Positions 1-64,000 of a stretch of 64,000 nucleotides of DNA are shown piece after piece. A program made the translations under genes and the position numbers. Every line of letters begins with the position of its first letter. Positions within the stretch are counted from its first letter, which is position 1. The DNA is taken from the NCBI RefSeq assembly GCF_020966755.1, contig NZ_JAJKFT010000010.1, positions 310,001 through 374,000 on the forward strand, in the 5' to 3' direction. Below the pieces are notes generated by a model, which had not been told where the DNA came from, made no database searches, and saw only the letters and a list, made by a program, of their open reading frames with translations. Source of the stretch: Blastopirellula sediminis (lineage in GTDB: Bacteria; Planctomycetota; Planctomycetia; Pirellulales; Pirellulaceae).

Positions 1-64
1 GCGTTATTCAGCGTGACGGTCGATTCCCAACTATTTTTCATCGCTTTCCCCGCTCAGTGAAGTC

Positions 65-99
65 TCGAATCCGCCTGCCAACTAATTAGGCGGATTCGA
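65..99. repeat. 12-bp perfect inverted repeat (hairpin)
   Basis: The arms at 65-76 and 88-99 are exact reverse complements (TCGAATCCGCCT) separated by 11 bases. It lies downstream of the leftward gene ending at 148 and could act as a transcription end for it, but no T-run follows on either strand, so a terminator role is only a guess. Confidence 0.5.
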
Positions 100-147
100 A
101 GCGGGTAAGAGGTCAAAAAAAAATGGGAGACCGAGCAGCCGGTACGC

Positions 148-858
148 TTAGAGGGCCGTCTGATCGGCCGCCGCTTCCTTTTCGTCGACGTTAATCACGT
201 CGGCGGTCGTCAGAATCCGCGCTTCGGTCTCCAGCGGGGGAGCCGGGACGAACTCGACCAGCGTCTCAGGATGGGCGTCGCGGTACTCCCTTTCCCACTT
301 CTCCGGTAGCCCTTCGATGTGGGCTTCGTGGGGGAGCGACATGTCGAGCAATAGCAGCCGCGAACGCCCCGTCATCGCGTGGCGATAAATCTCCAGTCGT
401 TCGACCGGAATATCGGCGTCGGTCGCCATCGCCAAATAGGCGCATAGTTTGGGCAGATCGTGGTCGCTGAACTCGGGATTGTCGATCGAGATGCAGAGCC
501 CGTTTTCCCCATATTTGTAGGAGCCGCCAAGCAACTCGATATTGCCGAGAATGCCGGCCCGATGGTTCGCGATCTGCAGCTTGCGATCGTAGTTGGCCGC
601 AGCGAAAAAGAGGGCGATGCAGGTCGAAAGGGTGACGATCTCCACCGTCGTGATATGGACCCGCCTTTCCTCGCGCCAGCGCAATCGAATCTGGCCAATA
701 ATGTCGATAATCCCACCGAGCAGGATCGACATGCTGAGCGGAAAACGCCAATAGACGTGCCCGGTCGCCATCCAGAGAATGAAGATGGCGATCAAAAAGT
801 TGAGGAGCGCTACCCCAGCGGGTAGACGCTTCGCTTTCCAGAAATTGGCAAATTGCAT
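148..858 (-). CDS. hypothetical membrane protein, 236 aa
   Basis: I do not recognise this protein. Translation from the ATG at 858 begins MQFANFWKAKRL and shows about three hydrophobic segments in the first 90 residues, with an Arg-rich loop (RLRWREERR) between the second and third. The remaining ~140 residues are soluble and acidic at the C-terminus. An upstream in-frame start at 873 would add only five residues (MGPRA). The gene is followed by the TerB-like gene upstream on the same strand, about 65 bp away, so the two may be co-transcribed. Reading-frame integrity and codon use are typical of the neighbourhood; function is unknown. Confidence 0.65.
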   Translation of the reverse strand: MQFANFWKAKRLPAGVALLNFLIAIFILWMATGHVYWRFPLSMSILLGGIIDIIGQIRLRWREERRVHITTVEIVTLSTCIALFFAAANYDRKLQIANHRAGILGNIELLGGSYKYGENGLCISIDNPEFSDHDLPKLCAYLAMATDADIPVERLEIYRHAMTGRSRLLLLDMSLPHEAHIEGLPEKWEREYRDAHPETLVEFVPAPPLETEARILTTADVINVDEKEAAADQTAL

Positions 859-922
859 CGCTCTTGGGCCCAAAACAGCGAATTGGCGCCCAAGAGCATA
901 AAATGCGTAATCGCCTTCCCCC

Positions 923-1516
923 CTACTGGAAGGCGGCCTCGAGCTCTTTCAGCACCTTTTCTTCTTTATCGGAAATTCGGGAGCCGAAACGTCCCAAGAT
1001 TCCGCCAGTTGCGTCGGCAACTTTCCGCGCGCGGCCGATCGTTTCGTCATGAAACGCTTTATCCTGCTCAGGCGTCAGGCTATCGCGGATTGCGCGGACG
1101 TACGCCTGCCAGACCGGCATGCACTTTGCTTGCGGCGGGTGATCGAGCCAGTTTTCCAGCACGTCGTAGCTGGCATGCCCTTTTTCGACATGCAGGTCAA
1201 GCGCGGCCTGCAAAATCGCCGCTTTCTCTTCAACCTGCATAATCCCATCGGCCCAGGCGACAGCCATCAGCGGATAAAGCGCCATAGCGGTCAGGTTGTC
1301 CGCGGTCACGCCGATTTCGACGAAATGCTTGAGGAGCGCGTCGTCTTTGATCCCCGTCGCCTTTTTCAGCTCGGCGATCTGTTCCTCTTCTTGAATCTGC
1401 TCCCAGAGACGCTCCCACAACTCTTGGTTCTTGGGAACGAACATCGAGTCCAACAAGAGGCGGAAACTGGGGGTTTCCTGGTGGTGCAGATGGTTTGGTT
1501 CGTTTCGATCAGTCAC
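923..1516 (-). CDS. TerB-like helical protein, 197 aa
   Basis: The product is all-alpha and soluble. Residues ~75-115 read ALYPLMAVAWADG followed by MQVEEKAAI, which resembles the TerB/tellurite-resistance fold, where an Asp-Gly in one helix pair and a Glu further on (aDG-x-x-x-x-E) form an acidic, metal-binding-like patch. No signal peptide or membrane segment is seen. The domain assignment is by motif only; full TerB proteins are about 150 aa, so the first ~50 residues would be an extra N-terminal helix region. The role is unknown. It is divergent from the nucleotidyltransferase gene at 1721, with a 204-bp shared upstream region. Confidence 0.6.
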   Translation of the reverse strand: MTDRNEPNHLHHQETPSFRLLLDSMFVPKNQELWERLWEQIQEEEQIAELKKATGIKDDALLKHFVEIGVTADNLTAMALYPLMAVAWADGIMQVEEKAAILQAALDLHVEKGHASYDVLENWLDHPPQAKCMPVWQAYVRAIRDSLTPEQDKAFHDETIGRARKVADATGGILGRFGSRISDKEEKVLKELEAAFQ

Positions 1517-1720
1517 GGTGCGCGCCTTCGCAGCTTACTTGCAGTGAAAGAAGAGGTTCCATTACTACCCGCATTTTATCCCTATTGCCCCGCGGGAACC
1601 ACTACAAGGTTTTCCCCCGCGAGAAACCAACGCGGGCTGGAATCAAGACTCGTTTCGTGGGATATTGGCGACCCTCTGGCAGCGCACGCGGCGAACGCCG
1701 AAACACTCTAAGAGCCGAAG

Positions 1721-2467
1721 ATGAAAAGACTTGCAGTCGTACTTGCCGCCGGCAAGGGAACACGCATGAAATCGGAGCTGCCCAAAGTGCTCGTTCCGGC
1801 CCTCGGTCGACCGATGATCGAATACGTCCTCGACGCTTTGGCCGCCGTCGGCGTCGATCAGGTGCTGGTCGTCGTCGGACATCGGGCCGATCTGGTCCGA
1901 GAAACGCTCGCCGATCGCCCCGGCGTCAGCTTCGTCGACCAGACTGAACAGCTCGGAACCGGCCACGCCGTCATGGTTTGTCGCGATCACCTGGCCGATT
2001 TCGCCGGCTCGGTCGTCGTTTTGACCGGCGATTCGCCCCTGGTACAGCCCAGTTCGCTCGAAAAACTTCTCACTCGCTTCGAGCAGGAACAAATGGCCTG
2101 TTTGCTGGGAACCCTCGAAAAAGAAAATCCGACCGGTCTGGGACGGATCGTGCGGGACGCTGAGGGTCGATTTACCGGCATTGTCGAAGAAAAAGATGCG
2201 ACTGACCAGCAGCGGCAAATTCGTGAGGTGAATATGAGCACCTACGTCTTCGATTGTCAAAATTTGCTGCAAGCGCTCGAAAAATTAACCAACCAGAACC
2301 GCCAGCGGGAGTATTACCTGACCGATTGCCCGGCGATTCTGAGTTCGATGGGACTCTCGGTCGACGCTTCGCCCGTTTTGGCGGCTTGCGAAGCGTTAAG
2401 CGTGAATTCGATGGAGGATTTGCGTTTGGTGGAAGAAGAGATGAGCCGTCTCGGTTACACTAAGTAA
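1721..2467 (+). CDS. GlmU-type UDP-GlcNAc pyrophosphorylase domain (NTP transferase)
   Basis: The N-terminus carries the nucleotidyltransferase signature LAAGKGTRM followed by SELPKVL, the usual UTP-binding loop and Lys of sugar-nucleotide pyrophosphorylases, and later GTGHAVMV, which matches the GlmU uridine-recognition loop. At 248 residues it contains only the pyrophosphorylase half; the left-handed beta-helix acetyltransferase half of bifunctional GlmU (about 450 aa) is absent. It probably makes UDP-N-acetylglucosamine for peptidoglycan or surface glycans from GlcNAc-1-phosphate and UTP. The gene is followed 68 bp later by prs, the same order as glmU-prs in Bacillus, which supports the assignment. 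Confidence 0.8.
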   Translation: MKRLAVVLAAGKGTRMKSELPKVLVPALGRPMIEYVLDALAAVGVDQVLVVVGHRADLVRETLADRPGVSFVDQTEQLGTGHAVMVCRDHLADFAGSVVVLTGDSPLVQPSSLEKLLTRFEQEQMACLLGTLEKENPTGLGRIVRDAEGRFTGIVEEKDATDQQRQIREVNMSTYVFDCQNLLQALEKLTNQNRQREYYLTDCPAILSSMGLSVDASPVLAACEALSVNSMEDLRLVEEEMSRLGYTK

Positions 2468-2535
2468 TTCGCCCTGGCCCTTGGGCCCTCGTACTGAACG
2501 CCCCTTCGGATTGGATCGTGCATTCCGCTTCGAAA

Positions 2536-3504
2536 ATGAGAGAGATCAAAATCTTTAGCGGTCGCGCGAATCCGCGCCTGGCCGGCGACATCTGCAAGTT
2601 CCTGAATATTCCGCTGGGCCGCATTACCCTGGGGGAATTCCCGGACGGCGAAAACGCCTGCAAGATCGAGGAAGACGTCCGCGGCCGCGACGTCTTTCTG
2701 ATCCAACCGACCTGTCCTCCGGTCAACAACAACATCATGGAGTTGTTGATCATGATCGACAGTTGCCGCCGCGCGAGCGCCGAGCGAATCACCGCTGTGA
2801 TTCCGTACTTCGGCTACGCTCGCCAGGACCGCAAAGACGAAGGTCGCGTGCCGATCACCGCCAAGCTGGTCTCGGACGTCATCACCGCCGCCGGGGCCGA
2901 TCGCGTGCTGACGATGGACCTGCACGCCGCTCAGATCCAGGGCTTCTTCAACGTGCCGGTCGATCACTTGTACGCCGCGCCGGTGCTGAACCACTACTTC
3001 CAGATGCTCAACATCCCGGAAGACGAGCTGGTAATCGTCAGCCCCGACGCCGGCAGCATCAAGCGCGCGGTCAGCCATCATCGCCGCCTGGGCGGTCGTT
3101 TGGCGATTTGCGACAAGCGTCGTCACAGCGCCAGCGATACGACGCAAGAGAACATCATCGGCGGTCCGGTCGAAGGACGCACGGCGATCATCTTTGACGA
3201 CATGATCAGCACCGCGGGCTCGATCTGCGGCGCCGCGAAGACCACCTTCGAAGCCGGCGCCAAAGAGATCTACATCGCCGCGACCCACGGCGTCCTCTGC
3301 GGAGACGCGATCGCCCGACTGCAAGCCGCGCCGATCAAAGAGATCATCCTGACCGACACGATCCCGCATCAGTCGGGCCATTTGCTGCCGAACACGAAGA
3401 TCCTGACCGTCGCGCCGCTGCTGGGCGAAGCGATCAAGCGTATCCACAACGACGAGTCGATCAGCGCGATCTTCCGCGAAGATTTCGGCGCGTTCCAAGG
3501 TTAG
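2536..3504 (+). CDS. prs: ribose-phosphate pyrophosphokinase (PRPP synthetase)
   Basis: The enzyme transfers pyrophosphate from ATP to ribose-5-phosphate to make PRPP for nucleotide, His and Trp synthesis in the cytoplasm. Visible motifs are the N-terminal IKIFSG start, GEFPDGE, the flexible-loop YARQDRK, the metal-binding MDLHAAQIQGFF, and the PRPP loop IIFDDMISTAGS. The 322-residue length from the ATG at 2536 matches the family; a GTG at 2518 would add six residues that the family does not have. It follows the GlmU-type gene and is probably co-transcribed with it. Confidence 0.96.
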   Translation: MREIKIFSGRANPRLAGDICKFLNIPLGRITLGEFPDGENACKIEEDVRGRDVFLIQPTCPPVNNNIMELLIMIDSCRRASAERITAVIPYFGYARQDRKDEGRVPITAKLVSDVITAAGADRVLTMDLHAAQIQGFFNVPVDHLYAAPVLNHYFQMLNIPEDELVIVSPDAGSIKRAVSHHRRLGGRLAICDKRRHSASDTTQENIIGGPVEGRTAIIFDDMISTAGSICGAAKTTFEAGAKEIYIAATHGVLCGDAIARLQAAPIKEIILTDTIPHQSGHLLPNTKILTVAPLLGEAIKRIHNDESISAIFREDFGAFQG

Positions 3505-3528
3505 GAAGGCCGTTACTTACTTATGTGC

Positions 3529-3681
3529 GTGTGCCACTGCTGGCTTGTCCAGCAGCGTTTGAGCGCTCCAAGTAAGAAATGGCGGAAGCTCCGATTCATC
3601 GTAACGGCGTTATCGCACTTCTTGATCAAATCCGAGTCGCTTGGGCATTCCGCACTGCTGGACAAGCCAGCAGTGGCACAC
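3529..3681. repeat. paired palindromic element, family A (REP-like)
   Basis: The 27-base arms at 3529-3555 and 3655-3681 are perfect reverse complements of each other. Each arm is itself a hairpin: CTGCTGG and CCAGCAG separated by five bases. The 99-base spacer shows no gene. It sits between the convergent ends of prs and the EVE gene. This two-headed layout is that of REP doublets (BIMEs); no REP-associated transposase gene is in the window. Confidence 0.85.
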
Positions 3682-3692
3682 AAAGCCCAAGA

Positions 3693-4205
3693 CTACTTCC
3701 GCTTCTTGCTCCGTTTCGCCAGCTTCAAAACGGCGTCCCACTCGTTCTTCGTCACCGGTTGGACCGAGAGCCGCGAGCCTTTCCGCATCAGTTCCATGTC
3801 GGCCAGCGCTGCGACGCCGGTCAGTTGATCGCGGCCCAGCGGCTCTTCAAACATCTCGGTCAGCTGGACGTCGACCATGAACCACCGCGGCGCGTCAGGC
3901 GTGCTCTTTTCGTCGTAGTGATGATCCTTCTTGTCCCACGACGTGTGGTCCGGGTAACCCTCTTTGACGATCGTCGCCGTGCCGACAATCGCCGGCGGGC
4001 TGGCGTTACTGTGGTAGAAGAACGCTTCGTCCCCAACTTTCATGTCGTCCCGCATGAAATTGCGGGCCTGATAGTTGCGAACTCCGCTCCAAAAAGTGGT
4101 CTGCTTCTTTTCGTTCGCCAGATCGTCGATCGAATACGATTCCGATTCGGTCTTGAGCAACCAGTAACGCTTGTCGGAGTTGGACTTAGCTGCTTTTTTG
4201 GCCAC
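3693..4205 (-). CDS. EVE domain protein
   Basis: The 170-residue product is a single EVE (PUA-like fold) domain after a short Lys-rich head. Typical EVE segments are YWLLKTESESYSIDDL, TFWSGVRNYQARNF, VGDEAFFYHSN, and IVGTATI. EVE domains are reader modules for modified bases in DNA or RNA, related to the human thymocyte nuclear protein THYN1. No restriction or defence partner is next to it here, so a housekeeping RNA or DNA reading role is as likely as defence. The start at 4205 is chosen because MAKKAAKS leads directly into the domain. Confidence 0.9.
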   Translation of the reverse strand: MAKKAAKSNSDKRYWLLKTESESYSIDDLANEKKQTTFWSGVRNYQARNFMRDDMKVGDEAFFYHSNASPPAIVGTATIVKEGYPDHTSWDKKDHHYDEKSTPDAPRWFMVDVQLTEMFEEPLGRDQLTGVAALADMELMRKGSRLSVQPVTKNEWDAVLKLAKRSKKRK

Positions 4206-4386
4206 GACGATCGACTTTCCGCGATAGCAAGAAGGAAATCGGGTTGGGAGAGTTTCGTTTCATCATCTAAAATCAGCTAAATGCCGCAAGATAGGGAAGG
4301 GGATGTAAGGGGATTTCCGTTTGGCAGCGGGCCCGATTTCCGCTAATTTGCAACCGATTCTGGCGAATACCTAGTCACGAAGAACG

Positions 4387-5328
4387 ATGAATATCGATCC
4401 TGACAGCAAGACGCTCCAACTCGACCGGTTTCTGGCCGTGCCGATGTTCTGCGCGTCGATGTTGTTCCTGGTCTTCGTCGCTGCGGCCGTGCAGGAATTC
4501 ACTTCCGAGACGATTTATCAGTCGGTCGAAGCGAGTCTCTACTTCTTCGAGCTGACGCTGTTGATGTTTCCCCTCTTCCTTGCTGAGGCGCTGGCCCATT
4601 TCTGGATCGGCAGCCCACGCTGGAAAACGGCGTTCCTCCGCTCGCTCCTTCCCCCGCTTCGTTTAGCGGCTCGCGATCACGAGACCGGCACGACGATGTG
4701 GCTGCCGATGCTCGGTTGGCGCGAAGTGGACGACGACTTGCACGAAGAGGTAGAGCGCGCCTTCAGCGGCCCGATGATGGTGGTCGCTCTGATGATCTTG
4801 CCGCTACTCGCGATCAGCTTGGTCTGGCACTACCGGATCGATATCGGCCAGTATCCATGGCTCGAAGCGATCGTCGAAACCGGCTACAGCATCACCTGGC
4901 TGGCCTTCACCGTCGAGTTCATTGTGATGTTCTCGCTGGTCGATAAGAAATTCGCCTATGTCCGCAAACATTGGGTCGATCTGCTGATCATTTGCTTGCC
5001 GCTGGTCGCCTTCCTGCGCGTCCTGCGCGTTTCGCAGCTGTTGCGACTTCAGCAAGTCACCAAGGCGACGCGGATCTATCGGCTGCGTGGACTTGCCCTG
5101 CGACTGTGGCGCGGGATCGTCGCTCTCGACATGTTGTCGCGACTGATGCGTCTTGATCCCGAGCGACGGATTGAGCTGCTGGAAGAGTTGATCACGGAGA
5201 AGGAAGAAGAAATCGAAAAGATTCGGGAACAGATCTCCGAGCTTCAAGCCCGCATCGCCACCAAAGCGAAGGTAGCGCCGCCGCAGATCGCGCCCGAAAC
5301 GCCAGCCAAAGATACGGAAGCGGCTTAA
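4387..5328 (+). CDS. voltage-sensor-like membrane protein with C-terminal coiled coil
   Basis: This 313-residue protein has two N-terminal hydrophobic helices (~15-37, ~47-73), another at ~128-148, then a segment resembling a voltage-sensor: S2-like 163-185 with Glu177, S3-like 197-212 with Asp198, and an S4-like helix with regularly spaced basic residues (R211, R214, R220, K226, R229, R232, R234). No pore loop or selectivity filter follows. Instead residues ~255-292 form a heptad-rich, Glu/Lys coiled coil and the tail is Pro/Ala-rich. It may be a voltage-sensor-only protein (proton-channel-like or a regulatory sensor), but this is inference from charge pattern. Its stop is 2 bp before the bioF start, so the two are co-translated. 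Confidence 0.7.
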   Translation: MNIDPDSKTLQLDRFLAVPMFCASMLFLVFVAAAVQEFTSETIYQSVEASLYFFELTLLMFPLFLAEALAHFWIGSPRWKTAFLRSLLPPLRLAARDHETGTTMWLPMLGWREVDDDLHEEVERAFSGPMMVVALMILPLLAISLVWHYRIDIGQYPWLEAIVETGYSITWLAFTVEFIVMFSLVDKKFAYVRKHWVDLLIICLPLVAFLRVLRVSQLLRLQQVTKATRIYRLRGLALRLWRGIVALDMLSRLMRLDPERRIELLEELITEKEEEIEKIREQISELQARIATKAKVAPPQIAPETPAKDTEAA

Positions 5329-5330
5329 CA

Positions 5331-6503
5331 ATGACGCGACGCCCGCTGGCCTGGCTAGAAGAAGAACTGCAGACGCTCGATCAGTTGCACATGCGTCGTC
5401 ATTTGCGCACCCACTTCGGTCCGCAAACGGCGGAGCAAACGGTCGACGGCCAGCGCTTCGTCAACTTCGGCGGCAACGACTATCTCGGTCTGGCCGCTGA
5501 TCCAAGGCTCGCCGCCGCCGCAATCGCCGCGATTGAAAACGAAGGCTGGGGTTCCGGCGCTAGTCCGCTGGTCACCGGACATGGCGCATCGCACGCAGCG
5601 CTCGAAACTTCGCTGGCCGAACTGGAAGGGACCGAAGCGGCGCTCCTCTTCTCCTCCGGCTTCGCCGCCAACGTCGGCACGATTACGGCGCTCGCCGGTA
5701 AGGGAGACGTGATCTTCAGCGACGCGAAGAATCACGCCAGCATTATTGACGGGGTCCGCCTCTGCGGCGCTCGCCCCCAGATCTACCAACACCTCGACGT
5801 CGATCATCTCGAAAAGCTGATCGCCCAGGCCTCGGCGTTTCGCCGCCGCTACATCGTTACCGACACTCTTTTCAGCATGGACGGCGATTTCGCCCCGCTG
5901 GTCGAACTGTGCGAACTGGCCGAGCGCTACGATGCGATCGTGATCGTCGACGAAGCGCACGCGACCGGCGTCTTCGGCCAACATGGCCGCGGCGTTTGCG
6001 AACATCTGGGGGTCGAAGAGCAAGTCGACGTCCGGATCGGCACCCTCAGCAAGGCGCTCGGCGGACATGGGGGCTTTGTCGTCGGCAGCCAAACGCTAAT
6101 CGACTGGCTCCTGAACCGGGCCCGCAGCTACGTCTTTTCGACCGCCGCGCCGATGGCGGCCTCCGCCGCAATGATCGCCGCACTCCAGATCGTCCGTGAT
6201 GAACCGGAACGCCGTCAATTGCTTCTGGAGCGAGCCGCCAACCTCCGCGAAACGTTGCGCAAACAAGGATGGCAAGTCGGCGGCGAAAGCCAGATCATTC
6301 CGATCCTGATCGGCGAACCGGAGCCGACGATGCAGGCCTCGCATCGTCTGCGTGAGCAAGGACTGTTCGTACCAGGCATTCGTCCTCCCAGCGTTCCGAG
6401 CGGCGAATCGCTGTTGCGGATCAGCCTCAGCTATGCGCACACGCCGGAGCATCTCGATCGCCTGATCGCGGCGCTGGCTGATCTGCGTCAACGTCTGCTG
6501 TAA
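5331..6503 (+). CDS. bioF: 8-amino-7-oxononanoate synthase-type PLP enzyme
   Basis: The 390-residue protein belongs to the alpha-oxoamine synthase family. It shows FGGNDYLGLA near residue 45, the GSGASPLVTGH segment, the cofactor Asp in VDEAHATGVFG, and the PLP lysine in TLSKALGGHGG. BioF condenses pimeloyl-thioester and alanine to 8-amino-7-oxononanoate in biotin synthesis. No other bio gene is near, so a related role (a 2-amino-3-ketobutyrate or lipid-type condensing enzyme) cannot be excluded. The start is 2 bp after the preceding gene and 38 bp ahead of the epimerase gene, suggesting an operon of three. Confidence 0.85.
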   Translation: MTRRPLAWLEEELQTLDQLHMRRHLRTHFGPQTAEQTVDGQRFVNFGGNDYLGLAADPRLAAAAIAAIENEGWGSGASPLVTGHGASHAALETSLAELEGTEAALLFSSGFAANVGTITALAGKGDVIFSDAKNHASIIDGVRLCGARPQIYQHLDVDHLEKLIAQASAFRRRYIVTDTLFSMDGDFAPLVELCELAERYDAIVIVDEAHATGVFGQHGRGVCEHLGVEEQVDVRIGTLSKALGGHGGFVVGSQTLIDWLLNRARSYVFSTAAPMAASAAMIAALQIVRDEPERRQLLLERAANLRETLRKQGWQVGGESQIIPILIGEPEPTMQASHRLREQGLFVPGIRPPSVPSGESLLRISLSYAHTPEHLDRLIAALADLRQRLL

Positions 6504-6541
6504 GATCTCCTCACTCAATTGACCAACTGCGACGAACCTCG

Positions 6542-7561
6542 ATGGCGACCTATTTCGTAACCGGCGGCAGCGGCTTTGTCGGCCGACATCTCTGCCAGCG
6601 TTTGGCGGCCGAAGGGCACACGCTCCGCTGCGCCGTGCGCAAGAGTTCGGCCACCGCACATCTGCAAGAGCTGGGCGCCGAACTGATCGAAGTCGATCTG
6701 ACCGCAGGGGGCGACTTGCGCTCCGCACTGGAAGGCTGCGACGGCATTTTCCATTCCGCCGGCTTGATCTCTCCAAGGCGGGAGGAACAGCTCCTGCGCG
6801 TCAATCGAGATGGAACCCGTTTCCTCTGCGAAGCGGCGGCCGAACTGCCGACGCCTCCTCCGCTGATCTACGTTTCGAGCATCGCCGCGGCCGGTCCCGC
6901 GAAATCAGACGAGCCGCGGCGTCCCGCCGATTTTCCCAAACCAGTCTCCCGCTACGGCGAGAGCAAACGGGCCGGCGAGCGGCAATTGGAAATGGTCGCC
7001 GATCGCGTGCCGACGACGATCGTTCGCCCCGGCATCATCTTTGGCGAAGCGAATCGCGATATGTTCCCCATGTTTCGGTCGATTCGCCGCTTTGGCGTGC
7101 ACGCGATGCCGCGAGCCGATCTCCGCCTCTCGTTGATCTATGTCGGCGACCTGATCGAACTGCTGATCCAGGCGCTCGCGCACGGCCGGCGAATCACTCA
7201 TCGCGAAGATCCGCAGTCGAAGTTCGACGGCGTCGGGTATTACTTTGCCGCTGACGCAGAGCAGCCGACCTATCAAGCGCTAGGGGAGATGGTCGCCGAA
7301 GCGGTCGACGTCCCCCGTCTGCGCGCGATTACGATGCCCAGTCCGCTCGTCTGGACGACTGCAACCGCTTCGGAACTATTCGGCAAAGCGATTGGCCGCC
7401 CCAATATTCTCACCCGCGATAAGATTCGCGAAGCGATCGCCGGCGACTGGACCTGCGACATTTCTACCGCCGTCGATGAGCTGGGCTTTCAGCCGGCGCA
7501 GTCGCTGCAGACAGGCCTGTGCCAAACGGCCCAGTGGTATCGCGCCGAAGGCTGGCTGTAG
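6542..7561 (+). CDS. NAD(P)-dependent epimerase/dehydratase (extended SDR)
   Basis: The protein opens with a Rossmann loop TGGSGFVGRHL and has the extended-SDR features IFHSAGLIS, YVSSIAAAGP and the catalytic YGESKRAGE (Tyr-x-x-x-Lys), then TIVRPGIIFG. The 339-residue length fits the atypical/extended SDR group that includes dihydroflavonol-4-reductase-like and sterol/hopanoid-related enzymes. The substrate is not evident. It probably closes the operon that starts at 4387 and could act on the product of the BioF-type condensing enzyme, which is speculation. Confidence 0.85.
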   Translation: MATYFVTGGSGFVGRHLCQRLAAEGHTLRCAVRKSSATAHLQELGAELIEVDLTAGGDLRSALEGCDGIFHSAGLISPRREEQLLRVNRDGTRFLCEAAAELPTPPPLIYVSSIAAAGPAKSDEPRRPADFPKPVSRYGESKRAGERQLEMVADRVPTTIVRPGIIFGEANRDMFPMFRSIRRFGVHAMPRADLRLSLIYVGDLIELLIQALAHGRRITHREDPQSKFDGVGYYFAADAEQPTYQALGEMVAEAVDVPRLRAITMPSPLVWTTATASELFGKAIGRPNILTRDKIREAIAGDWTCDISTAVDELGFQPAQSLQTGLCQTAQWYRAEGWL

Positions 7562-7564
7562 TCG

Positions 7565-7930
7565 CTAGCGGCGACGACGACGGAGCTCCACCAGGATCAG
7601 CCGCTGATTCGCGAGTCCCGAAAACCCGATCCCTAAGATCATCCAACCGAAGAAGAGCATCATCACCGGCGGGTGAACCGGGATGAACATCATCGCGCCG
7701 GCGGTCAGCATCCCCAAGCCAAACGTGGTAATCGCCAGCAAGATGCAGGTCGTGCGCCAACCATCGGCCAGACTAAGCAAAGAGTCTTGCGGGGGAAGCT
7801 CGCGCAGTTCGACGACGGTCATCCCTTCTTCCGCTTCCAGAGTCCGCCGCGCCGACTCTTCGTCGTAGGCTTCCACTTCCCGGCGTTCTAACTTTCCCGT
7901 CGAGTCTTTCAAATAAGCGGCGAACTGCAT
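7565..7930 (-). CDS. small membrane protein with GspF-like N-terminal segment
   Basis: The 121-residue product begins MQFAAYLKDSTGKLERREVEA and continues with EESARRTLEAEEGMTVVELRE, a pattern like the cytoplasmic N-terminus of type II secretion/type IV pilus platform proteins (GspF/PilC), where a short beta-strand, a Gly-Lys and an Ala-Arg-x-x-Leu helix recur. This is followed by two hydrophobic helices (about 59-80 and 86-107) and a poly-Arg C-terminus. It is far too short to be GspF itself. It is convergent with the epimerase gene (3 bp apart). Function unknown. Confidence 0.65.
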   Translation of the reverse strand: MQFAAYLKDSTGKLERREVEAYDEESARRTLEAEEGMTVVELRELPPQDSLLSLADGWRTTCILLAITTFGLGMLTAGAMMFIPVHPPVMMLFFGWMILGIGFSGLANQRLILVELRRRRR

Positions 7931-8013
7931 AAGACGACACCAGGCGAGTGACGAGGCAAACGATGAGCGGGGATACCGTTGATCTACTAGTATACCCGTA
8001 GATCGTTTTCTGC

Positions 8014-9534
8014 CTATGCCAATGCGGCCCGGGTTCTCTCGACCAGACTGTTATCCCGCGCGCCGGAGCCAGGCAGATTAAACATACTAAGCCCCAGATA
8101 AAGGTCCCGCCACTCGGGCGAAACGTGATAAAAGTCCTCTAAAACGGCCGAACTGAACTTATAGTCGTGGGCGTCGTTCCCCTTCAAAAAGACCAGCACC
8201 CGGGCGGCGTCCATCAATTGTTGGGCGCCAGCAGTGCCGGTTTCCGCCAGATAGGCTCGCGTCTTTCGCGCAGCGGTCATTGGATCGCGGCTGAGATCGG
8301 CGAAGATCTGCTCGGTCGCCGCCGAGCCGTCGTCCAGCTTCTCCGGCGTCAGATCGTCGATCGTGATCTCCTTTACTTTCCCGCGTCCCTTCATCGCCCC
8401 ACGGAACATCGGCAAGAAGGCGACGTTCTGCAGCAGCATCAGCCGCCGAGTTTGATCGTCGCCGGAAGTCTGATAAGCGTAGTGAAGCGCATTGGTCGAA
8501 GTCATCGCGTGAAGCGCCACAATCCCCGGCTGCTGCATCAACATCTCGCCGGCCGTCAGATGAAGCGCATCCCAGACCGATTGCGGCGAAGCGCCGCGAT
8601 TGAGCAGCTCAACCGTCAGATCGCAAGCGTCATCGTTCGACGCGCTCCGCAGCGCCGTGATCAACTGCTTCGTCGCTTCTTGGTCGAGCTCGCCATCTTG
8701 CCAGTCCGCGCGGATCTTCCCGGCGACTTCCATGTTGCGGCGATACGGTCGATCCGCCTCGTCGTCGCGCTCGGCCGGGTTGCTTCCTTCATGCATCAGC
8801 AGCGCGTAAGCGAGCGACCGGAGGACCGGCTCGGCATGATCGCGGCCGACGAACTGCAGCGTTCGTTGGCTGTTGGCGACGAAGATCGCCTTGTGCCCGA
8901 TCGAGCGAAAATCGCGTGCACCGTAGCGATAGAACTGTTCGTAGATTTCGTTCATCCCGGCGGATCGCGCTAGGGCCGCAACCGCCGTATCGGCGGCCGC
9001 TTCGTCCCAGTCGTCCATCGCTTCGGCGAACGTCCTTCCGGCGACGTGGGGCCGCGGCATCTTTCCTTCGGCGACTGCCGGCATCACCCAGTCGCCCCGT
9101 TCCTGCACATCGCGCGCGGCGGCCGACTTGTAGTGGTCGAGCGCCCAGAAGATCGGCAGCCAGCGATGCTCGGCCGGCGAAGCGATGCTCGCCAGGTGCG
9201 CCGAGTTGACTACCAGCACCGCGTGAAACTTGTGCCCGACCGATGGCCGGGGCTCAACGTTCTTCACGCCGACCAAAAGGAGCGCCGCGAGCAGTTCTTG
9301 ATAGCTGAGCCCCTTGTTAATTCGAGCGCCGATCTCTTCCAACAAGCGCTCGCGGGGCGTTTCTTCGATCAGCTTGACCAGCGGCTCAATCTCCGGCTGG
9401 AGCTGGACATGCGCCAGGTTGACGTTCGCTTCTTCGGCCGAAACGGGACGGAGCCCGTTGAGAAAAGCGAGATTCCCCAAACCGACGACTGCCCCGGTTT
9501 GCAGAAATCCGCGCCGCGATTGCTTGCCGAACAT
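8014..9534 (-). CDS. Tat-signal hypothetical protein, 506 aa
   Basis: I do not recognise the family. The start at 9534 is chosen because GGAGGCGG lies just ahead of it and the protein then begins with a twin-arginine signal (QSRRGFLQTGAVVGL) ending near residue 30. The mature part is mostly helical, rich in Ala and Leu, with several His-containing helices (HKFHAVLVVNSAHLASI, LMHEGSNPAERDDE, LHAMTSTNALHYAY). Such spaced His/Asp residues could bind metal or heme, but no CxxCH is present. A longer reading frame exists upstream to 9822 but it runs through a terminator and palindromic repeat, so it is not coding. It likely acts in the periplasm. Confidence 0.75.
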   Translation of the reverse strand: MFGKQSRRGFLQTGAVVGLGNLAFLNGLRPVSAEEANVNLAHVQLQPEIEPLVKLIEETPRERLLEEIGARINKGLSYQELLAALLLVGVKNVEPRPSVGHKFHAVLVVNSAHLASIASPAEHRWLPIFWALDHYKSAAARDVQERGDWVMPAVAEGKMPRPHVAGRTFAEAMDDWDEAAADTAVAALARSAGMNEIYEQFYRYGARDFRSIGHKAIFVANSQRTLQFVGRDHAEPVLRSLAYALLMHEGSNPAERDDEADRPYRRNMEVAGKIRADWQDGELDQEATKQLITALRSASNDDACDLTVELLNRGASPQSVWDALHLTAGEMLMQQPGIVALHAMTSTNALHYAYQTSGDDQTRRLMLLQNVAFLPMFRGAMKGRGKVKEITIDDLTPEKLDDGSAATEQIFADLSRDPMTAARKTRAYLAETGTAGAQQLMDAARVLVFLKGNDAHDYKFSSAVLEDFYHVSPEWRDLYLGLSMFNLPGSGARDNSLVERTRAALA

Positions 9535-9653
9535 GTGCTCCGCCTCCTTATAAATTTGCCTGCGATCCGCGCACTGATCGATTCCTCTTTTATCCCTGCT
9601 CAGCCGCCGAGAAGCAAATGGAAAAGAAGCGCGCCGCCACCCAATTGCGGGCA

Positions 9654-9691
9654 AGAAAAAGCGACGCCGGCCACTTCTGGACCGGCGCCGC
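9654..9691 (-). terminator. intrinsic terminator of transaldolase gene
   Basis: On the minus strand a 10-bp GC-rich stem (arms 9682-9691 and 9661-9670, one mismatch) is followed by a T-run (A-run at 9656-9660 on the plus strand). It lies downstream of the transaldolase stop and ahead of the Tat-protein gene. Confidence 0.7.
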
Positions 9692-9720
9692 AGGTTACGC
9701 AGTTCGTTTTTACTGAATTC

Positions 9721-9830
9721 CTGGTGCCATGCTCTTGCGGCGTCTTCGCCGGATGAGCATGTCTTTGCCCTGGTAACACGCATTGAAGACATGCCCTTCC
9801 CACGAAGACGTGGTAAGAGCATGGCGCCAG
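9721..9830. repeat. paired palindromic element, family C
   Basis: The outer arms CTGGTGCCATGCTCTT (9721-9736) and its near-exact reverse complement (9815-9830, one difference) enclose nested shorter inverted repeats, including CATGTCTT/AAGACATG and a CCACGAAGACGTGG palindrome. The second copy of this family is at 63529-63689. It sits between the transaldolase gene and its terminator. Confidence 0.8.
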
Positions 9831-9844
9831 TCGATCGACGGTTA

Positions 9845-10900
9845 CTAACCGACAGTGATCTCGGCTCGCTTTTCGGCGATCAGTTTCAGTAGTCCCTTTT
9901 GCGGGTTGGCGAATTTCGCGATCCCTTCTTCCATCAGCGTCTTTTCGAGATGCTGGTAGTCGACGTGTTTGTCGAGATCGGCGAGCACCGCATCGCTCGG
10001 CATTTCGTCGACCTGGCGAGTAATCGTGACGCCGCTGGCCTGGACCTTGTCGTTGGTCCCCGGCGGGTTCGTTTCGATGTCGCTGCCAGCGAACGCGGCG
10101 ACGTACTTCCACGGCGGATCTTCCGGCTTTTTGGTGCCGGTCGACGCGAAGATCATCTCTTGCTGCTGCTTCACCGGCTTGTCGCTCCAGAACTTCTGGT
10201 TCATCTGCCAGATCCGCTTGGCGTTGACGATCCCCAGTTGTCCCTGGGCGGCGGCGGTCAACTGCGGAAGGTGCTCTTCGGTATAGACGTCGACCCGCGA
10301 GACGAAAATCGAGTAGACGCTCTTGAACCCGTCGAGATTCGCCCGACGTTGCGCACCGCGCCAGACGGCGTCGCGAGCCGCTTCGTATTGGCGTTCGGTA
10401 AAGATCAGCGTGACGTTCAGCGTGACGCCGGCGGCGCACAACTCTTCCACCGCGTCGAGACCGGCCGGAGTCGCCGGAACCTTGATCATCCGGTTCTTCT
10501 GACCTTGGGCCCAATGCTTGCCCAGTTCGATGTACTTGGCGACCCGCTCGTCGTGCGGCATGTCGACTTCCGGGTCTTCCAGCAGCGGATCGACCTCGAA
10601 GCTGACGTAGCCGTTGTTCCCTTCCGCTTCTTCCCAGACCGGCAGAAAGACGCTTTGGGCGTCGGAAACGAGTTGGTTGGTCAACGTCCAGGCGACGTCG
10701 TTGTCGGAGAGCCCTTGTTCGATCAGCTCGGCGATCTTGTCGTCGAAACGGCCCGTCTTGATCAGGTCCGAGACGATCACAGGGTTCGAGGTCGCCCCGG
10801 TCGCGCCGAGAGCGAAGTTACTGCGAACCAGGTCAGGATCGATCGAGTCGAGCCACAGTTTCGTGCCGGAAGCGATCAGCGATTCGAGCGGTGAGGCCAC
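9845..10900 (-). CDS. tal: transaldolase
   Basis: The enzyme moves a dihydroxyacetone unit between sugar phosphates in the non-oxidative pentose phosphate pathway. The sequence contains the N-terminal [20 protein letters not shown] segment, GATSNPVIV, the Schiff-base lysine in [25 protein letters not shown] and [12 protein letters not shown] start at 10900 is preferred: GGAGGG lies 7 bases upstream and it gives 351 residues, the length of this transaldolase subclass. An in-frame ATG at 11011 would add 37 residues without family support. It is divergent from the DUF1559 gene. Confidence 0.93.
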
Positions 10901-11144
10901 AATGCCCTCCTTTGTTGTTGTTTGCGAAAGCACATTTTTCAATTCTAGCGGATTCCCGCGACGAGGCCAGCAACAGTTAGCGGGGCGGAACTGCTCAAAA
11001 AATGCCCACATGTGGATTCTTCACTTCCTTTAACTTGATTTTCGCCGAATTCTCCCTGCCGCATTGATTTGCCTCACCATATTCTTTATTTTGATTAATC
11101 AAACTTCTGCACTCTTGAACAACAAAACAAAGATTTCGGCAGTC

Positions 11145-12185
11145 ATGAAAGTCAATGACCAACGCCCCTCGCCATCCGGCTTTACGCTGGTCGAACTTCT
11201 GGTCGTTATCGCGATCATTGGAATCCTGATCGCGTTGCTCTTGCCGGCGGTGCAGCAAGCCCGGGAAGCGGCCCGGCGGATGCAATGCACCAACAACCTG
11301 AAGCAGGTCGGGATCGCGCTGCACAACTACCACGACGCCCTCGGTTCGTTTCCGTCCGGGTACGTCTCGTACGACAAATACGGCTCCATCAGCAGCTTGC
11401 CCTCTGGGGACTACGACGCGACCACTTGGGACGCGTCGCCTGGATGGGGTTGGGGCAAACTGCTGTTGCCGTTTGCTGAACAAGGCAACGTCGCCGACGC
11501 CCTCGACAATCGCCGCAAGGTGTGGGACGCGGCGCATCAAGCCGCCGCGCAGACGAAGCTGGAGATGTTCCTCTGCCCGTCGGCGGCCGGCCCGACCGAC
11601 CCACTGCTGGTCGTCGACGCGTCAAATAGCCCGCTCAACAAAGGAAACGGCTCGATCTATCTCGGCCGGTCGAACTATGTCGCTAGCCACGGACAGGAAG
11701 AATGCTGGGGAGACGCCAGCGGCCCGAGCGGCGGCTATGGCGGCGACGCCGGCAAAATCGCCGACGGCCCCTTCTATCGCAATTCGCACACCCGGTTTCG
11801 CGACGTGGTCGACGGCCTTTCCAACAGCGTCTTCTGCGGCGAGCATACGTCGCGGCTGAGCGACAAGACCTGGGTCGGCGTCGTCCCAGGCGCCATGGTT
11901 CATCCGCGGATCAACTCCCCCGACAATGCGGTTGAATCGGCCGCGACGCTCGTCTTGGTTCATAGCGGTCCGGCGATCGGCGAACAGGACGCCCTCGGCA
12001 ACCCGATCATCCACCCGCCGAACTTCCCCACGCTCCACGTCGGCCAGATGCAATCGGAACATCCCGGCGGCGCCAACGTGCTGCTCGGGGACGGCTCGGT
12101 CCGCTTCATCTCGGAAGTGGTCAATCGCCAACGATTCGCCGCGATGACCAGCATCGCCGAAGGAGAGGTCGTCAGCCATGACTAA
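11145..12185 (+). CDS. DUF1559 prepilin-like protein
   Basis: This 346-residue protein begins with a short basic leader ending at SGFTLVELLVVIAIIGILIA, the type IV prepilin/pseudopilin cleavage and helix motif, with Glu at position +5 after Phe. The rest is a DUF1559 (SBP_bac_10) domain: ARRMQCTNNLKQVGIALHNY at the start and the C-terminal NVLLGDGSVRFISE (H-x-G-G-x-N box). Planctomycetes carry many paralogs of this family; they are thought to be surface or pseudopilus-associated. The start at 11145 is chosen because the prepilin leader should be short. It overlaps the following lipoprotein gene by 8 bp. Confidence 0.93.
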   Translation: MKVNDQRPSPSGFTLVELLVVIAIIGILIALLLPAVQQAREAARRMQCTNNLKQVGIALHNYHDALGSFPSGYVSYDKYGSISSLPSGDYDATTWDASPGWGWGKLLLPFAEQGNVADALDNRRKVWDAAHQAAAQTKLEMFLCPSAAGPTDPLLVVDASNSPLNKGNGSIYLGRSNYVASHGQEECWGDASGPSGGYGGDAGKIADGPFYRNSHTRFRDVVDGLSNSVFCGEHTSRLSDKTWVGVVPGAMVHPRINSPDNAVESAATLVLVHSGPAIGEQDALGNPIIHPPNFPTLHVGQMQSEHPGGANVLLGDGSVRFISEVVNRQRFAAMTSIAEGEVVSHD

Positions 12186-12477
12186 GTACCTCTACGCAGC
12201 GCTGCTGCTGCTGCTGGCGATCGGCTGCAGTCGTTACCCCGAAGTGAGCGGCAGCGCCTACGAAATGGCGGAGACCCTGTCGACCGTCTGCAACCTGAAA
12301 AGCGACCAGCAACTGAAGCAATACCGCACGCTGATCGACGACCGGCTCGCAGCGAGCGAAATCACCAGCAGCGAACATGCGATGTTGACGCAGATCGCCG
12401 ACATCGCCGAGTCAGGCGATTGGCAAGGGGCCGAGCTAGAAGCGCGGCAATTGATGCTGGATCAAGCCGGGCGTTAA
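12178..12477 (+). CDS. small lipoprotein partner of DUF1559 protein
   Basis: The 99-residue product has a lipoprotein signal with lipobox LAIGC, so it should be lipidated at Cys17. The mature part is a predicted helical ~80-residue domain with no recognised motif. The start codon lies inside the last codons of the DUF1559 gene (8-bp overlap, different frame), a layout that couples translation, so the two proteins are likely made together. Small lipoproteins after DUF1559 genes are common in planctomycetes. Function is unknown. Confidence 0.8.
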   Translation: MTKYLYAALLLLLAIGCSRYPEVSGSAYEMAETLSTVCNLKSDQQLKQYRTLIDDRLAASEITSSEHAMLTQIADIAESGDWQGAELEARQLMLDQAGR

Positions 12478-12486
12478 TCTCTCGGA

Positions 12487-12873
12487 CTACGCTTCGCCAT
12501 CCAGCTTGATCTCTTCGTTGAACTGCAACGTGTTGTGAAACGGATCGACTACCTTCATGCAAAGCGAGTTGTAAAACGTCTTCTCCACGCTCGGACAGTT
12601 GTAGGCATATCCCTTGGCAATGAGCTCGGCGTGCAGCGCTTCGACGCCGGTCATCCAGATGAAGACGTTCGCGCCGGGGCTGCTATCGCCATGATGTTCG
12701 CTGAGGTGCAAGATCAGCCCGGCCCGCGAGACCTGCATGTAGAGCGGCGCCTTTTCGTGAAAGCGATGCTCCCAATCGACGGCGAACCCGAGGAAGTCGA
12801 CGTAAAACTCCTTAGCCTTCGCGACGTCAAAGATCCGCAGCACCGGAATCGTTTGCTGAAAAACGATATTCAT
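12487..12873 (-). CDS. glyoxalase/bleomycin-resistance-like (VOC) protein
   Basis: The 128-residue protein has the VOC beta-alpha-beta-beta-beta plan: IPVLRIFDVAKAKEFYVDFLGF at the N-terminus, GLILHLSEHHGD in the middle, and VVDPFHNTLQF at the C-terminus. The length and the LHLSEHHGD segment resemble bleomycin-binding proteins rather than glyoxalase I. It may sequester or alter a small electrophile; the ligand is unknown. The ATG at 12873 is preferred over an upstream in-frame start at 12927, because the domain begins three residues later. It is convergent with the lipoprotein gene. Confidence 0.85.
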   Translation of the reverse strand: MNIVFQQTIPVLRIFDVAKAKEFYVDFLGFAVDWEHRFHEKAPLYMQVSRAGLILHLSEHHGDSSPGANVFIWMTGVEALHAELIAKGYAYNCPSVEKTFYNSLCMKVVDPFHNTLQFNEEIKLDGEA

Positions 12874-13205
12874 CGAATTGCCCGCGACATAAGAGAGACA
12901 TGGGAAAGCGCTTTTAGCGTCCGCCATTTGGGGGCCAATGTCAAATCTTCCTCAAATCCCTCCCTTCTTACCGTGTTCTTCCGTCCTCTTGCCGTGGCCT
13001 CCGTGTTCCATTCCCCTCTGCCTCCCTTCCTATTCGCAATTTCCCAGCTGTTGGGTTACACTTCATACAACGAGCTGGCCCGAAAGCAGGCGGAGTTTTC
13101 ACCAGCGGCGAGGGGTCCGTGGCGATCGCAAGGCAAGGCGATGGCGACGTCCTCCTTTCCCGGTGCGCATTCCTGACCCTTTCCCCGCTGGCGACTCGAA
13201 TTTCT
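12874..13205. other. gene-free interval upstream of K+ channel gene
   Basis: This 332-bp stretch separates the divergent VOC and K+ channel genes. It is pyrimidine-rich on the plus strand around 12950-13050. I see no convincing RNA gene, hairpin or repeat in it. If the channel gene starts at the GTG at 13119, the last 87 bp would be coding. Confidence 0.5.
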
Positions 13206-14327
13206 GTGGAATCTGACGACCCTTTCCACCATCACGAGGACCCCGAGCGTCCTAGTCCGTTGTCGGCGCCTATCCGTAAGATGGTCACCGGCGCCGTGCT
13301 GTTTCTCTTGATCTGCGTCGTCGCGGTCATTGGGTACGTCTCGGCCGGCTGGGACCTGGCCGACTCGATCTACATGGTGATCATCACCATCTTCGGCGTC
13401 GGCTACGGCGAAGTGCAGCCGGTCGAATCGATTCCGCTCCGGGCGTTGACGATCATGGTGATCATCGCCGGCTACGGAGCGGTCATCTATACCGTCGGCG
13501 GGTTCATGCAAATGGTGGTCGACGGCGAATTGCAAAAGGCGTTGAGGTCACGACGAATGACGAAAGAAATCGAACAATTGAGCGGCCACACCATCTTGTG
13601 CGGCGTCGGGCGAATGGGCTCGATCCTGGCTCGCGAACTGCACGCCGAAGGGAAACCGTTCGTCGTGATCGACTCGGACGAAGCGCGACTCGCCGCCGCC
13701 GAATCGCTCGGCTACTTGATCGTCAAAGGGGACGCGACCGAAGAGTGGGTCCTGGAGCAAGCCGGCATCGAGCGAGCCGGAGTGCTGGCGACCGTCCTTT
13801 CGGCCGACGCGACCAACGTCTTCGTCACCGTCACCGCCCGCGAAATGAATCCGAACCTGATGATCATCGCCCGCGGCGAAAACCCGCGGACCGAAAAGAA
13901 GCTGATCGGCTGCGGCGCCGACAAGGTCGTCCTGCCGACGGCGATCGGCGCCAAGAAGCTGGCCCAGATGATCATTCGCCCCTCGGCCGAGAACATGCTG
14001 GAACAGCTGACCCACCGGAGCGACCTGAACGAAGAGCTCGGCCGGATCGGTCTGCACTTCGACGAACTCGAAGTCGCCTCCGGCTCGTCGCTCGTCAACA
14101 AGCCGCTCGGCGATATCGAACTCCGCAGCAACCACGGTTTTCTGATCGTCGGCATCCGCCATCCCGACGGCTCGACCGTGCTCAATCCTCCGCCAGAAAC
14201 GCGTCTGATCGCCGGCGACATCGTAATCGTGCTGGGCCACGACGACGACATCCCGCAACTCGCCGAACGCTTCAGCAGCACCAAAGGCAAAATCATGTAC
14301 CGCGGCGCCATGATCGACGCCGACTAA
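13206..14327 (+). CDS. potassium channel protein with RCK (TrkA-N/TrkA-C) domains
   Basis: The protein has a two-helix pore module: TM1 starts at MVTGAVLFLLI, the selectivity filter reads GVGYGE, and TM2 is GYGAVIYTVGGF. A cytosolic RCK domain follows with the NAD-type loop GVGRMGS and an acidic residue at the end of strand 2 (VVIDSD), then a TrkA-C domain near the C-terminus. The plan equals MthK/Kch-type ligand-gated K+ channels. The start is uncertain: GTG at 13206 gives 373 residues beginning VESDDPFHHHE; a GTG at 13119 with a weak upstream GAGGGG gives 402. No transporter partner is adjacent. Confidence 0.88.
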   Translation: MESDDPFHHHEDPERPSPLSAPIRKMVTGAVLFLLICVVAVIGYVSAGWDLADSIYMVIITIFGVGYGEVQPVESIPLRALTIMVIIAGYGAVIYTVGGFMQMVVDGELQKALRSRRMTKEIEQLSGHTILCGVGRMGSILARELHAEGKPFVVIDSDEARLAAAESLGYLIVKGDATEEWVLEQAGIERAGVLATVLSADATNVFVTVTAREMNPNLMIIARGENPRTEKKLIGCGADKVVLPTAIGAKKLAQMIIRPSAENMLEQLTHRSDLNEELGRIGLHFDELEVASGSSLVNKPLGDIELRSNHGFLIVGIRHPDGSTVLNPPPETRLIAGDIVIVLGHDDDIPQLAERFSSTKGKIMYRGAMIDAD

Positions 14328-14443
14328 ACGAAACAGCGGAATCGGAAAAGCGGAGAATCGCATCCCACTAACCCGAGACGCCAGCCGTGGGAATGCGGTA
14401 GACTAATTGGGATCGCTCAACATTCCTCGATCCCGATTGCCCC

Positions 14444-15142
14444 ATGACCTCCATCGCCGCGACGTTGGCTCCACTCTTCCAACAAACTCCGCCGGAAGAC
14501 CTCGTTCGCTATTTCCAGCACGTCGAAGCGGGCGACTTCTCCGATCATTTCGAGTGCCAGGTCAATCTGTTTCCGGTCGAAACTGCGGTCCGCGTCACGC
14601 AGGAATTTCGCGACTTTGAACCGCGCGTCGGTAATCTTCAGGGGATTGTGCTGGATGACGCCAATCTCAGCGACTGTCACGTCTACCTAACCCATCCCGC
14701 ATGCTGCGGCATGGTGATGTTTCTAAGGCACGACGGCGACTCGCACATGATTTTCGCCAGCGTTGACGAGTTTCTCGCAGCGGCCAACCACGCGATCGCC
14801 GCTGCCCAGCCCCTCCGCTCCTACGAGCGCTCGCCAATCCTGCTACCAGACGACGAGGCGGCCAATCAACGGATTCGCGAAATGCTGGCCGGCGAGACCG
14901 AATACGATATTGAGGGAGCGATCGATACCCTGCTCGCCTCGATGAATCTAACCGATTTAGAACTGCTCTCGTCGCTGGCCAGCAACGAAGACTTTTTCAT
15001 CGCCGAATCGGTCGGCGTCGCGATCGCTCGCCGCCCTCGCGCTGAGTTGCTGCCGATCGCCAAGCTGGTAAGCGGCCATCCTGACTCTCAGGCAGCGAAC
15101 GCCGGCGCGATAGCGATTCGCGCCATCCATTCCTGCCAATAG
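14444..15142 (+). CDS. hypothetical protein, 232 aa
   Basis: I do not recognise this protein. It is soluble, acidic, without signal peptide, and appears alpha/beta in the first ~120 residues (VETAVRVTQEFRDFEP, THPACCGMVMFLRHDGDSH) and helical in the last ~100 (repeating ~30-residue Leu/Ala helices). The first part resembles in outline an SMI1/KNR4-type fold, where a short conserved strand is followed by a small-residue turn, but I could not confirm the signature. It is convergent with the secreted protein at 15148, 5 bp away. Confidence 0.65.
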   Translation: MTSIAATLAPLFQQTPPEDLVRYFQHVEAGDFSDHFECQVNLFPVETAVRVTQEFRDFEPRVGNLQGIVLDDANLSDCHVYLTHPACCGMVMFLRHDGDSHMIFASVDEFLAAANHAIAAAQPLRSYERSPILLPDDEAANQRIREMLAGETEYDIEGAIDTLLASMNLTDLELLSSLASNEDFFIAESVGVAIARRPRAELLPIAKLVSGHPDSQAANAGAIAIRAIHSCQ

Positions 15143-15147
15143 TTTTC

Positions 15148-15690
15148 TTACGGATCAACGATCCACTTCTGCAAATTCTCCTCGCTGCTTGACCCATCCA
15201 GCATCGTCGTCTTCTTGCTCAGTCGTTTGACGAACGTCTCGATGATCGCTTGCTGCTTCTCATCAACCGGTCGATAGCTTGGATAGCGAATCTCAAAGAC
15301 CTGATCGTCGACCTTCACGTAGCGGGTCGGATCCAACTTTCCAAAGCTTTGGCTTGAGGTCATCTCTTTGATTTTCTCTGCATCCCGAACCGAATAGCCG
15401 ACAACCGGCTTGATCCATAGTTCCCAGTCGCCGCGAAACCTCTTTCCAAATGGCAAGTTGGTCTTTCCTCGTGCGTCAAGCTCCTGCTCGGGCAGCGACA
15501 GGATCAAGTAAACGCCGGCGCCGCTCGCTTTCACTTTGCATTGCATTTCCTGCGGCATGATCGCCGTGATCGGCTCGGCGAATTCAAACAACCGCGCATC
15601 CGCCTCCGGCGTCTCTTCCTCGGCCGCGACCGAAACGCCGCACAGCGTCGCCAAGACGAGCGCCGCCAGCGCCAACGAGTTGCACTTCAT
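15148..15690 (-). CDS. secreted hypothetical protein, 180 aa
   Basis: The protein starts with a clean Sec signal peptide (SLALAALVLATLCGVSVAAEE, cleaved after ~22 residues). The mature ~158 residues are a mix of strands and helices with no motif I recognise; the C-terminus ends KWIVDP. The start at 15690 is preferred over 15738 because GGAAAGGA lies about 9 bases before it and the signal peptide then begins at once. It is divergent from the five-gene paralog array, with 176 bp between the two starts. Confidence 0.7.
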   Translation of the reverse strand: MKCNSLALAALVLATLCGVSVAAEEETPEADARLFEFAEPITAIMPQEMQCKVKASGAGVYLILSLPEQELDARGKTNLPFGKRFRGDWELWIKPVVGYSVRDAEKIKEMTSSQSFGKLDPTRYVKVDDQVFEIRYPSYRPVDEKQQAIIETFVKRLSKKTTMLDGSSSEENLQKWIVDP

Positions 15691-15866
15691 CGGAAACGAT
15701 CCTTTCCCCAGGAAAAACCTTTGCCGCCGACCGACCATCGCAACCTAGCAAATCGGGACGAATCTCGCCGCGAAATTGCCGAAAAAAACGAATGCGAGCA
15801 TTCGCCGCAGAAACCACCTACAATCAGCCTTGCCGTTGGGAGTCTCCTTCGTCTGAGCGCTTCGTC

Positions 15867-17009
15867 ATGACCACGCTGCGAAAATGGATGTCGTTCGCGC
15901 TAACGCCGCTCTGGCGTTGGAAGTGGCTGTTGCTTCTGCTCCTTGGCGTCACCATCGGCTACGCCCTCTTCTCGCGCGGGCATGAGTATCATTACCAACC
16001 CTGGCCCAACCCTGGCGCTTCTTGGGTCGTTCCTCCTCCGCCGCCTCATACCGAGTGGGGTCATGGCTGGCCGTGGAAATATGAAGAACGAGAGATTCCA
16101 AAGCCGCAAATTCCACAGCGTTGGGCGATCTGGAGCGACGTCGCCAGGTTCTACTGGGTGCGATTGGTCGCCAATCTGGCAATTGCGGTTGGACTTAGTC
16201 TGGCGTTTACCTATCTGATCGCATGGCGTCTTTCCGGTTCGAATCGCTGGCGGTTTGGGCTCCGTGATCTCTTGGCGGCGACCATGATGCTGGGAGTCGT
16301 TTTCGGAGTCGCACGGCACTACGAAAGCGCTTACCAAGCCGATCAGGTCTACATCACCGAAATAGCAGAACAAGGCTGGCGCATCGAGACTCAATTCGTG
16401 CCGATCGAGCATCTCCGTCCCTTGCACGACCTGGGACTGCTCAGCGACGGCGCCGCTCATGCCGTCTACGTTCGTCACAGTCGACAATACCCGAGTTTCG
16501 AACGAGCCGAGACTGCGCGCATGGCCTTGATCCGTGACGCGAATCAAGGGCGGCGTCTTTATCACTCGCAGCTTGCCCTCTCGACCGGCGATATCCGTGT
16601 CGATGATGAGACCATCGCCGCCCTGGCCAAGTGGGCGCCCAATTGTCAACACCTTCACCTCGGATATGACGGCATCCTCTCCGACCGCGGCGTCGAGACG
16701 CTCGTCGCCGCTTGGCCAAATCTGCAGACCCTGAAGATCGGTTCCTCCTTTCTCACTGCAAAATCGCTGAACGCGCTCAGCCAACTCTCTCAACTACGCC
16801 GCCTCGACCTCCACAACGCTTCGGACGCAATTACGGCCGACGATCTCATGCAACTTCAATCGGCGCCGCAACTCAAAATGTTCGCGTACTCGGACCGGGT
16901 AGCTGAGCAACCCACTCCCCAACAACAAGAAAGTTGGGATCGTCGCGGAATCGTGCTGCGCTCTGGCCGTTTCTTTTTCATCTCGGAAGAAGACTGGATG
17001 TACCGATGA
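15867..17009 (+). CDS. paralog array member 1: three-helix membrane protein with LRR-like tail
   Basis: This is the first of five tandem relatives. The 380-residue protein begins with a basic, Trp-rich stretch (LTPLWRWKWLLL) leading into TM1 (~20-40), a Pro-rich extracytoplasmic loop, the motif RWAIWSD, TM2 (~113-135), and FGLRDLLAATMMLG as TM3. The C-terminal ~190 residues contain degenerate leucine-rich-like units (LAKWAPNCQHLHL, LVAAWPNLQTLKIG, LSQLSQLRRLDL) and end with ESWDRRGIVL. No catalytic motif is visible. The segment around RFGLRDLL resembles the short 'RxLRxLL' helix found in many planctomycete membrane proteins. Its stop overlaps the next start as ATGA. Confidence 0.8.
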   Translation: MTTLRKWMSFALTPLWRWKWLLLLLLGVTIGYALFSRGHEYHYQPWPNPGASWVVPPPPPHTEWGHGWPWKYEEREIPKPQIPQRWAIWSDVARFYWVRLVANLAIAVGLSLAFTYLIAWRLSGSNRWRFGLRDLLAATMMLGVVFGVARHYESAYQADQVYITEIAEQGWRIETQFVPIEHLRPLHDLGLLSDGAAHAVYVRHSRQYPSFERAETARMALIRDANQGRRLYHSQLALSTGDIRVDDETIAALAKWAPNCQHLHLGYDGILSDRGVETLVAAWPNLQTLKIGSSFLTAKSLNALSQLSQLRRLDLHNASDAITADDLMQLQSAPQLKMFAYSDRVAEQPTPQQQESWDRRGIVLRSGRFFFISEEDWMYR

Positions 17010-18169
17010 AGCGACTGCGGACAATGTTGACGTTCGCATTCACGCCGCTCTGGCGATGGAAGTGGCTCTTCCTTTCCTTGCTGATCGCGACGGTCGCGTA
17101 CGGAATTTGGTCGGTCGAATATACCCATACGTACAAGGAGAGCGGGACGATCATCGCCAGTCAGGCCTATCGCGATACCTTATGGAGGCAGATGTCGCAC
17201 GGGTGGCCTATTTACTATGGGCATCGGTCTTTTGCAGCGGCGGAGACAGCGTCCAAGCGCTGGACCATCTGGAGCGACTGGGACATGTTCTATTGGGGAT
17301 GTCTCGCCGCCGATCTCGCGATCGCCGTCGTGCTGAGCGCGCTGTTGACCTATCTGGTCGCCTGGCGGTTTTCGCTGTCGGGGCGTTGGCAGTTCGGCCT
17401 GCGCGACGTCTTGGCGGCGACGATTGTCATCGCCGTTCCGCTCGGTATCGTCCGCAGTTTTGAAAACGCCTATCGCGCCGATCAAAACTACCTCGCAGGC
17501 CTCCGGTCGTACGGATTCGAATGGGGCAAGCCGTGGGAAGAGATGGCCTGGTATCAGCGTCCCTGGCAAGACCTCGGTCTGCTCAGTCCCGCAGCGACCT
17601 CCCCGCAGCGGCTGGCATTCCATTCGCCGCCGGCCGCTGTCGAGAACTCTTCTCCGGCCAACGCCAACTTCGACCTCAATCAATTCCTGAGCGCAGAAGT
17701 CGCCACAGGGGGACGACTCCAACGCCCACTCTCCCGATTTACGCTCCGAAACGCGAACTTGAGTGATGAGGGAGTCGTGGCGCTGACGCGCTGGGCGCCG
17801 CGCAACGAACGCTTGTTCCTGATCGGCGACAACCAGTTTTCCGATGCCGCGGTCGCCACGCTGGTCGACGCCTGGCCGTCGCTGATTTGGCTCACCTTCG
17901 GCTCCGAGAAACTGACGCGCGAGTCGATCCCTGCGCTGCGACGGCTAAAGCGGCTCGACTCGCTCGACTTCACCAATTGCTCGCACGACCTTGATTTCGC
18001 CGATCTCGAACCGCTGGCCGAACTGCCGGATCTAGCGGTCATTCGAGTTCCCCAACGGCTGTTCGAGACGCTCACTCCGGAGGAGGCCGAAGCGTGGCGG
18101 CGACGCGGCGTGGTAATTCGCGCTTCCGCCTATGAGTTCGAGGAATCCGACGAAACGGAGTCGCCATGA
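17006..18169 (+). CDS. paralog array member 2: three-helix membrane protein with LRR-like tail
   Basis: This 387-residue paralog shares the full plan of member 1: FTPLWRWKWLFL at the N-terminus, RWTIWSD before TM2, WQFGLRDVLAATIV at TM3, SFENAYRADQNYL after it, and LRR-like units (LTRWAPRNERLFL, LVDAWPSLIWLTFGS, LRRLKRLDSLDF) ending EAEAWRRRGVVI. The start at 17006 is fixed by the ATGA overlap with the previous stop; an earlier in-frame start would lie deep in member 1. Overlaps of this kind are seen at its 5' and 3' ends, so members 1-4 should be co-translated. Confidence 0.8.
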   Translation: MKRLRTMLTFAFTPLWRWKWLFLSLLIATVAYGIWSVEYTHTYKESGTIIASQAYRDTLWRQMSHGWPIYYGHRSFAAAETASKRWTIWSDWDMFYWGCLAADLAIAVVLSALLTYLVAWRFSLSGRWQFGLRDVLAATIVIAVPLGIVRSFENAYRADQNYLAGLRSYGFEWGKPWEEMAWYQRPWQDLGLLSPAATSPQRLAFHSPPAAVENSSPANANFDLNQFLSAEVATGGRLQRPLSRFTLRNANLSDEGVVALTRWAPRNERLFLIGDNQFSDAAVATLVDAWPSLIWLTFGSEKLTRESIPALRRLKRLDSLDFTNCSHDLDFADLEPLAELPDLAVIRVPQRLFETLTPEEAEAWRRRGVVIRASAYEFEESDETESP

Positions 18170-19305
18170 ACAAACTCCGCCAATGGACGACGCTCGCTCT
18201 TTCGCCGCTGTGGCGATGGAAGTGGCTCTTCGTTTCCTTGCTGATCGTGACAATCAGCTACGGTCTCCTTTCGGTTAGTTCGGATTTCGGCGCTGGCGGT
18301 TCCGCCGATGCAAACACGAATGGGTTTTGCTTGTTTGTTCCGCTCCGAATCGATCATGGCTGGCCCTGCTCCTATTCGATTCGCTTCAGCGAGAAGTACG
18401 CGCCGCTTCAGCGCTGGACCATTTGGACCGACGTACATTCGCTCTCGCTCGGCAAGCTTCTCGTCAACGTCGCAATCGCAATCGGCTTGAGCGTCGCGGT
18501 GACCTATCTGGCGGCTTGGCGGTTTCCGCGGTGGCAATTTCGGATTGGCGATCTGCTGGCGGCGACCGTCGTTGTCGCCGCGGCGTTTGGGGTCGCATGG
18601 CGCGTTGAAACAGTTTATCAGGCCGATGAAGCCTATCTGGGAGGATTGACGGCCTACCAGTGGGAAGCGTATCGAATCTTTACGGAACCTCGGTGGCAGA
18701 TCCGCCCTCTTTGCGATCTCGGCCTGGTAAGCCGCGAAGCGGCCAAACCGCTACAGATCCAATGCATCGCCGATTGCGGCGACGAGGAAGTCGCCGGGCG
18801 CGAATGGAACGCCGAGCAATTGCTCCTCCACGAAGCAAGTCTTGATCATCGCGTTTTCGGCCCCATCCAATCCATCGAGATTAAAGATCACAGTTTGACA
18901 GACCAGGGAGTCGCCGCCCTGGCGAAGTGGGCCTCCTCCTGTCAACAGCTCGAAGTCTTTCCCGCCGATACGTTATCCGATGAAGCGACCGCGACGATCG
19001 CCCGCACCTGGCCACGGCTGCAGCAGTTGCGAATTGGCTCGCCAAAGCTGACGACGGAGTCGCTCCATTCGCTGCGAAACTTGCGGCAGTTGGAAAAGCT
19101 GGCGATCTGCGATTGTTCGCCCGAAATCAAGCCGGCCGATCTCCAACTTCTCGCTGCGCTTCCCAACTTAAAACTTTTAGGAGTCCCCAAGTCTTTGCTG
19201 CAGCAGATCAAGCCGGAGGAAACCGAGGCCTGGAAGCGGCGCGGCGTTTTGCTGCATGAAGCGAGTCACCTTGGACTTTCTGAGATCGAGTGGGAGAACT
19301 TGTGA
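18166..19305 (+). CDS. paralog array member 3: three-helix membrane protein with LRR-like tail
   Basis: This 379-residue member has LRQWTTLALSPLWRWKWLF at its start, a shorter first loop than members 1 and 2, RWTIWTD, TM2, QFRIGDLLAATVVV at TM3, VYQADEAYLGG, and the LRR-like tail (LAKWASSCQQLEVF, RTWPRLQQLRIGS, LRNLRQLEKLAI), ending EAWKRRGVLL. It overlaps member 2 by ATGA and member 4 by GTGA. The first ~60 nucleotides are close to those of members 4 and 5, while the loops differ, which suggests recent duplication or gene conversion at the 5' end. Confidence 0.8.
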   Translation: MNKLRQWTTLALSPLWRWKWLFVSLLIVTISYGLLSVSSDFGAGGSADANTNGFCLFVPLRIDHGWPCSYSIRFSEKYAPLQRWTIWTDVHSLSLGKLLVNVAIAIGLSVAVTYLAAWRFPRWQFRIGDLLAATVVVAAAFGVAWRVETVYQADEAYLGGLTAYQWEAYRIFTEPRWQIRPLCDLGLVSREAAKPLQIQCIADCGDEEVAGREWNAEQLLLHEASLDHRVFGPIQSIEIKDHSLTDQGVAALAKWASSCQQLEVFPADTLSDEATATIARTWPRLQQLRIGSPKLTTESLHSLRNLRQLEKLAICDCSPEIKPADLQLLAALPNLKLLGVPKSLLQQIKPEETEAWKRRGVLLHEASHLGLSEIEWENL

Positions 19306-20369
19306 CCAAACTCCGCCAATGGACGACGTTCGCCTTCGCGCCGCTCTGGCGGTGGAAGTGGCTCTTCCTCATTAGCTTTCTCGCCACCAGCTACTGCGCA
19401 CTCACCGCGATTCGTGACGAACCTTTCCCCGGCTACCTCGAACAAGGCTGGCCAAAAAGGTACTCGACGCGTCTATCGGAACCAGCGGAACCGTCTCCTT
19501 GGCTCGCGTTTACCTGTCTTGAAGAGCTTGACTTGCCGGCCCTGGTCTTCAACCTTTCCATCACGCTGACTCTCAGCCTGGTGATCGTCTATGCATGGCA
19601 TCGGCATTGTGAGCGTCACGGATCGTGGCGGCAATTTGATCTGAAGGAGTTGATGCTGATCACCTTGCTGCTGGCGACCGGGATTGGGATGACCATCCAC
19701 TGGCGAAGTAGGTTCCTCGCGGACCAACAATACCTGCACGAAATCTCGGACGTCGGCTGGCATCCTCACCTTTCCCAAAAGAAGACCCCTCCTTGGTATT
19801 TGCAGCCGCAATATAGTTGCGGATTGTTGGGCCAGCGGAATTGGTCGCACCATCATTGCATCGTGTGGGGCCCAGTCGCCGAGGTTCCCGATATCAACAG
19901 AGCGACCAAGCTATTGGTCGAACGCGGCGATCGGTTGCCAGCCCACGTTACCGATTTGATTCTGAACGACTCCAACTTGAATGACGACGGAGTGGCGGCG
20001 CTCAGCCAGTGGGCGCCGAATTGTCGCGAGCTCCGCATCGACAGCACCACGTCCATTTCCACTGCCGGATTTCGGCAGATCCGAGAGCGAATGCACCGCC
20101 TGGAGCTACTCCTCGTCAATGGCGATGACAAACTCTCCGACGAATGCATTCAAGAGATCGGCAAGATGCGCAGCCTGAAATTCTTGGTAATTGTCGACAC
20201 GCAAGAGAAGACGCATGTCGAATCCCTGCGATACCTTCGCAACCTGTCTCACCTAGAATACGTACAACCGCCGGAGCATTGGGAGATCCCTCCGTCAGAT
20301 CGGGACGAATTCGCGCAGCGGGGCGTGCAGTTCTTTCACATCGGCCGCTCGCGTTCCATGCCAAATTAG
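19302..20369 (+). CDS. paralog array member 4: divergent member with shortened tail
   Basis: This member (355 residues from the GTG at 19302, which overlaps the previous stop as GTGA) opens TKLRQWTTFAFAPLWRWKW. It is the most divergent: the RWTIWTD motif is not evident, TM2 is followed by a His-rich YAWHRHCERHG, TM3 reads QFDLKELMLITLLLATG, and the loop after it keeps LADQQYL. The tail keeps LSQWAPNCRELRI and a final RDEFAQRGVQF but its middle LRR-like unit is altered (RERMHRLELLLV). A 74-bp gap then separates it from member 5. Confidence 0.78.
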   Translation: MTKLRQWTTFAFAPLWRWKWLFLISFLATSYCALTAIRDEPFPGYLEQGWPKRYSTRLSEPAEPSPWLAFTCLEELDLPALVFNLSITLTLSLVIVYAWHRHCERHGSWRQFDLKELMLITLLLATGIGMTIHWRSRFLADQQYLHEISDVGWHPHLSQKKTPPWYLQPQYSCGLLGQRNWSHHHCIVWGPVAEVPDINRATKLLVERGDRLPAHVTDLILNDSNLNDDGVAALSQWAPNCRELRIDSTTSISTAGFRQIRERMHRLELLLVNGDDKLSDECIQEIGKMRSLKFLVIVDTQEKTHVESLRYLRNLSHLEYVQPPEHWEIPPSDRDEFAQRGVQFFHIGRSRSMPN

Positions 20370-20443
20370 TGGCGGGCCAACCGACAAACCCATTACAATT
20401 CTTGGCATCTCTTGTAGCTTCTTCCGAATCCTTCTGGGCCGCC

Positions 20444-21592
20444 GTGACCAAACTCCGCCAATGGACGACGTTCGCTCTCGCGCCGCTCTGGCGGTGGAAA
20501 TGGCTCTTTCTCCTCTGCCTGGCCGCTACGCTCAGCTACAACCTCTTCGCCATCAGCGACGAGACCAGCTACAATCCCGATCAGGTCGCTAATCTAAGTC
20601 GGCTGCAGCCTTGCCCTGTGGCCAGATACGCCAGCTATGGCTGGCCGCTCCATTTTGAGCGGCGAATGTACTCGAACGTTTTTTCCACTTCGCGGCGAGC
20701 CATTTGGACCGACGTCATCTGGTTCAGCACCTGGCGCGGCTGCGTCAACGTGGCGGTCGCCATCGCGATCAGTTTGCTAGTGACCTCGATCGTCGCCTAT
20801 CGGTTTGCGAGTTGGCGGCGGTGGCAGTTTGGCATTCGCGATCTCGGCGTGCTGACGATTGCGATCGCTCTGCTATTCGCGATCGGCCGTCACTGGGAAT
20901 CGGCTTACCAGGTCGATCGCCGTTATTTGGAATCGCTCCAGCCGCATGGGATTCAGGTTGGTCGCGACTACACCGAATCGTTCTGGTTCCGGCGTCCGTG
21001 GCGCGACGCTGGCCTGATCAGCAGCGATGCGGCGAGCCCGGCGACGCTGTACTTCCAATTGCCGTCCAAGCACCGCCCCGGCAGCGTCGATCCCGACATG
21101 AATCAATTGCTGCTTGACGCCGCGGCGCAACGACGCCAGATTCGCCATCCGATCCGCTGGATGTCGTTTCAAGACGTTCCGCTGAACGACGCAGGACTCG
21201 CAGCGCTGGGCCAAATCGCACCGTCGAGCGATCGACTCCACCTGACGCCAAGCGACGACCTCACCGATCAAGCGACCGCAACGATCGTCCGCGCCTGGCC
21301 GACCTTGATCGACCTCAAGTTCGGCTCTCCGGCGCTGACTCGGCAAACGCTGGATACGTTGCAAGAGCTGCCGCAGCTCGAACTACTGGCGATCGCCGAC
21401 TGCTCCGGCGACGTTACCCCGGAAGATCTGCAGCTGCTGGAAGAACTGCCCCATCTGCGGAGACTCGGGCTCTCCGAATCCTTGCTCGAGCGGATGTCGC
21501 CGGCGCAGCTCCGGCGCTGGTCGGACCGCGGAGTGGAGCTCTACCGGGCATGGTACTTTCACTCCTATTGGTACGACATCGCTTATCCCTGA
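20444..21592 (+). CDS. paralog array member 5: three-helix membrane protein with LRR-like tail
   Basis: This 382-residue member starts with GTG at 20444 and repeats TKLRQWTTFALAPLWRWKW almost exactly as in member 4, including at nucleotide level. It keeps RAIWTD, TM2, FGIRDLGVLTIAIALL at TM3, ESAYQVDRRYL, and the LRR-like tail (LGQIAPSSDRLHL, VRAWPTLIDLKFGS, LQELPQLELLAI), ending LRRWSDRGVEL. A longer frame open from 20144 crosses the end of member 4 and is not used. Unlike members 1-4 it has its own 74-bp leader, so it may have a separate start of translation or transcription. Confidence 0.8.
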   Translation: MTKLRQWTTFALAPLWRWKWLFLLCLAATLSYNLFAISDETSYNPDQVANLSRLQPCPVARYASYGWPLHFERRMYSNVFSTSRRAIWTDVIWFSTWRGCVNVAVAIAISLLVTSIVAYRFASWRRWQFGIRDLGVLTIAIALLFAIGRHWESAYQVDRRYLESLQPHGIQVGRDYTESFWFRRPWRDAGLISSDAASPATLYFQLPSKHRPGSVDPDMNQLLLDAAAQRRQIRHPIRWMSFQDVPLNDAGLAALGQIAPSSDRLHLTPSDDLTDQATATIVRAWPTLIDLKFGSPALTRQTLDTLQELPQLELLAIADCSGDVTPEDLQLLEELPHLRRLGLSESLLERMSPAQLRRWSDRGVELYRAWYFHSYWYDIAYP

Positions 21593-21739
21593 CGGCGCCC
21601 CGATCTTTGTCTGTTGACAAAGCGCACGGACTTGGGGTCGACTACAAGTCGCCGCGCAGAATCTGCGTCGCAGCGGAAGCGCCACAGCGTCGCTGTTTGA
21701 CAATTGAGTTTTGTTGCAAGAACCGTGCGCGCAGGGCTG

Positions 21740-22145
21740 GTCCGATTTATCGACCAAGGAACGATCGCGGAAAAAAAATCGCGCAGTCCAGTCCACTGTT
21801 CGTTTACGTGCGAAGGATTTCGACTCCCATTTGGATCGAAAGTGATCGTTCCAGCGCAGAAAAAACGGGCGTGGTCCGGTCCTATTTTTTGAATCGTCGT
21901 ATCGGTAGGAGCAGGCTCGGGTTAGGTCGGCATGGCTGCAGTTTTGGACAAAAATGGGACCGGTCCGCTGCGGTCCCCAAAATGGGACTGCGGTCCAGTC
22001 CACTGCGGATTGGCGATGCGATTCAAAAAAATCGCCGGTGCGGTCCACATGATGTAGAGACTAGAGAGTTTGGGAAGAGGCACGGCTCGTAGAGCCGTGG
22101 CACGCGGGATGAAAAAAAGTTGCGATCCGGTCCAGTCCACTGGTT
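21740..22145. repeat. cluster of degenerate GGACYGGACC/poly-A repeats
   Basis: This gene-free stretch holds about six loosely repeated units. On the minus strand each reads like GTGGACYGGACCG, about 4-12 variable bases, then a T-run or TTTT-containing end. The 13-base core GTCCAGTCCACTG (plus strand) occurs exactly three times, at 21786-21798, 21993-22005 and 22130-22142. Further degenerate cores lie near 21868, 21957-21975 and 22039. If read on the minus strand the frame gives repeated VDWTA/RTGP peptides, but the units are not in one frame, so coding is not supported. Confidence 0.65.
22079..22103. repeat. palindromic element, family D (single hairpin)
   Basis: The arms CACGGCTC (22081-22088) and GAGCCGTG (22092-22099) form a perfect 8-bp stem with a 3-base loop, flanked by GG and GCAC. 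It looks like a solitary REP-type hairpin lying inside the degenerate repeat cluster. Confidence 0.65.
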
Positions 22146-22160
22146 CGCGATTCGAGCTTC

Positions 22161-22212
22161 GACATTCGTCATTGATCGCCGGCCGGATTCCCTTGCTTGC
22201 GCTGCGGGCTAG
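22161..22212. repeat. half of a family B palindromic element
   Basis: The sequence GACATTCGTCATT, followed after 13 bases by ATTCCCTTGCTTGCGCTGCGGGCTAG, matches the right half of the two complete family B elements (24950-25095 and 33210-33365). No left arm is present nearby, so it seems to be a solo or decayed copy. Confidence 0.6.
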
Positions 22213-22256
22213 TTTGGGAGTGGGTGCGCGGCGCGGGATTGAGAACCTGTGCGCAT

Positions 22257-22282
22257 AAAAAAACCTGCGTGCGGGCGCAGGT
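22257..22282 (-). terminator. intrinsic terminator of glycosyltransferase-like gene
   Basis: On the minus strand ACCTGCG (22276-22282) pairs with CGCAGGT (22263-22269) around a 6-base loop and is followed by a run of seven T (22257-22263 plus-strand A). It lies 37 bp past the stop of the gene at 22319. Confidence 0.75.
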
Positions 22283-22318
22283 GGGGTCGAAGGATTGCTC
22301 GGGTTGTGAGCCGCGTGG

Positions 22319-23212
22319 TTAGGCGGCGGCTCGATTGCCTTGCGACGAACTAGTCGGACGCTGCGGCATCCGGATCGTCGCCGGCGAACTGTGACGTTCG
22401 ATATCGGCTGGCTCCAGCACGACAGGTCGTTCGCCGCGGGCGCCGCTGAGGTGTCCCATCAGCACGCCGATCGCTCCCTTCGGATTCGGCAGCGATTTCA
22501 TCGCCTGGGCGAAAACCTGGTTCCAGTAGCCGCTGGTCTCAAACTGCTGCGGATGGCGAGCACGGATCCGCTCGGCGGCGGCGGCCGTGGCGAAATCGCG
22601 CTGCGGCTGCAAAGCGTGCTCTTTGACAATCAGTTGCGACGCGGCGGTCGGGCGGCTCAGCAGACCTTGCGCCTTCAGCGAGTAGGCGATGTCGAGATCG
22701 GCCGCTTCGTCGCCGAGCTGTGCGGCGGCGGTCAAAAGCGGTTCGAGCCAAGTCCGGCGGTAAAACCCAGCCAGGCGACTCGGTCCGACCAGCGACTTCC
22801 CTTCGGCCAGCGGCAGGAAACGACGATAGCCAAGCGAATCGGCCGCGACGCCGATCGACGCGATTTCGTCTCCGGTCCGGAGCGCCGGCGAAACGGACGC
22901 GACCGCCGGATCGGCGAAGAGCGTACGAACGCCGTCAGTCCAACCGGCGGTTGCAACCACGCCGGAGGAGAGGAGGTGGACGATTTCGCCGCTGGATGCG
23001 GCGGCGCCGATCATCCAGCATTGAACTTCGCTAATCGCACTACGTGCTTCGACAAACTTCACTTCGCCGGCCAGTTCGTACGGGTCGGTGTAGAACCCGG
23101 TATGAACGACAACAACATCGGCGTAAGCGGGGCGGTTTTCGAGCACCGACAGCATCGTCTCTTCAAGCAGCGCTGCGTCATGCAGCGCCGGGATGATGAT
23201 CGAGAGTCGCAC
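22319..23212 (-). CDS. family 2 glycosyltransferase-like protein
   Basis: The 297-residue protein starts MRLSIIIPALHDAALLEETMLSVL, the standard GT-A/GT2 opening, and continues with VVVVHTG at the second strand. At the place where GT2 enzymes carry the metal-binding DxD, this protein has GEIVHLLSSGVVATAGW, without acidic residues. The C-terminal ~60 residues are Pro/Ser/Gln-rich. It may be a degenerate or non-catalytic relative, or act on a nucleotide-sugar without the usual metal motif. It stands alone, with its own terminator, and the pepT gene lies 174 bp upstream on the same strand. Confidence 0.75.
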   Translation of the reverse strand: MRLSIIIPALHDAALLEETMLSVLENRPAYADVVVVHTGFYTDPYELAGEVKFVEARSAISEVQCWMIGAAASSGEIVHLLSSGVVATAGWTDGVRTLFADPAVASVSPALRTGDEIASIGVAADSLGYRRFLPLAEGKSLVGPSRLAGFYRRTWLEPLLTAAAQLGDEAADLDIAYSLKAQGLLSRPTAASQLIVKEHALQPQRDFATAAAAERIRARHPQQFETSGYWNQVFAQAMKSLPNPKGAIGVLMGHLSGARGERPVVLEPADIERHSSPATIRMPQRPTSSSQGNRAAA

Positions 23213-23386
23213 AGATATTCATTCCTTCCGGCTTCGACGCCAAGCGTCGCATGTCAGGGGTGGCCGTAAGCATTGCCGGCATGCTCACGTGATGAATCTT
23301 CGGAACCGAAGGGCTCGGGAGTTTACCTGTTTCACCCAAAAACGCTCGACGTGCCGGAAACGAGTGATGCAACGCTAGCGGCGCCA

Positions 23387-24622
23387 TCACTTCTTCTCGG
23401 CCCAGACCCCAACAAGGGAGATTAAAAGTTCCACTGCCTTCTCCATTTCATCAAGACAGGCCCATTCCAAAGGGGAGTGTGGATTATGTTGCCCCGTTGA
23501 GAGATTTGGAGTCGGCAAACCTTGCTCGGTCAGGATCGAACCGTCGGTTCCGCCGCGGATCACTTCCAATTTGGGGGTGCGAGAAAGCCGCGTGTGGGCC
23601 TCAATCGCGTAGGCGAGGGCCCGCGGCTCTTTCTCCAATCCTTCCCGCATATTGCGGTACTGGGGAGACGTGACGACCGTCAGCTTGCATCCGGGCAAAT
23701 CGGCTTCGACGCTGCGAGCGGTGGAGTTCAGCAGGTCTTCGTGATTTTCCAGTTCCTGGGTATCGAACGAGCGGAGAATGAATTGAATTTCGACCTCAGC
23801 GACCCCGCCGCTGACATGGACCGGATGGATAAACCCGTCGCGCCCGGCAGTCGTTTCCGGCGACATCATGTCGCGCGGCAAGCGATCAAGGAACATCCCA
23901 GCCGCACGCAGCGCGTTGACCATCCGTCCCTTGGCGATCGAGGGATGAATGTTGACGCCGTGGACCGAGACGACCGCCAGGTCGGCCGAGAAGGTTTCGG
24001 CGTTGATTTCGTCGGCGCCGCCGCCGTCGAGCGTGTAGCAAACGTCGGCCGCGAGACGCTTCAGATCGACATGGTCGACGCCGTGGCCGATCTCTTCGTC
24101 GCAAGTGAGCAATATCTTCACCGGACCATGCGGAATCTGCGGATCGGCCATCAGCCGCTCCGCCATTTCCAGGATCACGGCGATCCCCGCTTTGTCATCG
24201 CCCCCCAGCAGCGTCGTGCCGTCGGTGGTGATCAGCGTTGCGCCGTGCAGATCGGCGAGTTCCGGGTTCTCGCTTTCGCGAATCACTTTGCTCGGATCGC
24301 CGGGCAAAACGATATCGCCTCCCTCGTAATTCTGGATGACCTGCGGTTTAACGTTCGCGCCGGTCGTCTCCGGCGAAGTGTCCATGTGAGCGCAAAACGC
24401 AACCGCCGGAGCGTCCGGCACATTGCCGGGGATCTCAGCGTAGATGACGCCGTACTCGTCTTGCTCGGCGTTGGAGATGCCGAAGGCGCGGATTTCCTCG
24501 GCCAGCAATTTCCCCAGCTGCAATTGCCCCTTCGAACTCGGATATTCCTTGCCCGGAGATCCAGCGGTCGTATCGACCTGAACGTAGCGGAGAAAGCGAT
24601 CCAACAATCGTTTGCGAGTCAT
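23387..24622 (-). CDS. pepT: peptidase T (tripeptide aminopeptidase)
   Basis: The 411-residue M20 metallopeptidase removes the N-terminal residue of tripeptides in the cytoplasm. Zinc ligands are visible in AFCAHMDTSPE (His and Asp of strand 1), LLGGDDKAG (bridging Asp) and LTCDEEIGHGVD (catalytic Glu and ligand Glu), and a C-terminal His in STGQHNPHSPLEW. The Gly-rich GGTDGS segment of PepT is also present. Length matches the family (about 408). A very long antisense frame on the plus strand over this gene is a shadow. Confidence 0.95.
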   Translation of the reverse strand: MTRKRLLDRFLRYVQVDTTAGSPGKEYPSSKGQLQLGKLLAEEIRAFGISNAEQDEYGVIYAEIPGNVPDAPAVAFCAHMDTSPETTGANVKPQVIQNYEGGDIVLPGDPSKVIRESENPELADLHGATLITTDGTTLLGGDDKAGIAVILEMAERLMADPQIPHGPVKILLTCDEEIGHGVDHVDLKRLAADVCYTLDGGGADEINAETFSADLAVVSVHGVNIHPSIAKGRMVNALRAAGMFLDRLPRDMMSPETTAGRDGFIHPVHVSGGVAEVEIQFILRSFDTQELENHEDLLNSTARSVEADLPGCKLTVVTSPQYRNMREGLEKEPRALAYAIEAHTRLSRTPKLEVIRGGTDGSILTEQGLPTPNLSTGQHNPHSPLEWACLDEMEKAVELLISLVGVWAEKK

Positions 24623-24784
24623 GGGAGACGAGTCTCAGAGAAGGAGGAAACAAAGCTGGGCTGTCGCTCTATTTCACCCGCAGATGACGCGAATGACAAC
24701 CTACCAACGGACGAGAGCGAGGAGGCGCGATCTCGATTTTTCCGGGGTACGCCTCCCTATAATGCAGTAGTGCCCTATTTCTGG

Positions 24785-24873
24785 CGCGAAACGGGGGCCC
24801 GCTGGAGAAGCGAGGGATTCGAGGGAGAGGAGAACTCCCCGTCAGAAACCGCTTCTGACGGCCCCGTTTCGCG
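24785..24873. repeat. nested inverted repeats upstream of CYTH gene
   Basis: A perfect 12-bp inverted repeat, CGCGAAACGGGG (24785-24796) with CCCCGTTTCGCG (24862-24873), encloses a second hairpin, CGTCAGAA (24840-24847) with TTCTGACG (24853-24860). Between them GCCCGCTGGAGAAGCGAGGGA resembles a degraded family B arm. The interval 24623-25144 holds no gene. Confidence 0.65.
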
Positions 24874-24949
24874 ATGTTCCCGACCGAGCGACGCAATGCA
24901 GGGCTCGCTTCAGCGGGGGATTACGTCAGGAACATGGGGACCGCAATTG

Positions 24950-25095
24950 GTAGCCCGCGGCGCAAGCGAGGGAAATGCGTTGGGAATAATGTCGAATGAC
25001 GAATTCGGGCGAGTTCGTTCCTCCAGATTCGCCCTTCCTTCAGACATTGGACCTTTCCTTGCGTCCGCATTTCCCTCGCTCGCGCTGCGGGCTAC
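24950..25095. repeat. paired palindromic element, family B, copy 1
   Basis: Arms of 30 bases at 24950-24979 and 25066-25095 are near-perfect reverse complements, differing at about one base, with core CGCAAGCGAGGGAAATGCG. The 86-base spacer carries GTCGAATGACGAATTC and CAGACATTGG. The same arms and spacer words recur at 33210-33365 and, as half a copy, at 22161-22212. Confidence 0.85.
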
Positions 25096-25144
25096 GAAAG
25101 AGTGGGGAAAACGCTGGGAGACTTCAAGCTCATGGGGTGGCGAC

Positions 25145-25681
25145 ATGGCGCGGAATGTAGAAATCAAGGCTCGCGTTAGCGACATGAAGCGACTGCGCCA
25201 ATTGGCGGCCGACATCGCGACTGAGGGACCGTGGACGCTCGATCAAGTCGACGTCTTCTTTCAGGCTCACCATGGTCGCTTGAAACTGCGCACGATCAAC
25301 GACGAAGAGTCGGAATTGATCTTCTATCATCGCGACGACCGCGATGGTCCGAAAACGTCAACCTACGCCCGGACGGTCGTGCCTGATCCTGAGGGTCTAC
25401 GTCAGATCCTGTCGGCCGTGCTGGGAGAACTGGGAGAAGTTCGCAAACGCCGCACGCTGTACCTGGTCGGCCAGACGCGAATTCACTTGGACGAAGTGGA
25501 AGACCTCGGCAACTACATGGAACTGGAAGTCGTGCTGCGCGACGACCAGTCGGAATTGGATGGAGAAGACATCGCCGAAGACTTGATGCTCCAGCTCGAG
25601 ATCCGCCGCCGCGACTTGTGCGACGGCGCGTATCTCGATTTGTTTGAATCGTCGCTCGTTCGCCGCGCGGCGGATGAGTGA
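25145..25681 (+). CDS. CYTH domain protein (class IV adenylate cyclase-like)
   Basis: This 178-residue protein begins MARNVEIKARV, the CYTH N-terminal motif, and carries the tunnel residues in GRLKLRTI, ELIFYHRDD, KRRTLYLVGQTRIHLDEVEDLGN and YMELEVVL. The family acts on triphosphates; members include class IV adenylate cyclases and thiamine- or inorganic triphosphatases. LGNYMELEV at the end of the barrel is typical of the CyaB/thermophilic cyclase branch. The ATG at 25145 starts just before the motif; a far longer in-frame extension upstream crosses intergenic repeats and is rejected. Confidence 0.9.
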   Translation: MARNVEIKARVSDMKRLRQLAADIATEGPWTLDQVDVFFQAHHGRLKLRTINDEESELIFYHRDDRDGPKTSTYARTVVPDPEGLRQILSAVLGELGEVRKRRTLYLVGQTRIHLDEVEDLGNYMELEVVLRDDQSELDGEDIAEDLMLQLEIRRRDLCDGAYLDLFESSLVRRAADE

Positions 25682-25695
25682 CGCTGCGGCGTTAA

Positions 25696-26196
25696 TTAGT
25701 TGTCATCGTAGGCGTAGATGTCATAGATCCCCAGGATCACGTATTGACCATTCTCTTCGCCAATTTCGAGCGTCAGCGCCAAACCTTCTTTCGTCGATGG
25801 ATCGACGTAATAGATGTCAGCGAAACCGCGATAGAGTTCATGGGGAGCGCCAATGTCCTGCAAGACGTCTTCGCCGACTTCGTCGACCAGATCGGAAGTG
25901 TCGTAGGCCGTATATTCGATTTCCGCTTTGCTCATCGAGCCGGCTTGCTCCGCCTCACCACCATACGCCTCTTTCGCCTTTTCCGGAGTCATTTGAGCGC
26001 CCGACCAGTAAAGCGGCGCGATCGCTGGCCAATCTTTGTTTTGCAATGCGACTTGCAACTTGCGGGCAAGTTCGTCGACCTTCTGTTTCGTCTCCGGCGA
26101 GACCGGAGGAGAATCGCTCAGGTCGCTAAAGTCGGTCGTCACAATGCAACCCAAAACGGCCGACAAAAGTAGGCAAACGCCGGTCAATCGAAACAT
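25696..26196 (-). CDS. putative lipoprotein, 166 aa
   Basis: The N-terminus MFRLTGVCLLLSAVLGCI is a lipoprotein signal with lipobox AVLGC. The mature part starts with a disordered Asp/Ser/Pro-rich linker (VTTDFSDLSDSPP), then a ~120-residue alpha/beta domain that resembles an SnoaL/NTF2-like fold in layout (helix KVDELARKLQVALQNKDWPAIAPLY, later strands GLALTLEIGEENGQYVILGIYDIYAYDD), though this is a guess. The start at 26196 follows GGGGGAATTGGCG. A TTG six bases upstream is possible. It is convergent with the CYTH gene, 14 bp apart. Confidence 0.75.
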   Translation of the reverse strand: MFRLTGVCLLLSAVLGCIVTTDFSDLSDSPPVSPETKQKVDELARKLQVALQNKDWPAIAPLYWSGAQMTPEKAKEAYGGEAEQAGSMSKAEIEYTAYDTSDLVDEVGEDVLQDIGAPHELYRGFADIYYVDPSTKEGLALTLEIGEENGQYVILGIYDIYAYDDN

Positions 26197-26388
26197 CGCC
26201 AATTCCCCCAGATGAGCAGTTCGGACACTACAACAAAATATGGGTATCAGAGTTTGCCTGGGAAAGCCAATGAAACTTGCTCATTCCCGACTAATTGCGT
26301 CCGAATCAATCGTCGACCGGACCAACTTCTTGAGGTATCCTGGCAAATGACCTTCCGCCGGTTCCCCACATTTCCCGCCGAGCATCTC

Positions 26389-27114
26389 ATGCCATATCGC
26401 CTATCCGCATCGCTCTTTCTACTGCTTGCCTTGTTGGCTCCGATCGCCGCCGAAGAGATCCCGCCGGCGCTGACTGAGTACCAAGGGCGGACGATCGCCC
26501 AGACGATGCACTACCTGGGCGCTCCGTGGCTGATCCGCGAATCGCGCGAACGGGAAGAAGATTGCACGACGATGTTGAAGCACCTCGGCCTGAAGCCGGG
26601 GATGACCGCGTGCGATATGGGATGCGGCAACGGCTTTTACTCGCTGAAGTTGGCCGAAGCGGTCGGCGAGCAGGGGAAAGTGCTGGCGGTCGACATTCAG
26701 CCGGAGATGCTTCGGCTGCTGCAGGCTCGGGCCGAAGAGGCCGAGATCACCAACATTGAGAAGATCCTGGGGGACGTCCACGATCCGAAGCTGCCGGTCG
26801 GCCAGGTCGACCTGATCCTGTGCATCGACGTCTACCACGAGTTCTCGCACCCCGAGCAGATGCTGGCCGCGATGCGCAAGTCTCTGAAACCGACCGGGCG
26901 GCTCGTTTTGGTCGAGTTTCGGGCCGAAGACGACAATGTGCCGATCAAGCCGCTGCACAAAATGAGTAAAGAGCAGGTCAACAAAGAGCTGACGGCCAAC
27001 GGTTTTCGCCTGGCCCGGCAGTTCGACGGGCTTCCCTGGCAGCATATGATGTTCTTCGCCCGGGACGACGCCCCCGAGGAGCCCCCCACAAAGACGGAAG
27101 CCCCTACCCAATAG
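26389..27114 (+). CDS. exported class I SAM-dependent methyltransferase
   Basis: The ATG at 26389 gives MPYRLSASLFLLLALLAPIAAE, a clear signal peptide, so the protein (241 aa) is probably outside the cytoplasm, unusual for a SAM enzyme. Residues ~90-110 hold the SAM loop DMGCGNGFYSLKLAE, then VLAVDIQPEML (acidic end of strand 2), and LILCIDVYHEF (motif post I). Planctomycetes and other PVC bacteria have such exported-looking methyltransferases with a similar HYLGAPWLIR opening. The substrate is unknown. The gene lies between the lipoprotein and glnE. Confidence 0.88.
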   Translation: MPYRLSASLFLLLALLAPIAAEEIPPALTEYQGRTIAQTMHYLGAPWLIRESREREEDCTTMLKHLGLKPGMTACDMGCGNGFYSLKLAEAVGEQGKVLAVDIQPEMLRLLQARAEEAEITNIEKILGDVHDPKLPVGQVDLILCIDVYHEFSHPEQMLAAMRKSLKPTGRLVLVEFRAEDDNVPIKPLHKMSKEQVNKELTANGFRLARQFDGLPWQHMMFFARDDAPEEPPTKTEAPTQ

Positions 27115-27195
27115 AGATTTACGTTGCGACTACCACGTTAGCCGGGTCTGGCCTAGAATAGTGTTTTGCGCCCCCCACCGTCGTCGCTTGGCTCT

Positions 27196-30100
27196 ATGGA
27201 AATCGATCAACTTTCCGACTTACTTGAGAAAGACGCCAACCTGGCCTCTTGGCTCCAGCAGTTGCGTATCGCGGACGTCGCTCGGGGACGCGACAACATC
27301 CGGAGTCTTGCCAGCCATTCGATTCCGGCCGATCTGCTCGTTTTTCTGCTGAACCAGTTAGAGCGACTGCTGCCGATTTCGAGCGATCCAGACATGGCGC
27401 TCAACAATCTGGAGCGGCTCTTCCAAGCCAGCCGCAGTCCGCTCTCGATGGCGAGCCTGTTCGAGCGCGATCTCCGTTCGCTGGAGACGCTGCTGCGGAT
27501 CTTCGCGACGAGCCAGGCGCTGGCCGACCAGTTGATCTACGATCCTGAAAGCTTCGAGCTTCTCCGCATCACCGACGGCCAACCGATCGCCCGGCAAATG
27601 CTGGTCGACGACGTCGTCTGCGAAGTGAAGGCGCTCCAAGACGAAAAAGCGATCATGACGGCGCTCCGCCGCTTTAAGCGGCGCGAGACGTTGCGGATCG
27701 CTTACGGCGACGTCATCCGCGAACAATCGATCAGCGTCGTCACGCGGCAGATCTCGTATCTGGCCGACGCGCTGCTCGAAGCGGCGGTCGCCGCCGCCTA
27801 TCGCTTGATGCAACCGCGGTACGGTCGCCCGATGGTCAAAGCGACCGGCCCCAATGGTCGTCGTCCCGCACGCTTCGTCGTGCTGGCGCTCGGGAAGCTA
27901 GGTGGCGTTGAGCTGAACTACTCCAGCGACGTCGACCTGATTTTCGTCTATGACGAAAACGGCATGACCGACGGCGAGAAGAAAATCACCAACGGCGAAT
28001 TCTTCGATCGGCTCTCACAGCGCGTGCTGAAGCTGCTCGGCGAACCGACGGAACTCGGCGCGCCGTATCGCATTGATATGCGACTCCGTCCCGAAGGAAG
28101 TCGCGGGCCGCTGGTCGTCAGTCTCGAGTCGGCGCTCCACTACTACGACGTCCTCGGCCGCACCTGGGAACGCCAGGCGTTCGTCAAAGCCCGCAGCGTC
28201 GCCGGCAATCATGATCTCGGCGAAGAGTTGCTGACGCAGCTGGAACCGTGGATCTATCGCCGCTATTTAAGCCGCGCCGACATCTCCGGCATCAAGGCGC
28301 TGAAGCGCCGGATCGAGAAGCGGGCCGAGCGGGAGACGACCGACGACACCAACGTGAAGACCGGTCGCGGTGGGATCCGCGACATCGAATTTGTGATTCA
28401 GTTTTTGCAGCTGCTCAACGGCGGCGACTTGCCGGGCATTCGAACCGGCAACACGCTAGAAGCGATCGCTGCGCTCGAAGGCGCCGGTTGTTTAACGCAG
28501 CAAGAGCGAACGATCCTGGAAGAGAACTACGCCTTCCTCCGCAAGCTGGAACATCGTCTGCAGATCATGTTCGACCTGCAAACCCACACCCTGCCGAGCG
28601 ACGAAAAGGAACTGACGAAAGTCGCGCTCCGCATGGGTTACGAACATGGCGAAGACCAATCGGCCCTCGCCGCGTTCCAAAAAGACTATACCGAGAAGAC
28701 TGAGCTGAATCGGAAGATTCTCGATCACCTGCTGCATGACGCGTTTCCCGGCGACGACGACACCGCACCGACCATCGACCTGGTGCTCGATCCCGAGCCG
28801 GGCGATGAGATGATCGACGAAGTGCTGACCGGCTACGGATTTCATTATCCGAAGAACGCCTACGACAACCTGATGGCGCTGACGACCGAGAAGGTTCGCT
28901 TCCTCTCGACCAGACGCTGCCGTCACTTTTTGGCGGCGATCAGCCCGCAGTTGCTCGAAGCGATTTCGACGACGCCTGATCCCGACTCGACGCTGATCAA
29001 CCTGGCCCAGGTCAGCGATTCGCTCGGCGGCAAAGGGATCTTGTGGGAGCTGTTCAGCGCGAACCCGGCGACGCTTAACTTGTATGTGCGGCTCTGCGCC
29101 GGCAGTCCTTACCTTTCGAGCATCCTGATCAGCCATCCCGGTATGATCGACGAGTTGATGGACTCGCTGATGCTCGACAAGCTGCCGACGCGAGAAACGC
29201 TCGACAAGACGCTGACCGAACTTTGCCGCGGCGCCGAAGACATCACCCCGATCCTCCACAGCTTCAAGAACCTGATGCACTTGCGCGTCGGCGTGCTCGA
29301 CATGCTGGGGAAGAAGGATCTGCAAGCGCGGCTGGAAACGCTCTCCGACATCGCCGAGATCTGCGTCAAGCGAATCGTCGAGCGGGAATACGATCATCTG
29401 AGCCAACGCTTTGGCGAACCATGGTTGCCGGAAGATCGCCGCTGCGAAATGGTGATCGTCGGTCTTGGCAAACTGGGGGGGCGCGAACCGAACTACCATA
29501 GCGATCTCGACCTGATCTTCCTGTACGAAGGGGAAGGGCAGACCCATCCGGTCAATGGCAAGGGACGCCCCGGCAGCGCGACCAGCAACCAACACTTCTT
29601 CGGTCAGCTGGCGCAGCGCATTTTAAAGTCGATCAGCGAGCTTGGTCCTTATGGGCGACTTTACGAAACCGACGCTCGGCTGCGACCGACCGGCAAGCAT
29701 GGTCCGCTGGCCGTCTCGTTCGACGAGTTCTATCGCTACCACGTCGAAGGGCTCGGACAGCTGTGGGAACGTCAGGCGCTCTGCAAGGCGCGTCCTGTCT
29801 ATGGTTCGCCCGAAGCGTGCCGGAGCGCCGAAGACCTGATCCGTAACGTGATCTTGGCGAAGTCGTGGCAACCTGATTACGCCGTCGAGATTCGCGACAT
29901 GCGGCGACGGATGGAAGAGACGGCGACCAACGCCAACTTGAAGCGCGGCCCCGGCGGTACCGTCGACATCGAGTTCGTCGTGCAGATGTTGCAAATGGCG
30001 AGCGTCGCCGAACAAGGGGAAGTGCTCGTCCCGAATACGATCGACGCCCTCAACGCTCTCCATGAGGCAGGTCGCCTGGCGGACGACGACTACGCGCACT

Positions 30101-30336
30101 TTCATGATTCGTACGAGTTTCTGCGGATCGTCGAAGCGCGACTTCGTTTGATGAATACGACCGCGCGACACGATCTGCCGAAAGAACGGCTGGAAGTAGC
30201 AAAGCTCGCTTATCTGTTGGGCGATATGAATGGCGCCCAGCTGTTGCGCGAGTGCCGCAAACTGGCCCGCGAAACGCGACGCCGCTTTGAGCGGATTTTC
30301 AGCGAAGCGGCGCAGCTAGCGCCTGCTTCGTCGTAG
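27196..30336 (+). CDS. glnE: glutamine synthetase adenylyltransferase/deadenylylase
   Basis: GlnE adds AMP to, and removes it from, glutamine synthetase in response to nitrogen status. The 1046-residue protein carries two nucleotidyltransferase domains with the family motif: GKLGGVELNYSSDVDLIF in the N-terminal half and GKLGGREPNYHSDLDLIF in the C-terminal half, each followed by a RLRPEGSRGPL/RLRPTGKHGPL loop and a GRGGIRDIEF/GPGGTVDIEF segment. Length fits bacterial GlnE (about 950-1000, slightly longer here). The ATG at 27196 begins MEIDQLSDLLEKD; a TTG 30 bases upstream is less likely. No glnA or glnB is in the window. Confidence 0.95.
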   Translation: MEIDQLSDLLEKDANLASWLQQLRIADVARGRDNIRSLASHSIPADLLVFLLNQLERLLPISSDPDMALNNLERLFQASRSPLSMASLFERDLRSLETLLRIFATSQALADQLIYDPESFELLRITDGQPIARQMLVDDVVCEVKALQDEKAIMTALRRFKRRETLRIAYGDVIREQSISVVTRQISYLADALLEAAVAAAYRLMQPRYGRPMVKATGPNGRRPARFVVLALGKLGGVELNYSSDVDLIFVYDENGMTDGEKKITNGEFFDRLSQRVLKLLGEPTELGAPYRIDMRLRPEGSRGPLVVSLESALHYYDVLGRTWERQAFVKARSVAGNHDLGEELLTQLEPWIYRRYLSRADISGIKALKRRIEKRAERETTDDTNVKTGRGGIRDIEFVIQFLQLLNGGDLPGIRTGNTLEAIAALEGAGCLTQQERTILEENYAFLRKLEHRLQIMFDLQTHTLPSDEKELTKVALRMGYEHGEDQSALAAFQKDYTEKTELNRKILDHLLHDAFPGDDDTAPTIDLVLDPEPGDEMIDEVLTGYGFHYPKNAYDNLMALTTEKVRFLSTRRCRHFLAAISPQLLEAISTTPDPDSTLINLAQVSDSLGGKGILWELFSANPATLNLYVRLCAGSPYLSSILISHPGMIDELMDSLMLDKLPTRETLDKTLTELCRGAEDITPILHSFKNLMHLRVGVLDMLGKKDLQARLETLSDIAEICVKRIVEREYDHLSQRFGEPWLPEDRRCEMVIVGLGKLGGREPNYHSDLDLIFLYEGEGQTHPVNGKGRPGSATSNQHFFGQLAQRILKSISELGPYGRLYETDARLRPTGKHGPLAVSFDEFYRYHVEGLGQLWERQALCKARPVYGSPEACRSAEDLIRNVILAKSWQPDYAVEIRDMRRRMEETATNANLKRGPGGTVDIEFVVQMLQMASVAEQGEVLVPNTIDALNALHEAGRLADDDYAHFHDSYEFLRIVEARLRLMNTTARHDLPKERLEVAKLAYLLGDMNGAQLLRECRKLARETRRRFERIFSEAAQLAPASS

Positions 30337-30580
30337 TTGATTCGGTTCCAAAGATTTTTCTGCGCAGCGCTCTCTCTCCTCTGCGCAGATCGCCGGAAAA
30401 ACGAGCGAAATCGCGAACCTTGGAGCGTATGATCGTCTCACCACTGGCCTGTGAAGTTTCGCGGTTTTCGCGCTAGTCGCGCCAAAACGCTTTACGACTC
30501 GCCGCTCACCCTTTCATACTGAAGCGAATATCGCTGCTCGATCGTCGCTGCTTGCAGCTTTAGAAACCTTGGAGACGCAC

Positions 30581-32254
30581 GTGAAACGTTCCCGCTTTCT
30601 CTGGATGCTTTTGTTCTGCTTCGCCCCTATTCTCTCGGCGACCGCCGCCGAGCCTGACGCCGCTCCTCCGCTTCAACTCTACCAAGGCTTTGAAGGGTAC
30701 CAGCGCGACGTGACGACCGATTCGGCCGAAGCGCAGAAGTGGTTCAATCAAGGCATCCAACTTCTCTACGGCTTTAACCACGACGAAGCGATTCGCTCCT
30801 TCGAGAAGGCGGCCGAGATCGATCCGTCGTGTGCGATGGCCTGGTGGGGCTCCGCCTATGCTCGCGGCTTGCACATCAACAATCCGCAAATGGGGGAAGA
30901 ACAAAGCAAACTAGCCGATAAAGCGGCCGCCAAAGCGGTCGCGGCGCTCGATCAAGAATCGCCGGTTGAACAAGCGCTCGTTCGCGCCTTGCGTACGCGA
31001 TACGCGGTGCCGGTCCCGGAGGATCGCCGTCCGCTCGACGAAGCGTACGCCGCCGCGATGAACAAGGTCTGGCGGCAATTCCCGGACGATGCTGACGTCG
31101 GCGCTCTCTATGCCGAGTCGCTGATGAATCTGCAGCCCTGGGATCTTTGGACCGCCGATTCGGCGCCGAAGGGACGGGTCTTTGAGATCCTGGCGGTGCT
31201 CGAAAATACGCTCGCCAAAGCCCCCAACCATCCCGGCGCCAATCATTTTTACATCCACGCGATTGAAGCTTCCCCCTGGCCCGAGAAAGGGCTCGACGCG
31301 GCGAATCGCCTGGCCAAGCTCGTCCCAGGCTCCGGCCATTTGGTTCACATGCCGTCGCACATCTACATTCGGACCGGCAAATACGCCGAAGCGACCGACG
31401 CCAACGCCACAGCGATCAAGGCGGACGAAGCCTACTTTGCGAAAGCGCCGAAGCCCGACTTCTATAGCCTCTATTTCATGCACAACGTTCACTTTCTCGC
31501 TTACGCGGCGATGATGGACGGGCGTTATCAAACGGCGATCGACGCCGCTCGCAAGATCGAAGAGGTCATCCCGCCTGACTTTTTGAAGAACTACGTCAAA
31601 ATGGCGGACGGGTTCATGCCGACCACGTTGCACGTGATGATCCGCTTCGGGAAATGGAAGGAAATTCTCGACGAACCGGAGCCGGACGATTGGCGGATGT
31701 TCAGTCGCGCCGAACGTCACTTCGCGCGCTCGGTCGCTTACTCGGCCCTTGGCCAAACCGACAAAGCGCAAGAGGAGATCGACCAGCTCGATCAGATCGT
31801 CGCCGAGATGGGGGACGACTGGAAAATGGGGAACAACCCGGCCAAAGACGTGCTGGCGATCGCGCGGAAGATGGCGGTCGGCGAACTCGCATTTCGTGAT
31901 GGGCGAACCGATGAAGCGTTCGCCGAACTACGCGACGCGGTTGCGATGGAAGAGAAGCTGACCTACGACGAACCGCCGGGCTGGATGCAGCCGGTGCGAC
32001 ATGCGCTTGGCGCGCTGCTATTGGCCGATGGTCACGCGGACGAAGCGGAAGAGGTTTACGTCGCCGACCTGGAAGATCATCCTAACAACGCCTGGTCGCT
32101 GCTCGGACTGCAACAAGCGATCGGTCGCCAAGGTCGGATCGAAGAAGCGGATGCGATGAACGATCGTGTGCAAACCGCTTGGGCCCGCGCCGACGTCAAA
32201 CCGATCGCCAGCTGTTATTGCCATCCTGACGCGCGAGCGCAAGGCGCCGATTAG
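30581..32254 (+). CDS. secreted TPR-repeat protein, 557 aa
   Basis: The protein has a signal peptide (FLWMLLFCFAPILSATAAE), then a TPR region. The first repeat AQKWFNQGIQLLYGFNHDEAIRSF and its neighbour AAEIDPSCAMAWWGSAYARG are canonical TPR helices with the usual small residues; further repeats run to the C-terminus. The YGFNHDEA and AWWGSAYA segments are shared with a family of planctomycete/Bacteroidetes periplasmic TPR proteins of unknown role. The GTG at 30581 is used because GGAG stands upstream and the signal follows; a TTG 12 bases earlier also opens the frame. It overlaps the convergent CDF gene by 4 bp. Confidence 0.85.
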   Translation: MKRSRFLWMLLFCFAPILSATAAEPDAAPPLQLYQGFEGYQRDVTTDSAEAQKWFNQGIQLLYGFNHDEAIRSFEKAAEIDPSCAMAWWGSAYARGLHINNPQMGEEQSKLADKAAAKAVAALDQESPVEQALVRALRTRYAVPVPEDRRPLDEAYAAAMNKVWRQFPDDADVGALYAESLMNLQPWDLWTADSAPKGRVFEILAVLENTLAKAPNHPGANHFYIHAIEASPWPEKGLDAANRLAKLVPGSGHLVHMPSHIYIRTGKYAEATDANATAIKADEAYFAKAPKPDFYSLYFMHNVHFLAYAAMMDGRYQTAIDAARKIEEVIPPDFLKNYVKMADGFMPTTLHVMIRFGKWKEILDEPEPDDWRMFSRAERHFARSVAYSALGQTDKAQEEIDQLDQIVAEMGDDWKMGNNPAKDVLAIARKMAVGELAFRDGRTDEAFAELRDAVAMEEKLTYDEPPGWMQPVRHALGALLLADGHADEAEEVYVADLEDHPNNAWSLLGLQQAIGRQGRIEEADAMNDRVQTAWARADVKPIASCYCHPDARAQGAD

Positions 32255-33168
32255 TCAACGCTTGAGTGAACGTGCGGGTAGGGTTCTAGATGGACCAATA
32301 CGTCGCGCAGCTGGGCGAACTGGCCGATAAGTTTGTCCTTCACGAGATGTCCGATCCGATGCCCCTCTTCGACCGTAAGACGGGCGTCGACTTCGATGTG
32401 AATATCGGCGAGGAATTCGATACCGGTCTTGCGCACCCAGAGCTTTTCAACCGCGCAAACCCCCTCGACCTCTTCCGCAGCGGCGCGAATTTGTTGGATC
32501 AGTTCGGCGTTGGCCTGCGGATCAAGCAATTCGCTGGTGCTTTGGAGAAAGATCTGGCCGGTGTTCCATAGAATCGCCGCCACCACAATCAGCGCCGCAG
32601 CTTCGTCGGCCCACATGTAATCCGGGCCACCCCACCGAACGACCGCCAAGCCGATCAACACCGCAAGCGAACAAAGGGCGTCGCTTCGATGATCCCACGC
32701 CGCAGCGGCGATCGACAACGATTGCGTCCGGCGACTGATCGTTATCTTGTACCAGAAGAGAGACTCTTTGATCACGATGTTGGCCGCCGCGATCCACATC
32801 GTCCAAATTGCCGGGACCGGGTGCTCCGATCCCAAACGACTAATCGCCTCCCAGCCGATAAACAAAGCGGAAATCATGATCAACATCGAAACGTTGGACG
32901 CTGCGACCGCCTCGGCACGCGTATGACCATAAGGATGCTCATCATCCGCGGGCCGCTGAGCGTACCAGAGTCCAAAGATCACCACGATCGACGTCAGCGA
33001 ATCGCCGAGCGAGTTCACCGCGTCAGAGATTAGCGCGAACGAACTTCCCAACACGCCGCCGACCAACTTCACAATCCCCAGCGACAAGTTCACGCTCAAT
33101 CCCAACCAGGCGGCGCGCGATGCGCTGCGGTAAAGATGAGCGGGCGTAGAGTCAGGGGCTGGATTCAA
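32251..33168 (-). CDS. cation diffusion facilitator (metal exporter)
   Basis: This 305-residue protein has six predicted helices and a C-terminal cytoplasmic metallochaperone-like domain (VCAVEKLWVRKTGIEFLADIHIEVD). In the family, TM2 and TM5 each carry a metal-binding (H/D)xxxD pair. Here TM2 reads DAVNSLGD, so the first ligand is Asn52 with Asp56, and TM5 reads AWDHRSDAL, so the pair is Asp159/Asp163 rather than His/Asp. An Asn/Asp-rich site is unlike Zn-exporting members and would fit Mn or Fe export, an inference. It is transcribed toward the TPR gene and its 3' end overlaps that gene by 4 bp. Confidence 0.88.
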   Translation of the reverse strand: MNPAPDSTPAHLYRSASRAAWLGLSVNLSLGIVKLVGGVLGSSFALISDAVNSLGDSLTSIVVIFGLWYAQRPADDEHPYGHTRAEAVAASNVSMLIMISALFIGWEAISRLGSEHPVPAIWTMWIAAANIVIKESLFWYKITISRRTQSLSIAAAAWDHRSDALCSLAVLIGLAVVRWGGPDYMWADEAAALIVVAAILWNTGQIFLQSTSELLDPQANAELIQQIRAAAEEVEGVCAVEKLWVRKTGIEFLADIHIEVDARLTVEEGHRIGHLVKDKLIGQFAQLRDVLVHLEPYPHVHSSVD

Positions 33169-33209
33169 GGTATGGGGAACTCAAAGGGAGTGAAGCGACT
33201 TTTTCATTA

Positions 33210-33365
33210 GTAGGCCGAAGCGCAAGCGAGGGAAATGCGATCGCAAGGAAATGACTAATGTCTAATCCCTAATGAAGAACGAACTCGCAATTCTTCGATT
33301 AGACATTAGGCCTTAGTCATTCGACGTCTTCCTAACGCACTTCCCTCGCTGGCGCTTCGGGCTAC
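33210..33365. repeat. paired palindromic element, family B, copy 2
   Basis: Arms at 33210-33239 and 33336-33365 (core GCGCAAGCGAGGGAA) are imperfect reverse complements. Inside them ATGACTAATGTCTAAT (from 33250) pairs with ATTAGACATTAGGCCTTAGTCAT, making a second nested palindrome. It fills the 301-bp gap between the CDF and cytochrome genes, together with a terminator. Confidence 0.85.
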
Positions 33366-33401
33366 TATTTCGGGGCTCGTCTATCGTGGCGGAAGGTAGG
33401 T

Positions 33402-33447
33402 AAAAAGAAAAGGCCGGCGGAGCGAATTTCTCGCCTCCGTCGGCCTT
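33402..33447 (-). terminator. intrinsic terminator of cytochrome c'-like gene
   Basis: On the minus strand, AAGGCCGACGGAGGCG (33432-33447) pairs with CGCTCCGCCGGCCTT (33410-33425) with one mismatch, and the stem is followed by TTCTTTTT. It lies 22 bp after the stop of the gene at 33470. Confidence 0.8.
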
Positions 33448-33469
33448 GGATTGCCGCAGTTTTCATTCG

Positions 33470-33907
33470 CTAGGGAGCGAGTTGATGTTCGCCATGAGCG
33501 AACTTGGTGTGGCAAGCGTTGCACTTCTGCAGCATCGCCTTGTAGGCGGTTGTCGCAGCGGCGTAATCTTTCTTTTTGGCGGCGCGATACAGATCACCAC
33601 CCAGTTCTCGCGTCGCGATCGAATATTCATTCCATTCAGCAGCGCCTTCTTCCGGAGCACGCGACAGGAGGAGATTACCGCTCTCGGCCAGAATCAGCGA
33701 CGTCGATTTGATTTCTTTCCAGACGGCGTTTTCTTTCGGCTCGGCCGCCATCGCGGGCTTCAGGCGTTTGTAGGTCGGCTGATAAACGTATTCCATGAAT
33801 TCGTGCATGTCGCTTTCGACCGGCTTCGGCTCCGCCGCATTGGCTTGACCGAGCGAGCAGCACAACGCTGCAGCGACGCAGCTCAACAAGCAAAGTTGAT
33901 ATTTCAT
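33470..33907 (-). CDS. secreted c-type cytochrome, c'/c556-like
   Basis: The 145-residue protein has a signal peptide (ending QANAAE near residue 25) and one heme-binding CNACH at residues 129-133, close to the C-terminus. This position, together with four predicted amphipathic helices before it, is the plan of cytochrome c' and c556, and differs from class I cytochromes where CxxCH is N-terminal. It probably carries electrons or binds small gases such as NO in the periplasm; which one cannot be told. It is a lone gene with its own terminator. The start at 33907 gives the signal directly. Confidence 0.85.
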   Translation of the reverse strand: MKYQLCLLSCVAAALCCSLGQANAAEPKPVESDMHEFMEYVYQPTYKRLKPAMAAEPKENAVWKEIKSTSLILAESGNLLLSRAPEEGAAEWNEYSIATRELGGDLYRAAKKKDYAAATTAYKAMLQKCNACHTKFAHGEHQLAP

Positions 33908-34064
33908 TCCGGGGTCACTCCTAGCAATTTGGTGAATTCTTCGACGCGAATGCAGCGGGACGCATCCCGAATCGCGACGATTGATAGTCGAGCAGAACGC
34001 GCAATAAGCGACGTCTTTGTAACCTTAGTTCTCGCCTGAATGAGTGTCAATGAAGGGGAATCCC

Positions 34065-34832
34065 CTACGACTCGGTCCAGCGGCGCAACAGATAGCGTTC
34101 CGTCAGGTTTATCCCGACAAAGACGAAGACTCCCAAGAGCGTGCAGCAAATCATCGCCGCAAACAGCTCATCGGTCTTGAGATTGTCGCTTGAACTGCGG
34201 ATGTAATACCCAAGGCCATGTTGCGTACCGCTATAGCCGACGAAGAATTCGCCGACGATCGCGCCGACCACCGCCAAGCCGCTGCTCGACTTCATCCCGG
34301 TCACCAGGTAGCGAATCGCAGCCGGAAATTGCAACTTCCATAACGTCTGCCACCGGGTCGCGCGATGGAGACGAAACAGTTCGTCCAAGCCGCGATCGAC
34401 CGACAACAGCCCTGTGGTCGTACTGGTGATGATTGGAAACAAGCTGATGATCGTCGCCACCACGATCACGCTCGGCAGACCATAGCCGGTCAATGTCACG
34501 ATCCAAGGCGCGATCGCCACGATCGGCACGGTTTGAAAGAAGATCGCGTAAGGGTATCCGCTCAGCCGGATCAGTCGCGACTGCGAAAAGAGGAGCGCGA
34601 CGAGCGTTCCGATAACCACCGCACTAGCGAAGCCGGCCAGCGCCGCCACGCCGGTGAGCAGCGTGCCGTTCCAAAGCTCGTTCCCTTTCCGCCAAAACGC
34701 GGCGCCGACTTCCGTAGGACTGGGAAGCAAATAGGGAGGAATCTTCGCCTCGGAAACAAGGGTCTGCCAAATCGCCAGCGCAATCAAGAGCGTGGCCACC
34801 GGCAACAAGACTCGCTGGATCGTTTCGCGCAT
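34065..34832 (-). CDS. ABC transporter permease, SsuC/TauC-like
   Basis: This 255-residue permease has about six transmembrane helices and the ABC permease loop motif EAA-like segment around DELFRLHRATRWQTLWKLQFPAAI, as in nitrate/taurine/alkanesulfonate (SsuC) importers. The LLPSPTEVGAAFW opening is typical of this group. It starts at 34832, where the ATG overlaps the stop of the ATPase gene by one base (TGATG), so translation is coupled. No periplasmic substrate-binding protein is next to it in the window, leaving the substrate unknown. Confidence 0.9.
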   Translation of the reverse strand: MRETIQRVLLPVATLLIALAIWQTLVSEAKIPPYLLPSPTEVGAAFWRKGNELWNGTLLTGVAALAGFASAVVIGTLVALLFSQSRLIRLSGYPYAIFFQTVPIVAIAPWIVTLTGYGLPSVIVVATIISLFPIITSTTTGLLSVDRGLDELFRLHRATRWQTLWKLQFPAAIRYLVTGMKSSSGLAVVGAIVGEFFVGYSGTQHGLGYYIRSSSDNLKTDELFAAMICCTLLGVFVFVGINLTERYLLRRWTES

Positions 34833-35572
34833 CACGCCGCTCCTTGTCGCAGGTGATGCGAAACGACGCCGCACTGAGCGGCGAATTCGGCGGTCGCGCG
34901 CAAGTCGGCGTTACGCGGCGCGTCAAACGCGATCGGCACATCGGCGATGATACGTCCGGGGCGAGCCGACATGACCAGCACGCGCTGACTGAGGAAGACC
35001 GCCTCGGCGACGTTGTGCGTGATAAAGACGCCGGTCCAGCGGCGATCCTTCCAAATGGTAAGCAGCTCTTCGTTCAGTTGTTGACGCAAAATGTCGTCGA
35101 GCGCCGCGAACGGTTCGTCAAGCAATAGCACCTGCGGATCGGTCACCAGCGCTCGCGCCAGCGACACCCGCATCCGCATCCCGCCTGAAAGCATCCGCGG
35201 CAACTTGCCGGCGTCTTCCTGACGGAGTCCGACCAGCTTGATCGCGGCAGGGATCTTGGCGAGATGCTGCGCGTCGGCCTGACCGAGCAACTCAAGCGGC
35301 AAGCGGATATTGTCCTGCGTCGTCCGCCACGGCAGGAGCGTCGGATCTTGAAAGACGAATGCGGTCTGCGTCTTCTCTGGCGGCTGCTGATCGATCGTGA
35401 CCTGGCCGCTGGTGACCTGTTCGAGCCCCGCGATCAGCCGCAACAAGGTCGACTTGCCGCAACCGGACGGCCCGACCAGCGAGACGAACTGCCCGCGCTC
35501 GATCGTCAGATCGGTCGGTGCAATCACCCGCTGATCGGCGAACGATTTGGCGACGTCGGAGAGTTGGATCAT
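34832..35572 (-). CDS. ABC transporter ATP-binding protein, SsuB-like
   Basis: The 246-residue ATPase shows Walker A GPSGCGKST, Q-loop VFQDPTLLPWRT, the signature LSGGMRMRVSLARAL, Walker B VLLLDEPFAALD and the H-loop FITHNVAEA. The short PTLLPWRT Q-loop is typical of nitrate/sulfonate/taurine-type (SsuB, TauB) importers. It is the first gene of a two-gene operon with the permease. No TauA/SsuA-type binding protein, and no sulfonate or nitrate metabolism gene, is next to it. The start at 35572 leads straight into the domain. Confidence 0.93.
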   Translation of the reverse strand: MIQLSDVAKSFADQRVIAPTDLTIERGQFVSLVGPSGCGKSTLLRLIAGLEQVTSGQVTIDQQPPEKTQTAFVFQDPTLLPWRTTQDNIRLPLELLGQADAQHLAKIPAAIKLVGLRQEDAGKLPRMLSGGMRMRVSLARALVTDPQVLLLDEPFAALDDILRQQLNEELLTIWKDRRWTGVFITHNVAEAVFLSQRVLVMSARPGRIIADVPIAFDAPRNADLRATAEFAAQCGVVSHHLRQGAA

Positions 35573-35673
35573 GACCTGGGACCAGCACGGAACGGTTAGA
35601 CGAAGTCTCTAACAGTGTAGGTTAGTCCCAAAATCTGAGGAGAGGGCAGGGGCGCTTTTCCTGGATTCGCAGG

Positions 35674-36129
35674 CTACATTCCCGTAGCGGCGACAGCCAG
35701 GGATCGCACCACGCCGGTCATGGGCAGCAGGAAGCCGACATACATAAAGATGACCAACATGACCGAGAAGCAGAACAACACCAACGAATAGATGATTGCG
35801 AGTTGGTAACTTGGCCGCGGCCGGAAGACGAAGGCGGCCAGGATCGCGGCATCGATCATCACAAACAGGAAGAAATCCAGATACCAATACTGGATAAAAT
35901 GATGAGCGATCGCGAACGATATCCGCGACATGAGGGAGAGCTGCAGCTCGAACTCTTCCAGCTTCTGCACGAGCATCGGCATTACGACCACCGCCACGAA
36001 GGTCAACGCCGACGCATATGCCAGATGAATTCCCAAGATCACAAAGAACCCGGCCGCCCGCGAAGCGCCTCGCGTACCGGCGCCATCGCTGACGATGGGC
36101 GCTACAAAGTCTGGGCCTTCGGATGACAT
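35674..36129 (-). CDS. small multi-helix membrane protein
   Basis: This 151-residue protein (ATG at 36129, MSSEGPDFVAP) has a short disordered head, then three hydrophobic helices: about 30-55, 85-108 and 115-140. Between helices 1 and 2 runs VQKLEEFELQLSLMSRISFAIAHH, an amphipathic stretch that recalls the GspF/PilC loop ahead of a membrane helix, but this is a loose likeness. Its start is 22 bp downstream of the large SHD1 protein's stop and on the same strand, so the two are probably co-transcribed and may work together. Function unknown. Confidence 0.7.
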   Translation of the reverse strand: MSSEGPDFVAPIVSDGAGTRGASRAAGFFVILGIHLAYASALTFVAVVVMPMLVQKLEEFELQLSLMSRISFAIAHHFIQYWYLDFFLFVMIDAAILAAFVFRPRPSYQLAIIYSLVLFCFSVMLVIFMYVGFLLPMTGVVRSLAVAATGM

Positions 36130-36151
36130 AACGCGTCCGCCTTGCGTCGGT

Positions 36152-39100
36152 TTAGATCGACTTGTCGACCGGCTCATTGACCGGGATCGTCAAGTTCTGC
36201 CGCACCTCCAGGCCGTTGACCGTCATCACCGAGACGCCGGCGCCGGTAACGGAGCTGGAGTCGAAGATCGCCGCCGGGACCTTCACGTCGGCAAGCCATT
36301 TCAGCACGTTTTTCCATTGCTGAACACGGAAGTATTCGGACAAGCGGGCCCCTGGGGGAATGCCGCGAGTGATCAAATCGGCATGCGTCTTTTCCCGAAT
36401 CTCGTCGGTCCAGACCAGCTTGCCGTCTCCATTGGTGATGCGCAGCGCGCCGACCACTTCGGTAACCTGGATTGATTCGACGAAAAGCTGACCGATTACC
36501 CGCAGACGGAGCGACTCCGGCGTCAGTTTCTCTCGCACTTCAATCGTCAGGACGTACTGCGCGTCAGGATCGGGATTGTAACCGGCATTCAGAGCTTTAG
36601 CGACGAAGAGGTCCTGCAGCTCTTTCGCCAGGTTGTTACGTTGCAAGTCAAGCGTGGGAACTTCCGCGTCGACGCGAATCCCGAGACGATCGCCGCTCGC
36701 TAACATCGGAGCCAGCGGCTGCAGATCGTCGATCAACTCGGCGTCTTCCGGCTGCGGCAATTGAACGGCGCGAACCGTTGAGTCGGTTTGATTCGTATCG
36801 CCGGCGACGTACCACTGCCGTCCGTCCGACCCACGGAATCCGACGGCCCCGAACGGTAGCAAATAATTCCAACCGATCCGCTCCGACGGCAAGTGAATCG
36901 CGACCAGGTGGGCGGCGACGGTCAATTCTTTGATCCGGGAAAGGACGCGAACCAGCACCACGTCGTCCGATCCCCACGAGATATCAAGCGGCTTGTAAGG
37001 AAACGGGAACGACTTCTCCACGTTGTTGGCGACCAGATCCCAAACGAGAATCCGCTGAGCGTCTTCGCCGACGTAGCAAGCCATGACCAGCTTGCGGCCG
37101 TCGTCGGAAAAGGCCAACTTGCCGGCCGCGGTGAATTTTTCGACCCCTGGACTGGCGAGCGTTCCCAACATCGCGCCCGAGTCGGCGTCCAGCAATTCCA
37201 TCTTCTGCGGCGAGGCGACGCAAAGCGTGCGACCGCTGGGCGAGGATTGCAGACGGGTCGATTTGCCGTACATCCGTCGCGCAACGACGCGACATTCCGG
37301 CAGTTTCCACTGCGTCAGTTCGCCGTCAACCGAAAGGACCCACAGGGTCGAATTGCCCGAACCGAACTCCAGCGCCGCGATCTGGCCGCGACTGTTTTGA
37401 AACGGACGAAACGCGACCGCCGGTTTGCCGGTCGTCAGATCGAAGAGATCGACCCGCTCTTTGTTGTCCTTGTCGGCGAACGCCGCCCAATCGCCGGTTG
37501 GCGCGATCGCCATCAACTGGGTTGCGAACGGCAGCTTCGTCCGCATCAGCGGCTTGCCGGTTTTCAAATCGACCAGGTCGAAGTATTGCTCGTCGATGAT
37601 CGACATGTTTCGCAAGCGACGACTCTCCTCCGGTTCGCGCAGGCCAATCAAGGCGCGATTGGAAGGGCGGCACACATACATGTGCCCCAATTGCGGAAAG
37701 TTCGCCAAGACTCGGGCGCCGTCATGCAGCGTTCCGTCGGCTACCGTCGGCGCCGCATCGGGTTGATACTTCCATTGAATGTCGGTGACGATCTCCTGGA
37801 TTCGGTCATCGACGATCGGGGTCAGCGGCGGCAAACCTTGATCAAAGGCAGTCGCGCCGCTGGCGATCATTTCGCGATTCGATTTCAACGTTTCGCTGGA
37901 AATCTCTCCCAGCGTCAATGTCAGTTTGCGATCGGCGTCGTGATTGAAGTCGAGAAAGCGGTCGTTATCGACGAAGCGTCGCGGCTGCCCCTGACCGGTG
38001 GTGGTTTTGGTCGTCGTATCGGCCCAGACAATCGCCGGTGAGGTCCGCTCGACGAACACCCTGCCGGAAATCAACCAGCCGCTCCGATCGAAACGCCATT
38101 CCAGCGGTCGATCGCTGTAGTAAGAACTGCCGGTTCCCTTGCGGCCTGGATCTTCGGGAAAGTTCAGCTCTACCCCTTTTTGACCCGTTCGCATGTCCCA
38201 GGTAATCAGATGTTTGCCGCTGCCAAGGTTGGAGTAGAGGAGCAGCTCTTCTCCATCGGGAGAAAAGCTCAGGTATTTTCCAAACGCCCAGTTAGGGATT
38301 TGCCCGGCGCCGCCGACCTGTCCCGCTTCGATCCCGGTACGCAAATCGTAGATGCGCACGGTCTTGTCCGTTGTGGAGTTGAGTGCGGCGTAAGAACCGC
38401 CAGGACTGACGGCCAGCAATTCGTCTTGATAGTAGTGGTCGATCGATACTTGGCAAAGCTTGCGGCCGGTCGCGATATCAAAACATTGGAGCGAACGGTC
38501 GCTCGCATTGCCAATCAGAATCCGGTCCGGGCCGACAAAACGGACCGAAGTTAAAGAACTGACCGAGTCGCCGGAAGTGAACGCACGAACCATGTGGCCG
38601 GTTGCAAACGACCAGACTTGAACTTCGAGTTTGTTGGTTGCAGAGTTGCGAACCGTAGCGGCGAAGTAGTGACCATCAACACTATAAGCGATGTTTTGAT
38701 AGAGCGACGAATTGAAGTGAAGCGAGCCAGCCAGCTTCTGCGTCGGCAGATGGAACGCGAAAAAGTTCTTCGAGCTTTCTTCAAAGAAAACGAAATGGCT
38801 CGGGTGCTCGGGGAATTGCGGTTTAAGCGAATAACTTTTCTGCGGCGCACTCGATTTGACGGTCTTCTCTTGCGGAAGCGCAAACACGAACGGATTAGGA
38901 TCGGCCGAAGCTTGCCAATCGAGTTGCTCGGTAGTCGCCGGCGGCGGCGCTTGTGCGTCGGTCCGCGGCATCGTCGGATAATTTCCCAGGTCGTCCTTCG
39001 CCGAGAACGAACCGACAGGCGACGCCGGGTTGGCGGCGGCCGGCGTCATCGCCGGTGAGGAAGTCGCCGGTTCATTGCTCGGCGCGCGCGGCGGCGAAAA

Positions 39101-39388
39101 ACCAGAGGAGGAAGGCGCTCCGGCAGCTGGCGCCGACATGCCGCCGGTGATCGCTTTGGTGAGTCGTTCGAGCTCTGCGTGGACGAAGCGCACGTCTTCC
39201 AGGCTCAGCTTGTCGAGCGGCACCGAGATCTCTTGCCCGTTGTCGTCCCGCTTTAAAACGGCGGCGCCATTTCGAACGTCGACCAGTTCCGCTTTGACCG
39301 AAAAGCCTCCTTCGCGCGCATGCCACTCACGGGCTGTCGCAGGGACGGCAAAACCAAGCAAGAGAAGGGAAAAGAGAAACCCGCGCAC
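36152..39388 (-). CDS. large secreted SHD1/WD40-like protein, ~1078 aa
   Basis: The protein has a signal peptide (GFLFSLLLLGFAVPATA) and then an SHD1 (Sla1 homology) domain, EWHAREGGFSVKAELVDVRNG to VPLDKLSLEDVRFV. A Pro/Ser-rich linker (~80-170) leads to long beta-propeller-like repeats with WD40-type strands (KLEVQVWSFATGHMVRAF, LQCFDIATGRKL, ITWDMRTGQKGVEL, DLTTGKPAVAF). The last ~170 residues form a separate domain with VLTIEVREKLTPE. Planctomycetes have a large set of such SHD1-repeat proteins, whose role is unknown. A GTG at 39388 is used as start; a TTG two codons upstream is also possible. The gene overlaps nothing and precedes the small membrane gene. Confidence 0.82.
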   Translation of the reverse strand: MRGFLFSLLLLGFAVPATAREWHAREGGFSVKAELVDVRNGAAVLKRDDNGQEISVPLDKLSLEDVRFVHAELERLTKAITGGMSAPAAGAPSSSGFSPPRAPSNEPATSSPAMTPAAANPASPVGSFSAKDDLGNYPTMPRTDAQAPPPATTEQLDWQASADPNPFVFALPQEKTVKSSAPQKSYSLKPQFPEHPSHFVFFEESSKNFFAFHLPTQKLAGSLHFNSSLYQNIAYSVDGHYFAATVRNSATNKLEVQVWSFATGHMVRAFTSGDSVSSLTSVRFVGPDRILIGNASDRSLQCFDIATGRKLCQVSIDHYYQDELLAVSPGGSYAALNSTTDKTVRIYDLRTGIEAGQVGGAGQIPNWAFGKYLSFSPDGEELLLYSNLGSGKHLITWDMRTGQKGVELNFPEDPGRKGTGSSYYSDRPLEWRFDRSGWLISGRVFVERTSPAIVWADTTTKTTTGQGQPRRFVDNDRFLDFNHDADRKLTLTLGEISSETLKSNREMIASGATAFDQGLPPLTPIVDDRIQEIVTDIQWKYQPDAAPTVADGTLHDGARVLANFPQLGHMYVCRPSNRALIGLREPEESRRLRNMSIIDEQYFDLVDLKTGKPLMRTKLPFATQLMAIAPTGDWAAFADKDNKERVDLFDLTTGKPAVAFRPFQNSRGQIAALEFGSGNSTLWVLSVDGELTQWKLPECRVVARRMYGKSTRLQSSPSGRTLCVASPQKMELLDADSGAMLGTLASPGVEKFTAAGKLAFSDDGRKLVMACYVGEDAQRILVWDLVANNVEKSFPFPYKPLDISWGSDDVVLVRVLSRIKELTVAAHLVAIHLPSERIGWNYLLPFGAVGFRGSDGRQWYVAGDTNQTDSTVRAVQLPQPEDAELIDDLQPLAPMLASGDRLGIRVDAEVPTLDLQRNNLAKELQDLFVAKALNAGYNPDPDAQYVLTIEVREKLTPESLRLRVIGQLFVESIQVTEVVGALRITNGDGKLVWTDEIREKTHADLITRGIPPGARLSEYFRVQQWKNVLKWLADVKVPAAIFDSSSVTGAGVSVMTVNGLEVRQNLTIPVNEPVDKSI

Positions 39389-39566
39389 GGCCAACTGCCC
39401 CGATTTGAGATAAGAAAAGATGCCTCGGGGGCAAGCTGGCTACTCTGCCCCCCACCCGATGGTAACCCATTGCAAGGGGCAGGTCAAAAGGAGTGTTTCA
39501 GCCGTCAAACATCGGCAATAGTGACCGCCAGCGGGGACGGCCCTTCGCCTATCGGCAAGATCCCGC

Positions 39567-40016
39567 CTACTGGCCGTCCGGCTTGGCGGAATGGGACCGC
39601 TTTAAGAAGTTCGGAACGCGGACCTTCATCGCTGGATTGACGGTCTTGTCGCCATGCTGGGCGACGTGATCTTCCAGCATTTTTAATATTCGCGTGTTCG
39701 ATTTGTAGGCGACGTCAAACAGGTCGCCGACCAACGGAACGACGCCGACGAGCATGTCGAGGAAGACGTATCCAACCATCCGCGCCCGCTGACTGAACGA
39801 CATCCCCAGACGACGCGCTTCCCATAGCAATACAAAAGCCGCCGTCGCGGTGACGAAATCGCCGAGACCTGGAATAAGCCCCAACAACGCGTCGAGGCCA
39901 ACGCGGTACCGCGTGCCGGGTATGCGAACCGCATTCTCCATGACTTCAACGAATCGTCGCATGCGTTGCATCCGCGACGACGGTGGACTCAGTCGCTTGG
40001 TTGGTTCAGCGGGCAT
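39567..40016 (-). CDS. DUF4112 domain membrane protein
   Basis: The 149-residue product reads like DUF4112: RMRRFVEVMENAVRIPGTRYRVGLDALLGLIPGLGD, followed by two hydrophobic helices (about 55-75 and 80-105), GYVFLDMLVGVVPLVGDLFDVAYKSNTRI, and a charged tail. The repeated G(L/V)(I/V)PxxGD turns are the family's mark. Function is unknown; the family is found in many bacteria and archaea. It lies 16 bp downstream of a 45-residue membrane protein gene on the same strand, likely one transcript. Confidence 0.85.
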   Translation of the reverse strand: MPAEPTKRLSPPSSRMQRMRRFVEVMENAVRIPGTRYRVGLDALLGLIPGLGDFVTATAAFVLLWEARRLGMSFSQRARMVGYVFLDMLVGVVPLVGDLFDVAYKSNTRILKMLEDHVAQHGDKTVNPAMKVRVPNFLKRSHSAKPDGQ

Positions 40017-40032
40017 TCGAAATCCGCCTTCT

Positions 40033-40170
40033 TTAAAACAACAGAATCATGGCGACCATCAGGGCCAACAACAGGCCGAACATCCCTGACGGGAGTCGCA
40101 TGGTTCCGAAACCGGGAACTACGCCCAACAGCGTCAGCCCCAAAGCAATCAGCATCAATTGGTGAATCAT
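40033..40170 (-). CDS. 45-residue small membrane protein
   Basis: This reading frame is short but well supported: ATG at 40170 is preceded by GGAGGCATAACG (a ribosome site 7 bases ahead), and the frame runs 45 codons to a TAA. The product is almost wholly hydrophobic: two helices (LMLIALGLTLLGVVPG and GLLLALMVAMILLF) joined by a turn FGTMRLPSG. It ends 16 bp before the DUF4112 start, so the pair may be co-translated and may interact in the membrane. I do not recognise the family. Confidence 0.7.
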   Translation of the reverse strand: MIHQLMLIALGLTLLGVVPGFGTMRLPSGMFGLLLALMVAMILLF

Positions 40171-40377
40171 CGTTATGCCTCCCTGCGATCATTCGTTTCC
40201 TGCCGAGGGTGTAACGCAGGCGGCATGCCACGGCCCAAAAATCCGAAAAAATTCGCTGTAAGACCTTTAAATCAAGTGACTTACAGAAACGCCTCCCAGA
40301 AGCTTCGTTCACGAACGGAGATTTTCGTGATTGGTAGGCGGCCGCGCAACACGGGCTCAACTCGGCCAAGAACGGCA

Positions 40378-40411
40378 CGAAAAAGGGCCGCGATCTAAAT
40401 CGCGGCCCTTT
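40378..40411 (-). terminator. intrinsic terminator of cysK
   Basis: AAAGGGCCGCGAT (40382-40394) pairs perfectly with ATCGCGGCCCTTT (40399-40411) around a 4-base loop. On the minus strand the stem is followed by a T-run (plus-strand A at 40379-40384), 33 bp past the cysK stop. Confidence 0.8.
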
Positions 40412-40443
40412 CGAGTTTTCGTTTTAGTGGCTGAGAAAGCGAC

Positions 40444-41385
40444 TTAGCCGTCGAGTCCGCCGAAGAGCGGCGTCGAGATATAGCGTTCGCCGAGGCTCGC
40501 CATGATGACGGCGATCCGTTTTCCCTTCATATCGGGACGAGCCGCCAGTTGCGCTGCCGCCCACATGGTGGCGCCGCTGCTGATGCCGGCACAGATCCCT
40601 TCCTGCTTGGCGAGTTGGCGTCCCCACTCGAACGCGTCCTCGTCGTCCACTTTGATCACTTCGTCCAGGACCGACGTATCGAGGTTCTTCGGCACGAAAC
40701 CGGCGCCAATCCCCTGAATGCGATGCTTACCGGGCGCTCCGCCGCTGATGACCGGCGAGCTGGCCGGTTCGACGGCGACCGCTTTGAAGTCGGGATTCTT
40801 CGACTTGATGAAGCGAGCGACGCCGGTGATGGTGCCGCCGGTGCCGACGCCGGCGACGATGGCGTCAATGTTTTCGCCAGAGTCTTCCCAGATTTCGGGA
40901 CCGGTCGTCGACTCGTGAATCGCCGGGTTGGCCGGGTTATCGAACTGTCCCGGCATCCAGGCGCCCGATTCTTTCTCGACCATTTCAGCGGCGGCGTTGA
41001 TCGCCCCCTTCATCCCTTCGGCAGCCGGAGTCAGAACCAGGTTGGCGCCCATCGCACGGAGCAAAGCGCGACGTTCGAGCGACATCGACTCAGGCATCGT
41101 CAGCGTCAGCTTGTAACCCTTGGACGCACAGACGAAGGCCAGTGCGATGCCGGTGTTACCGCTCGTCGGTTCGATGATATGGGTGTATTGGTTGACTTTG
41201 CCGCTCTTTTCGGCGTCAGCAATCATTGCGTAGCCGATGCGGTCTTTGACGCTGTTCAGCGGATTGAAGAACTCGCACTTCGCAAAAACGGTCGCGTGCC
41301 CCTCGGGAACCAAGCGATTGATCTTGATCATCGGGGTATCGCCGATGGCGGCGCAAGCATTGTCGTAAGACTTGCCGCGTGGCAT
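40444..41385 (-). CDS. cysK: cysteine synthase (O-acetylserine sulfhydrylase)
   Basis: CysK replaces the acetyl group of O-acetylserine with sulfide to make cysteine, using PLP in the cytoplasm. The PLP lysine is in NPLNSVKDRIGYAMI, the Asn loop in PTSGNTGIALAF, the phosphate loop in GVGTGGTITGVARF, and the ribbon in GISSGATMWAA. Length 313 matches the family. The ATG at 41385 is preceded by GGAAGGAAAA; an upstream ATG at 41487 adds 34 residues with no family likeness. The C-terminal ISTPLFGGLDG end differs from the usual Ser-rich tail. Confidence 0.95.
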   Translation of the reverse strand: MPRGKSYDNACAAIGDTPMIKINRLVPEGHATVFAKCEFFNPLNSVKDRIGYAMIADAEKSGKVNQYTHIIEPTSGNTGIALAFVCASKGYKLTLTMPESMSLERRALLRAMGANLVLTPAAEGMKGAINAAAEMVEKESGAWMPGQFDNPANPAIHESTTGPEIWEDSGENIDAIVAGVGTGGTITGVARFIKSKNPDFKAVAVEPASSPVISGGAPGKHRIQGIGAGFVPKNLDTSVLDEVIKVDDEDAFEWGRQLAKQEGICAGISSGATMWAAAQLAARPDMKGKRIAVIMASLGERYISTPLFGGLDG

Positions 41386-41553
41386 GACTTTTCCTTCCAA
41401 ACAATGTCGACGGTGAAGTATTGCCGGCGGGGCCTGCTGCAATCCGGTTGACGCGTCTTCCTTATTCAGGAATTCCCCGGCAGGCAAGTAGAGAATTGCT
41501 CAAACTACGAGAATCCCGGAATGATGTCAACCTGGACAAGCTGCGTCCGGTTT

Positions 41554-43767
41554 TCAGCGTTTGTTGGGTAAAACGATTGTCGCCTGATCATGAATCGGCG
41601 TCGCGCTGGCGCCGCTCCCATGAAACCGCCCGCTCGAACCGCGCGAGCCGCTCCGGAGCACGAACCCCCACATCAAGCCGGCGACGGCGGCGATGATGGC
41701 CATCGCGCTCACCCCGGCGGTCGCCAATTTCTTACCCAGCGAATGAATCGGCCCGACGGCGGAGTCCTGCTTTTCCTGCACGAGCACCACCAAACCGGTT
41801 GAGCGAGGTTCGGTCTCGTCGCCAGGGGTGATCTTCACCGACTGCGTCGCGGCGATCCAAGGCCCGGCCAACTTTGCCCCCGCCGGGTCGTGCGAAAGCG
41901 GATCGATATAGTCGTACACTTCACGGCCTGCGATCGAATCGAACTTCACACGCAAATTGGGATCTTCGCAAAACTGATCCGGCAGTCGGCTTTCGTCATG
42001 CAGCAGTTCGTCGAACAGCGGATGCTGCAGGATCATTCCGTTTTGCGGACCGGGGCGTTCGTCAATCAGCACGGCGAACTGTTCCGGCGAACCTTCGAAC
42101 CGCGGAAAGTTACCGACGTTGATCGTCAGCGAAGCGACGGCGACCGTTTCGCCATCGACGCGAATCGGCGCCGAGATGGCGCACTTCCACGTGTTGCTGG
42201 CGGTACTTAAAAAGACGGCCGAGAGATGCGGACGATCGGTGGCCGTCGGATAGATGCCATCCGGCGGCGGAACCGACGCATGGTAGCGCGGATCGATCGC
42301 CGGATGATCGAAGTCCTCTTCGCCTCCATGAAAATAAGAACGATAGCCGTAATAACCGCCGACCGGCGAATCGACCGCTTTGCCGGCGGACGACGCGATA
42401 TGAAACCCATATTTGTCGAGCAAGAACCAGCTGGCGTAACGACCGTTGCCTTGTGCCCAGCGCTCGATGACCAAATCTTGCAGCGGTTCACGCGCCGCAT
42501 GCTCTTGGAACTGATGGACCAGTTCGGCCCGCTTGCTCATCTCCAGATTCGGATCGCGGAGTTTGGTCAGCAGATCTTTCAGCTCCGGATTGTTGAGCGT
42601 CGCTTGTAATGTCGCCAAAACGTCAGGACGTACGGCGAAATCTTCCGCGTCGTCAAATAGCGTTTCGATATCGTGGGCGACGTTAGTCGCGGCTAACTCA
42701 GCGGCGAACTGATTGCTGACCCAGCTCTTGGAAGCGAGCGCTTTCGCCGATTCGCTGACCGCTTCGGTATAGCCCCAAAAACCAAAGCCCAACATGATCG
42801 CCAGCAATACCGCCGGGGCGAAGATGCCCAGCCAGACAAGCGCGCGGCGATCGCGATGGCGTTGTCGCACTTGCAGCGCGTCGAGCACCGCCTGGACGTT
42901 GGCGAACCGTCGCTTGGGATTGACCGCCAACTGTTGATCGACGATGTCGACCAGCTCTCGATCGACGCCCGGCACGTCGCGATGTGCGACCGGCATTTCG
43001 GCCCGCTCGATGATCTGGCGATAACGATCAAGCCGCGCAGTGAGTCCCGCCGCCGAATCAATTGCGCCGACGGCGTCCGCGCTTCGAAACGGCGGATCTC
43101 CGGTCAGCATCGTGTAGAGAATCGAGCCAAGCGCGTAGACGTCCCAGCTGACGTCAGGGACGGCGTTCAATTCCGCCTGTTCCGGCGCCATGTAAAAGAG
43201 CGTTCCCAGGGCTGGCTTTTGTTCGTGCGAAAGTCGCGACTGGCCGAAGTCGGCGAGTCGGGCTTTGCCGTCTTGATCGAGCAAGATGTTCGCCGGCTTC
43301 AAGTCGCAGTGGAGAATCCCTTTGGCGTGGGCATGCAGCAGACCGACCACCACGTCCTGAAAGACTTCGACCGCGCGATCCACCGGCAACGGGCCATTCC
43401 GCTTGAGCAGGTCTTCCAGCGACCCGCTCTCGACGTACTCCATGATGTAGTACGGGGGATCGGAATCCCAGCCGACGTCGAGCAGCTGCACCACGTAGCG
43501 GTCGGCGGAGAGAAAAACGAGCTTTTCGACCTCGCGGGCGATCAAACTGTCCTCAAGCGAAGCCCGATGATTGTAGAATTTGATCGCGACTTGCCGCCCC
43601 GTATTGGTGGCGATCGCGAACCAAACCTCGCCGTAGGCCCCGGCGCCCAGGAAACGCTCAATTGAGTAGCCAGGGATTTCCCTGGGGGGGCGAGTCCGGC
43701 GGCGGCTTAATTCCTCCGAAGCCTTCAGGTCCACATCGGATTGCAGTTCAGTCCGTTCCAAATTCAT
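41554..43767 (-). CDS. receptor-like Ser/Thr protein kinase with Cache-like sensor
   Basis: The 737-residue protein has a eukaryotic-type kinase domain at ~34-300: GAGAYGEVWF, catalytic lysine K63 in VAIKFY, catalytic loop ILHCDLKPANILLD (HCD in place of HRD, with Asp155), DFG at 173-175, and the APEQ activation-segment end. A membrane helix near 318-340 leads to an extracytoplasmic region ~340-690 that looks like a dCache sensor (WFLLDKYGFHIASS, GYRSYFHGGEEDF, PHLSAVFLSTASNTWKCAISAPI). A second helix near 695-715 precedes a short tail. It probably senses a small ligand and phosphorylates cytoplasmic proteins. No partner phosphatase is near. Confidence 0.9.
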   Translation of the reverse strand: MNLERTELQSDVDLKASEELSRRRTRPPREIPGYSIERFLGAGAYGEVWFAIATNTGRQVAIKFYNHRASLEDSLIAREVEKLVFLSADRYVVQLLDVGWDSDPPYYIMEYVESGSLEDLLKRNGPLPVDRAVEVFQDVVVGLLHAHAKGILHCDLKPANILLDQDGKARLADFGQSRLSHEQKPALGTLFYMAPEQAELNAVPDVSWDVYALGSILYTMLTGDPPFRSADAVGAIDSAAGLTARLDRYRQIIERAEMPVAHRDVPGVDRELVDIVDQQLAVNPKRRFANVQAVLDALQVRQRHRDRRALVWLGIFAPAVLLAIMLGFGFWGYTEAVSESAKALASKSWVSNQFAAELAATNVAHDIETLFDDAEDFAVRPDVLATLQATLNNPELKDLLTKLRDPNLEMSKRAELVHQFQEHAAREPLQDLVIERWAQGNGRYASWFLLDKYGFHIASSAGKAVDSPVGGYYGYRSYFHGGEEDFDHPAIDPRYHASVPPPDGIYPTATDRPHLSAVFLSTASNTWKCAISAPIRVDGETVAVASLTINVGNFPRFEGSPEQFAVLIDERPGPQNGMILQHPLFDELLHDESRLPDQFCEDPNLRVKFDSIAGREVYDYIDPLSHDPAGAKLAGPWIAATQSVKITPGDETEPRSTGLVVLVQEKQDSAVGPIHSLGKKLATAGVSAMAIIAAVAGLMWGFVLRSGSRGSSGRFHGSGASATPIHDQATIVLPNKR

Positions 43768-43948
43768 CCGTTAGCCGCAACGAGGTAGGCGAAATATCAG
43801 ACTAGGTGAAGCGAATTCATTCTAGGGGCGCCTGACGCGCGAGTGAACTCGCCAGGGCGAGTTCCCCTTTTCCGTCCCGGTCCTAAACTTAGTAGTAGTC
43901 CGACAAAACGGGACGGAAACGTAGTTTCCACTTTTTGAGAGAAATTGA

Positions 43949-44425
43949 GTGCTGGGAATCCTTTTAATCCTGTTCATCTTGCTTCCGCTGGTCGAGTTGA
44001 CGCTGCTCCTCTTTTTGGCCAGCGCGACCGACCCCCTATTTACGCTGGGGCTGGTCCTGGTCACCGGCGTCATCGGCTCGATGCTAGCAAGAAATCAAGG
44101 TTTTGCGACCTACCGCCGAATCCAATCCGAATTCTCCAGCGGTCGAGTGCCGACCGATTCGTTATTCGACGCCGTATTGATCTTTGTGGCTGGGGTCCTG
44201 CTCATCACTCCGGGCATTCTGACCGACATGACCGGATTTGCGCTGCTCGTCCCCTTCCTACGCACGCCGATCAAAGCCTGGCTGATCGCGTGGGCGAAAA
44301 AGAACTTCCATGTTGCGACCGCCACGACGGTCGATGGGTTCACGACGACCGCTTCAACGTCGCCGCACGCAGGGAGCAGCGAGATCCTCGACTCTTACGT
44401 CGTTGAGTCTCGCAAAGAAGATTAA
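43949..44425 (+). CDS. FxsA-family membrane protein
   Basis: The 158-residue protein matches FxsA: LLILFILLPLVELTLLLFLA as TM1, GLVLVTGVIGSMLARNQG, then FDAVLIFVAGVLLITPGILTDMTGF and LLVPFLRTPIKAWL. FxsA is an inner-membrane protein that protects some bacteria from phage F exclusion when overexpressed; its normal role is unclear. The C-terminus is Thr/Ser-rich and disordered here. The GTG start at 43949 begins directly at the family N-terminus. A bidirectional terminator follows at 44441. Confidence 0.92.
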   Translation: MLGILLILFILLPLVELTLLLFLASATDPLFTLGLVLVTGVIGSMLARNQGFATYRRIQSEFSSGRVPTDSLFDAVLIFVAGVLLITPGILTDMTGFALLVPFLRTPIKAWLIAWAKKNFHVATATTVDGFTTTASTSPHAGSSEILDSYVVESRKED

Positions 44426-44440
44426 GCGTTCGAAACGAAA

Positions 44441-44476
44441 AAAGCCCCTGCATCGACCGACGCAGGGGCTTTCGTT
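44441..44476. terminator. bidirectional intrinsic terminator between fxsA-like and Spy-like genes
   Basis: AAAGCCCCTGC (44441-44451) pairs perfectly with GCAGGGGCTTT (44462-44472) around a 10-base loop, followed by CGTTTT on the plus strand and preceded by an A-run (T on the minus strand). It can stop transcripts from both sides. Confidence 0.85.
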
Positions 44477-44497
44477 TTCTAGCGAAGCGAGGGACGA

Positions 44498-45313
44498 CTA
44501 GATCGCGTCGTCGTCGCTTTCGGTGTTGTTGTCATTGTTGTTGCCGCGCTGTCCGCGTTGGCCACGCTGACCTTGCGGTCCACCTTGGCCGCGACCGCCG
44601 GGTCCACCCGGGCCGCCCGGACCACGCATCTGCGAACGATCGAGTTCAAAGTCGATGGCGATCAACTTTTCGATCTTCGCCTTCTGTTCGGCGGTCAAAA
44701 CGCCGTTCACTTTTTCTTCCATGGCCGTGCGGAATTCAGCCATCTTTTCGCGGCGTTCTTCCTGCGAAGCGTCACGGAGTTCGGCGAACAGTTCACGCAT
44801 TTCGGCGCCAGCTTCCTGGCGAGCGGTGGCGATCTTTTCGAGCTGTTCGTCGCTGATGCCGAGTTCGGCCTTAACCAGCGAATCGTTCAGAGCGCCGGCC
44901 AGGTCGGTCTTCAGCATGATGCCGACCAACTTGGTCTTCTGGGCGTCGGTCAGAATGCCGGCCAGCTTTTCAGCCGTTTCCGACATCATCTTGGTCATCT
45001 TTTCGCGGCGAGCTTCGCGATCTTCGTCATCGCCGCCACGCTGGAACAATTCACCCATCGCCGAACGAGTTTCTTGCTGGATCGTCTTGATTTCTTCTTT
45101 TTGGTCTTCGGTTAGATCCAGGGCGCCCTGAACTTGTTCGTTGCCCAGCAGCATCCCGGCGTTCATGCCGAAACCGCCGCCGGGACCGCCTGGTCCACGA
45201 CCGCCGCGTCCACCGGGACCGCCCGGACCTTGGGCGACGCTGATTTGAGTCATTGCGGCAACCAAGCAAACCGCGGCCAGACAGGCCAACCACTGATTCT
45301 TCCAGACGTTCAT
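44498..45313 (-). CDS. secreted Spy-like protein with Gly-rich ends
   Basis: The protein has a signal peptide (LACLAAVCLVAAMTQISVAQ) and then a Gly/Pro-rich stretch (GPGGPGGRGGRGPGGPGGG). The centre has Spy/LTXXQ-type helices: LDLTEDQKEEIKTIQQETR, LTDAQKTKLVG, LGISDEQLEKIATARQE, LTAEQKAKIEKL, each with the LTxxQ turn. A second Gly/Gln-rich low-complexity tail (GPGGPGGRGQGGPQGQR) ends NNNDNNTESDDDAI. Spy-type proteins are periplasmic chaperone-like or metal-stress proteins. The start at 45313 fits AGGA eight bases before it; an ATG at 45319 has poorer spacing. Function in this organism is unknown. Confidence 0.85.
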   Translation of the reverse strand: MNVWKNQWLACLAAVCLVAAMTQISVAQGPGGPGGRGGRGPGGPGGGFGMNAGMLLGNEQVQGALDLTEDQKEEIKTIQQETRSAMGELFQRGGDDEDREARREKMTKMMSETAEKLAGILTDAQKTKLVGIMLKTDLAGALNDSLVKAELGISDEQLEKIATARQEAGAEMRELFAELRDASQEERREKMAEFRTAMEEKVNGVLTAEQKAKIEKLIAIDFELDRSQMRGPGGPGGPGGRGQGGPQGQRGQRGQRGNNNDNNTESDDDAI

Positions 45314-45520
45314 GTGCATTTCCTAATGGGTAGCAAGGGAAAAGGGGTTGAGCGGATCGCGGGAGATGCGACCGCCGAAGATTTAAGGGTTTTGATAGCT
45401 GTCGGTGTCCCCCTGAGGAGCACCACCGGTCGCGACGAACTAGTTAAACCCAGCGGTTTTGTCAAAGTAACGGCAAGTTTTCGGAAATTTACTCGCGACG
45501 ACGCCGACGCCCTGGTCCCC

Positions 45521-45526
45521 TATAAT
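45521..45526 (+). promoter_or_regulatory. possible -10 element of brkB/yihY gene
   Basis: A perfect TATAAT lies 45 bases before the GTG start of the membrane-protein gene at 45571. No good -35 box is visible at the usual spacing, so the call is tentative. Confidence 0.3.
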
Positions 45527-45570
45527 GCCGGTCGGCCCGAACCCGATCTTCGCCGCAAGCGGGAGAGTTT

Positions 45571-46446
45571 GTGATTCATCGTTTCGCTACCCGCTGGGGC
45601 GTCCGTTTTTGGAACGCCGTCCAGCATTCGTCCAAACGGGATGCTGACGTATATGCCGCCTGCATTGCGTTTTACGTCTACATGTGGATGCTGCTGGCCG
45701 GAATCGTCTTCTTCGCGACCGCCCGTTCCTTAGTGCGCGAATCGATTACCCAGCAGGACCTGCGGGTCGAATTGCAAAACTGGATCGCCGCCGAAAGCTC
45801 GGAAGAGACCGCCGAAAGCTTTATGGGTTTCATCCGCGAAGGAACCCGAAGCGACACCGCCGTGATCAGCTTTGGCTTGATGGGTTTACTGCTTGTGGGG
45901 GCGACGGCGTTCGCTTGGCTCGAACGGGCCTTCTCCCGGATCTTCGACCTCGAATACCCGACCAGCGAAACCTGGCGGCAGCTCTTGTGGCGGATCGTCT
46001 TTTACCGGCTCCGGGCCTACGTCTTTGTGATGGTGCTCGGGTTCATCGGCGTCGCCGCCCTGGCGCTCTTATTCGCTTGGAAGCAGTTTTTAATCCGGAA
46101 CGGATCGACCTTGGCGTTGTCGGTCTTCCTGCCGTCCCAATACGCGGCAAGCTTGTTGTTCAACTGGATGCTGATCACGTTGATCTTTTGGCAACTTCCT
46201 CGCACCAACGTCAGCTTTTGGCATGCAGTGCGCGGCGCGCTTCTCTGCACCATCATGTGGGAAATCTGCCGGATCCCGATCGACATCTTCGTCGTCACCG
46301 GCAAGATGTCGACGTTCGGAATGGTCGGCTTTTTGATCGCGAGTATGCTCTGGCTCTACTATGCGATCTGGATCGTCTTGTTTGGCTGCGCCTATGTCCG
46401 CTTTCTCGCCGAGCCCTATCCGCCGGAGTCCGAAACCGCGCAATAA
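45571..46446 (+). CDS. YihY/BrkB family membrane protein
   Basis: The 291-residue protein has the usual six-helix plan of the family: RDADVYAACIAFYVYMWMLLAG (family start helix), a loop with AESSEETAESF, GLMGLLLVGATAFAWLERAF, and the last helices through GFLIASMLWLYYAIWIVLFGCA. The family was once called tRNA-processing ribonuclease BN by error and has no proven function; it is an inner-membrane protein. The GTG start at 45571 is the family N-terminus. A hairpin lies shortly after the stop but has no T-run. Confidence 0.9.
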   Translation: MIHRFATRWGVRFWNAVQHSSKRDADVYAACIAFYVYMWMLLAGIVFFATARSLVRESITQQDLRVELQNWIAAESSEETAESFMGFIREGTRSDTAVISFGLMGLLLVGATAFAWLERAFSRIFDLEYPTSETWRQLLWRIVFYRLRAYVFVMVLGFIGVAALALLFAWKQFLIRNGSTLALSVFLPSQYAASLLFNWMLITLIFWQLPRTNVSFWHAVRGALLCTIMWEICRIPIDIFVVTGKMSTFGMVGFLIASMLWLYYAIWIVLFGCAYVRFLAEPYPPESETAQ

Positions 46447-46514
46447 AGATGGCGCCCTCGTCCGCAGAGAAGGGCGCCAAGTCGGTTTACCAGATTATCA
46501 ACTTACGCGGCGGC

Positions 46515-46856
46515 TTAGATCGCGCAGCCGCAAGCGGTGCACTCGCACGACGCGCAACTGCAAGCTTCGCCGTCGCAGCACTGGCATCCCGCTTCACACG
46601 CGCAAGCGGTTTCGCACGGGCAAGCCGAGCAGGCGGCGGCAGTCGACGTTGTAGTCGTCGCCGCATCTTTCGTCATGTCGCAACCGCACTTCTCGCACTT
46701 GCAAACGTCGCACGAGCAAGTGACGCCGTCGCAGTCAGGACATGCGCAGTTGACGCACTCACACTTCTTCGCGGCGGAAGCCGTATCGGCCGCAGCCCAA
46801 GAAAACATCCCCAGCGAAAACGTGAAGAGCGCAGCCAAAACCAGCAAACTTTTCAT
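46515..46856 (-). CDS. secreted cysteine-rich metallothionein-like protein
   Basis: The product (113 residues, ATG at 46856) has a signal peptide (LLVLAALFTFSLGMFSWAAA) and a mature part with 25 Cys in ~85 residues, mostly as CxC and CxxC pairs: KKCECVNCACPDCDG, CSCDVCKCEKCGCD, then a Thr/Ala spacer (TTTTSTAA), then CSACPCETACACEAGC and CSCASCECTACGCAI. Only two runs lack Cys. This is the plan of metal-binding clusters, but it matches no known metallothionein I can name. It probably binds Cu, Zn or Cd in the periplasm or outside. It precedes another Cys-rich protein gene on the same strand. Confidence 0.8.
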   Translation of the reverse strand: MKSLLVLAALFTFSLGMFSWAAADTASAAKKCECVNCACPDCDGVTCSCDVCKCEKCGCDMTKDAATTTTSTAAACSACPCETACACEAGCQCCDGEACSCASCECTACGCAI

Positions 46857-46922
46857 GGTAAAAATCTCCAAGAGAAATCGTTAAACAGAATCAAAATCGA
46901 AGTTGTCAGCGCAACGTTCGAT

Positions 46923-47363
46923 TTAATTCCGCCAACGACAATGGAGAACTTGCAGAGAAACGCCGCCGTCGAGCAAGCCTGCGTCGCGATCATTGGTCGG
47001 CAGCGTCCGTGACGCTGGATCCAAAGCGACGGGACTCGTCCAGGCGAACAAATCGACCGGCAGATGAACTTCGCTGGCGGAGGCCGGCGCCAACGGCATT
47101 TCGGCCGGTTCAACGCAACAAGAGCAGCCGTCGCAGGTCGGTCCTGCGAGATTTTCTTCCGTGGTCTGTTGGCAGCAACTTCTTTCCACAACGCCGCAGC
47201 AGGAACGGACCGAGGTGCTGCAGCAAGAAGCGGCCGTGCTATGGCCGCAACTGCAAGTCGTTTCGCCCGGCGCCGCACAGAGGGGCGCAGCGCTCACCAG
47301 GCTGTTGGTCGAGCCCAAAGCGAGCCCCAACATAACCAGCAAGGTGACGACGAAACGAAACAT
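46923..47363 (-). CDS. secreted cysteine-rich protein, 146 aa
   Basis: This protein (ATG at 47363) starts MFRFVVTLLVMLGLALGS, a signal peptide, and the mature part has 14 Cys, mostly as CC pairs spaced by five residues: SCCSTSVRSCCGVVERSCCQQ, then CDGCSCC, and one near the C-terminus. After the Cys block comes a Pro/Val-rich ~60-residue domain with no Cys (ASEVHLPVDLFAWTSP). It lies 66 bp ahead of the other Cys-rich gene and is co-directional, so the two are probably an operon for metal handling. The Cys-rich pattern differs between the two, so they are not simple duplicates. Confidence 0.75.
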   Translation of the reverse strand: MFRFVVTLLVMLGLALGSTNSLVSAAPLCAAPGETTCSCGHSTAASCCSTSVRSCCGVVERSCCQQTTEENLAGPTCDGCSCCVEPAEMPLAPASASEVHLPVDLFAWTSPVALDPASRTLPTNDRDAGLLDGGVSLQVLHCRWRN

Positions 47364-47455
47364 ACGAAGATCCAGACAGGACGGATTGCTCTCGGACGGC
47401 AGAATCGTACGCACTGTCCGTCACAGAGGCAATCCAGATTTGTCGAAGGACGCGA

Positions 47456-48931
47456 CTAGCGAGGCTGTCGAGGCATTTTCTCGCCCAAGGTTTCAATCAG
47501 ATGGGCCGCTTTAGAGTACGGCTTGGCGCCGCCTCCGGTTCGCGTCCCCCCTTCCGGCAAACCGATGTCGTCGCCGGAAACGCGCATTTCCCAGTAGATG
47601 TCGGTATTGCGCGGGATTTCCGCGAAGCTCAATACCGATACCCGCGGCAAGTGCGTCGCCATCATCCGCCACAAGTGGGAACGGAGGTCGATCGACGTGA
47701 CCAGCGCCGTCGGCTGTTGCTGTTCTTCCAGTTGATGGAAGCTGTCGATCAGGTTATCCATCAAACGTTCGACCCACGGGCGCGCCTTGCGGCCGGCGCT
47801 GGCGTCATTCAGTTCCAGCAGGCGTTCTTCCAGTTCCGGTTCCAAACCGATCGCGTGAACCCGACCGTCACGGTCCAGGTAACGCTGGCAAATCTGGCGT
47901 CCCAGACGAACGCGGACCGCCGCGACCAATAGTTCGATATCGCCGGTCCGAGCGCCATGGCGAACGAGCGTTTCCAGAATGCGGGAGAAGTTCTTGATCG
48001 AGACCTGCTCTTCCAGCAGCCGCACCAACACGGCGTGGATTGTCGACAGCGAGAGCGGGCTCGCTCGCAGTTCTTCGACCTCGGCCGACTGCGCGTCGCG
48101 CTGCATTTCGATCAGGCTGCGAACGTCGTCCAGGGTGAGCATCTCGTGAGCGAAGCGGCGAAGCGTCTCTTGCAAATGGGTGACCAGCAGCATCCCCGGT
48201 TCGATGACCAGGTAGCCGCCTTTCTCCGCTTCGCGCTGTTGATCGGCGCGAATCCAAATCCCTGGCCCCCCAAACGTCGGATCGACGCCAGGCGTACCCT
48301 CGAGCGTTTCGGTCGCGGTTCCCATGTCGAGCGCGATATGGCGCCCCGGGCCAAAGCGGGCGCGGGCGATTTCGTTTTCGTCAATCAGGAACCGGTATTC
48401 GTTGTCTCCCAGCTGGCGACTGTCGCGCATCCGAATCTTCGGCACGACGATTCCGAGCGAATCGGCCAACTGGCAGCGGACGGCGGTCATCCGGTCGAAA
48501 AAGTCTTTCGACTCGGGAGAGATGATCGAGACCAATGACGGCCCAACTTCCAGCGTCAGCCGATCCATTTCGAGGTAAGAACGCCACGGATCGGACGTTT
48601 CGGGAGCGGCCGGCACGACGTTCTCTTTCTCGTCCGCTTCGGTAAACCAGGAAGGCTTACCGTGGTCGGGGACGACCGGAATGTCGAGCAGCTCTTCGTC
48701 GCCGCAGCTGATCGCGACGATGTGATGAAAGTGAACAAGCGCTTCCTGGCCGTGATGATCGCCATCGACGCTCCAAGAGACGTCGTCGGCGTCCCCCTGA
48801 GTGCTGGCGTTAATCAGCCGGACGCAGTCGTCGTAGATCGCGGCGACTTCGCCGCGGAGCTTGATATGACCGAAGGTCGAGACGCAAACTTCCCTGCCGA
48901 TGTATCGTGAAAGAATCGAGGAGTAATCCAT
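47456..48931 (-). CDS. soluble FHIPEP (FlhA C-terminal domain) protein with Sm-like N-terminal domain
   Basis: The 491-residue protein lacks membrane helices. Residues ~1-80 (SRYIGREVCVSTFGHIKLRGEV, later ALVHFHHIVAISCG) read like an LSm fold with its two Sm motifs. Residues ~135-480 match the cytoplasmic domain of the flagellar/type III export gate FlhA: SLGIVVPKIRMRDSRQLGDN, GTPGVDPTFGGPGIWI, LLVTHLQETLRRFAHEML, LSLSTIHAVLVRLLEEQVSIKNFSRILETLV, and PRVSVLSFAEIP. The family's eight N-terminal membrane helices are absent, and no flagellar gene is in the window. It may serve as a scaffold or RNA-linked regulator rather than an export gate. The ATG at 48931 begins MDYSSIL; an upstream start at 48979 adds no domain. 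Confidence 0.85.
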   Translation of the reverse strand: MDYSSILSRYIGREVCVSTFGHIKLRGEVAAIYDDCVRLINASTQGDADDVSWSVDGDHHGQEALVHFHHIVAISCGDEELLDIPVVPDHGKPSWFTEADEKENVVPAAPETSDPWRSYLEMDRLTLEVGPSLVSIISPESKDFFDRMTAVRCQLADSLGIVVPKIRMRDSRQLGDNEYRFLIDENEIARARFGPGRHIALDMGTATETLEGTPGVDPTFGGPGIWIRADQQREAEKGGYLVIEPGMLLVTHLQETLRRFAHEMLTLDDVRSLIEMQRDAQSAEVEELRASPLSLSTIHAVLVRLLEEQVSIKNFSRILETLVRHGARTGDIELLVAAVRVRLGRQICQRYLDRDGRVHAIGLEPELEERLLELNDASAGRKARPWVERLMDNLIDSFHQLEEQQQPTALVTSIDLRSHLWRMMATHLPRVSVLSFAEIPRNTDIYWEMRVSGDDIGLPEGGTRTGGGAKPYSKAAHLIETLGEKMPRQPR

Positions 48932-49380
48932 CGATGCGCCCCTACCTGTCTTGACTAGGAATCTGCAGTCGTTTCGCAAACGAAACGTTATCAGTGATTC
49001 TAGTTACAACTCGAACGGAGCGGCAACCTTTTGCTTGAGCCAAAATCGGCTGGGCGTACGATAATCGGGAACATCGCGTTCCGTTTGCGACGATTTCACC
49101 GGCCAACCGGGTTAAAAAAGATACGAAGAAATTTACTGGTTCGTATGGACAATTGCCGCCGTAAAGCCTTAGAACATGGGCATCAGTCAGACGACGCCAC
49201 GCGATGCGGCTCTCCGCCGCTTGCATGCTAGTTTGCTGGCGCCGAACTAATCCCACATGGAAGTAACGTCGTCGACGGACGATGAAGGGAGGCGAAATGA
49301 GAATTCTTCGGCTATCCGGGTGAGTTGGATTTGACCGTCTAAGGAACTGTCAATCTAGTTTCGCTCAGGATCAAAACCGT
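48932..49380. other. 449-bp gene-free interval
   Basis: This interval lies between the divergent FHIPEP-domain gene and the PIN-PhoH gene and should hold both promoters. A 7-bp hairpin with a 4-base loop, CGTTTCG (48970-48976) and CGAAACG (48981-48987), lies near the FHIPEP side. I see no RNA gene or repeat in the rest. Confidence 0.5.
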
Positions 49381-50724
49381 ATGATTGATCACGTGGGCCA
49401 ACAGCTTCCGAAGCTGTTTGTGCTGGACACCAACGTCCTTCTTCACGACGCCAAAAGTTTCCGTAATTTTGAAGACAACGATGTCGTTATCCCGATCACG
49501 GTCCTAGAAGAGCTGGACCGATTCAAAAAAGGAAATGAAGACATTCATTTCCAAGCTCGCGAGTTTCTCCGCCAAATCGACCTGCTCACAGGCGATATTC
49601 TCTCAGAAGCCGGCGCCTCTCTCGGCGAAGGATGCGGCAAGTTGCGAGTGGTCTTCTGCCACGAACAGGACGCCCGGCTTAATCGCGTCTTTATCTCCGA
49701 TTCTCCCGACAATCGCATTCTTAACACGGGTCTCTTTTTACAACGCACGTCGCCCGAACGGCGCGTGATCCTGATTTCTAAAGACACTAACCTGCGGATG
49801 AAGGCGAAGAGCCTTGGCTTGCAAGCGCAAGACTATATCAACGACAAGATTGAAAGTTGCGACAAGCTCTACACAGGTCGCCGCATCGTCGAAAACATTT
49901 CGACGGAGCAGATCGATCGTTTCTTCCAAAATGGCGGCGCCGTCGACGCCGTCGATTTCCCGGAGGTGCAACAGCCGACCGCCAATGAAAACTTCGTGCT
50001 CCGTAACGGCTCCAAATCGGTGTTGGCAACGTTTAACGCCGGCAACCAAATCCTGCAGCGCGTCGAGAAATTCGCCCCCTACGGGATCAAGCCGCGCAAC
50101 GCCGAACAGTTGTTCGCCATCAAGGCGCTGCTCGACGACGATATAAAGCTCGTTACCCTCGCCGGCAAAGCGGGGACCGGGAAAACGATCCTGGCGCTCG
50201 CATCAGCGCTCGAATGCTCTTCCCAATATCGGCAGATCTTGTTGGCCCGTCCGGTCGTTCCTCTTTCCAATAAGGATCTCGGTTACCTCCCCGGCGACAT
50301 TTCCGCCAAGCTTGATCCCTACATGCAACCGCTGTTCGACAATCTCTCCGTGATTCGACATCAGTTCGGCGAGAACGATAAGCAAGCGCAAAAGATCAAT
50401 CGCATGCTGGAAATGGAAAAGCTGGTGATCACGCCGCTGGCGTACATTCGCGGACGCAGTTTGCAGCGGATGTACATGATCGTCGACGAAGCGCAAAACC
50501 TGACGCCGCACGAAGTGAAAACGATCATCACCCGCGCCGGCGAAGGGACCAAAGTGATTTTGACCGGCGACGTCCAGCAGATTGACCACCCGTACCTCGA
50601 TTCCCTTTCCAACGGATTGTCGTACCTGATCAATCGGATGGTCGGCCAACCCCTTTACGCGCATATCAGCCTGGAGAAGGGGGAACGGTCCGATCTGGCC
50701 GATCTAGCGAGCGAACTGCTGTAG
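49381..50724 (+). CDS. PIN-domain PhoH-like ATPase (YlaK type)
   Basis: This 447-residue protein combines a PIN nuclease-like domain at ~10-140 ([32 protein letters not shown], with the conserved acidic residues) with a PhoH ATPase domain (Walker [17 protein letters not shown]; Walker [26 protein letters not shown]). PhoH2-type proteins act as RNA helicase-nucleases in some bacteria. The gene is followed by a terminator at 50788. The ATG at 49381 gives a start two residues before the domain pattern begins. No toxin-antitoxin partner is adjacent. Confidence 0.94.
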
Positions 50725-50787
50725 TCCCAAATAGGCCAAAAACTGGCTCATAGCAGGTAGTTTTACGGTCGTCGTTCGACTATTCTG

Positions 50788-50829
50788 AAGCTGCGTGGAG
50801 AGACGCTTTCTCGCCACGCAGCTTTTTCT
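50788..50829 (+). terminator. intrinsic terminator of PhoH-like gene
   Basis: AAGCTGCGTGG (50788-50798) pairs perfectly with CCACGCAGCTT (50814-50824) and is followed by TTTTCTTTT. It lies 63 bp past the stop of the PhoH-like gene and ahead of the esterase gene. Confidence 0.85.
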
Positions 50830-50859
50830 TTTCCCGCCGAAATTGCTAGAGACCCACCG

Positions 50860-52131
50860 ATGCGACTTCTCCTTTCGCTCTCTTTTGCGCTGACCCTAGC
50901 CATGCCGTCGTTCGCTCAAGACATCAAAGTTCTCTACGACGAAGCGGAACTTCCCAAGTTCACCTTGCCCGATCCGCTGGTCGCCCAGGACGGAACCAAA
51001 ATCACCACGCGTGAAGCGTGGGAAAAAATTCGTCGTCCCGAACTGTTGCAACTGTTTGAAACCGACGTCTACGGCAAAGCTCCCGCGGCGCCGCCGATTG
51101 CTAGCCGCGTGATCTCCGAGCGCGAAGTCTTCGGCGGCAAAGCGACCGAACGCCAAGTTCGCATCTTTCTGACCGGCAAAGAAGATGGCCCCTACGCCGA
51201 CTTGATCCTCTTCCTGCCGAAGAGCGACAAACCGGTTCCGGTCGTCACGGCTCTTAACTTCAAAGGCAATCATTCGCTCAGCGATGATCCGACGATTCCG
51301 CTGCCGCAGGGCTGGATGCGAAACATCGCCGCCGACGGCATCAAAAACCACACCGCGACCGAAGAGTCGCGTGGGGCAGCCAAGTCGCGCTGGCCGCTGG
51401 AGCGAATCCTTGATCGCGGCTATGCGGTTGCGACCGCTTACTATGGCGACATCGATCCCGACTTTGACGACGACTTCCAAAACGGCATTCACGCCGCCTT
51501 CAAAAAGGAAGGTCAAGCGAAGCCGGCCGCCGATGAGTGGGGCAGCATCGCTGGCTGGGCGTTTGGTTTGTCGCGCATCGCCGACTACCTGGAGCAGCAA
51601 GACGCGATTGATCATGAACGGATGATCGTCATGGGACACTCGCGACTCGGCAAGACTTCGCTCTGGGCTGGCGCTACCGATACTCGCTTCGACCTGGTGA
51701 TCTCCAATAACTCCGGTTGCGGCGGAGCGGCCCTCAGCCGACGTCGCTTCGGCGAATCGGTCCGTCGCATCAACACGTCGTTCCCCCATTGGTTCTGCGA
51801 CAACTTCCTGAAGTACAACGACAACGAAGACGCCTGTCCGGTCGATCAACACGAACTGATCGCGCTGATCGCCCCTCGTCCGGTCTTGATTTGCAGTGCC
51901 CAGGAAGACCAATGGGCCGATCCGCACGGTGAGTTCCTCTCGGGCTTGTACGCCGATCCGGTTTATCGCTTGCTTGGCACCGACGGCCTGGCGGCGACCG
52001 AAATGCCGCCGCTCGACAAGCTGATCAACAGTCGCATCGGCTACCGCATTCGCCCCGGCAAACATGACGTGACGCCGAGCGATTGGGAAGCGTATCTCGA
52101 TTTCGCCGACAAACAACTGGGCGGCAAGTAA
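50860..52131 (+). CDS. secreted CE15-like glucuronoyl esterase/alpha-beta hydrolase
   Basis: The 423-residue protein has a signal peptide (ends MPSFAQ) and an alpha/beta-hydrolase domain. The nucleophile Ser261 stands in IVMGHSRLGKTSLW, close to the CE15 motif GCSRxGK of glucuronoyl esterases, which cleave lignin-carbohydrate ester links at glucuronic acid side chains of xylan. The likely catalytic His is in RPGKHDVTPSDW near the C-terminus. The Ser motif with His before it (GHSR) rather than Cys is a variant. The gene leads a carbohydrate cluster with a XylR-like regulator downstream, which supports a role in plant or algal polysaccharide breakdown. Confidence 0.85.
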   Translation: MRLLLSLSFALTLAMPSFAQDIKVLYDEAELPKFTLPDPLVAQDGTKITTREAWEKIRRPELLQLFETDVYGKAPAAPPIASRVISEREVFGGKATERQVRIFLTGKEDGPYADLILFLPKSDKPVPVVTALNFKGNHSLSDDPTIPLPQGWMRNIAADGIKNHTATEESRGAAKSRWPLERILDRGYAVATAYYGDIDPDFDDDFQNGIHAAFKKEGQAKPAADEWGSIAGWAFGLSRIADYLEQQDAIDHERMIVMGHSRLGKTSLWAGATDTRFDLVISNNSGCGGAALSRRRFGESVRRINTSFPHWFCDNFLKYNDNEDACPVDQHELIALIAPRPVLICSAQEDQWADPHGEFLSGLYADPVYRLLGTDGLAATEMPPLDKLINSRIGYRIRPGKHDVTPSDWEAYLDFADKQLGGK

Positions 52132-52152
52132 CGCCTCACGGCAAAAGGTAGT

Positions 52153-53319
52153 ATGCGTCCTCGGGCCTCCACGCCGCACGTCGCATTGCTGATTGAAACC
52201 TCGCGCACCTATGGGCGCGAGTTGCTGCATGGCGTCCGCCAATACGTCGCCGAACGTGGCCCCTGGTCGCTGTTGGTCGAATCCCGTTCGCTCGAAACGC
52301 CTCCGCCGCCATGGCTTCCGGCGTGGCAAGGCAACGGCATTCTGACTCGCAGCGGTTCGCAACAGATGGCCGACGCCGTCGGCCGGGCCAAGCTGCCGAC
52401 GGTCGAACTTCGCTCGACGCGACTGAAGCATTCCTTTCCCTTCGTGGGCGTCGACAATCGCTCGCTCGGAAAACTGGTCGCCGAGCATTTCCTCAGCCGC
52501 GGCTTCCGGCACTTCGCCGTCTATCAACTTGGCGCCGAGGAATACTTCCAGCAGCGCTGCGAAAACTTCGTTCAGACCGTCGCTGACAACGGCTACGAAG
52601 CGTTGCGTTACCATCCTCGCAATCGCCGCGAACAGCCGACCGAGTGGGAACAGGCGCAGCAGGAGCTTGCCGATTGGGTGAGCAAGCTGCCGAAGCCGGT
52701 CGGCGTGATGGCCTGCACCGATCAGCTCGGCTTTTGGCTGCTCGACGCATGTCGACGGTGCGGCGCGACGGTCCCCGAAGAAGTCGCCGTCGTCGGAGTC
52801 GAGAATGACGCGTCGCTCTGCAGCATGGCCAGCACGCCGCTTTCGAGCGTCGAACTGAATGGCATGGCGGTCGGCTATCGCGCCGCAGAACTGCTCGAGC
52901 ATCTCATGCGCGGGGGCAAAGCTCCCAAAAAGCCGATCCTGATCCAGCCGCTCAGCGTCGTAACCCGCCAATCATCCGACATCGTTGCGGTCGACGATCC
53001 AGAGCTCGCGGCGGCTCTCCTCTTCATGCGCGAGAACGCTTGCCAAGGAGTCTCGGTCTCCGATGTTCTGAAGGCGGTCGCGATCTCGCGCAGTTCGCTC
53101 GAACGTGGTCTCCGCAAACTGCTCGGCCGTTCCCCCAACCAGGAACTGCTCCGGCTCAAACTGAATCGAGCCGAAGAGTTGCTGACGCATACCGACCTGA
53201 CGCTGGCCACGATCGGCGAGCGATGCGGCTTTCGCCGCACGCAACATCTGGCCGAAACGTTTCGCGAGTTCTATGGCGTTCCCCCGGGCCAGTATCGTCG
53301 CGAACGCCGGAAAACGTAG
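52153..53319 (+). CDS. XylR-like AraC-family transcription regulator with LacI-type sensor
   Basis: The 388-residue protein begins with a periplasmic-binding-like sensor (TPHVALLIETSRTYGRELLHGVRQY, VGVDNRSLGKLVAEHFLSRGFRHFAVY) as in LacI/GalR regulators, then an AraC-type double helix-turn-helix at the C-terminus (VSVSDVLKAVAISRSSLERGLRKLLG, TLATIGERCGFRRTQHLAETFREFYGVPP). This is the fold of XylR, which binds xylose and activates xylose genes. It starts 21 bp after the esterase gene and likely controls the cluster. No ligand residue can be named with certainty. A short AraC-only regulator is excluded by the sensor domain. Confidence 0.9.
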   Translation: MRPRASTPHVALLIETSRTYGRELLHGVRQYVAERGPWSLLVESRSLETPPPPWLPAWQGNGILTRSGSQQMADAVGRAKLPTVELRSTRLKHSFPFVGVDNRSLGKLVAEHFLSRGFRHFAVYQLGAEEYFQQRCENFVQTVADNGYEALRYHPRNRREQPTEWEQAQQELADWVSKLPKPVGVMACTDQLGFWLLDACRRCGATVPEEVAVVGVENDASLCSMASTPLSSVELNGMAVGYRAAELLEHLMRGGKAPKKPILIQPLSVVTRQSSDIVAVDDPELAAALLFMRENACQGVSVSDVLKAVAISRSSLERGLRKLLGRSPNQELLRLKLNRAEELLTHTDLTLATIGERCGFRRTQHLAETFREFYGVPPGQYRRERRKT

Positions 53320-53480
53320 TCTCCACGTCAGACGATCTGACAAAATAACGGAGGAACTCTACGCATTTGCGGATTGCAGGCGTCCGCCACTCCGGCGAGG
53401 ATAAGGGGGTCGCGTCATCCGCTGACGTCACTCATTGCCATGCTTCGCCCCCGTCCGATCTCGCCTACTCGGAGCCCTTC

Positions 53481-54776
53481 ATGCCCAAGCCGACCCTCCA
53501 TCGTCGTGACTGGATCACGCAAGTTTCCGCCGCGGCCTCTTCCGCCTTCGTTTTCGGCGGGCTCACCGCAGCGCGGGCCGACGAAAAGCCGCGCGACGCC
53601 AACTCGCGGATCGGCATCGGCGCGATCGGCCTCCGCTACCAAGGTTCGGTCATCACCGAAAAAGCGGCCGCGCACGGCGACATCGTCGCCTTGGCGGACG
53701 TTGATCGCGAGATCTTGGAAAAGGCGAACGGCGACTTCGGCGGAAAGTCGGCGCTGCTGGAAGACTACCGCGATCTCCTCTCGCGCGACGACGTTGACGT
53801 GGTGATGATCGGCACGCCGGACCATTGGCACTCGAAGATGGTGATCGACGCATGCCGCGCCGGCAAAGACGTCTACTGCGAAAAGCCGCTAACGCTCACC
53901 ATCGACGAAGGAAAGAAGATTCGCGATGTCGTTCGCGAAACCGGCCGCGTCGTTCAGGTCGGTTCGTGGCAGCGCAGCGACAGCCGTTTTCGGACCGCGG
54001 TCGAAATGGTCCGCCAAGGTTGGGTCGGCGATCTCCAGCGCGTCGATATCGTCCTCGGTAAGAACCAAACTGGCGGCCCCTTCGCCAAGCAGCCGGTTCC
54101 CAAGAATCTGAACTGGAATCTGTGGCAAGGCCAAACGCCTAACGTCGCTTACATCCCGGAACGTTGTCACTACACCTTCCGTTGGTGGTATGAATATAGC
54201 GGCGGCCAGATGACCGACTGGGGCGCCCACCACATCGACATCGGTCAGTGGGGCGCTGGCGCGCTGCCGGTCGAGATCGAAGGGACCGCCAAGATGCCCG
54301 ATGTCGTCGACGGCTACAACGTCGCAATCGACTATCACGTCCGCTACAAGCTCGACAACGGCGTTGAGATGACGGTCGCCGACAACGGCCGTAACGGCGT
54401 CATGTTCACCGGCGACAAAGGACGCATCTTCGTCAATCGCGGCTCGCTGGAAGGAGCTCCGACCGAAAAGAAGCTGCCACGGGAAGACTTCACGCTTTAC
54501 AACTTCGACAACCGTGAGCGTCCCGAACGGGCTGGCAAGCTCGACGCGATCATCAACCACATGGGGAACTTCTTCGACTGCGTCGCCGCCCGCAAGCTGC
54601 CGATCTCCGACATCGAAGGGCAACACCGCAGCGTCAGCACGTGCCACTTGGGGAACATCTCGATGAAGCTCGGTCGCAAGCTGACATGGGACCCGAAGAG
54701 CGAAACGTTCGTCGGCGACGACGAAGCGAACCAGCACCTCAGCCGCGAGCAACGCGCCGGTTTCGAAGTCGCCTAG
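53481..54776 (+). CDS. Tat-exported Gfo/Idh/MocA oxidoreductase
   Basis: The 431-residue protein has a twin-arginine-like signal (LHRRDWITQVSAAASSAFVFGG) and a Gfo/Idh fold: a Rossmann domain with IGIGAIGLRYQGS, DVVMIGTPDHWHSKM and CEKPLTLT, then a C-terminal beta domain with GGQMTDWGAHHIDIGQWG, containing the catalytic/substrate-facing His pair (AHHIDIG). Such exported oxidoreductases with a His-Asp dyad are abundant in planctomycetes and probably oxidise sugars in the periplasm with an unusual cofactor supply. The start at 53481 has GGAG about 10 bases before it. It is followed 29 bp later by the TIM-barrel gene. Confidence 0.9.
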   Translation: MPKPTLHRRDWITQVSAAASSAFVFGGLTAARADEKPRDANSRIGIGAIGLRYQGSVITEKAAAHGDIVALADVDREILEKANGDFGGKSALLEDYRDLLSRDDVDVVMIGTPDHWHSKMVIDACRAGKDVYCEKPLTLTIDEGKKIRDVVRETGRVVQVGSWQRSDSRFRTAVEMVRQGWVGDLQRVDIVLGKNQTGGPFAKQPVPKNLNWNLWQGQTPNVAYIPERCHYTFRWWYEYSGGQMTDWGAHHIDIGQWGAGALPVEIEGTAKMPDVVDGYNVAIDYHVRYKLDNGVEMTVADNGRNGVMFTGDKGRIFVNRGSLEGAPTEKKLPREDFTLYNFDNRERPERAGKLDAIINHMGNFFDCVAARKLPISDIEGQHRSVSTCHLGNISMKLGRKLTWDPKSETFVGDDEANQHLSREQRAGFEVA

Positions 54777-54805
54777 CCCGTTCACCTTTTCCGCGAGTCT
54801 CCATC

Positions 54806-55753
54806 ATGCCCCACTCACCGCTTATCAGTCGTCGCGGCTTTCACGCGCTGACGGCCGGCGCGATCGGCGCTGGCTTGGCCGGCGTTAGTCGCGCCGCCGA
54901 GAACGACGCTTCGTTCCACTTGAACTACATGCTCCCTTCCTGCATGTATGGCTACTCGAAGCTGGAAGAGATCTTGCCCGAGGCGAAAAAGATCGGCGCG
55001 ACGCATATTGACGTCTGGCCGAAGGTTCACGGCGATCAACGTGAACAAATCGAAGAAATGGGGGAAGAAAAGTTCGCCCAATTGCTTCAGCAGAACGACG
55101 TCAAGCTTGGCTGCGTTACGCAGTACAAGCTTGGCCCGTTCGGCTTACAAGATGAGATGCGGTTGGCCCAGCGCTTCGGTTGCCAACTGATGGTGACCGG
55201 CGGTTCCGGCCCCAAAGGCCTGGAAGGCGCCGAGCTAAAGAAAGCGGTCGGCGATTTTCTGGAGAAGATGAAGCCGCATCTCGAAGTCGCCGAGGAGACC
55301 GGCGTCACCATCGCGATCGAAAACCACGCCAACAACTTGATCGAGTCCCCCGACTCGCTCCGTTGGCTGCTGGAACTGCGTCCGTCGAAAAACCTGGCGA
55401 TCGCTCTCGCTCCGTATCATTTGCCGCAGGACGAAAAGTTCCTCGCCCAGCTGATTCATGAGTTGGCCGACGGTTTGCAGATGTTCTACGCATGGCAACA
55501 TGGGGACGGCGCCCATGATCCGATTCCGACCGAGCGGCAATTGTTGCAGATGCCTGGTCGCGGGCCGCTCGATTTCCAGCCGCTGATCGCCGCCCTGGCC
55601 GCGATACAATACCAAGGCTGGACCGAAGTTTTCATGCACCCCGTCCCCCGCGGCGTGCCGATTCTCCCCACCGTTTCAGAGACGACCGCCGAAATCGTTC
55701 GGGGTCGCAATTACTTGGACCACTTCGTCGCCCAGAGCGCCAAAGGGAAATAA
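54806..55753 (+). CDS. Tat-exported sugar phosphate isomerase/epimerase-like TIM-barrel protein
   Basis: The 315-residue protein has a twin-arginine-like signal (LISRRGFHALTAGAIGAGLAG) and a xylose-isomerase-like TIM barrel: GATHIDVWPKVHG, LGCVTQYKLGPFG, VTIAIENHANNLIESPDSL and TEVFMHPVPRG. The metal-binding Glu in TIAIENHANN and a His in the C-terminal part are typical of the AP-endonuclease-2/IolE-like isomerases. Its place after an exported Gfo/Idh protein is a common planctomycete pair. A sugar or polyol lyase/isomerase role is likely; the substrate is not known. The ATG at 54806 is chosen for the signal. Confidence 0.9.
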   Translation: MPHSPLISRRGFHALTAGAIGAGLAGVSRAAENDASFHLNYMLPSCMYGYSKLEEILPEAKKIGATHIDVWPKVHGDQREQIEEMGEEKFAQLLQQNDVKLGCVTQYKLGPFGLQDEMRLAQRFGCQLMVTGGSGPKGLEGAELKKAVGDFLEKMKPHLEVAEETGVTIAIENHANNLIESPDSLRWLLELRPSKNLAIALAPYHLPQDEKFLAQLIHELADGLQMFYAWQHGDGAHDPIPTERQLLQMPGRGPLDFQPLIAALAAIQYQGWTEVFMHPVPRGVPILPTVSETTAEIVRGRNYLDHFVAQSAKGK

Positions 55754-55754
55754 C

Positions 55755-56369
55755 GTGTCGAACAAAGTTCTCATCATCATCGGCGACGCGTCGGAGACGC
55801 TCGACACCCTCTACCCGTATTATCGATTGCAAGAAGGAGGCTACGAGCCGGTCGTCGCCGGGCCGGAAAAGCGTCTCTACCAGATGGTGATGCACGAGAT
55901 AAAGCCGGGCTGGACCATCACCAAAGAATGGGAAGGGTACACGCTCAACGCCGAGATCGCCTTCGCCGATATCGTGCCGGAAGACTACGCCGGGATCATG
56001 TTGAGCGGCGGCCGTGCGCCGGAATACATTCGCTACGATCAAAACCTGGTCAAAGCGACGCGCCACTTCGTCGAGTCGGGCAAGCCGGTCGCGTGCGTCT
56101 GCCACGGCGTCGAGATCTTGGCTTACGCCGACTGCGTGAAAGGGCGCCGCATGGCGACCGTGCCGAAGTGCAAGTTCGATCTCGAAGTGTGCGGCGGCAT
56201 CTTTGTGGACGAGGCGTGCGTCGTCGACGGCAACATCGTCAGCGGACGCACGTTCCACGACAACGGCCGCTACTTTGGCGCCTTCATGAAGCAGTTGGAC
56301 GAAGCCCGCGACCGAGAAGGGAGCGGAAGCGAAGCCGCTACTCCACTGGCCGCCAACGGACGTTGCTAA
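55755..56369 (+). CDS. DJ-1/PfpI family protein
   Basis: The 204-residue protein has the DJ-1/PfpI flavodoxin-like fold: KVLIIIGDASETLD at the start, a Glu-containing loop, YAGIMLSGGRAPEYIRYD, and the nucleophile cysteine C116 in PVACVCHGVEIL. The family covers proteases, glyoxalase III and amidotransferase-like hydrolases, so the role is open. It starts with GTG 1 bp after the TIM-barrel gene stop (55753, start 55755), tightly coupled to it. A terminator follows at 56388. Confidence 0.9.
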   Translation: MSNKVLIIIGDASETLDTLYPYYRLQEGGYEPVVAGPEKRLYQMVMHEIKPGWTITKEWEGYTLNAEIAFADIVPEDYAGIMLSGGRAPEYIRYDQNLVKATRHFVESGKPVACVCHGVEILAYADCVKGRRMATVPKCKFDLEVCGGIFVDEACVVDGNIVSGRTFHDNGRYFGAFMKQLDEARDREGSGSEAATPLAANGRC

Positions 56370-56387
56370 CGACCTCGCACATCGAAA

Positions 56388-56419
56388 AAAAACGCCGGCT
56401 CTGACTAGCCGGCGTTTTT
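56388..56419. terminator. bidirectional terminator between PfpI and DinB genes
   Basis: AAAAACGCCGGCT (56388-56400) pairs perfectly with AGCCGGCGTTTTT (56407-56419) around a 6-base loop, with an extended A-run on the left and T-run on the right. It lies between the convergent ends of the two genes. Confidence 0.9.
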
Positions 56420-56434
56420 CGTTTCTTGCGGCAG

Positions 56435-56935
56435 CTATTCGTCGCCGGACGGTCCATAGACCCCAGGGACCGGAACGTCGTTCAGCCGCAGATAAACGCG
56501 GAGCGTTGCGCGGTGATGGACCATGTGGCTCAGCGCCCATTTCCGCAGCGTGGCGCCTTTGGTCATGGTGAACATCACCTGGCCCCCCATCATGAACGCC
56601 CAGTCTTGCGAGAAAACCTCGTCCGGCGCGTTCTTCAGCACTTCTCGCGCGGTCCCCACGTTCTTGTCGAACAGCTCCAGGATTTCTTCGATCGACTCCA
56701 GACTTGGCGACTTCCAAGGAGTACCGTCAACCGGCGCGATGTCGAGCGAATCATGATTCAGCATGAACTCGATCCAGCTCGGAATATCGGCCAGGTGATT
56801 CGCATTCCAGCCGATCGTGTTCGACTTGTGGTGCGGTTTCCAGTTGAGCTTGTCATTCGGAATCGCTTCCAGCGTCTTGCGGGTCAGCGACATCTCTTCG
56901 TCAAACTCAGGCAACAAGGTTTCGGCAATCGTCAT
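56435..56935 (-). CDS. DinB family protein
   Basis: The 166-residue protein is a DinB-type four-helix bundle: MTIAETLLPEFDEEMSLTRKTLEAIP, NTIGWNANHLADIPSWIEFML, and the C-terminal LSHMVHHRATLRVYLRLNDVPVPGVYG. The putative metal-binding His residues are in WNANHLAD and in HMVHHR (two His). The family includes bacillithiol or mycothiol S-transferases and DNA-damage-inducible proteins; the role here is unknown. The ATG at 56935 begins the helix; upstream in-frame starts give a long low-likelihood extension. Confidence 0.9.
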   Translation of the reverse strand: MTIAETLLPEFDEEMSLTRKTLEAIPNDKLNWKPHHKSNTIGWNANHLADIPSWIEFMLNHDSLDIAPVDGTPWKSPSLESIEEILELFDKNVGTAREVLKNAPDEVFSQDWAFMMGGQVMFTMTKGATLRKWALSHMVHHRATLRVYLRLNDVPVPGVYGPSGDE

Positions 56936-57512
56936 CGATACTCTCCGTCTTGGAACGTCGCAGGAAGGGGAGAAAAGGACCGGCCTGCGCGGATCCGCAA
57001 GCCACCAACCACCAAGTGTACAAATTTGCACCTTTGTTACCAGGGGCTTGTGAGTGAACTCTTCACTTCCTAGGCAACATTTGCCACTGCGTTCGAATCG
57101 AACGATGCGAGTGCGAGCAAAAATCCTGAAAGTAGTTTTCTTCAAAACCGCTAGCAGTTCTCAAGCAAAACCTGGGTGCCTTTTCTCTCTTTCGGGTCAA
57201 CGCTCAAACCGCCGTCAGCGATCGCCAAATGGGGACCGGATTCTGACCGTCGCCTCTGATGCGACGCTGGCGCCATTTCTTTGCAAGAGAAATACGCCCC
57301 CTTATTTGCGAAAATCTAGTGAGGATTGTCGCAAATTCTCCCCAAAAACCAAAACCCAACTTGTCGACTTGCCGATCCATGGTGAGAATCGAAGGCGCCC
57401 TCTCCCACCGCTTCGATCGTCGACGAACCGTTCGCCAAACGTGCGATTTTGGCCGTCGACGACGCCCGCCTGAGAAGAACCTTCCACTATTAGTTGGGAT
57501 CTGTGATCGCAA
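56936..57512. other. 577-bp gene-free interval
   Basis: This interval separates the DinB and MFS genes, which are divergent, and should hold both promoters. I looked for hairpins, repeats and small frames with ribosome sites and found none that I would defend. Confidence 0.5.
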
Positions 57513-58814
57513 ATGGATGCGTCCGCTGCCGCTGCGTTTGAATCGTCTGTTGGACCTGCCGCAACCACTCCACAAAACACCGGCGCCGCGCTGGTCGCCT
57601 TGGGGCTGGGAAGCTTCGCCCTCGGTACCACCGAGTTCCTGCCGGTCGCCTTGTTGCCGACGATCGCCGGCGACCTGGAAGTCTCGCTGCCGGCCGCTGG
57701 CCTATTGGTCTCCGGCTATGCGATGGGAGTGACGCTGCTGACGCCGATCTTGTCGGCTCTCTTCTCCGGCTTGCCGCGCAAAGGGATGCTGATCAGCTTG
57801 ATGGCCCTCTTCTTCGTCACGAACATGGCGTGCGCCTTCGCGCCCAGCTACGGATTCCTGCTCGGCGTACGCTTCTTCACCGCGATCTCGCACGGCGTCT
57901 TCCTGGCGGCGGCGACCAACGTGGCGGCGAAACTGGTCGGCCGCGGGAAAGAAGCGCACGCAATCGGCGTCGTCTTCGCAGGACTTTCGATCGCGATGGC
58001 GACGATCGTTCCGCTCGGCTCCTTGCTCGGACAAACGCTTGGCTGGCGAATCGCCTTCGCGGGGACGGCGTTTCTCGGCTTGATCGCAACGATCGCGCAA
58101 GCTCGTTATTTGCCGAAGCTGCCCGCGCCGACCAAACGGATGACGCTGGCCGCTCAGGCCGCCGTAATGAAGCAACCGCGCGTGCTGCTCGCCTTGGGAA
58201 TGACCGCGATCGGCTATGCCGGCACGTTCGCCACGTTCACCTACATGACGGCGATCCTGGAAGAGATCTCCGGTTTCCATGCAGTCGCGGTAACGCTGAT
58301 CCTCGGCGTGATCGGGCTCTGCATTACTTTCGGCAACATCATCGGCGGCAAAGCGGCCGACCGAAAGATTTACCCGGCCTTGATGGGCCTGTTCTGCCTG
58401 GTCGTGGTCGGCATGATCGGCCTTTGGCTGGCGGCGCCCTTCAAGATCGCGATGATCGTCGCGGTGATCTTCTTTGGCATCTTCATGTTCAGCCCGGGCG
58501 CCGGACTCCAACTGTTGGCGGTCAATCAAGCTCGCCGCTGGACCCCAGGCGCCGTCGACGTCGCTGCCGGTTTGAACCAATCGGCCTTCAATCTTGGCAT
58601 CGCCTTGGGCGCTGTGATCGGCGGCCAGGTGGTCGCCTCGCCGCTTGGTCTGGGAGCAACGCCGTTGGTCAGCGCTGGCGTCGTCGTGTTGGCGATCGGC
58701 CTGATCGCGATTGGCTGGCGGATGGATCGCAACGTCGATCCGCAGCCGGAAGAAGTCGCCGTCGAACCGGAATCGGTACGCGTCATCGTCGAACCGGCGG
58801 CATCTGCCGGCTAG
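57513..58814 (+). CDS. MFS transporter, DHA1/AraJ-like drug or sugar efflux type
   Basis: The 433-residue protein has 12 predicted helices. The first is ALGLGSFALGTTEFLPVALLPTIAGDL, the conserved TM1 of the AraJ/SotB/YdhP branch of the drug:H+ antiporter-1 group, and the loop 2-3 motif follows (SALFSGLPRKGML). The final tail is acidic and cytoplasmic. Such exporters remove arabinose, other sugars or drugs; the ligand cannot be inferred. An ~25-residue disordered N-terminus (SAAAAFESSVGPAATTP) precedes TM1. The gene stands alone, next to rsfS convergently. Confidence 0.9.
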   Translation: MDASAAAAFESSVGPAATTPQNTGAALVALGLGSFALGTTEFLPVALLPTIAGDLEVSLPAAGLLVSGYAMGVTLLTPILSALFSGLPRKGMLISLMALFFVTNMACAFAPSYGFLLGVRFFTAISHGVFLAAATNVAAKLVGRGKEAHAIGVVFAGLSIAMATIVPLGSLLGQTLGWRIAFAGTAFLGLIATIAQARYLPKLPAPTKRMTLAAQAAVMKQPRVLLALGMTAIGYAGTFATFTYMTAILEEISGFHAVAVTLILGVIGLCITFGNIIGGKAADRKIYPALMGLFCLVVVGMIGLWLAAPFKIAMIVAVIFFGIFMFSPGAGLQLLAVNQARRWTPGAVDVAAGLNQSAFNLGIALGAVIGGQVVASPLGLGATPLVSAGVVVLAIGLIAIGWRMDRNVDPQPEEVAVEPESVRVIVEPAASAG

Positions 58815-58849
58815 GCGAATGTAACGCAGCCTGGATCGCCGGTTGCGAC

Positions 58850-59305
58850 CTAGAAGTGTTCGTCCGACTCAGCGGCCAAACGGGACGCTTCGTTGGCGGC
58901 CGGGTCGTGCAGCACCTTGCTGAGATCCAAGCGAGGCGCTTCGGCCCACAGATCTTCCAGCGAGAAGTAGTCGCGCGTCGGCTCGTCGAAGATGTGAATC
59001 ACGACGTCGCCGTAGTCGAGCAAAATCCAGCGCGAGTCGTCGTACCCTTCGCGACCGAGACGCGTATCACCCAGTTCTTTCTCGAACTTGTTGTCGATTT
59101 CGTCGCTGATCGCGTGCAACTGACGGCGGCTGGCGCCGGTGGCGATCACAAAGTAATCGAAGGCGGCCGTCAGCTTGCGCATGTCGAGGACGACGATGTT
59201 CTTCGCGCGATTTTCTTCCGCAACGACGGCGGCTGCATGGGCCAATTCCAGACTGCTAGCGGTCGTTTGCGAAGCGCGTTTTTTGGGGGAAGTCGTCTCC
59301 GACAC
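58850..59305 (-). CDS. rsfS: ribosome silencing factor RsfS (RsfA/Iojap)
   Basis: RsfS binds ribosomal protein L14 on the large subunit and blocks subunit joining during starvation. The 151-residue product has the Iojap core: ENRAKNIVVLDMRKLTAAFDYFVIATGASRRQLHAISDEI, GREGYDDSRWILLDYGDVVIHIFDEPTRDYFSLEDLW. An N-terminal ~30-residue low-conservation extension and a C-terminal tail (DEHF) are extra to the usual ~105. It is divergent from the rpmI-rplT operon. Confidence 0.95.
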   Translation of the reverse strand: MSETTSPKKRASQTTASSLELAHAAAVVAEENRAKNIVVLDMRKLTAAFDYFVIATGASRRQLHAISDEIDNKFEKELGDTRLGREGYDDSRWILLDYGDVVIHIFDEPTRDYFSLEDLWAEAPRLDLSKVLHDPAANEASRLAAESDEHF

Positions 59306-59681
59306 GTCGGTCCTCTGTAGGGGCTAAAAGCGAAACATCTGCGGAGGGAAAACGGCCGCGATCGTTCGAAAAGGGGCGTTTCCCAGTGCATGCATTCTAC
59401 TGACGATTGCGGGGTCGGCTAGACGCGACCCGCCAGGGAAAGGCGCAGTCCGCGGCCGAGAGGTTCGTTTGGAGGGGCAAGCGGGCAAAAATTCACGGAA
59501 GCAGGCAACGGCGACAAGCAGACGCAAGTGACTATAGCTGTTGGACTTACGAATCACCGCAGTTTACCGCGAACCGGCGGCGATTTTTTCGCTTCCCCCT
59601 TACGAAGTCGCCGAGAAGGGCGTACAATCTTGGGTTTTCGACCGTTTCCAAACCTTCCTTAGAGAGAAAGTGGGTCTAACG
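59306..59681. other. 376-bp upstream region of rpmI-rplT
   Basis: This interval lies between divergent rsfS and rpmI. It would contain the ribosomal-protein promoter and leader. In other bacteria this leader, upstream of infC or rpmI, binds L20 and controls the operon; I see no hairpin here strong enough to claim. The infC gene is not present here. Confidence 0.5.
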
Positions 59682-59885
59682 ATGCCAAAGATGAAGACGC
59701 ACAAGGGAACGAAGAAACGGTTCCGACTGACTGCCAAAGGTCACATCAAGCATCGCCAATGCGGCACCAGCCACTTGGCCACTCGCCTTTCGCCGAAGCG
59801 CACCCGCGGTCTCCGTGGCACCCGCGTGCTGGCCGAAGTGGACGAGCCGATGCTGATCAAAGCCCTGAACGGATACAGCTACTAG
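59682..59885 (+). CDS. rpmI: 50S ribosomal protein L35
   Basis: The 67-residue product is L35: MPKMKTHKGTKKRFRLTAKG, then IKHRQCGTSHLATRLSPKRTRGLRG, and a short C-terminus. L35 sits in the large ribosomal subunit near the tRNA exit region. The ATG at 59682 is the family start; a longer in-frame opening upstream gives no L35 sequence. It lies 115 bp ahead of rplT. In many bacteria infC precedes these two genes; here no infC is present, so this is a two-gene version. Confidence 0.97.
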   Translation: MPKMKTHKGTKKRFRLTAKGHIKHRQCGTSHLATRLSPKRTRGLRGTRVLAEVDEPMLIKALNGYSY

Positions 59886-60000
59886 TTAGCGATATCCTCG
59901 TCGGAATTGTGGATTCGAGTTTTTTTATTCCCAGTGCACGGGCAAAAACGCTTCGCCGCCAATTGAGCGAAGGGCCTAGTGGACGAAACGAGGTGACAAG

Positions 60001-60357
60001 ATGAGAACGACTTACGGAGCCGCTCGGCACAAGTCGAAGAAGCGTCTGTTTAAGAAAGCCCGCGGTTTCCGCGGCGGCCGCGGTAAGCTTCTGCGTACCG
60101 TGAAAGAAACCCTGGTCCGCGCCGGCGTTTACGCCTATCGCGACCGTAAGGTGCGTAAGCGTGAATTCCGCAAGCTGTGGATCGTGCGTCTGAACGCCGC
60201 CGCCCGCATGCGTGGCATCCGCTACAGCCAGTTCATCTACGGTCTGCGCAAGGCCGGTCTGGAACTGGACCGCAAGACGTTGTCGGAAATGGCGATCCAT
60301 GATCCGCGCGCCTTTGACGAAGTGACCGAGCTGGTGAAAGCCGCCCTGGCCGCGTAA
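60001..60357 (+). CDS. rplT: 50S ribosomal protein L20
   Basis: The 118-residue protein is L20: [65 protein letters not shown], then the C-terminal [24 protein letters not shown]20 is needed for large-subunit assembly and in several bacteria represses its own operon. The ATG at 60001 follows the ribosome site AGGTGACAAG. A terminator follows at 60396. Confidence 0.97.
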
Positions 60358-60395
60358 GGCGCACGGAGACGTGCAATCAAAGCCGAAACAACATG

Positions 60396-60424
60396 AGCCG
60401 CCGGGACCTCTCGGCGGCTTTTTT
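60396..60424 (+). terminator. intrinsic terminator/attenuator between rplT and pheS
   Basis: AGCCGCCG (60396-60403) pairs with CGGCGGCT (60412-60419) around an 8-base loop and is followed by a T-run to 60424. It lies 33 bp ahead of pheS. It ends the ribosomal-protein transcript and might act as an attenuator of pheST. Confidence 0.8.
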
Positions 60425-60456
60425 ACTTTCTAGGATCTGCCGCGAGCGAGAAAGCG

Positions 60457-61485
60457 ATGTCGCTAAACGATTTCATTCGCGAATTGGATACTCTGGTCGA
60501 CTCGGCCGTCGAACGCTTCAACGAAGCGGTCGACAAGTTTGACGGCGACGTGCTGGAAGCGGCGCGCGTCGAGTTTCTGGGCGCCAAGAGCGGAAAGCTC
60601 AAGTCGGCCCAGAAGGGACTCGGCACGGTCAGCAAAGATGACAAGCCGGCCGCCGGCAAACGCTTTAACGAAGTCAAACAGCGGATCGAAGAGCTGTTCG
60701 AAACGGCGGTCGCCAAGCTGAGCGAAAGCGGCGGCAGCGGCAAGTCGTCGGAAGCGTTCGACGTCAGCTTGCCCGGCACGATGCTGCAGGTCGGTCACGT
60801 CCACCCGATCACCGAGACGATCGAAGAGTTGAAAGACATCATGGGCCGGCTCGGCTTCTCGGCGGTCGAAGGGCCCGAGATCGAAGACGACTGGCACAAC
60901 TTCGAGGCGCTCAACATCCCGATGGAGCACCCGGCTCGCGATCCGCTCGACAACTTCTACCTGAACGCCGCCGCCAAAGCGGCCGGCGGCGACATGCTGC
61001 TGCGTAGCCAGACCAGCACCGTGCAGATCCGCGTGATGGAGAACACGAAGCCGCCGGTCCGGATCGTTTCGCTCGGCCGCGTTTATCGCCCGGACGAGAT
61101 CGACGCGACCCACTACGCGATGTTCCATCAGATCGAAGGTCTGATGATCGACACCGACGTCACGATGGCCGACCTGAAGAGCGTGCTCCACCTCTTCGCC
61201 AAGACCTATCTTGGCCATGACGTCGAGATTCGTTTCCGTCCCTCGTTCTTCCCCTTCACCGAGCCGAGCGTCGAAGTCGACATGCGGTGGAACGACACGT
61301 GGCTTGAGTTCGGCGGCGCCGGGATGGTCGACCCGAACGTGCTGCGAGCGGTCGGCTACGATCCGGAAGAAGTGACTGGGTTCGCCTTTGGTCTCGGCGT
61401 CGAGCGGCTGTGCATGCGTCGCCACGGGGTGAACGACATTCGGCATTTGTACAACAACAACGTGCGATTCCTGTCGCAGTTTTAA
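60457..61485 (+). CDS. pheS: phenylalanine-tRNA ligase alpha subunit
   Basis: PheS forms the catalytic half of the alpha2-beta2 enzyme that charges tRNA-Phe with phenylalanine. The 342-residue protein has the N-terminal coiled-coil region, and the class II motifs: [51 protein letters not shown] (motif 2), [16 protein letters not shown], and [13 protein letters not shown] (motif 3). Length is normal for bacteria. The start at 60457 agrees with the family N-terminus. It is 21 bp ahead of pheT. Confidence 0.97.
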
Positions 61486-61506
61486 GAGCGGAGAGAGCAG
61501 GGCGCC

Positions 61507-63522
61507 ATGTTAGTTTCCTGGAAGTGGCTCAACGATTATCTGCAGCTGGACGTTTCGGAAGCGGAATTCTGCGACCGCGTCACGATGGCAGGCCTCAACT
61601 ACGACGGATCCGAATCGGTAGGCGACGATCGCCAGCTTGATCTGGAAGTGACCAGCAACCGCCCCGACTGGCTCGGCCATGTCGGCATCGCGCGGGAAGC
61701 GTCGGTGTTGTTCGATCTCGACCTGAAGATCCCGCCGGCCGAGGTCAAAGGCGCCGGCCAGCCGATCAGCGACTACGTCACCGTCACGATCGAAGACGAA
61801 GCGTTCTGCCCCCGCTATATCGCCCGTGCGATCAAAGGGGTCAAAGTTGGCCCGAGCCCCGAGTGGCTCGCACGCCGCTTGGAAACTCTCGGCATCGCCG
61901 TGATCAACAACGTCGTCGACATCACCAACTATGTGCTGATGGAGATCGGCCAGCCGCTGCATGCGTTCGACCTGGCCAAGATCGACGGCGCCGGCGTTAC
62001 CGTTCGCCAGGCTCGCCCCGGCGAGAAGTTCATGGCGATCGATCACAAGACGTACGACCTGGAGCCGACCGACTACGTCATCGCCGACGAAGTGGGCGCT
62101 GTGGCGATCGCCGGCGTCATGGGTGGCGCCGATTCGGAAGTGACCGAAGCGACGACCGACCTGCTGATTGAAGCGGCCCAGTTCGCCGCGCTGCCGGTTC
62201 GCACCACGTCGCGCCGCTTGAAGCTGAAGAGCGATTCCTCCTACCGCTTCGAGCGCGGCGTCGATCCCGAAATGATCGACTGGGCCAGCCGTCGTTGCTG
62301 CGAGCTGATCCTTGATCTGGCCGGCGGCGAACTCGCCGAAGGTTCGATCTACGCCGGCAGCAAGCCGCAGCCGCGCAAGTCAGTGACGCTCCGCCTGCCG
62401 CAGTTGAAACGGATCCTGGGGATTGAAGTTCCGCCCGCCGAAGTCGAGCGGATCCTCTCGCGTCTGGGGAACGAGATCGAATCGGTCGCCAGCCAGAAGA
62501 TCACCGTCATTCCGCCGAGCTGGCGCCGCGACATTGATCGCGAAATCGACCTCGTCGAAGAAGTCGCTCGCATCCATGGCTACGACAAGATCCCGCAAGA
62601 CGCCGCGGTGAAGATGTCGGCCTCACACCGCAGCGACGCTGATCGCGTTCGCTCGCGGATCCGCACCCTGATGGTCGCCGCTGGGATGAACGAAGCGGTC
62701 ACGCGGAGCGTCGTCAGCCAAGAGTGGTCGGCGGCGTTCCATGGCTGGAGCCAGGCCGAAGCGCTCACCGTCACCATCCCGATGGTCCGCGGCGAAGATT
62801 GCCTGCGGCTGAGCCTCATTCCGAGCTTGCTCGGGGCTCGCCGCATGAACGAGAAGTTCGACAACTCGCCGATCGAACTGTACGAGATCGCCAAGGTTTA
62901 CCTGCCGCGGAAAGACGAGCTGCCGGATGAACGGTACGTCGTCAGCATGACCAGCGGCCGCGACTTCCGCGGGCTCAAAGGAGTGATCGAGACGCTCGTC
63001 CATTCGCTCAACCCGGACGTTCGCGTCACCGCGTCGCGGTTCGCCGATTCGCTGCTCGACGTCGAACAAGCGTGCGAGCTGAAGGTGGGCGGCAAGACGC
63101 TCGGCTTCCTCGGCCTCTTGAGCGCCTCGGCCCAGAAGACGTTCGAGCTGCAGCAGCCGACGACCGTCGCTGAGCTTGACCTCCGCGTGTTGGAAGAGCT
63201 GACCGTCCTGATTCCGCAGCACCACGAGTTCAGCACTTACCCGGCGATGACTCGCGACCTGAACCTGATCGTCGACGAGACGCTCACGTGGGATCAGTTG
63301 GAAGCGACCGTCACCGCCTCGGCCGGCCCGTTGCTCGAAAAGGTCGAGTTCCGCGAGATCTTCCGTGACACGAAGAAAGACGGCCCTGGCAAAAAGCGGG
63401 TGCTGTTCACCATCACGCTGCGAGCGGCCGATCGCACCCTGACCGGCGAAGAAGCGGACGCCGTCCGCAACGCCATCGTCGCCGCGTGCGAAACGCAGCA
63501 CGCAGCGAAGCTGTTGGGTTAA
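61507..63522 (+). CDS. pheT: phenylalanine-tRNA ligase beta subunit lacking the tRNA-binding (EMAP/OB) domain
   Basis: PheT edits mischarged tRNA and binds tRNA-Phe. The 671-residue protein starts MLVSWKWLNDYLQLDVSEAEF and goes straight from MAGLNYDGSESV to LDLEVTSNRPDWLGHVGIAREASVL. In the usual ~800-residue bacterial PheT a ~110-residue EMAP/OB-type tRNA-binding domain stands between these two points, so it is absent here. The B3/B4 editing domain (RYIARAIKGV), B5 (LPQLKRILGIEVP), the catalytic-like core and the C-terminal FDX-ACB domain (FSTYPAMTRDLNLIVDE) are present. No frameshift is seen. The gene ends the pheS-pheT operon. Confidence 0.96.
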   Translation: MLVSWKWLNDYLQLDVSEAEFCDRVTMAGLNYDGSESVGDDRQLDLEVTSNRPDWLGHVGIAREASVLFDLDLKIPPAEVKGAGQPISDYVTVTIEDEAFCPRYIARAIKGVKVGPSPEWLARRLETLGIAVINNVVDITNYVLMEIGQPLHAFDLAKIDGAGVTVRQARPGEKFMAIDHKTYDLEPTDYVIADEVGAVAIAGVMGGADSEVTEATTDLLIEAAQFAALPVRTTSRRLKLKSDSSYRFERGVDPEMIDWASRRCCELILDLAGGELAEGSIYAGSKPQPRKSVTLRLPQLKRILGIEVPPAEVERILSRLGNEIESVASQKITVIPPSWRRDIDREIDLVEEVARIHGYDKIPQDAAVKMSASHRSDADRVRSRIRTLMVAAGMNEAVTRSVVSQEWSAAFHGWSQAEALTVTIPMVRGEDCLRLSLIPSLLGARRMNEKFDNSPIELYEIAKVYLPRKDELPDERYVVSMTSGRDFRGLKGVIETLVHSLNPDVRVTASRFADSLLDVEQACELKVGGKTLGFLGLLSASAQKTFELQQPTTVAELDLRVLEELTVLIPQHHEFSTYPAMTRDLNLIVDETLTWDQLEATVTASAGPLLEKVEFREIFRDTKKDGPGKKRVLFTITLRAADRTLTGEEADAVRNAIVAACETQHAAKLLG

Positions 63523-63528
63523 TCGACC

Positions 63529-63689
63529 GGGTGCCATGGCCACGTCTGCGTGGCCATGATTGCGGCCGGCGATCATTCGGCGTGTTGTTAAGCGAAAACG
63601 GCAACCATTCCTTTTGCCGTACTTGCAGGGCAGCCTCGAACGGCCAATCCAAGCACATTCATTGCCACGAAGACGTGGCAATGGCACCC
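63529..63689. repeat. paired palindromic element, family C, copy 2
   Basis: Arms of 30 bases at 63529-63558 and 63660-63689 are reverse complements with about three differences, starting GGGTGCCATGGCCACGTC. Each arm also folds on itself (ATGGCCACG with CGTGGCCAT). It is the second copy of the family seen at 9721-9830, and lies between the convergent ends of pheT and the PhnA-like gene. Confidence 0.85.
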
Positions 63690-63705
63690 CAACATATAGG
63701 CGTCA

Positions 63706-64000
63706 CTACGCCTTCTTCACAAACTCCGACTTCAACTGCATCGCCCCAATCCCATCGATCTTGCAGTCGATGTCGTGGTCGCCGTCGACCAGGCGGATGT
63801 TCTTCACCTTGGTGCCGACTTTGACGACCAGGGAAGAGCCTTTCACCTTCAGGTCTTTGATGACCGTGACGGTGTCGCCATCTTGCAGTTCATTGCCGTT
63901 GGCGTCGCGGATGATCGCGGCGGCGGCAGCTTCTTCGGCGGCCGCTTTGGTCCATTCGTGCCCGCAGCTGGGGCAGATTAATAGATCGCGGTCTTCGTAG
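63706..64000 (-). CDS. zinc-ribbon PhnA/YjdM-like protein (C-terminal part)
   Basis: The gene runs off the right edge; the visible ~98 codons are the C-terminal part. The frame reads [11 protein letters not shown] (one half of a zinc ribbon), an Ala-rich linker, then [50 protein letters not shown], ending SEFVKKA. This matches the PhnA (YjdM) family, a small zinc-ribbon protein once linked to phosphonate use but of unclear function. The start and the first Cys pair lie beyond 64000. It is convergent with pheT. Confidence 0.88.

Follow-up and report, generated by a model that had tools for sequence, protein, structure and literature searches.

A soluble FlhA-type domain joined to a putative Sm-like domain in Planctomycetota, encoded alongside canonical FlhA

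In the flagellar export gate, chaperones dock on the cytoplasmic domain of FlhA (FlhA-C), a module that, as far as we are aware, has been reported only as the soluble portion of a membrane protein. In Blastopirellula sediminis, from a phylum in which the regulation of flagella has received little attention, one gene encodes such a domain without the membrane half and behind an N-terminal segment with a likeness to Sm proteins, raising the question of whether this protein still serves the flagellum. The window analyzed is a stretch of 64,000 nucleotides (C10:310001-374000) of a 7.05-Mb genome, which we placed with G080 in genus group g1. The features discussed below, in window coordinates, are:

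47456..48931, minus strand: Sm-like / FlhA-C fusion gene, 491 aa plus stop
48698..48931, minus strand: putative N-terminal Sm-like domain, residues 1-78, from profile matches
48581..48697, minus strand: variable linker, residues 79-117, with raised dN
47597..48580, minus strand: FlhA cytoplasmic domain, residues 118-445, from PF00771, PDB 3mix/7ctn and Foldseek 6ch1
48179..48283, minus strand: stretch with the putative chaperone-pocket equivalents D217, F220 and T251, from the alignment to 7ctn_A
47456..47596, minus strand: C-terminal tail ending in PRQPR, from the ends of the family sequences
48997..49026, minus strand: sigma-70-like promoter candidate TTGCCG-N18-TAGAAT (1 found, 0.4 expected in shuffles; weak alone)
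49381..50724, plus strand: PIN + PhoH gene (PhoH2-like RNA helicase), divergent from the fusion gene

The FlhA-type soluble part

The 491-aa fusion protein, P0001, was used as query. Its start, the ATG at 48931 in the list of window ORFs, is backed by an MDY start in all 12 aligned orthologues (alignment A1). The Pfam FHIPEP family (PF00771) matches residues 101-443 with an E-value of 5.5e-76, over positions 309-656 of a profile of 657. Because the profile is covered from position 309 only, the membrane half is absent; in agreement, none of the 19-residue windows of P0001 exceeds a Kyte-Doolittle value of 1.6 (maximum 1.18), while the same test on the matched part of the resident FlhA gives 45 such windows. 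Both the FlhA cytoplasmic domain and the missing membrane part, as announced in a first-pass annotation of this DNA, are thus borne out: P0001 lacks the N-terminal multi-helix membrane domain of FlhA, and its cytoplasmic domain is homologous over the full length.

This part derives from FlhA rather than from SctV (YscV/HrcV/CdsV), the injectisome counterpart whose soluble domain is homologous. P0001 scores 277.5 bits on TIGR01398 (FlhA) and 145.9 bits on TIGR01399 (SctV), and in six remote family members the FlhA models outscore those of SctV too, so that a SctV origin was rejected. The score of 277.5 bits falls short of the equivalog cut-off of TIGR01398 (772.1 bits); P0001 stays far under the whole-protein cut-offs of both models because the membrane half is absent. 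Its top sequence matches in the PDB are FlhA cytoplasmic domains (3mix, 7ctn), and it shares 30-34% identity with the resident FlhA over the whole length of the C-terminal soluble part. A weak AlphaFold model, built on 4 sequences, has pLDDT values mostly between 54 and 80 in the FlhA-C part and largely below 50 in residues ~262-335. Foldseek run with this model ranks FlhA-C structures first (6ch1, E 2.7e-20), though with low TM-scores by query (0.31-0.33 for the best rows) and an rmsd of 10-14 A.

According to a study of Salmonella FlhA, residues D456, F459 and T490 form a site at which flagellar chaperones dock (PMC8166844). Their equivalents in P0001, with the numbering derived from the alignment to 7ctn_A, would be D217, F220 and T251, so that the pocket appears to be present. 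Counting D or E, F or Y, and T as the allowed classes, 18 of 22 paralogues have all three positions intact, namely the 14 from genus groups g1, g20 and g43 plus G068, G061, G480 and G636, and the pocket is partly lost in the other four (G058, G108, G153 and G592); each position is kept in 51/51 planctomycete FlhA rows. The fusion thus shares with FlhA the C-terminal soluble part, pocket residues mostly included. It differs in having no membrane half, in carrying the putative Sm-like domain and a PRxPR tail, and in forming a separate lineage alongside the real FlhA. The PR-x-PR terminus is found in 15 of the 22 family sequences, two of the other seven being cut by contig ends, and could represent a docking or turnover tail.

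The N-terminal domain and its stand-alone relatives

Taken alone, the N-terminus of P0001 yields weak matches to DUF6897 in Pfam (E 0.0039) and to MM0924_fam (E 0.0034), and the Pfam scan returned no match to PF01423 LSM. We built a profile from 15 family N-domains (A5) and searched with it 392 genomes of the phylum, 17 of which matched, 7 of these being fusions, and 170 genomes of the order of G480, with 13 matches including 3 fusions. The match in G754 turned out to be an unrelated kinase frame. The inspected non-fusion matches, G513 aside, belong mostly to one small-protein family with the insert DVHD.....T.E.Y.......G...NR.

This family of stand-alone proteins across Planctomycetota, about 85-100 aa long and marked by the conserved insert (in short DVHD..T.E.Y...G...NR), has Sm-like features. 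Seventeen members, some with unsure starts, were aligned (A8: L090-L096, L098, L099, L103-L109, L111), and L066 resembles the family as well. The four members scanned lie under the Pfam cut-offs, one of them reaching 22.1 bits on PF01423 LSM, whose gathering score is 23.4. At 5 of 18 stand-alone loci the upstream neighbour comes from one shared family, PDZ-like by eye.

Comparison of the fusion N-domain with the stand-alone profile by hhalign gave a probability of 97.9% and an E-value of 4.2e-13 over 90 columns. The merged profile of 29 sequences (A9), searched against PDB chains with E up to 10, returned 36 matches, 29 of them labelled Sm, LSm, snRNP or Edc3; the best labelled one is LSm2 (E 0.002). 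The other matches are 1ycy (E 1.7e-4), which we take to be of the Sm-like class, KLLA0A11308p (E 0.005), presumably Edc3, and 5 others. A profile of fusion N-domains only placed GMP synthase first (E 0.11), followed at E 0.27-1.2 by KLLA0A11308p, an Sm-domain protein, 1ycy and LSm2; the Sm assignment therefore leans on the stand-alone relatives, the profile-level homology to Sm-fold proteins seen with A9 being weaker when these are left aside. Two AlphaFold runs, again with 4 sequences only, gave a mean pLDDT of 46 for the N-domain and a model without a barrel. The likeness to Sm/LSm small barrels (Pfam LSM, DUF6897, LSm2, Edc3) lies mainly in the first half of the N-domain; the fusion N-domain differs from them in scoring under the curated cut-offs and in a longer insert before the last strands. 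With these qualifications, the family profiles support the Sm-like N-terminus proposed at first reading, and the N-domain probably belongs with Sm-like proteins.

Distribution, age and selection

Genome searches covered Planctomycetota, plus 14 control genomes and one contig scan with the N-domain. The fusion family comprises 22 genomes from 10 genera in two orders of one class, with a FHIPEP match at each fusion locus; in two of them (G061 and G636) a contig end truncates the gene. Among 241 genomes of the family Pirellulaceae the N-domain profile matched 20, of which 18 hold fusions, the remaining two being an unrelated frame in G132 and, in G685, a fragment interrupted by an in-frame stop. 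Outside this family, fusions were found in G153, from the same order, and in G480, G592 and G636, from another order of the class. In the 149 genomes sampled across the phylum, the only frame with the soluble half of FHIPEP alone that is whole and clearly off a contig end is that of the window itself. The other short FHIPEP matches in this sample have less coverage, start at contig ends or contain stops, and in G763 one full gene seems to have been broken into two adjoining FHIPEP frames. In G828, a planctomycete from a different family, the FHIPEP match (G828:C1:618126-620040) is riddled with stops and has the look of a decayed flhA.

The first-pass annotation had suggested asking whether species with the fusion have flagella. 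A canonical FHIPEP sequence is present in 22/22 fusion genomes, although G058 shows no more of it than 185 codons at the end of a contig, whereas 65 of the 149 genomes of the phylum-wide sample (33 of 88 among the good-quality ones) have no FHIPEP at all. In B. sediminis the canonical flhA (C10:2120772-2122739, an open frame of 715 aa) lies on the same contig, 1.76 Mb from the fusion gene. This resident FlhA has a soluble half of its own, which disposes of the scenario in which the fusion would merely complete a membrane part encoded elsewhere. Inside the family, coexistence with FlhA is weak evidence, because 145/149 family genomes match P0001, mostly via full-length FlhA. Most flagellated relatives lack the fusion gene and, as it occurs in only 18 of the 241 family genomes, flagella do not need it. 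As for other flagellar components, FliS was found in 12 of 14 fusion genomes tested (not in G153 and G480) and FliW in 16 of 20 (not in G058, G480, G592 and G636).

A tree of the soluble domain was computed from 72 rows, including 21 paralogues, G061 being excluded as too short. The paralogues are set apart from a 39-row FlhA group (support 100/99) that holds all 10 FlhA rows from fusion genomes. The AU test rejected an origin by recent within-genus duplication of the resident flhA (p 6.8e-8). Twelve other planctomycete FlhA rows sit on the paralogue side of the branch leading to the 39-row group, so that the fusion may descend from a second, divergent type of FlhA. A single clade for the 21 paralogues is compatible with the data (p 0.23), the free tree needing two changes. 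In the free tree G592 stands beside three FlhA rows (93/92) and long branches meet; the exact place of several paralogues is unsure because their branches are very long. Between G000 and G043 the paralogue accumulated 0.84 changes per column versus 0.25 for the resident FlhA, about three times faster.

The gene is nonetheless constrained. In seven pairs its dN/dS is 0.063-0.116, and dN by part is 0.006-0.117 for the N-domain, 0.022-0.146 for FlhA-C and 0.034-0.280 for the linker, the latter value being 0.20-0.28 in six pairs and 0.03 in the seventh. Purifying selection acts on both domains of the fusion. By these comparisons the fusion is a conserved, old lineage separate from the resident FlhA. 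We found no description of this arrangement in the open-licence PMC literature and no mention of FlhA in the accessible part of PMC2702493; judged from the sequences, it adds a new architecture to the FlhA family.

Gene context and possible function

At first reading, the gene was said to have no flagellar gene near, and this held for the neighbours scanned. Pfam flagellar families were absent from the 16 other window ORFs scanned (the window has 105 ORFs of at least 150 aa, many of them spurious) and from 10 ORFs beside the six remote members G058, G153, G108, G480, G592 and G068. Across 20 loci the only recurrent neighbour beyond single genera is the PhoH2-like gene, which is divergent from the fusion in 12/20 loci fetched, all from g1, g20 and g43; in the window its product scores 275.6 bits on the NCBIfam PhoH2 model, under the cut-off of 680. 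Directly downstream of the fusion gene lie two small cysteine-rich ORFs with apparent signal peptides (46515-46871 and 46923-47414, both minus strand), for which Pfam gave no match. Farther away, an ORF of 1080 aa (36152-39394, minus strand) has beta-propeller (WD40-type) matches and an SHD1 domain. A defence role for P0001 was dropped, no PADLOC model matching it at E 0.01.

The promoter of the fusion gene looks sigma-70-like. The candidate upstream of the window's gene has a counterpart, TTGCCG...TACAAT, upstream of the fusion gene in genus g43. Strict sigma-54 and sigma-28 patterns were found in 0/16 upstream regions of 460 nt, and we discarded both promoter types; a looser sigma-54 pattern occurs in 2 of the 16. 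In g43 the leader (~65 nt) and the first 20 codons are nearly invariant in 9 genomes (L117:8666-8789 and equivalents), the synonymous difference in these codons being 0.05 against a gene mean of 0.49, as if the fusion gene were autoregulated. The Blastopirellula group shows no such conservation at the 5' end (0.36 vs 0.44). Searches of 4 genomes with the g43 leader gave a single strong match in each. A conserved RNA fold in it was considered and dropped, with changes on both sides in 0/41 pairs, hence no covariation, and three leaders folding no better than shuffles (z -0.87, 0.33 and 0.53). The window's own leader folds somewhat better than shuffles (z -2.41, 5/200 equally good). Rfam gave no match in L117, L112 or the window.

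What, then, might the protein do? A circuit of FlhA-C with FliS-flagellin-FliW and CsrA has been proposed to tie export to the control of mRNA (PMC6070490). The pocket kept in most members, the presence of FliS and FliW in most genomes tested and this published circuit together suggest a docking protein with an RNA-linked output. We therefore favour, with a probability of only about 0.4, the reading that this soluble protein receives flagellar chaperone-substrate complexes and connects export with control at the RNA level. The FlhA-C part would bind, off the gate, export chaperones that carry late flagellar substrates (FliS-flagellin and the like); the Sm-like part would bind RNA, for example late-gene mRNA, or cluster the protein; and the occupancy by chaperone or substrate would in this way feed into post-transcriptional control or into handover to the real gate. 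RNA contacts of the N-domain are suggested by analogy with Sm proteins. The circuit of FliS, flagellin and FliW-CsrA achieves docking on FlhA-C and mRNA control through separate proteins, whereas the fusion, if our reading is right, would do so in one. In favour of the docking reading are the canonical FHIPEP in every fusion genome, the pocket in 18/22, the Sm relationship, the PhoH2-like neighbour and the purifying selection; against it are the lack of flagellar genes among the neighbours scanned, the lack of a strict flagellar-type promoter, the absence of the gene from most relatives with flagella and the pocket loss in four members. In a more specific form, for which we see rather poor odds, the protein would be a switch by itself, FlhA-C sensing loaded chaperones and the Sm-like domain binding late-gene mRNA or its own, so that flagellin synthesis would be tied to export without FliW-CsrA. 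The four fusion genomes in which the search for FliW found none bear on this form, as may the conserved 5' end in g43.

The first-pass annotation had instead envisaged a soluble ring that would be a new use of the fold, away from the flagellar gate. Recruitment of FlhA-C for a non-flagellar job, as a scaffold or in an RNA-protein particle, would agree with the neighbours scanned, none of which belongs to a flagellar family (most neighbours of g43 members lie outside the Pfam scan), with the patchy distribution (18/241), with the long branches and the partial loss of the pocket in four members, and with the PhoH2-like gene next door. The fusion was, however, never found in a genome devoid of canonical FHIPEP, and most members keep the pocket; because of these two observations a role in the flagellum is no less likely, and we hold the non-flagellar job to be somewhat unlikely. 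A flagellar role could also be played at the gate itself, the fusion joining or capping the nonameric FlhA-C ring, or competing for chaperones, and thereby modulating substrate switching, with the Sm-like part as an oligomerisation or protein-contact module that binds no RNA. The protein has the same domain as the ring subunit and coexists with FlhA, and in the alignment its Trp116 falls on Salmonella W354, a residue of the ring-stabilising linker (PMC8166844); this Trp is present in 15/22 members. However, Trp116 lies in the fast-evolving linker, which cannot be aligned with confidence, P0001 has Ser118 in place of D356, E351 falls outside the aligned stretch, and planctomycete FlhA has a Trp in the W354 column in 0/51 rows. 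The roughly threefold faster change of the paralogue than of the resident FlhA also argues against action on the gate, which we consider unlikely. Finally, the missing membrane half and the patchy distribution could be those of a decaying remnant of a duplicated flhA, or of an assembly artefact. The low dN/dS in all seven pairs, the same architecture in 10 genera, in several of them on single-contig chromosomes (e.g. G018, G128, G148 and G153), and the rejected within-genus duplication make this explanation highly improbable.

An old and selected soluble FlhA-C fused to a putative Sm-like domain would amount to a natural experiment on how this module behaves in the absence of the gate. The fusion also hints that type III export and RNA control may be directly connected in the planctomycete phylum.
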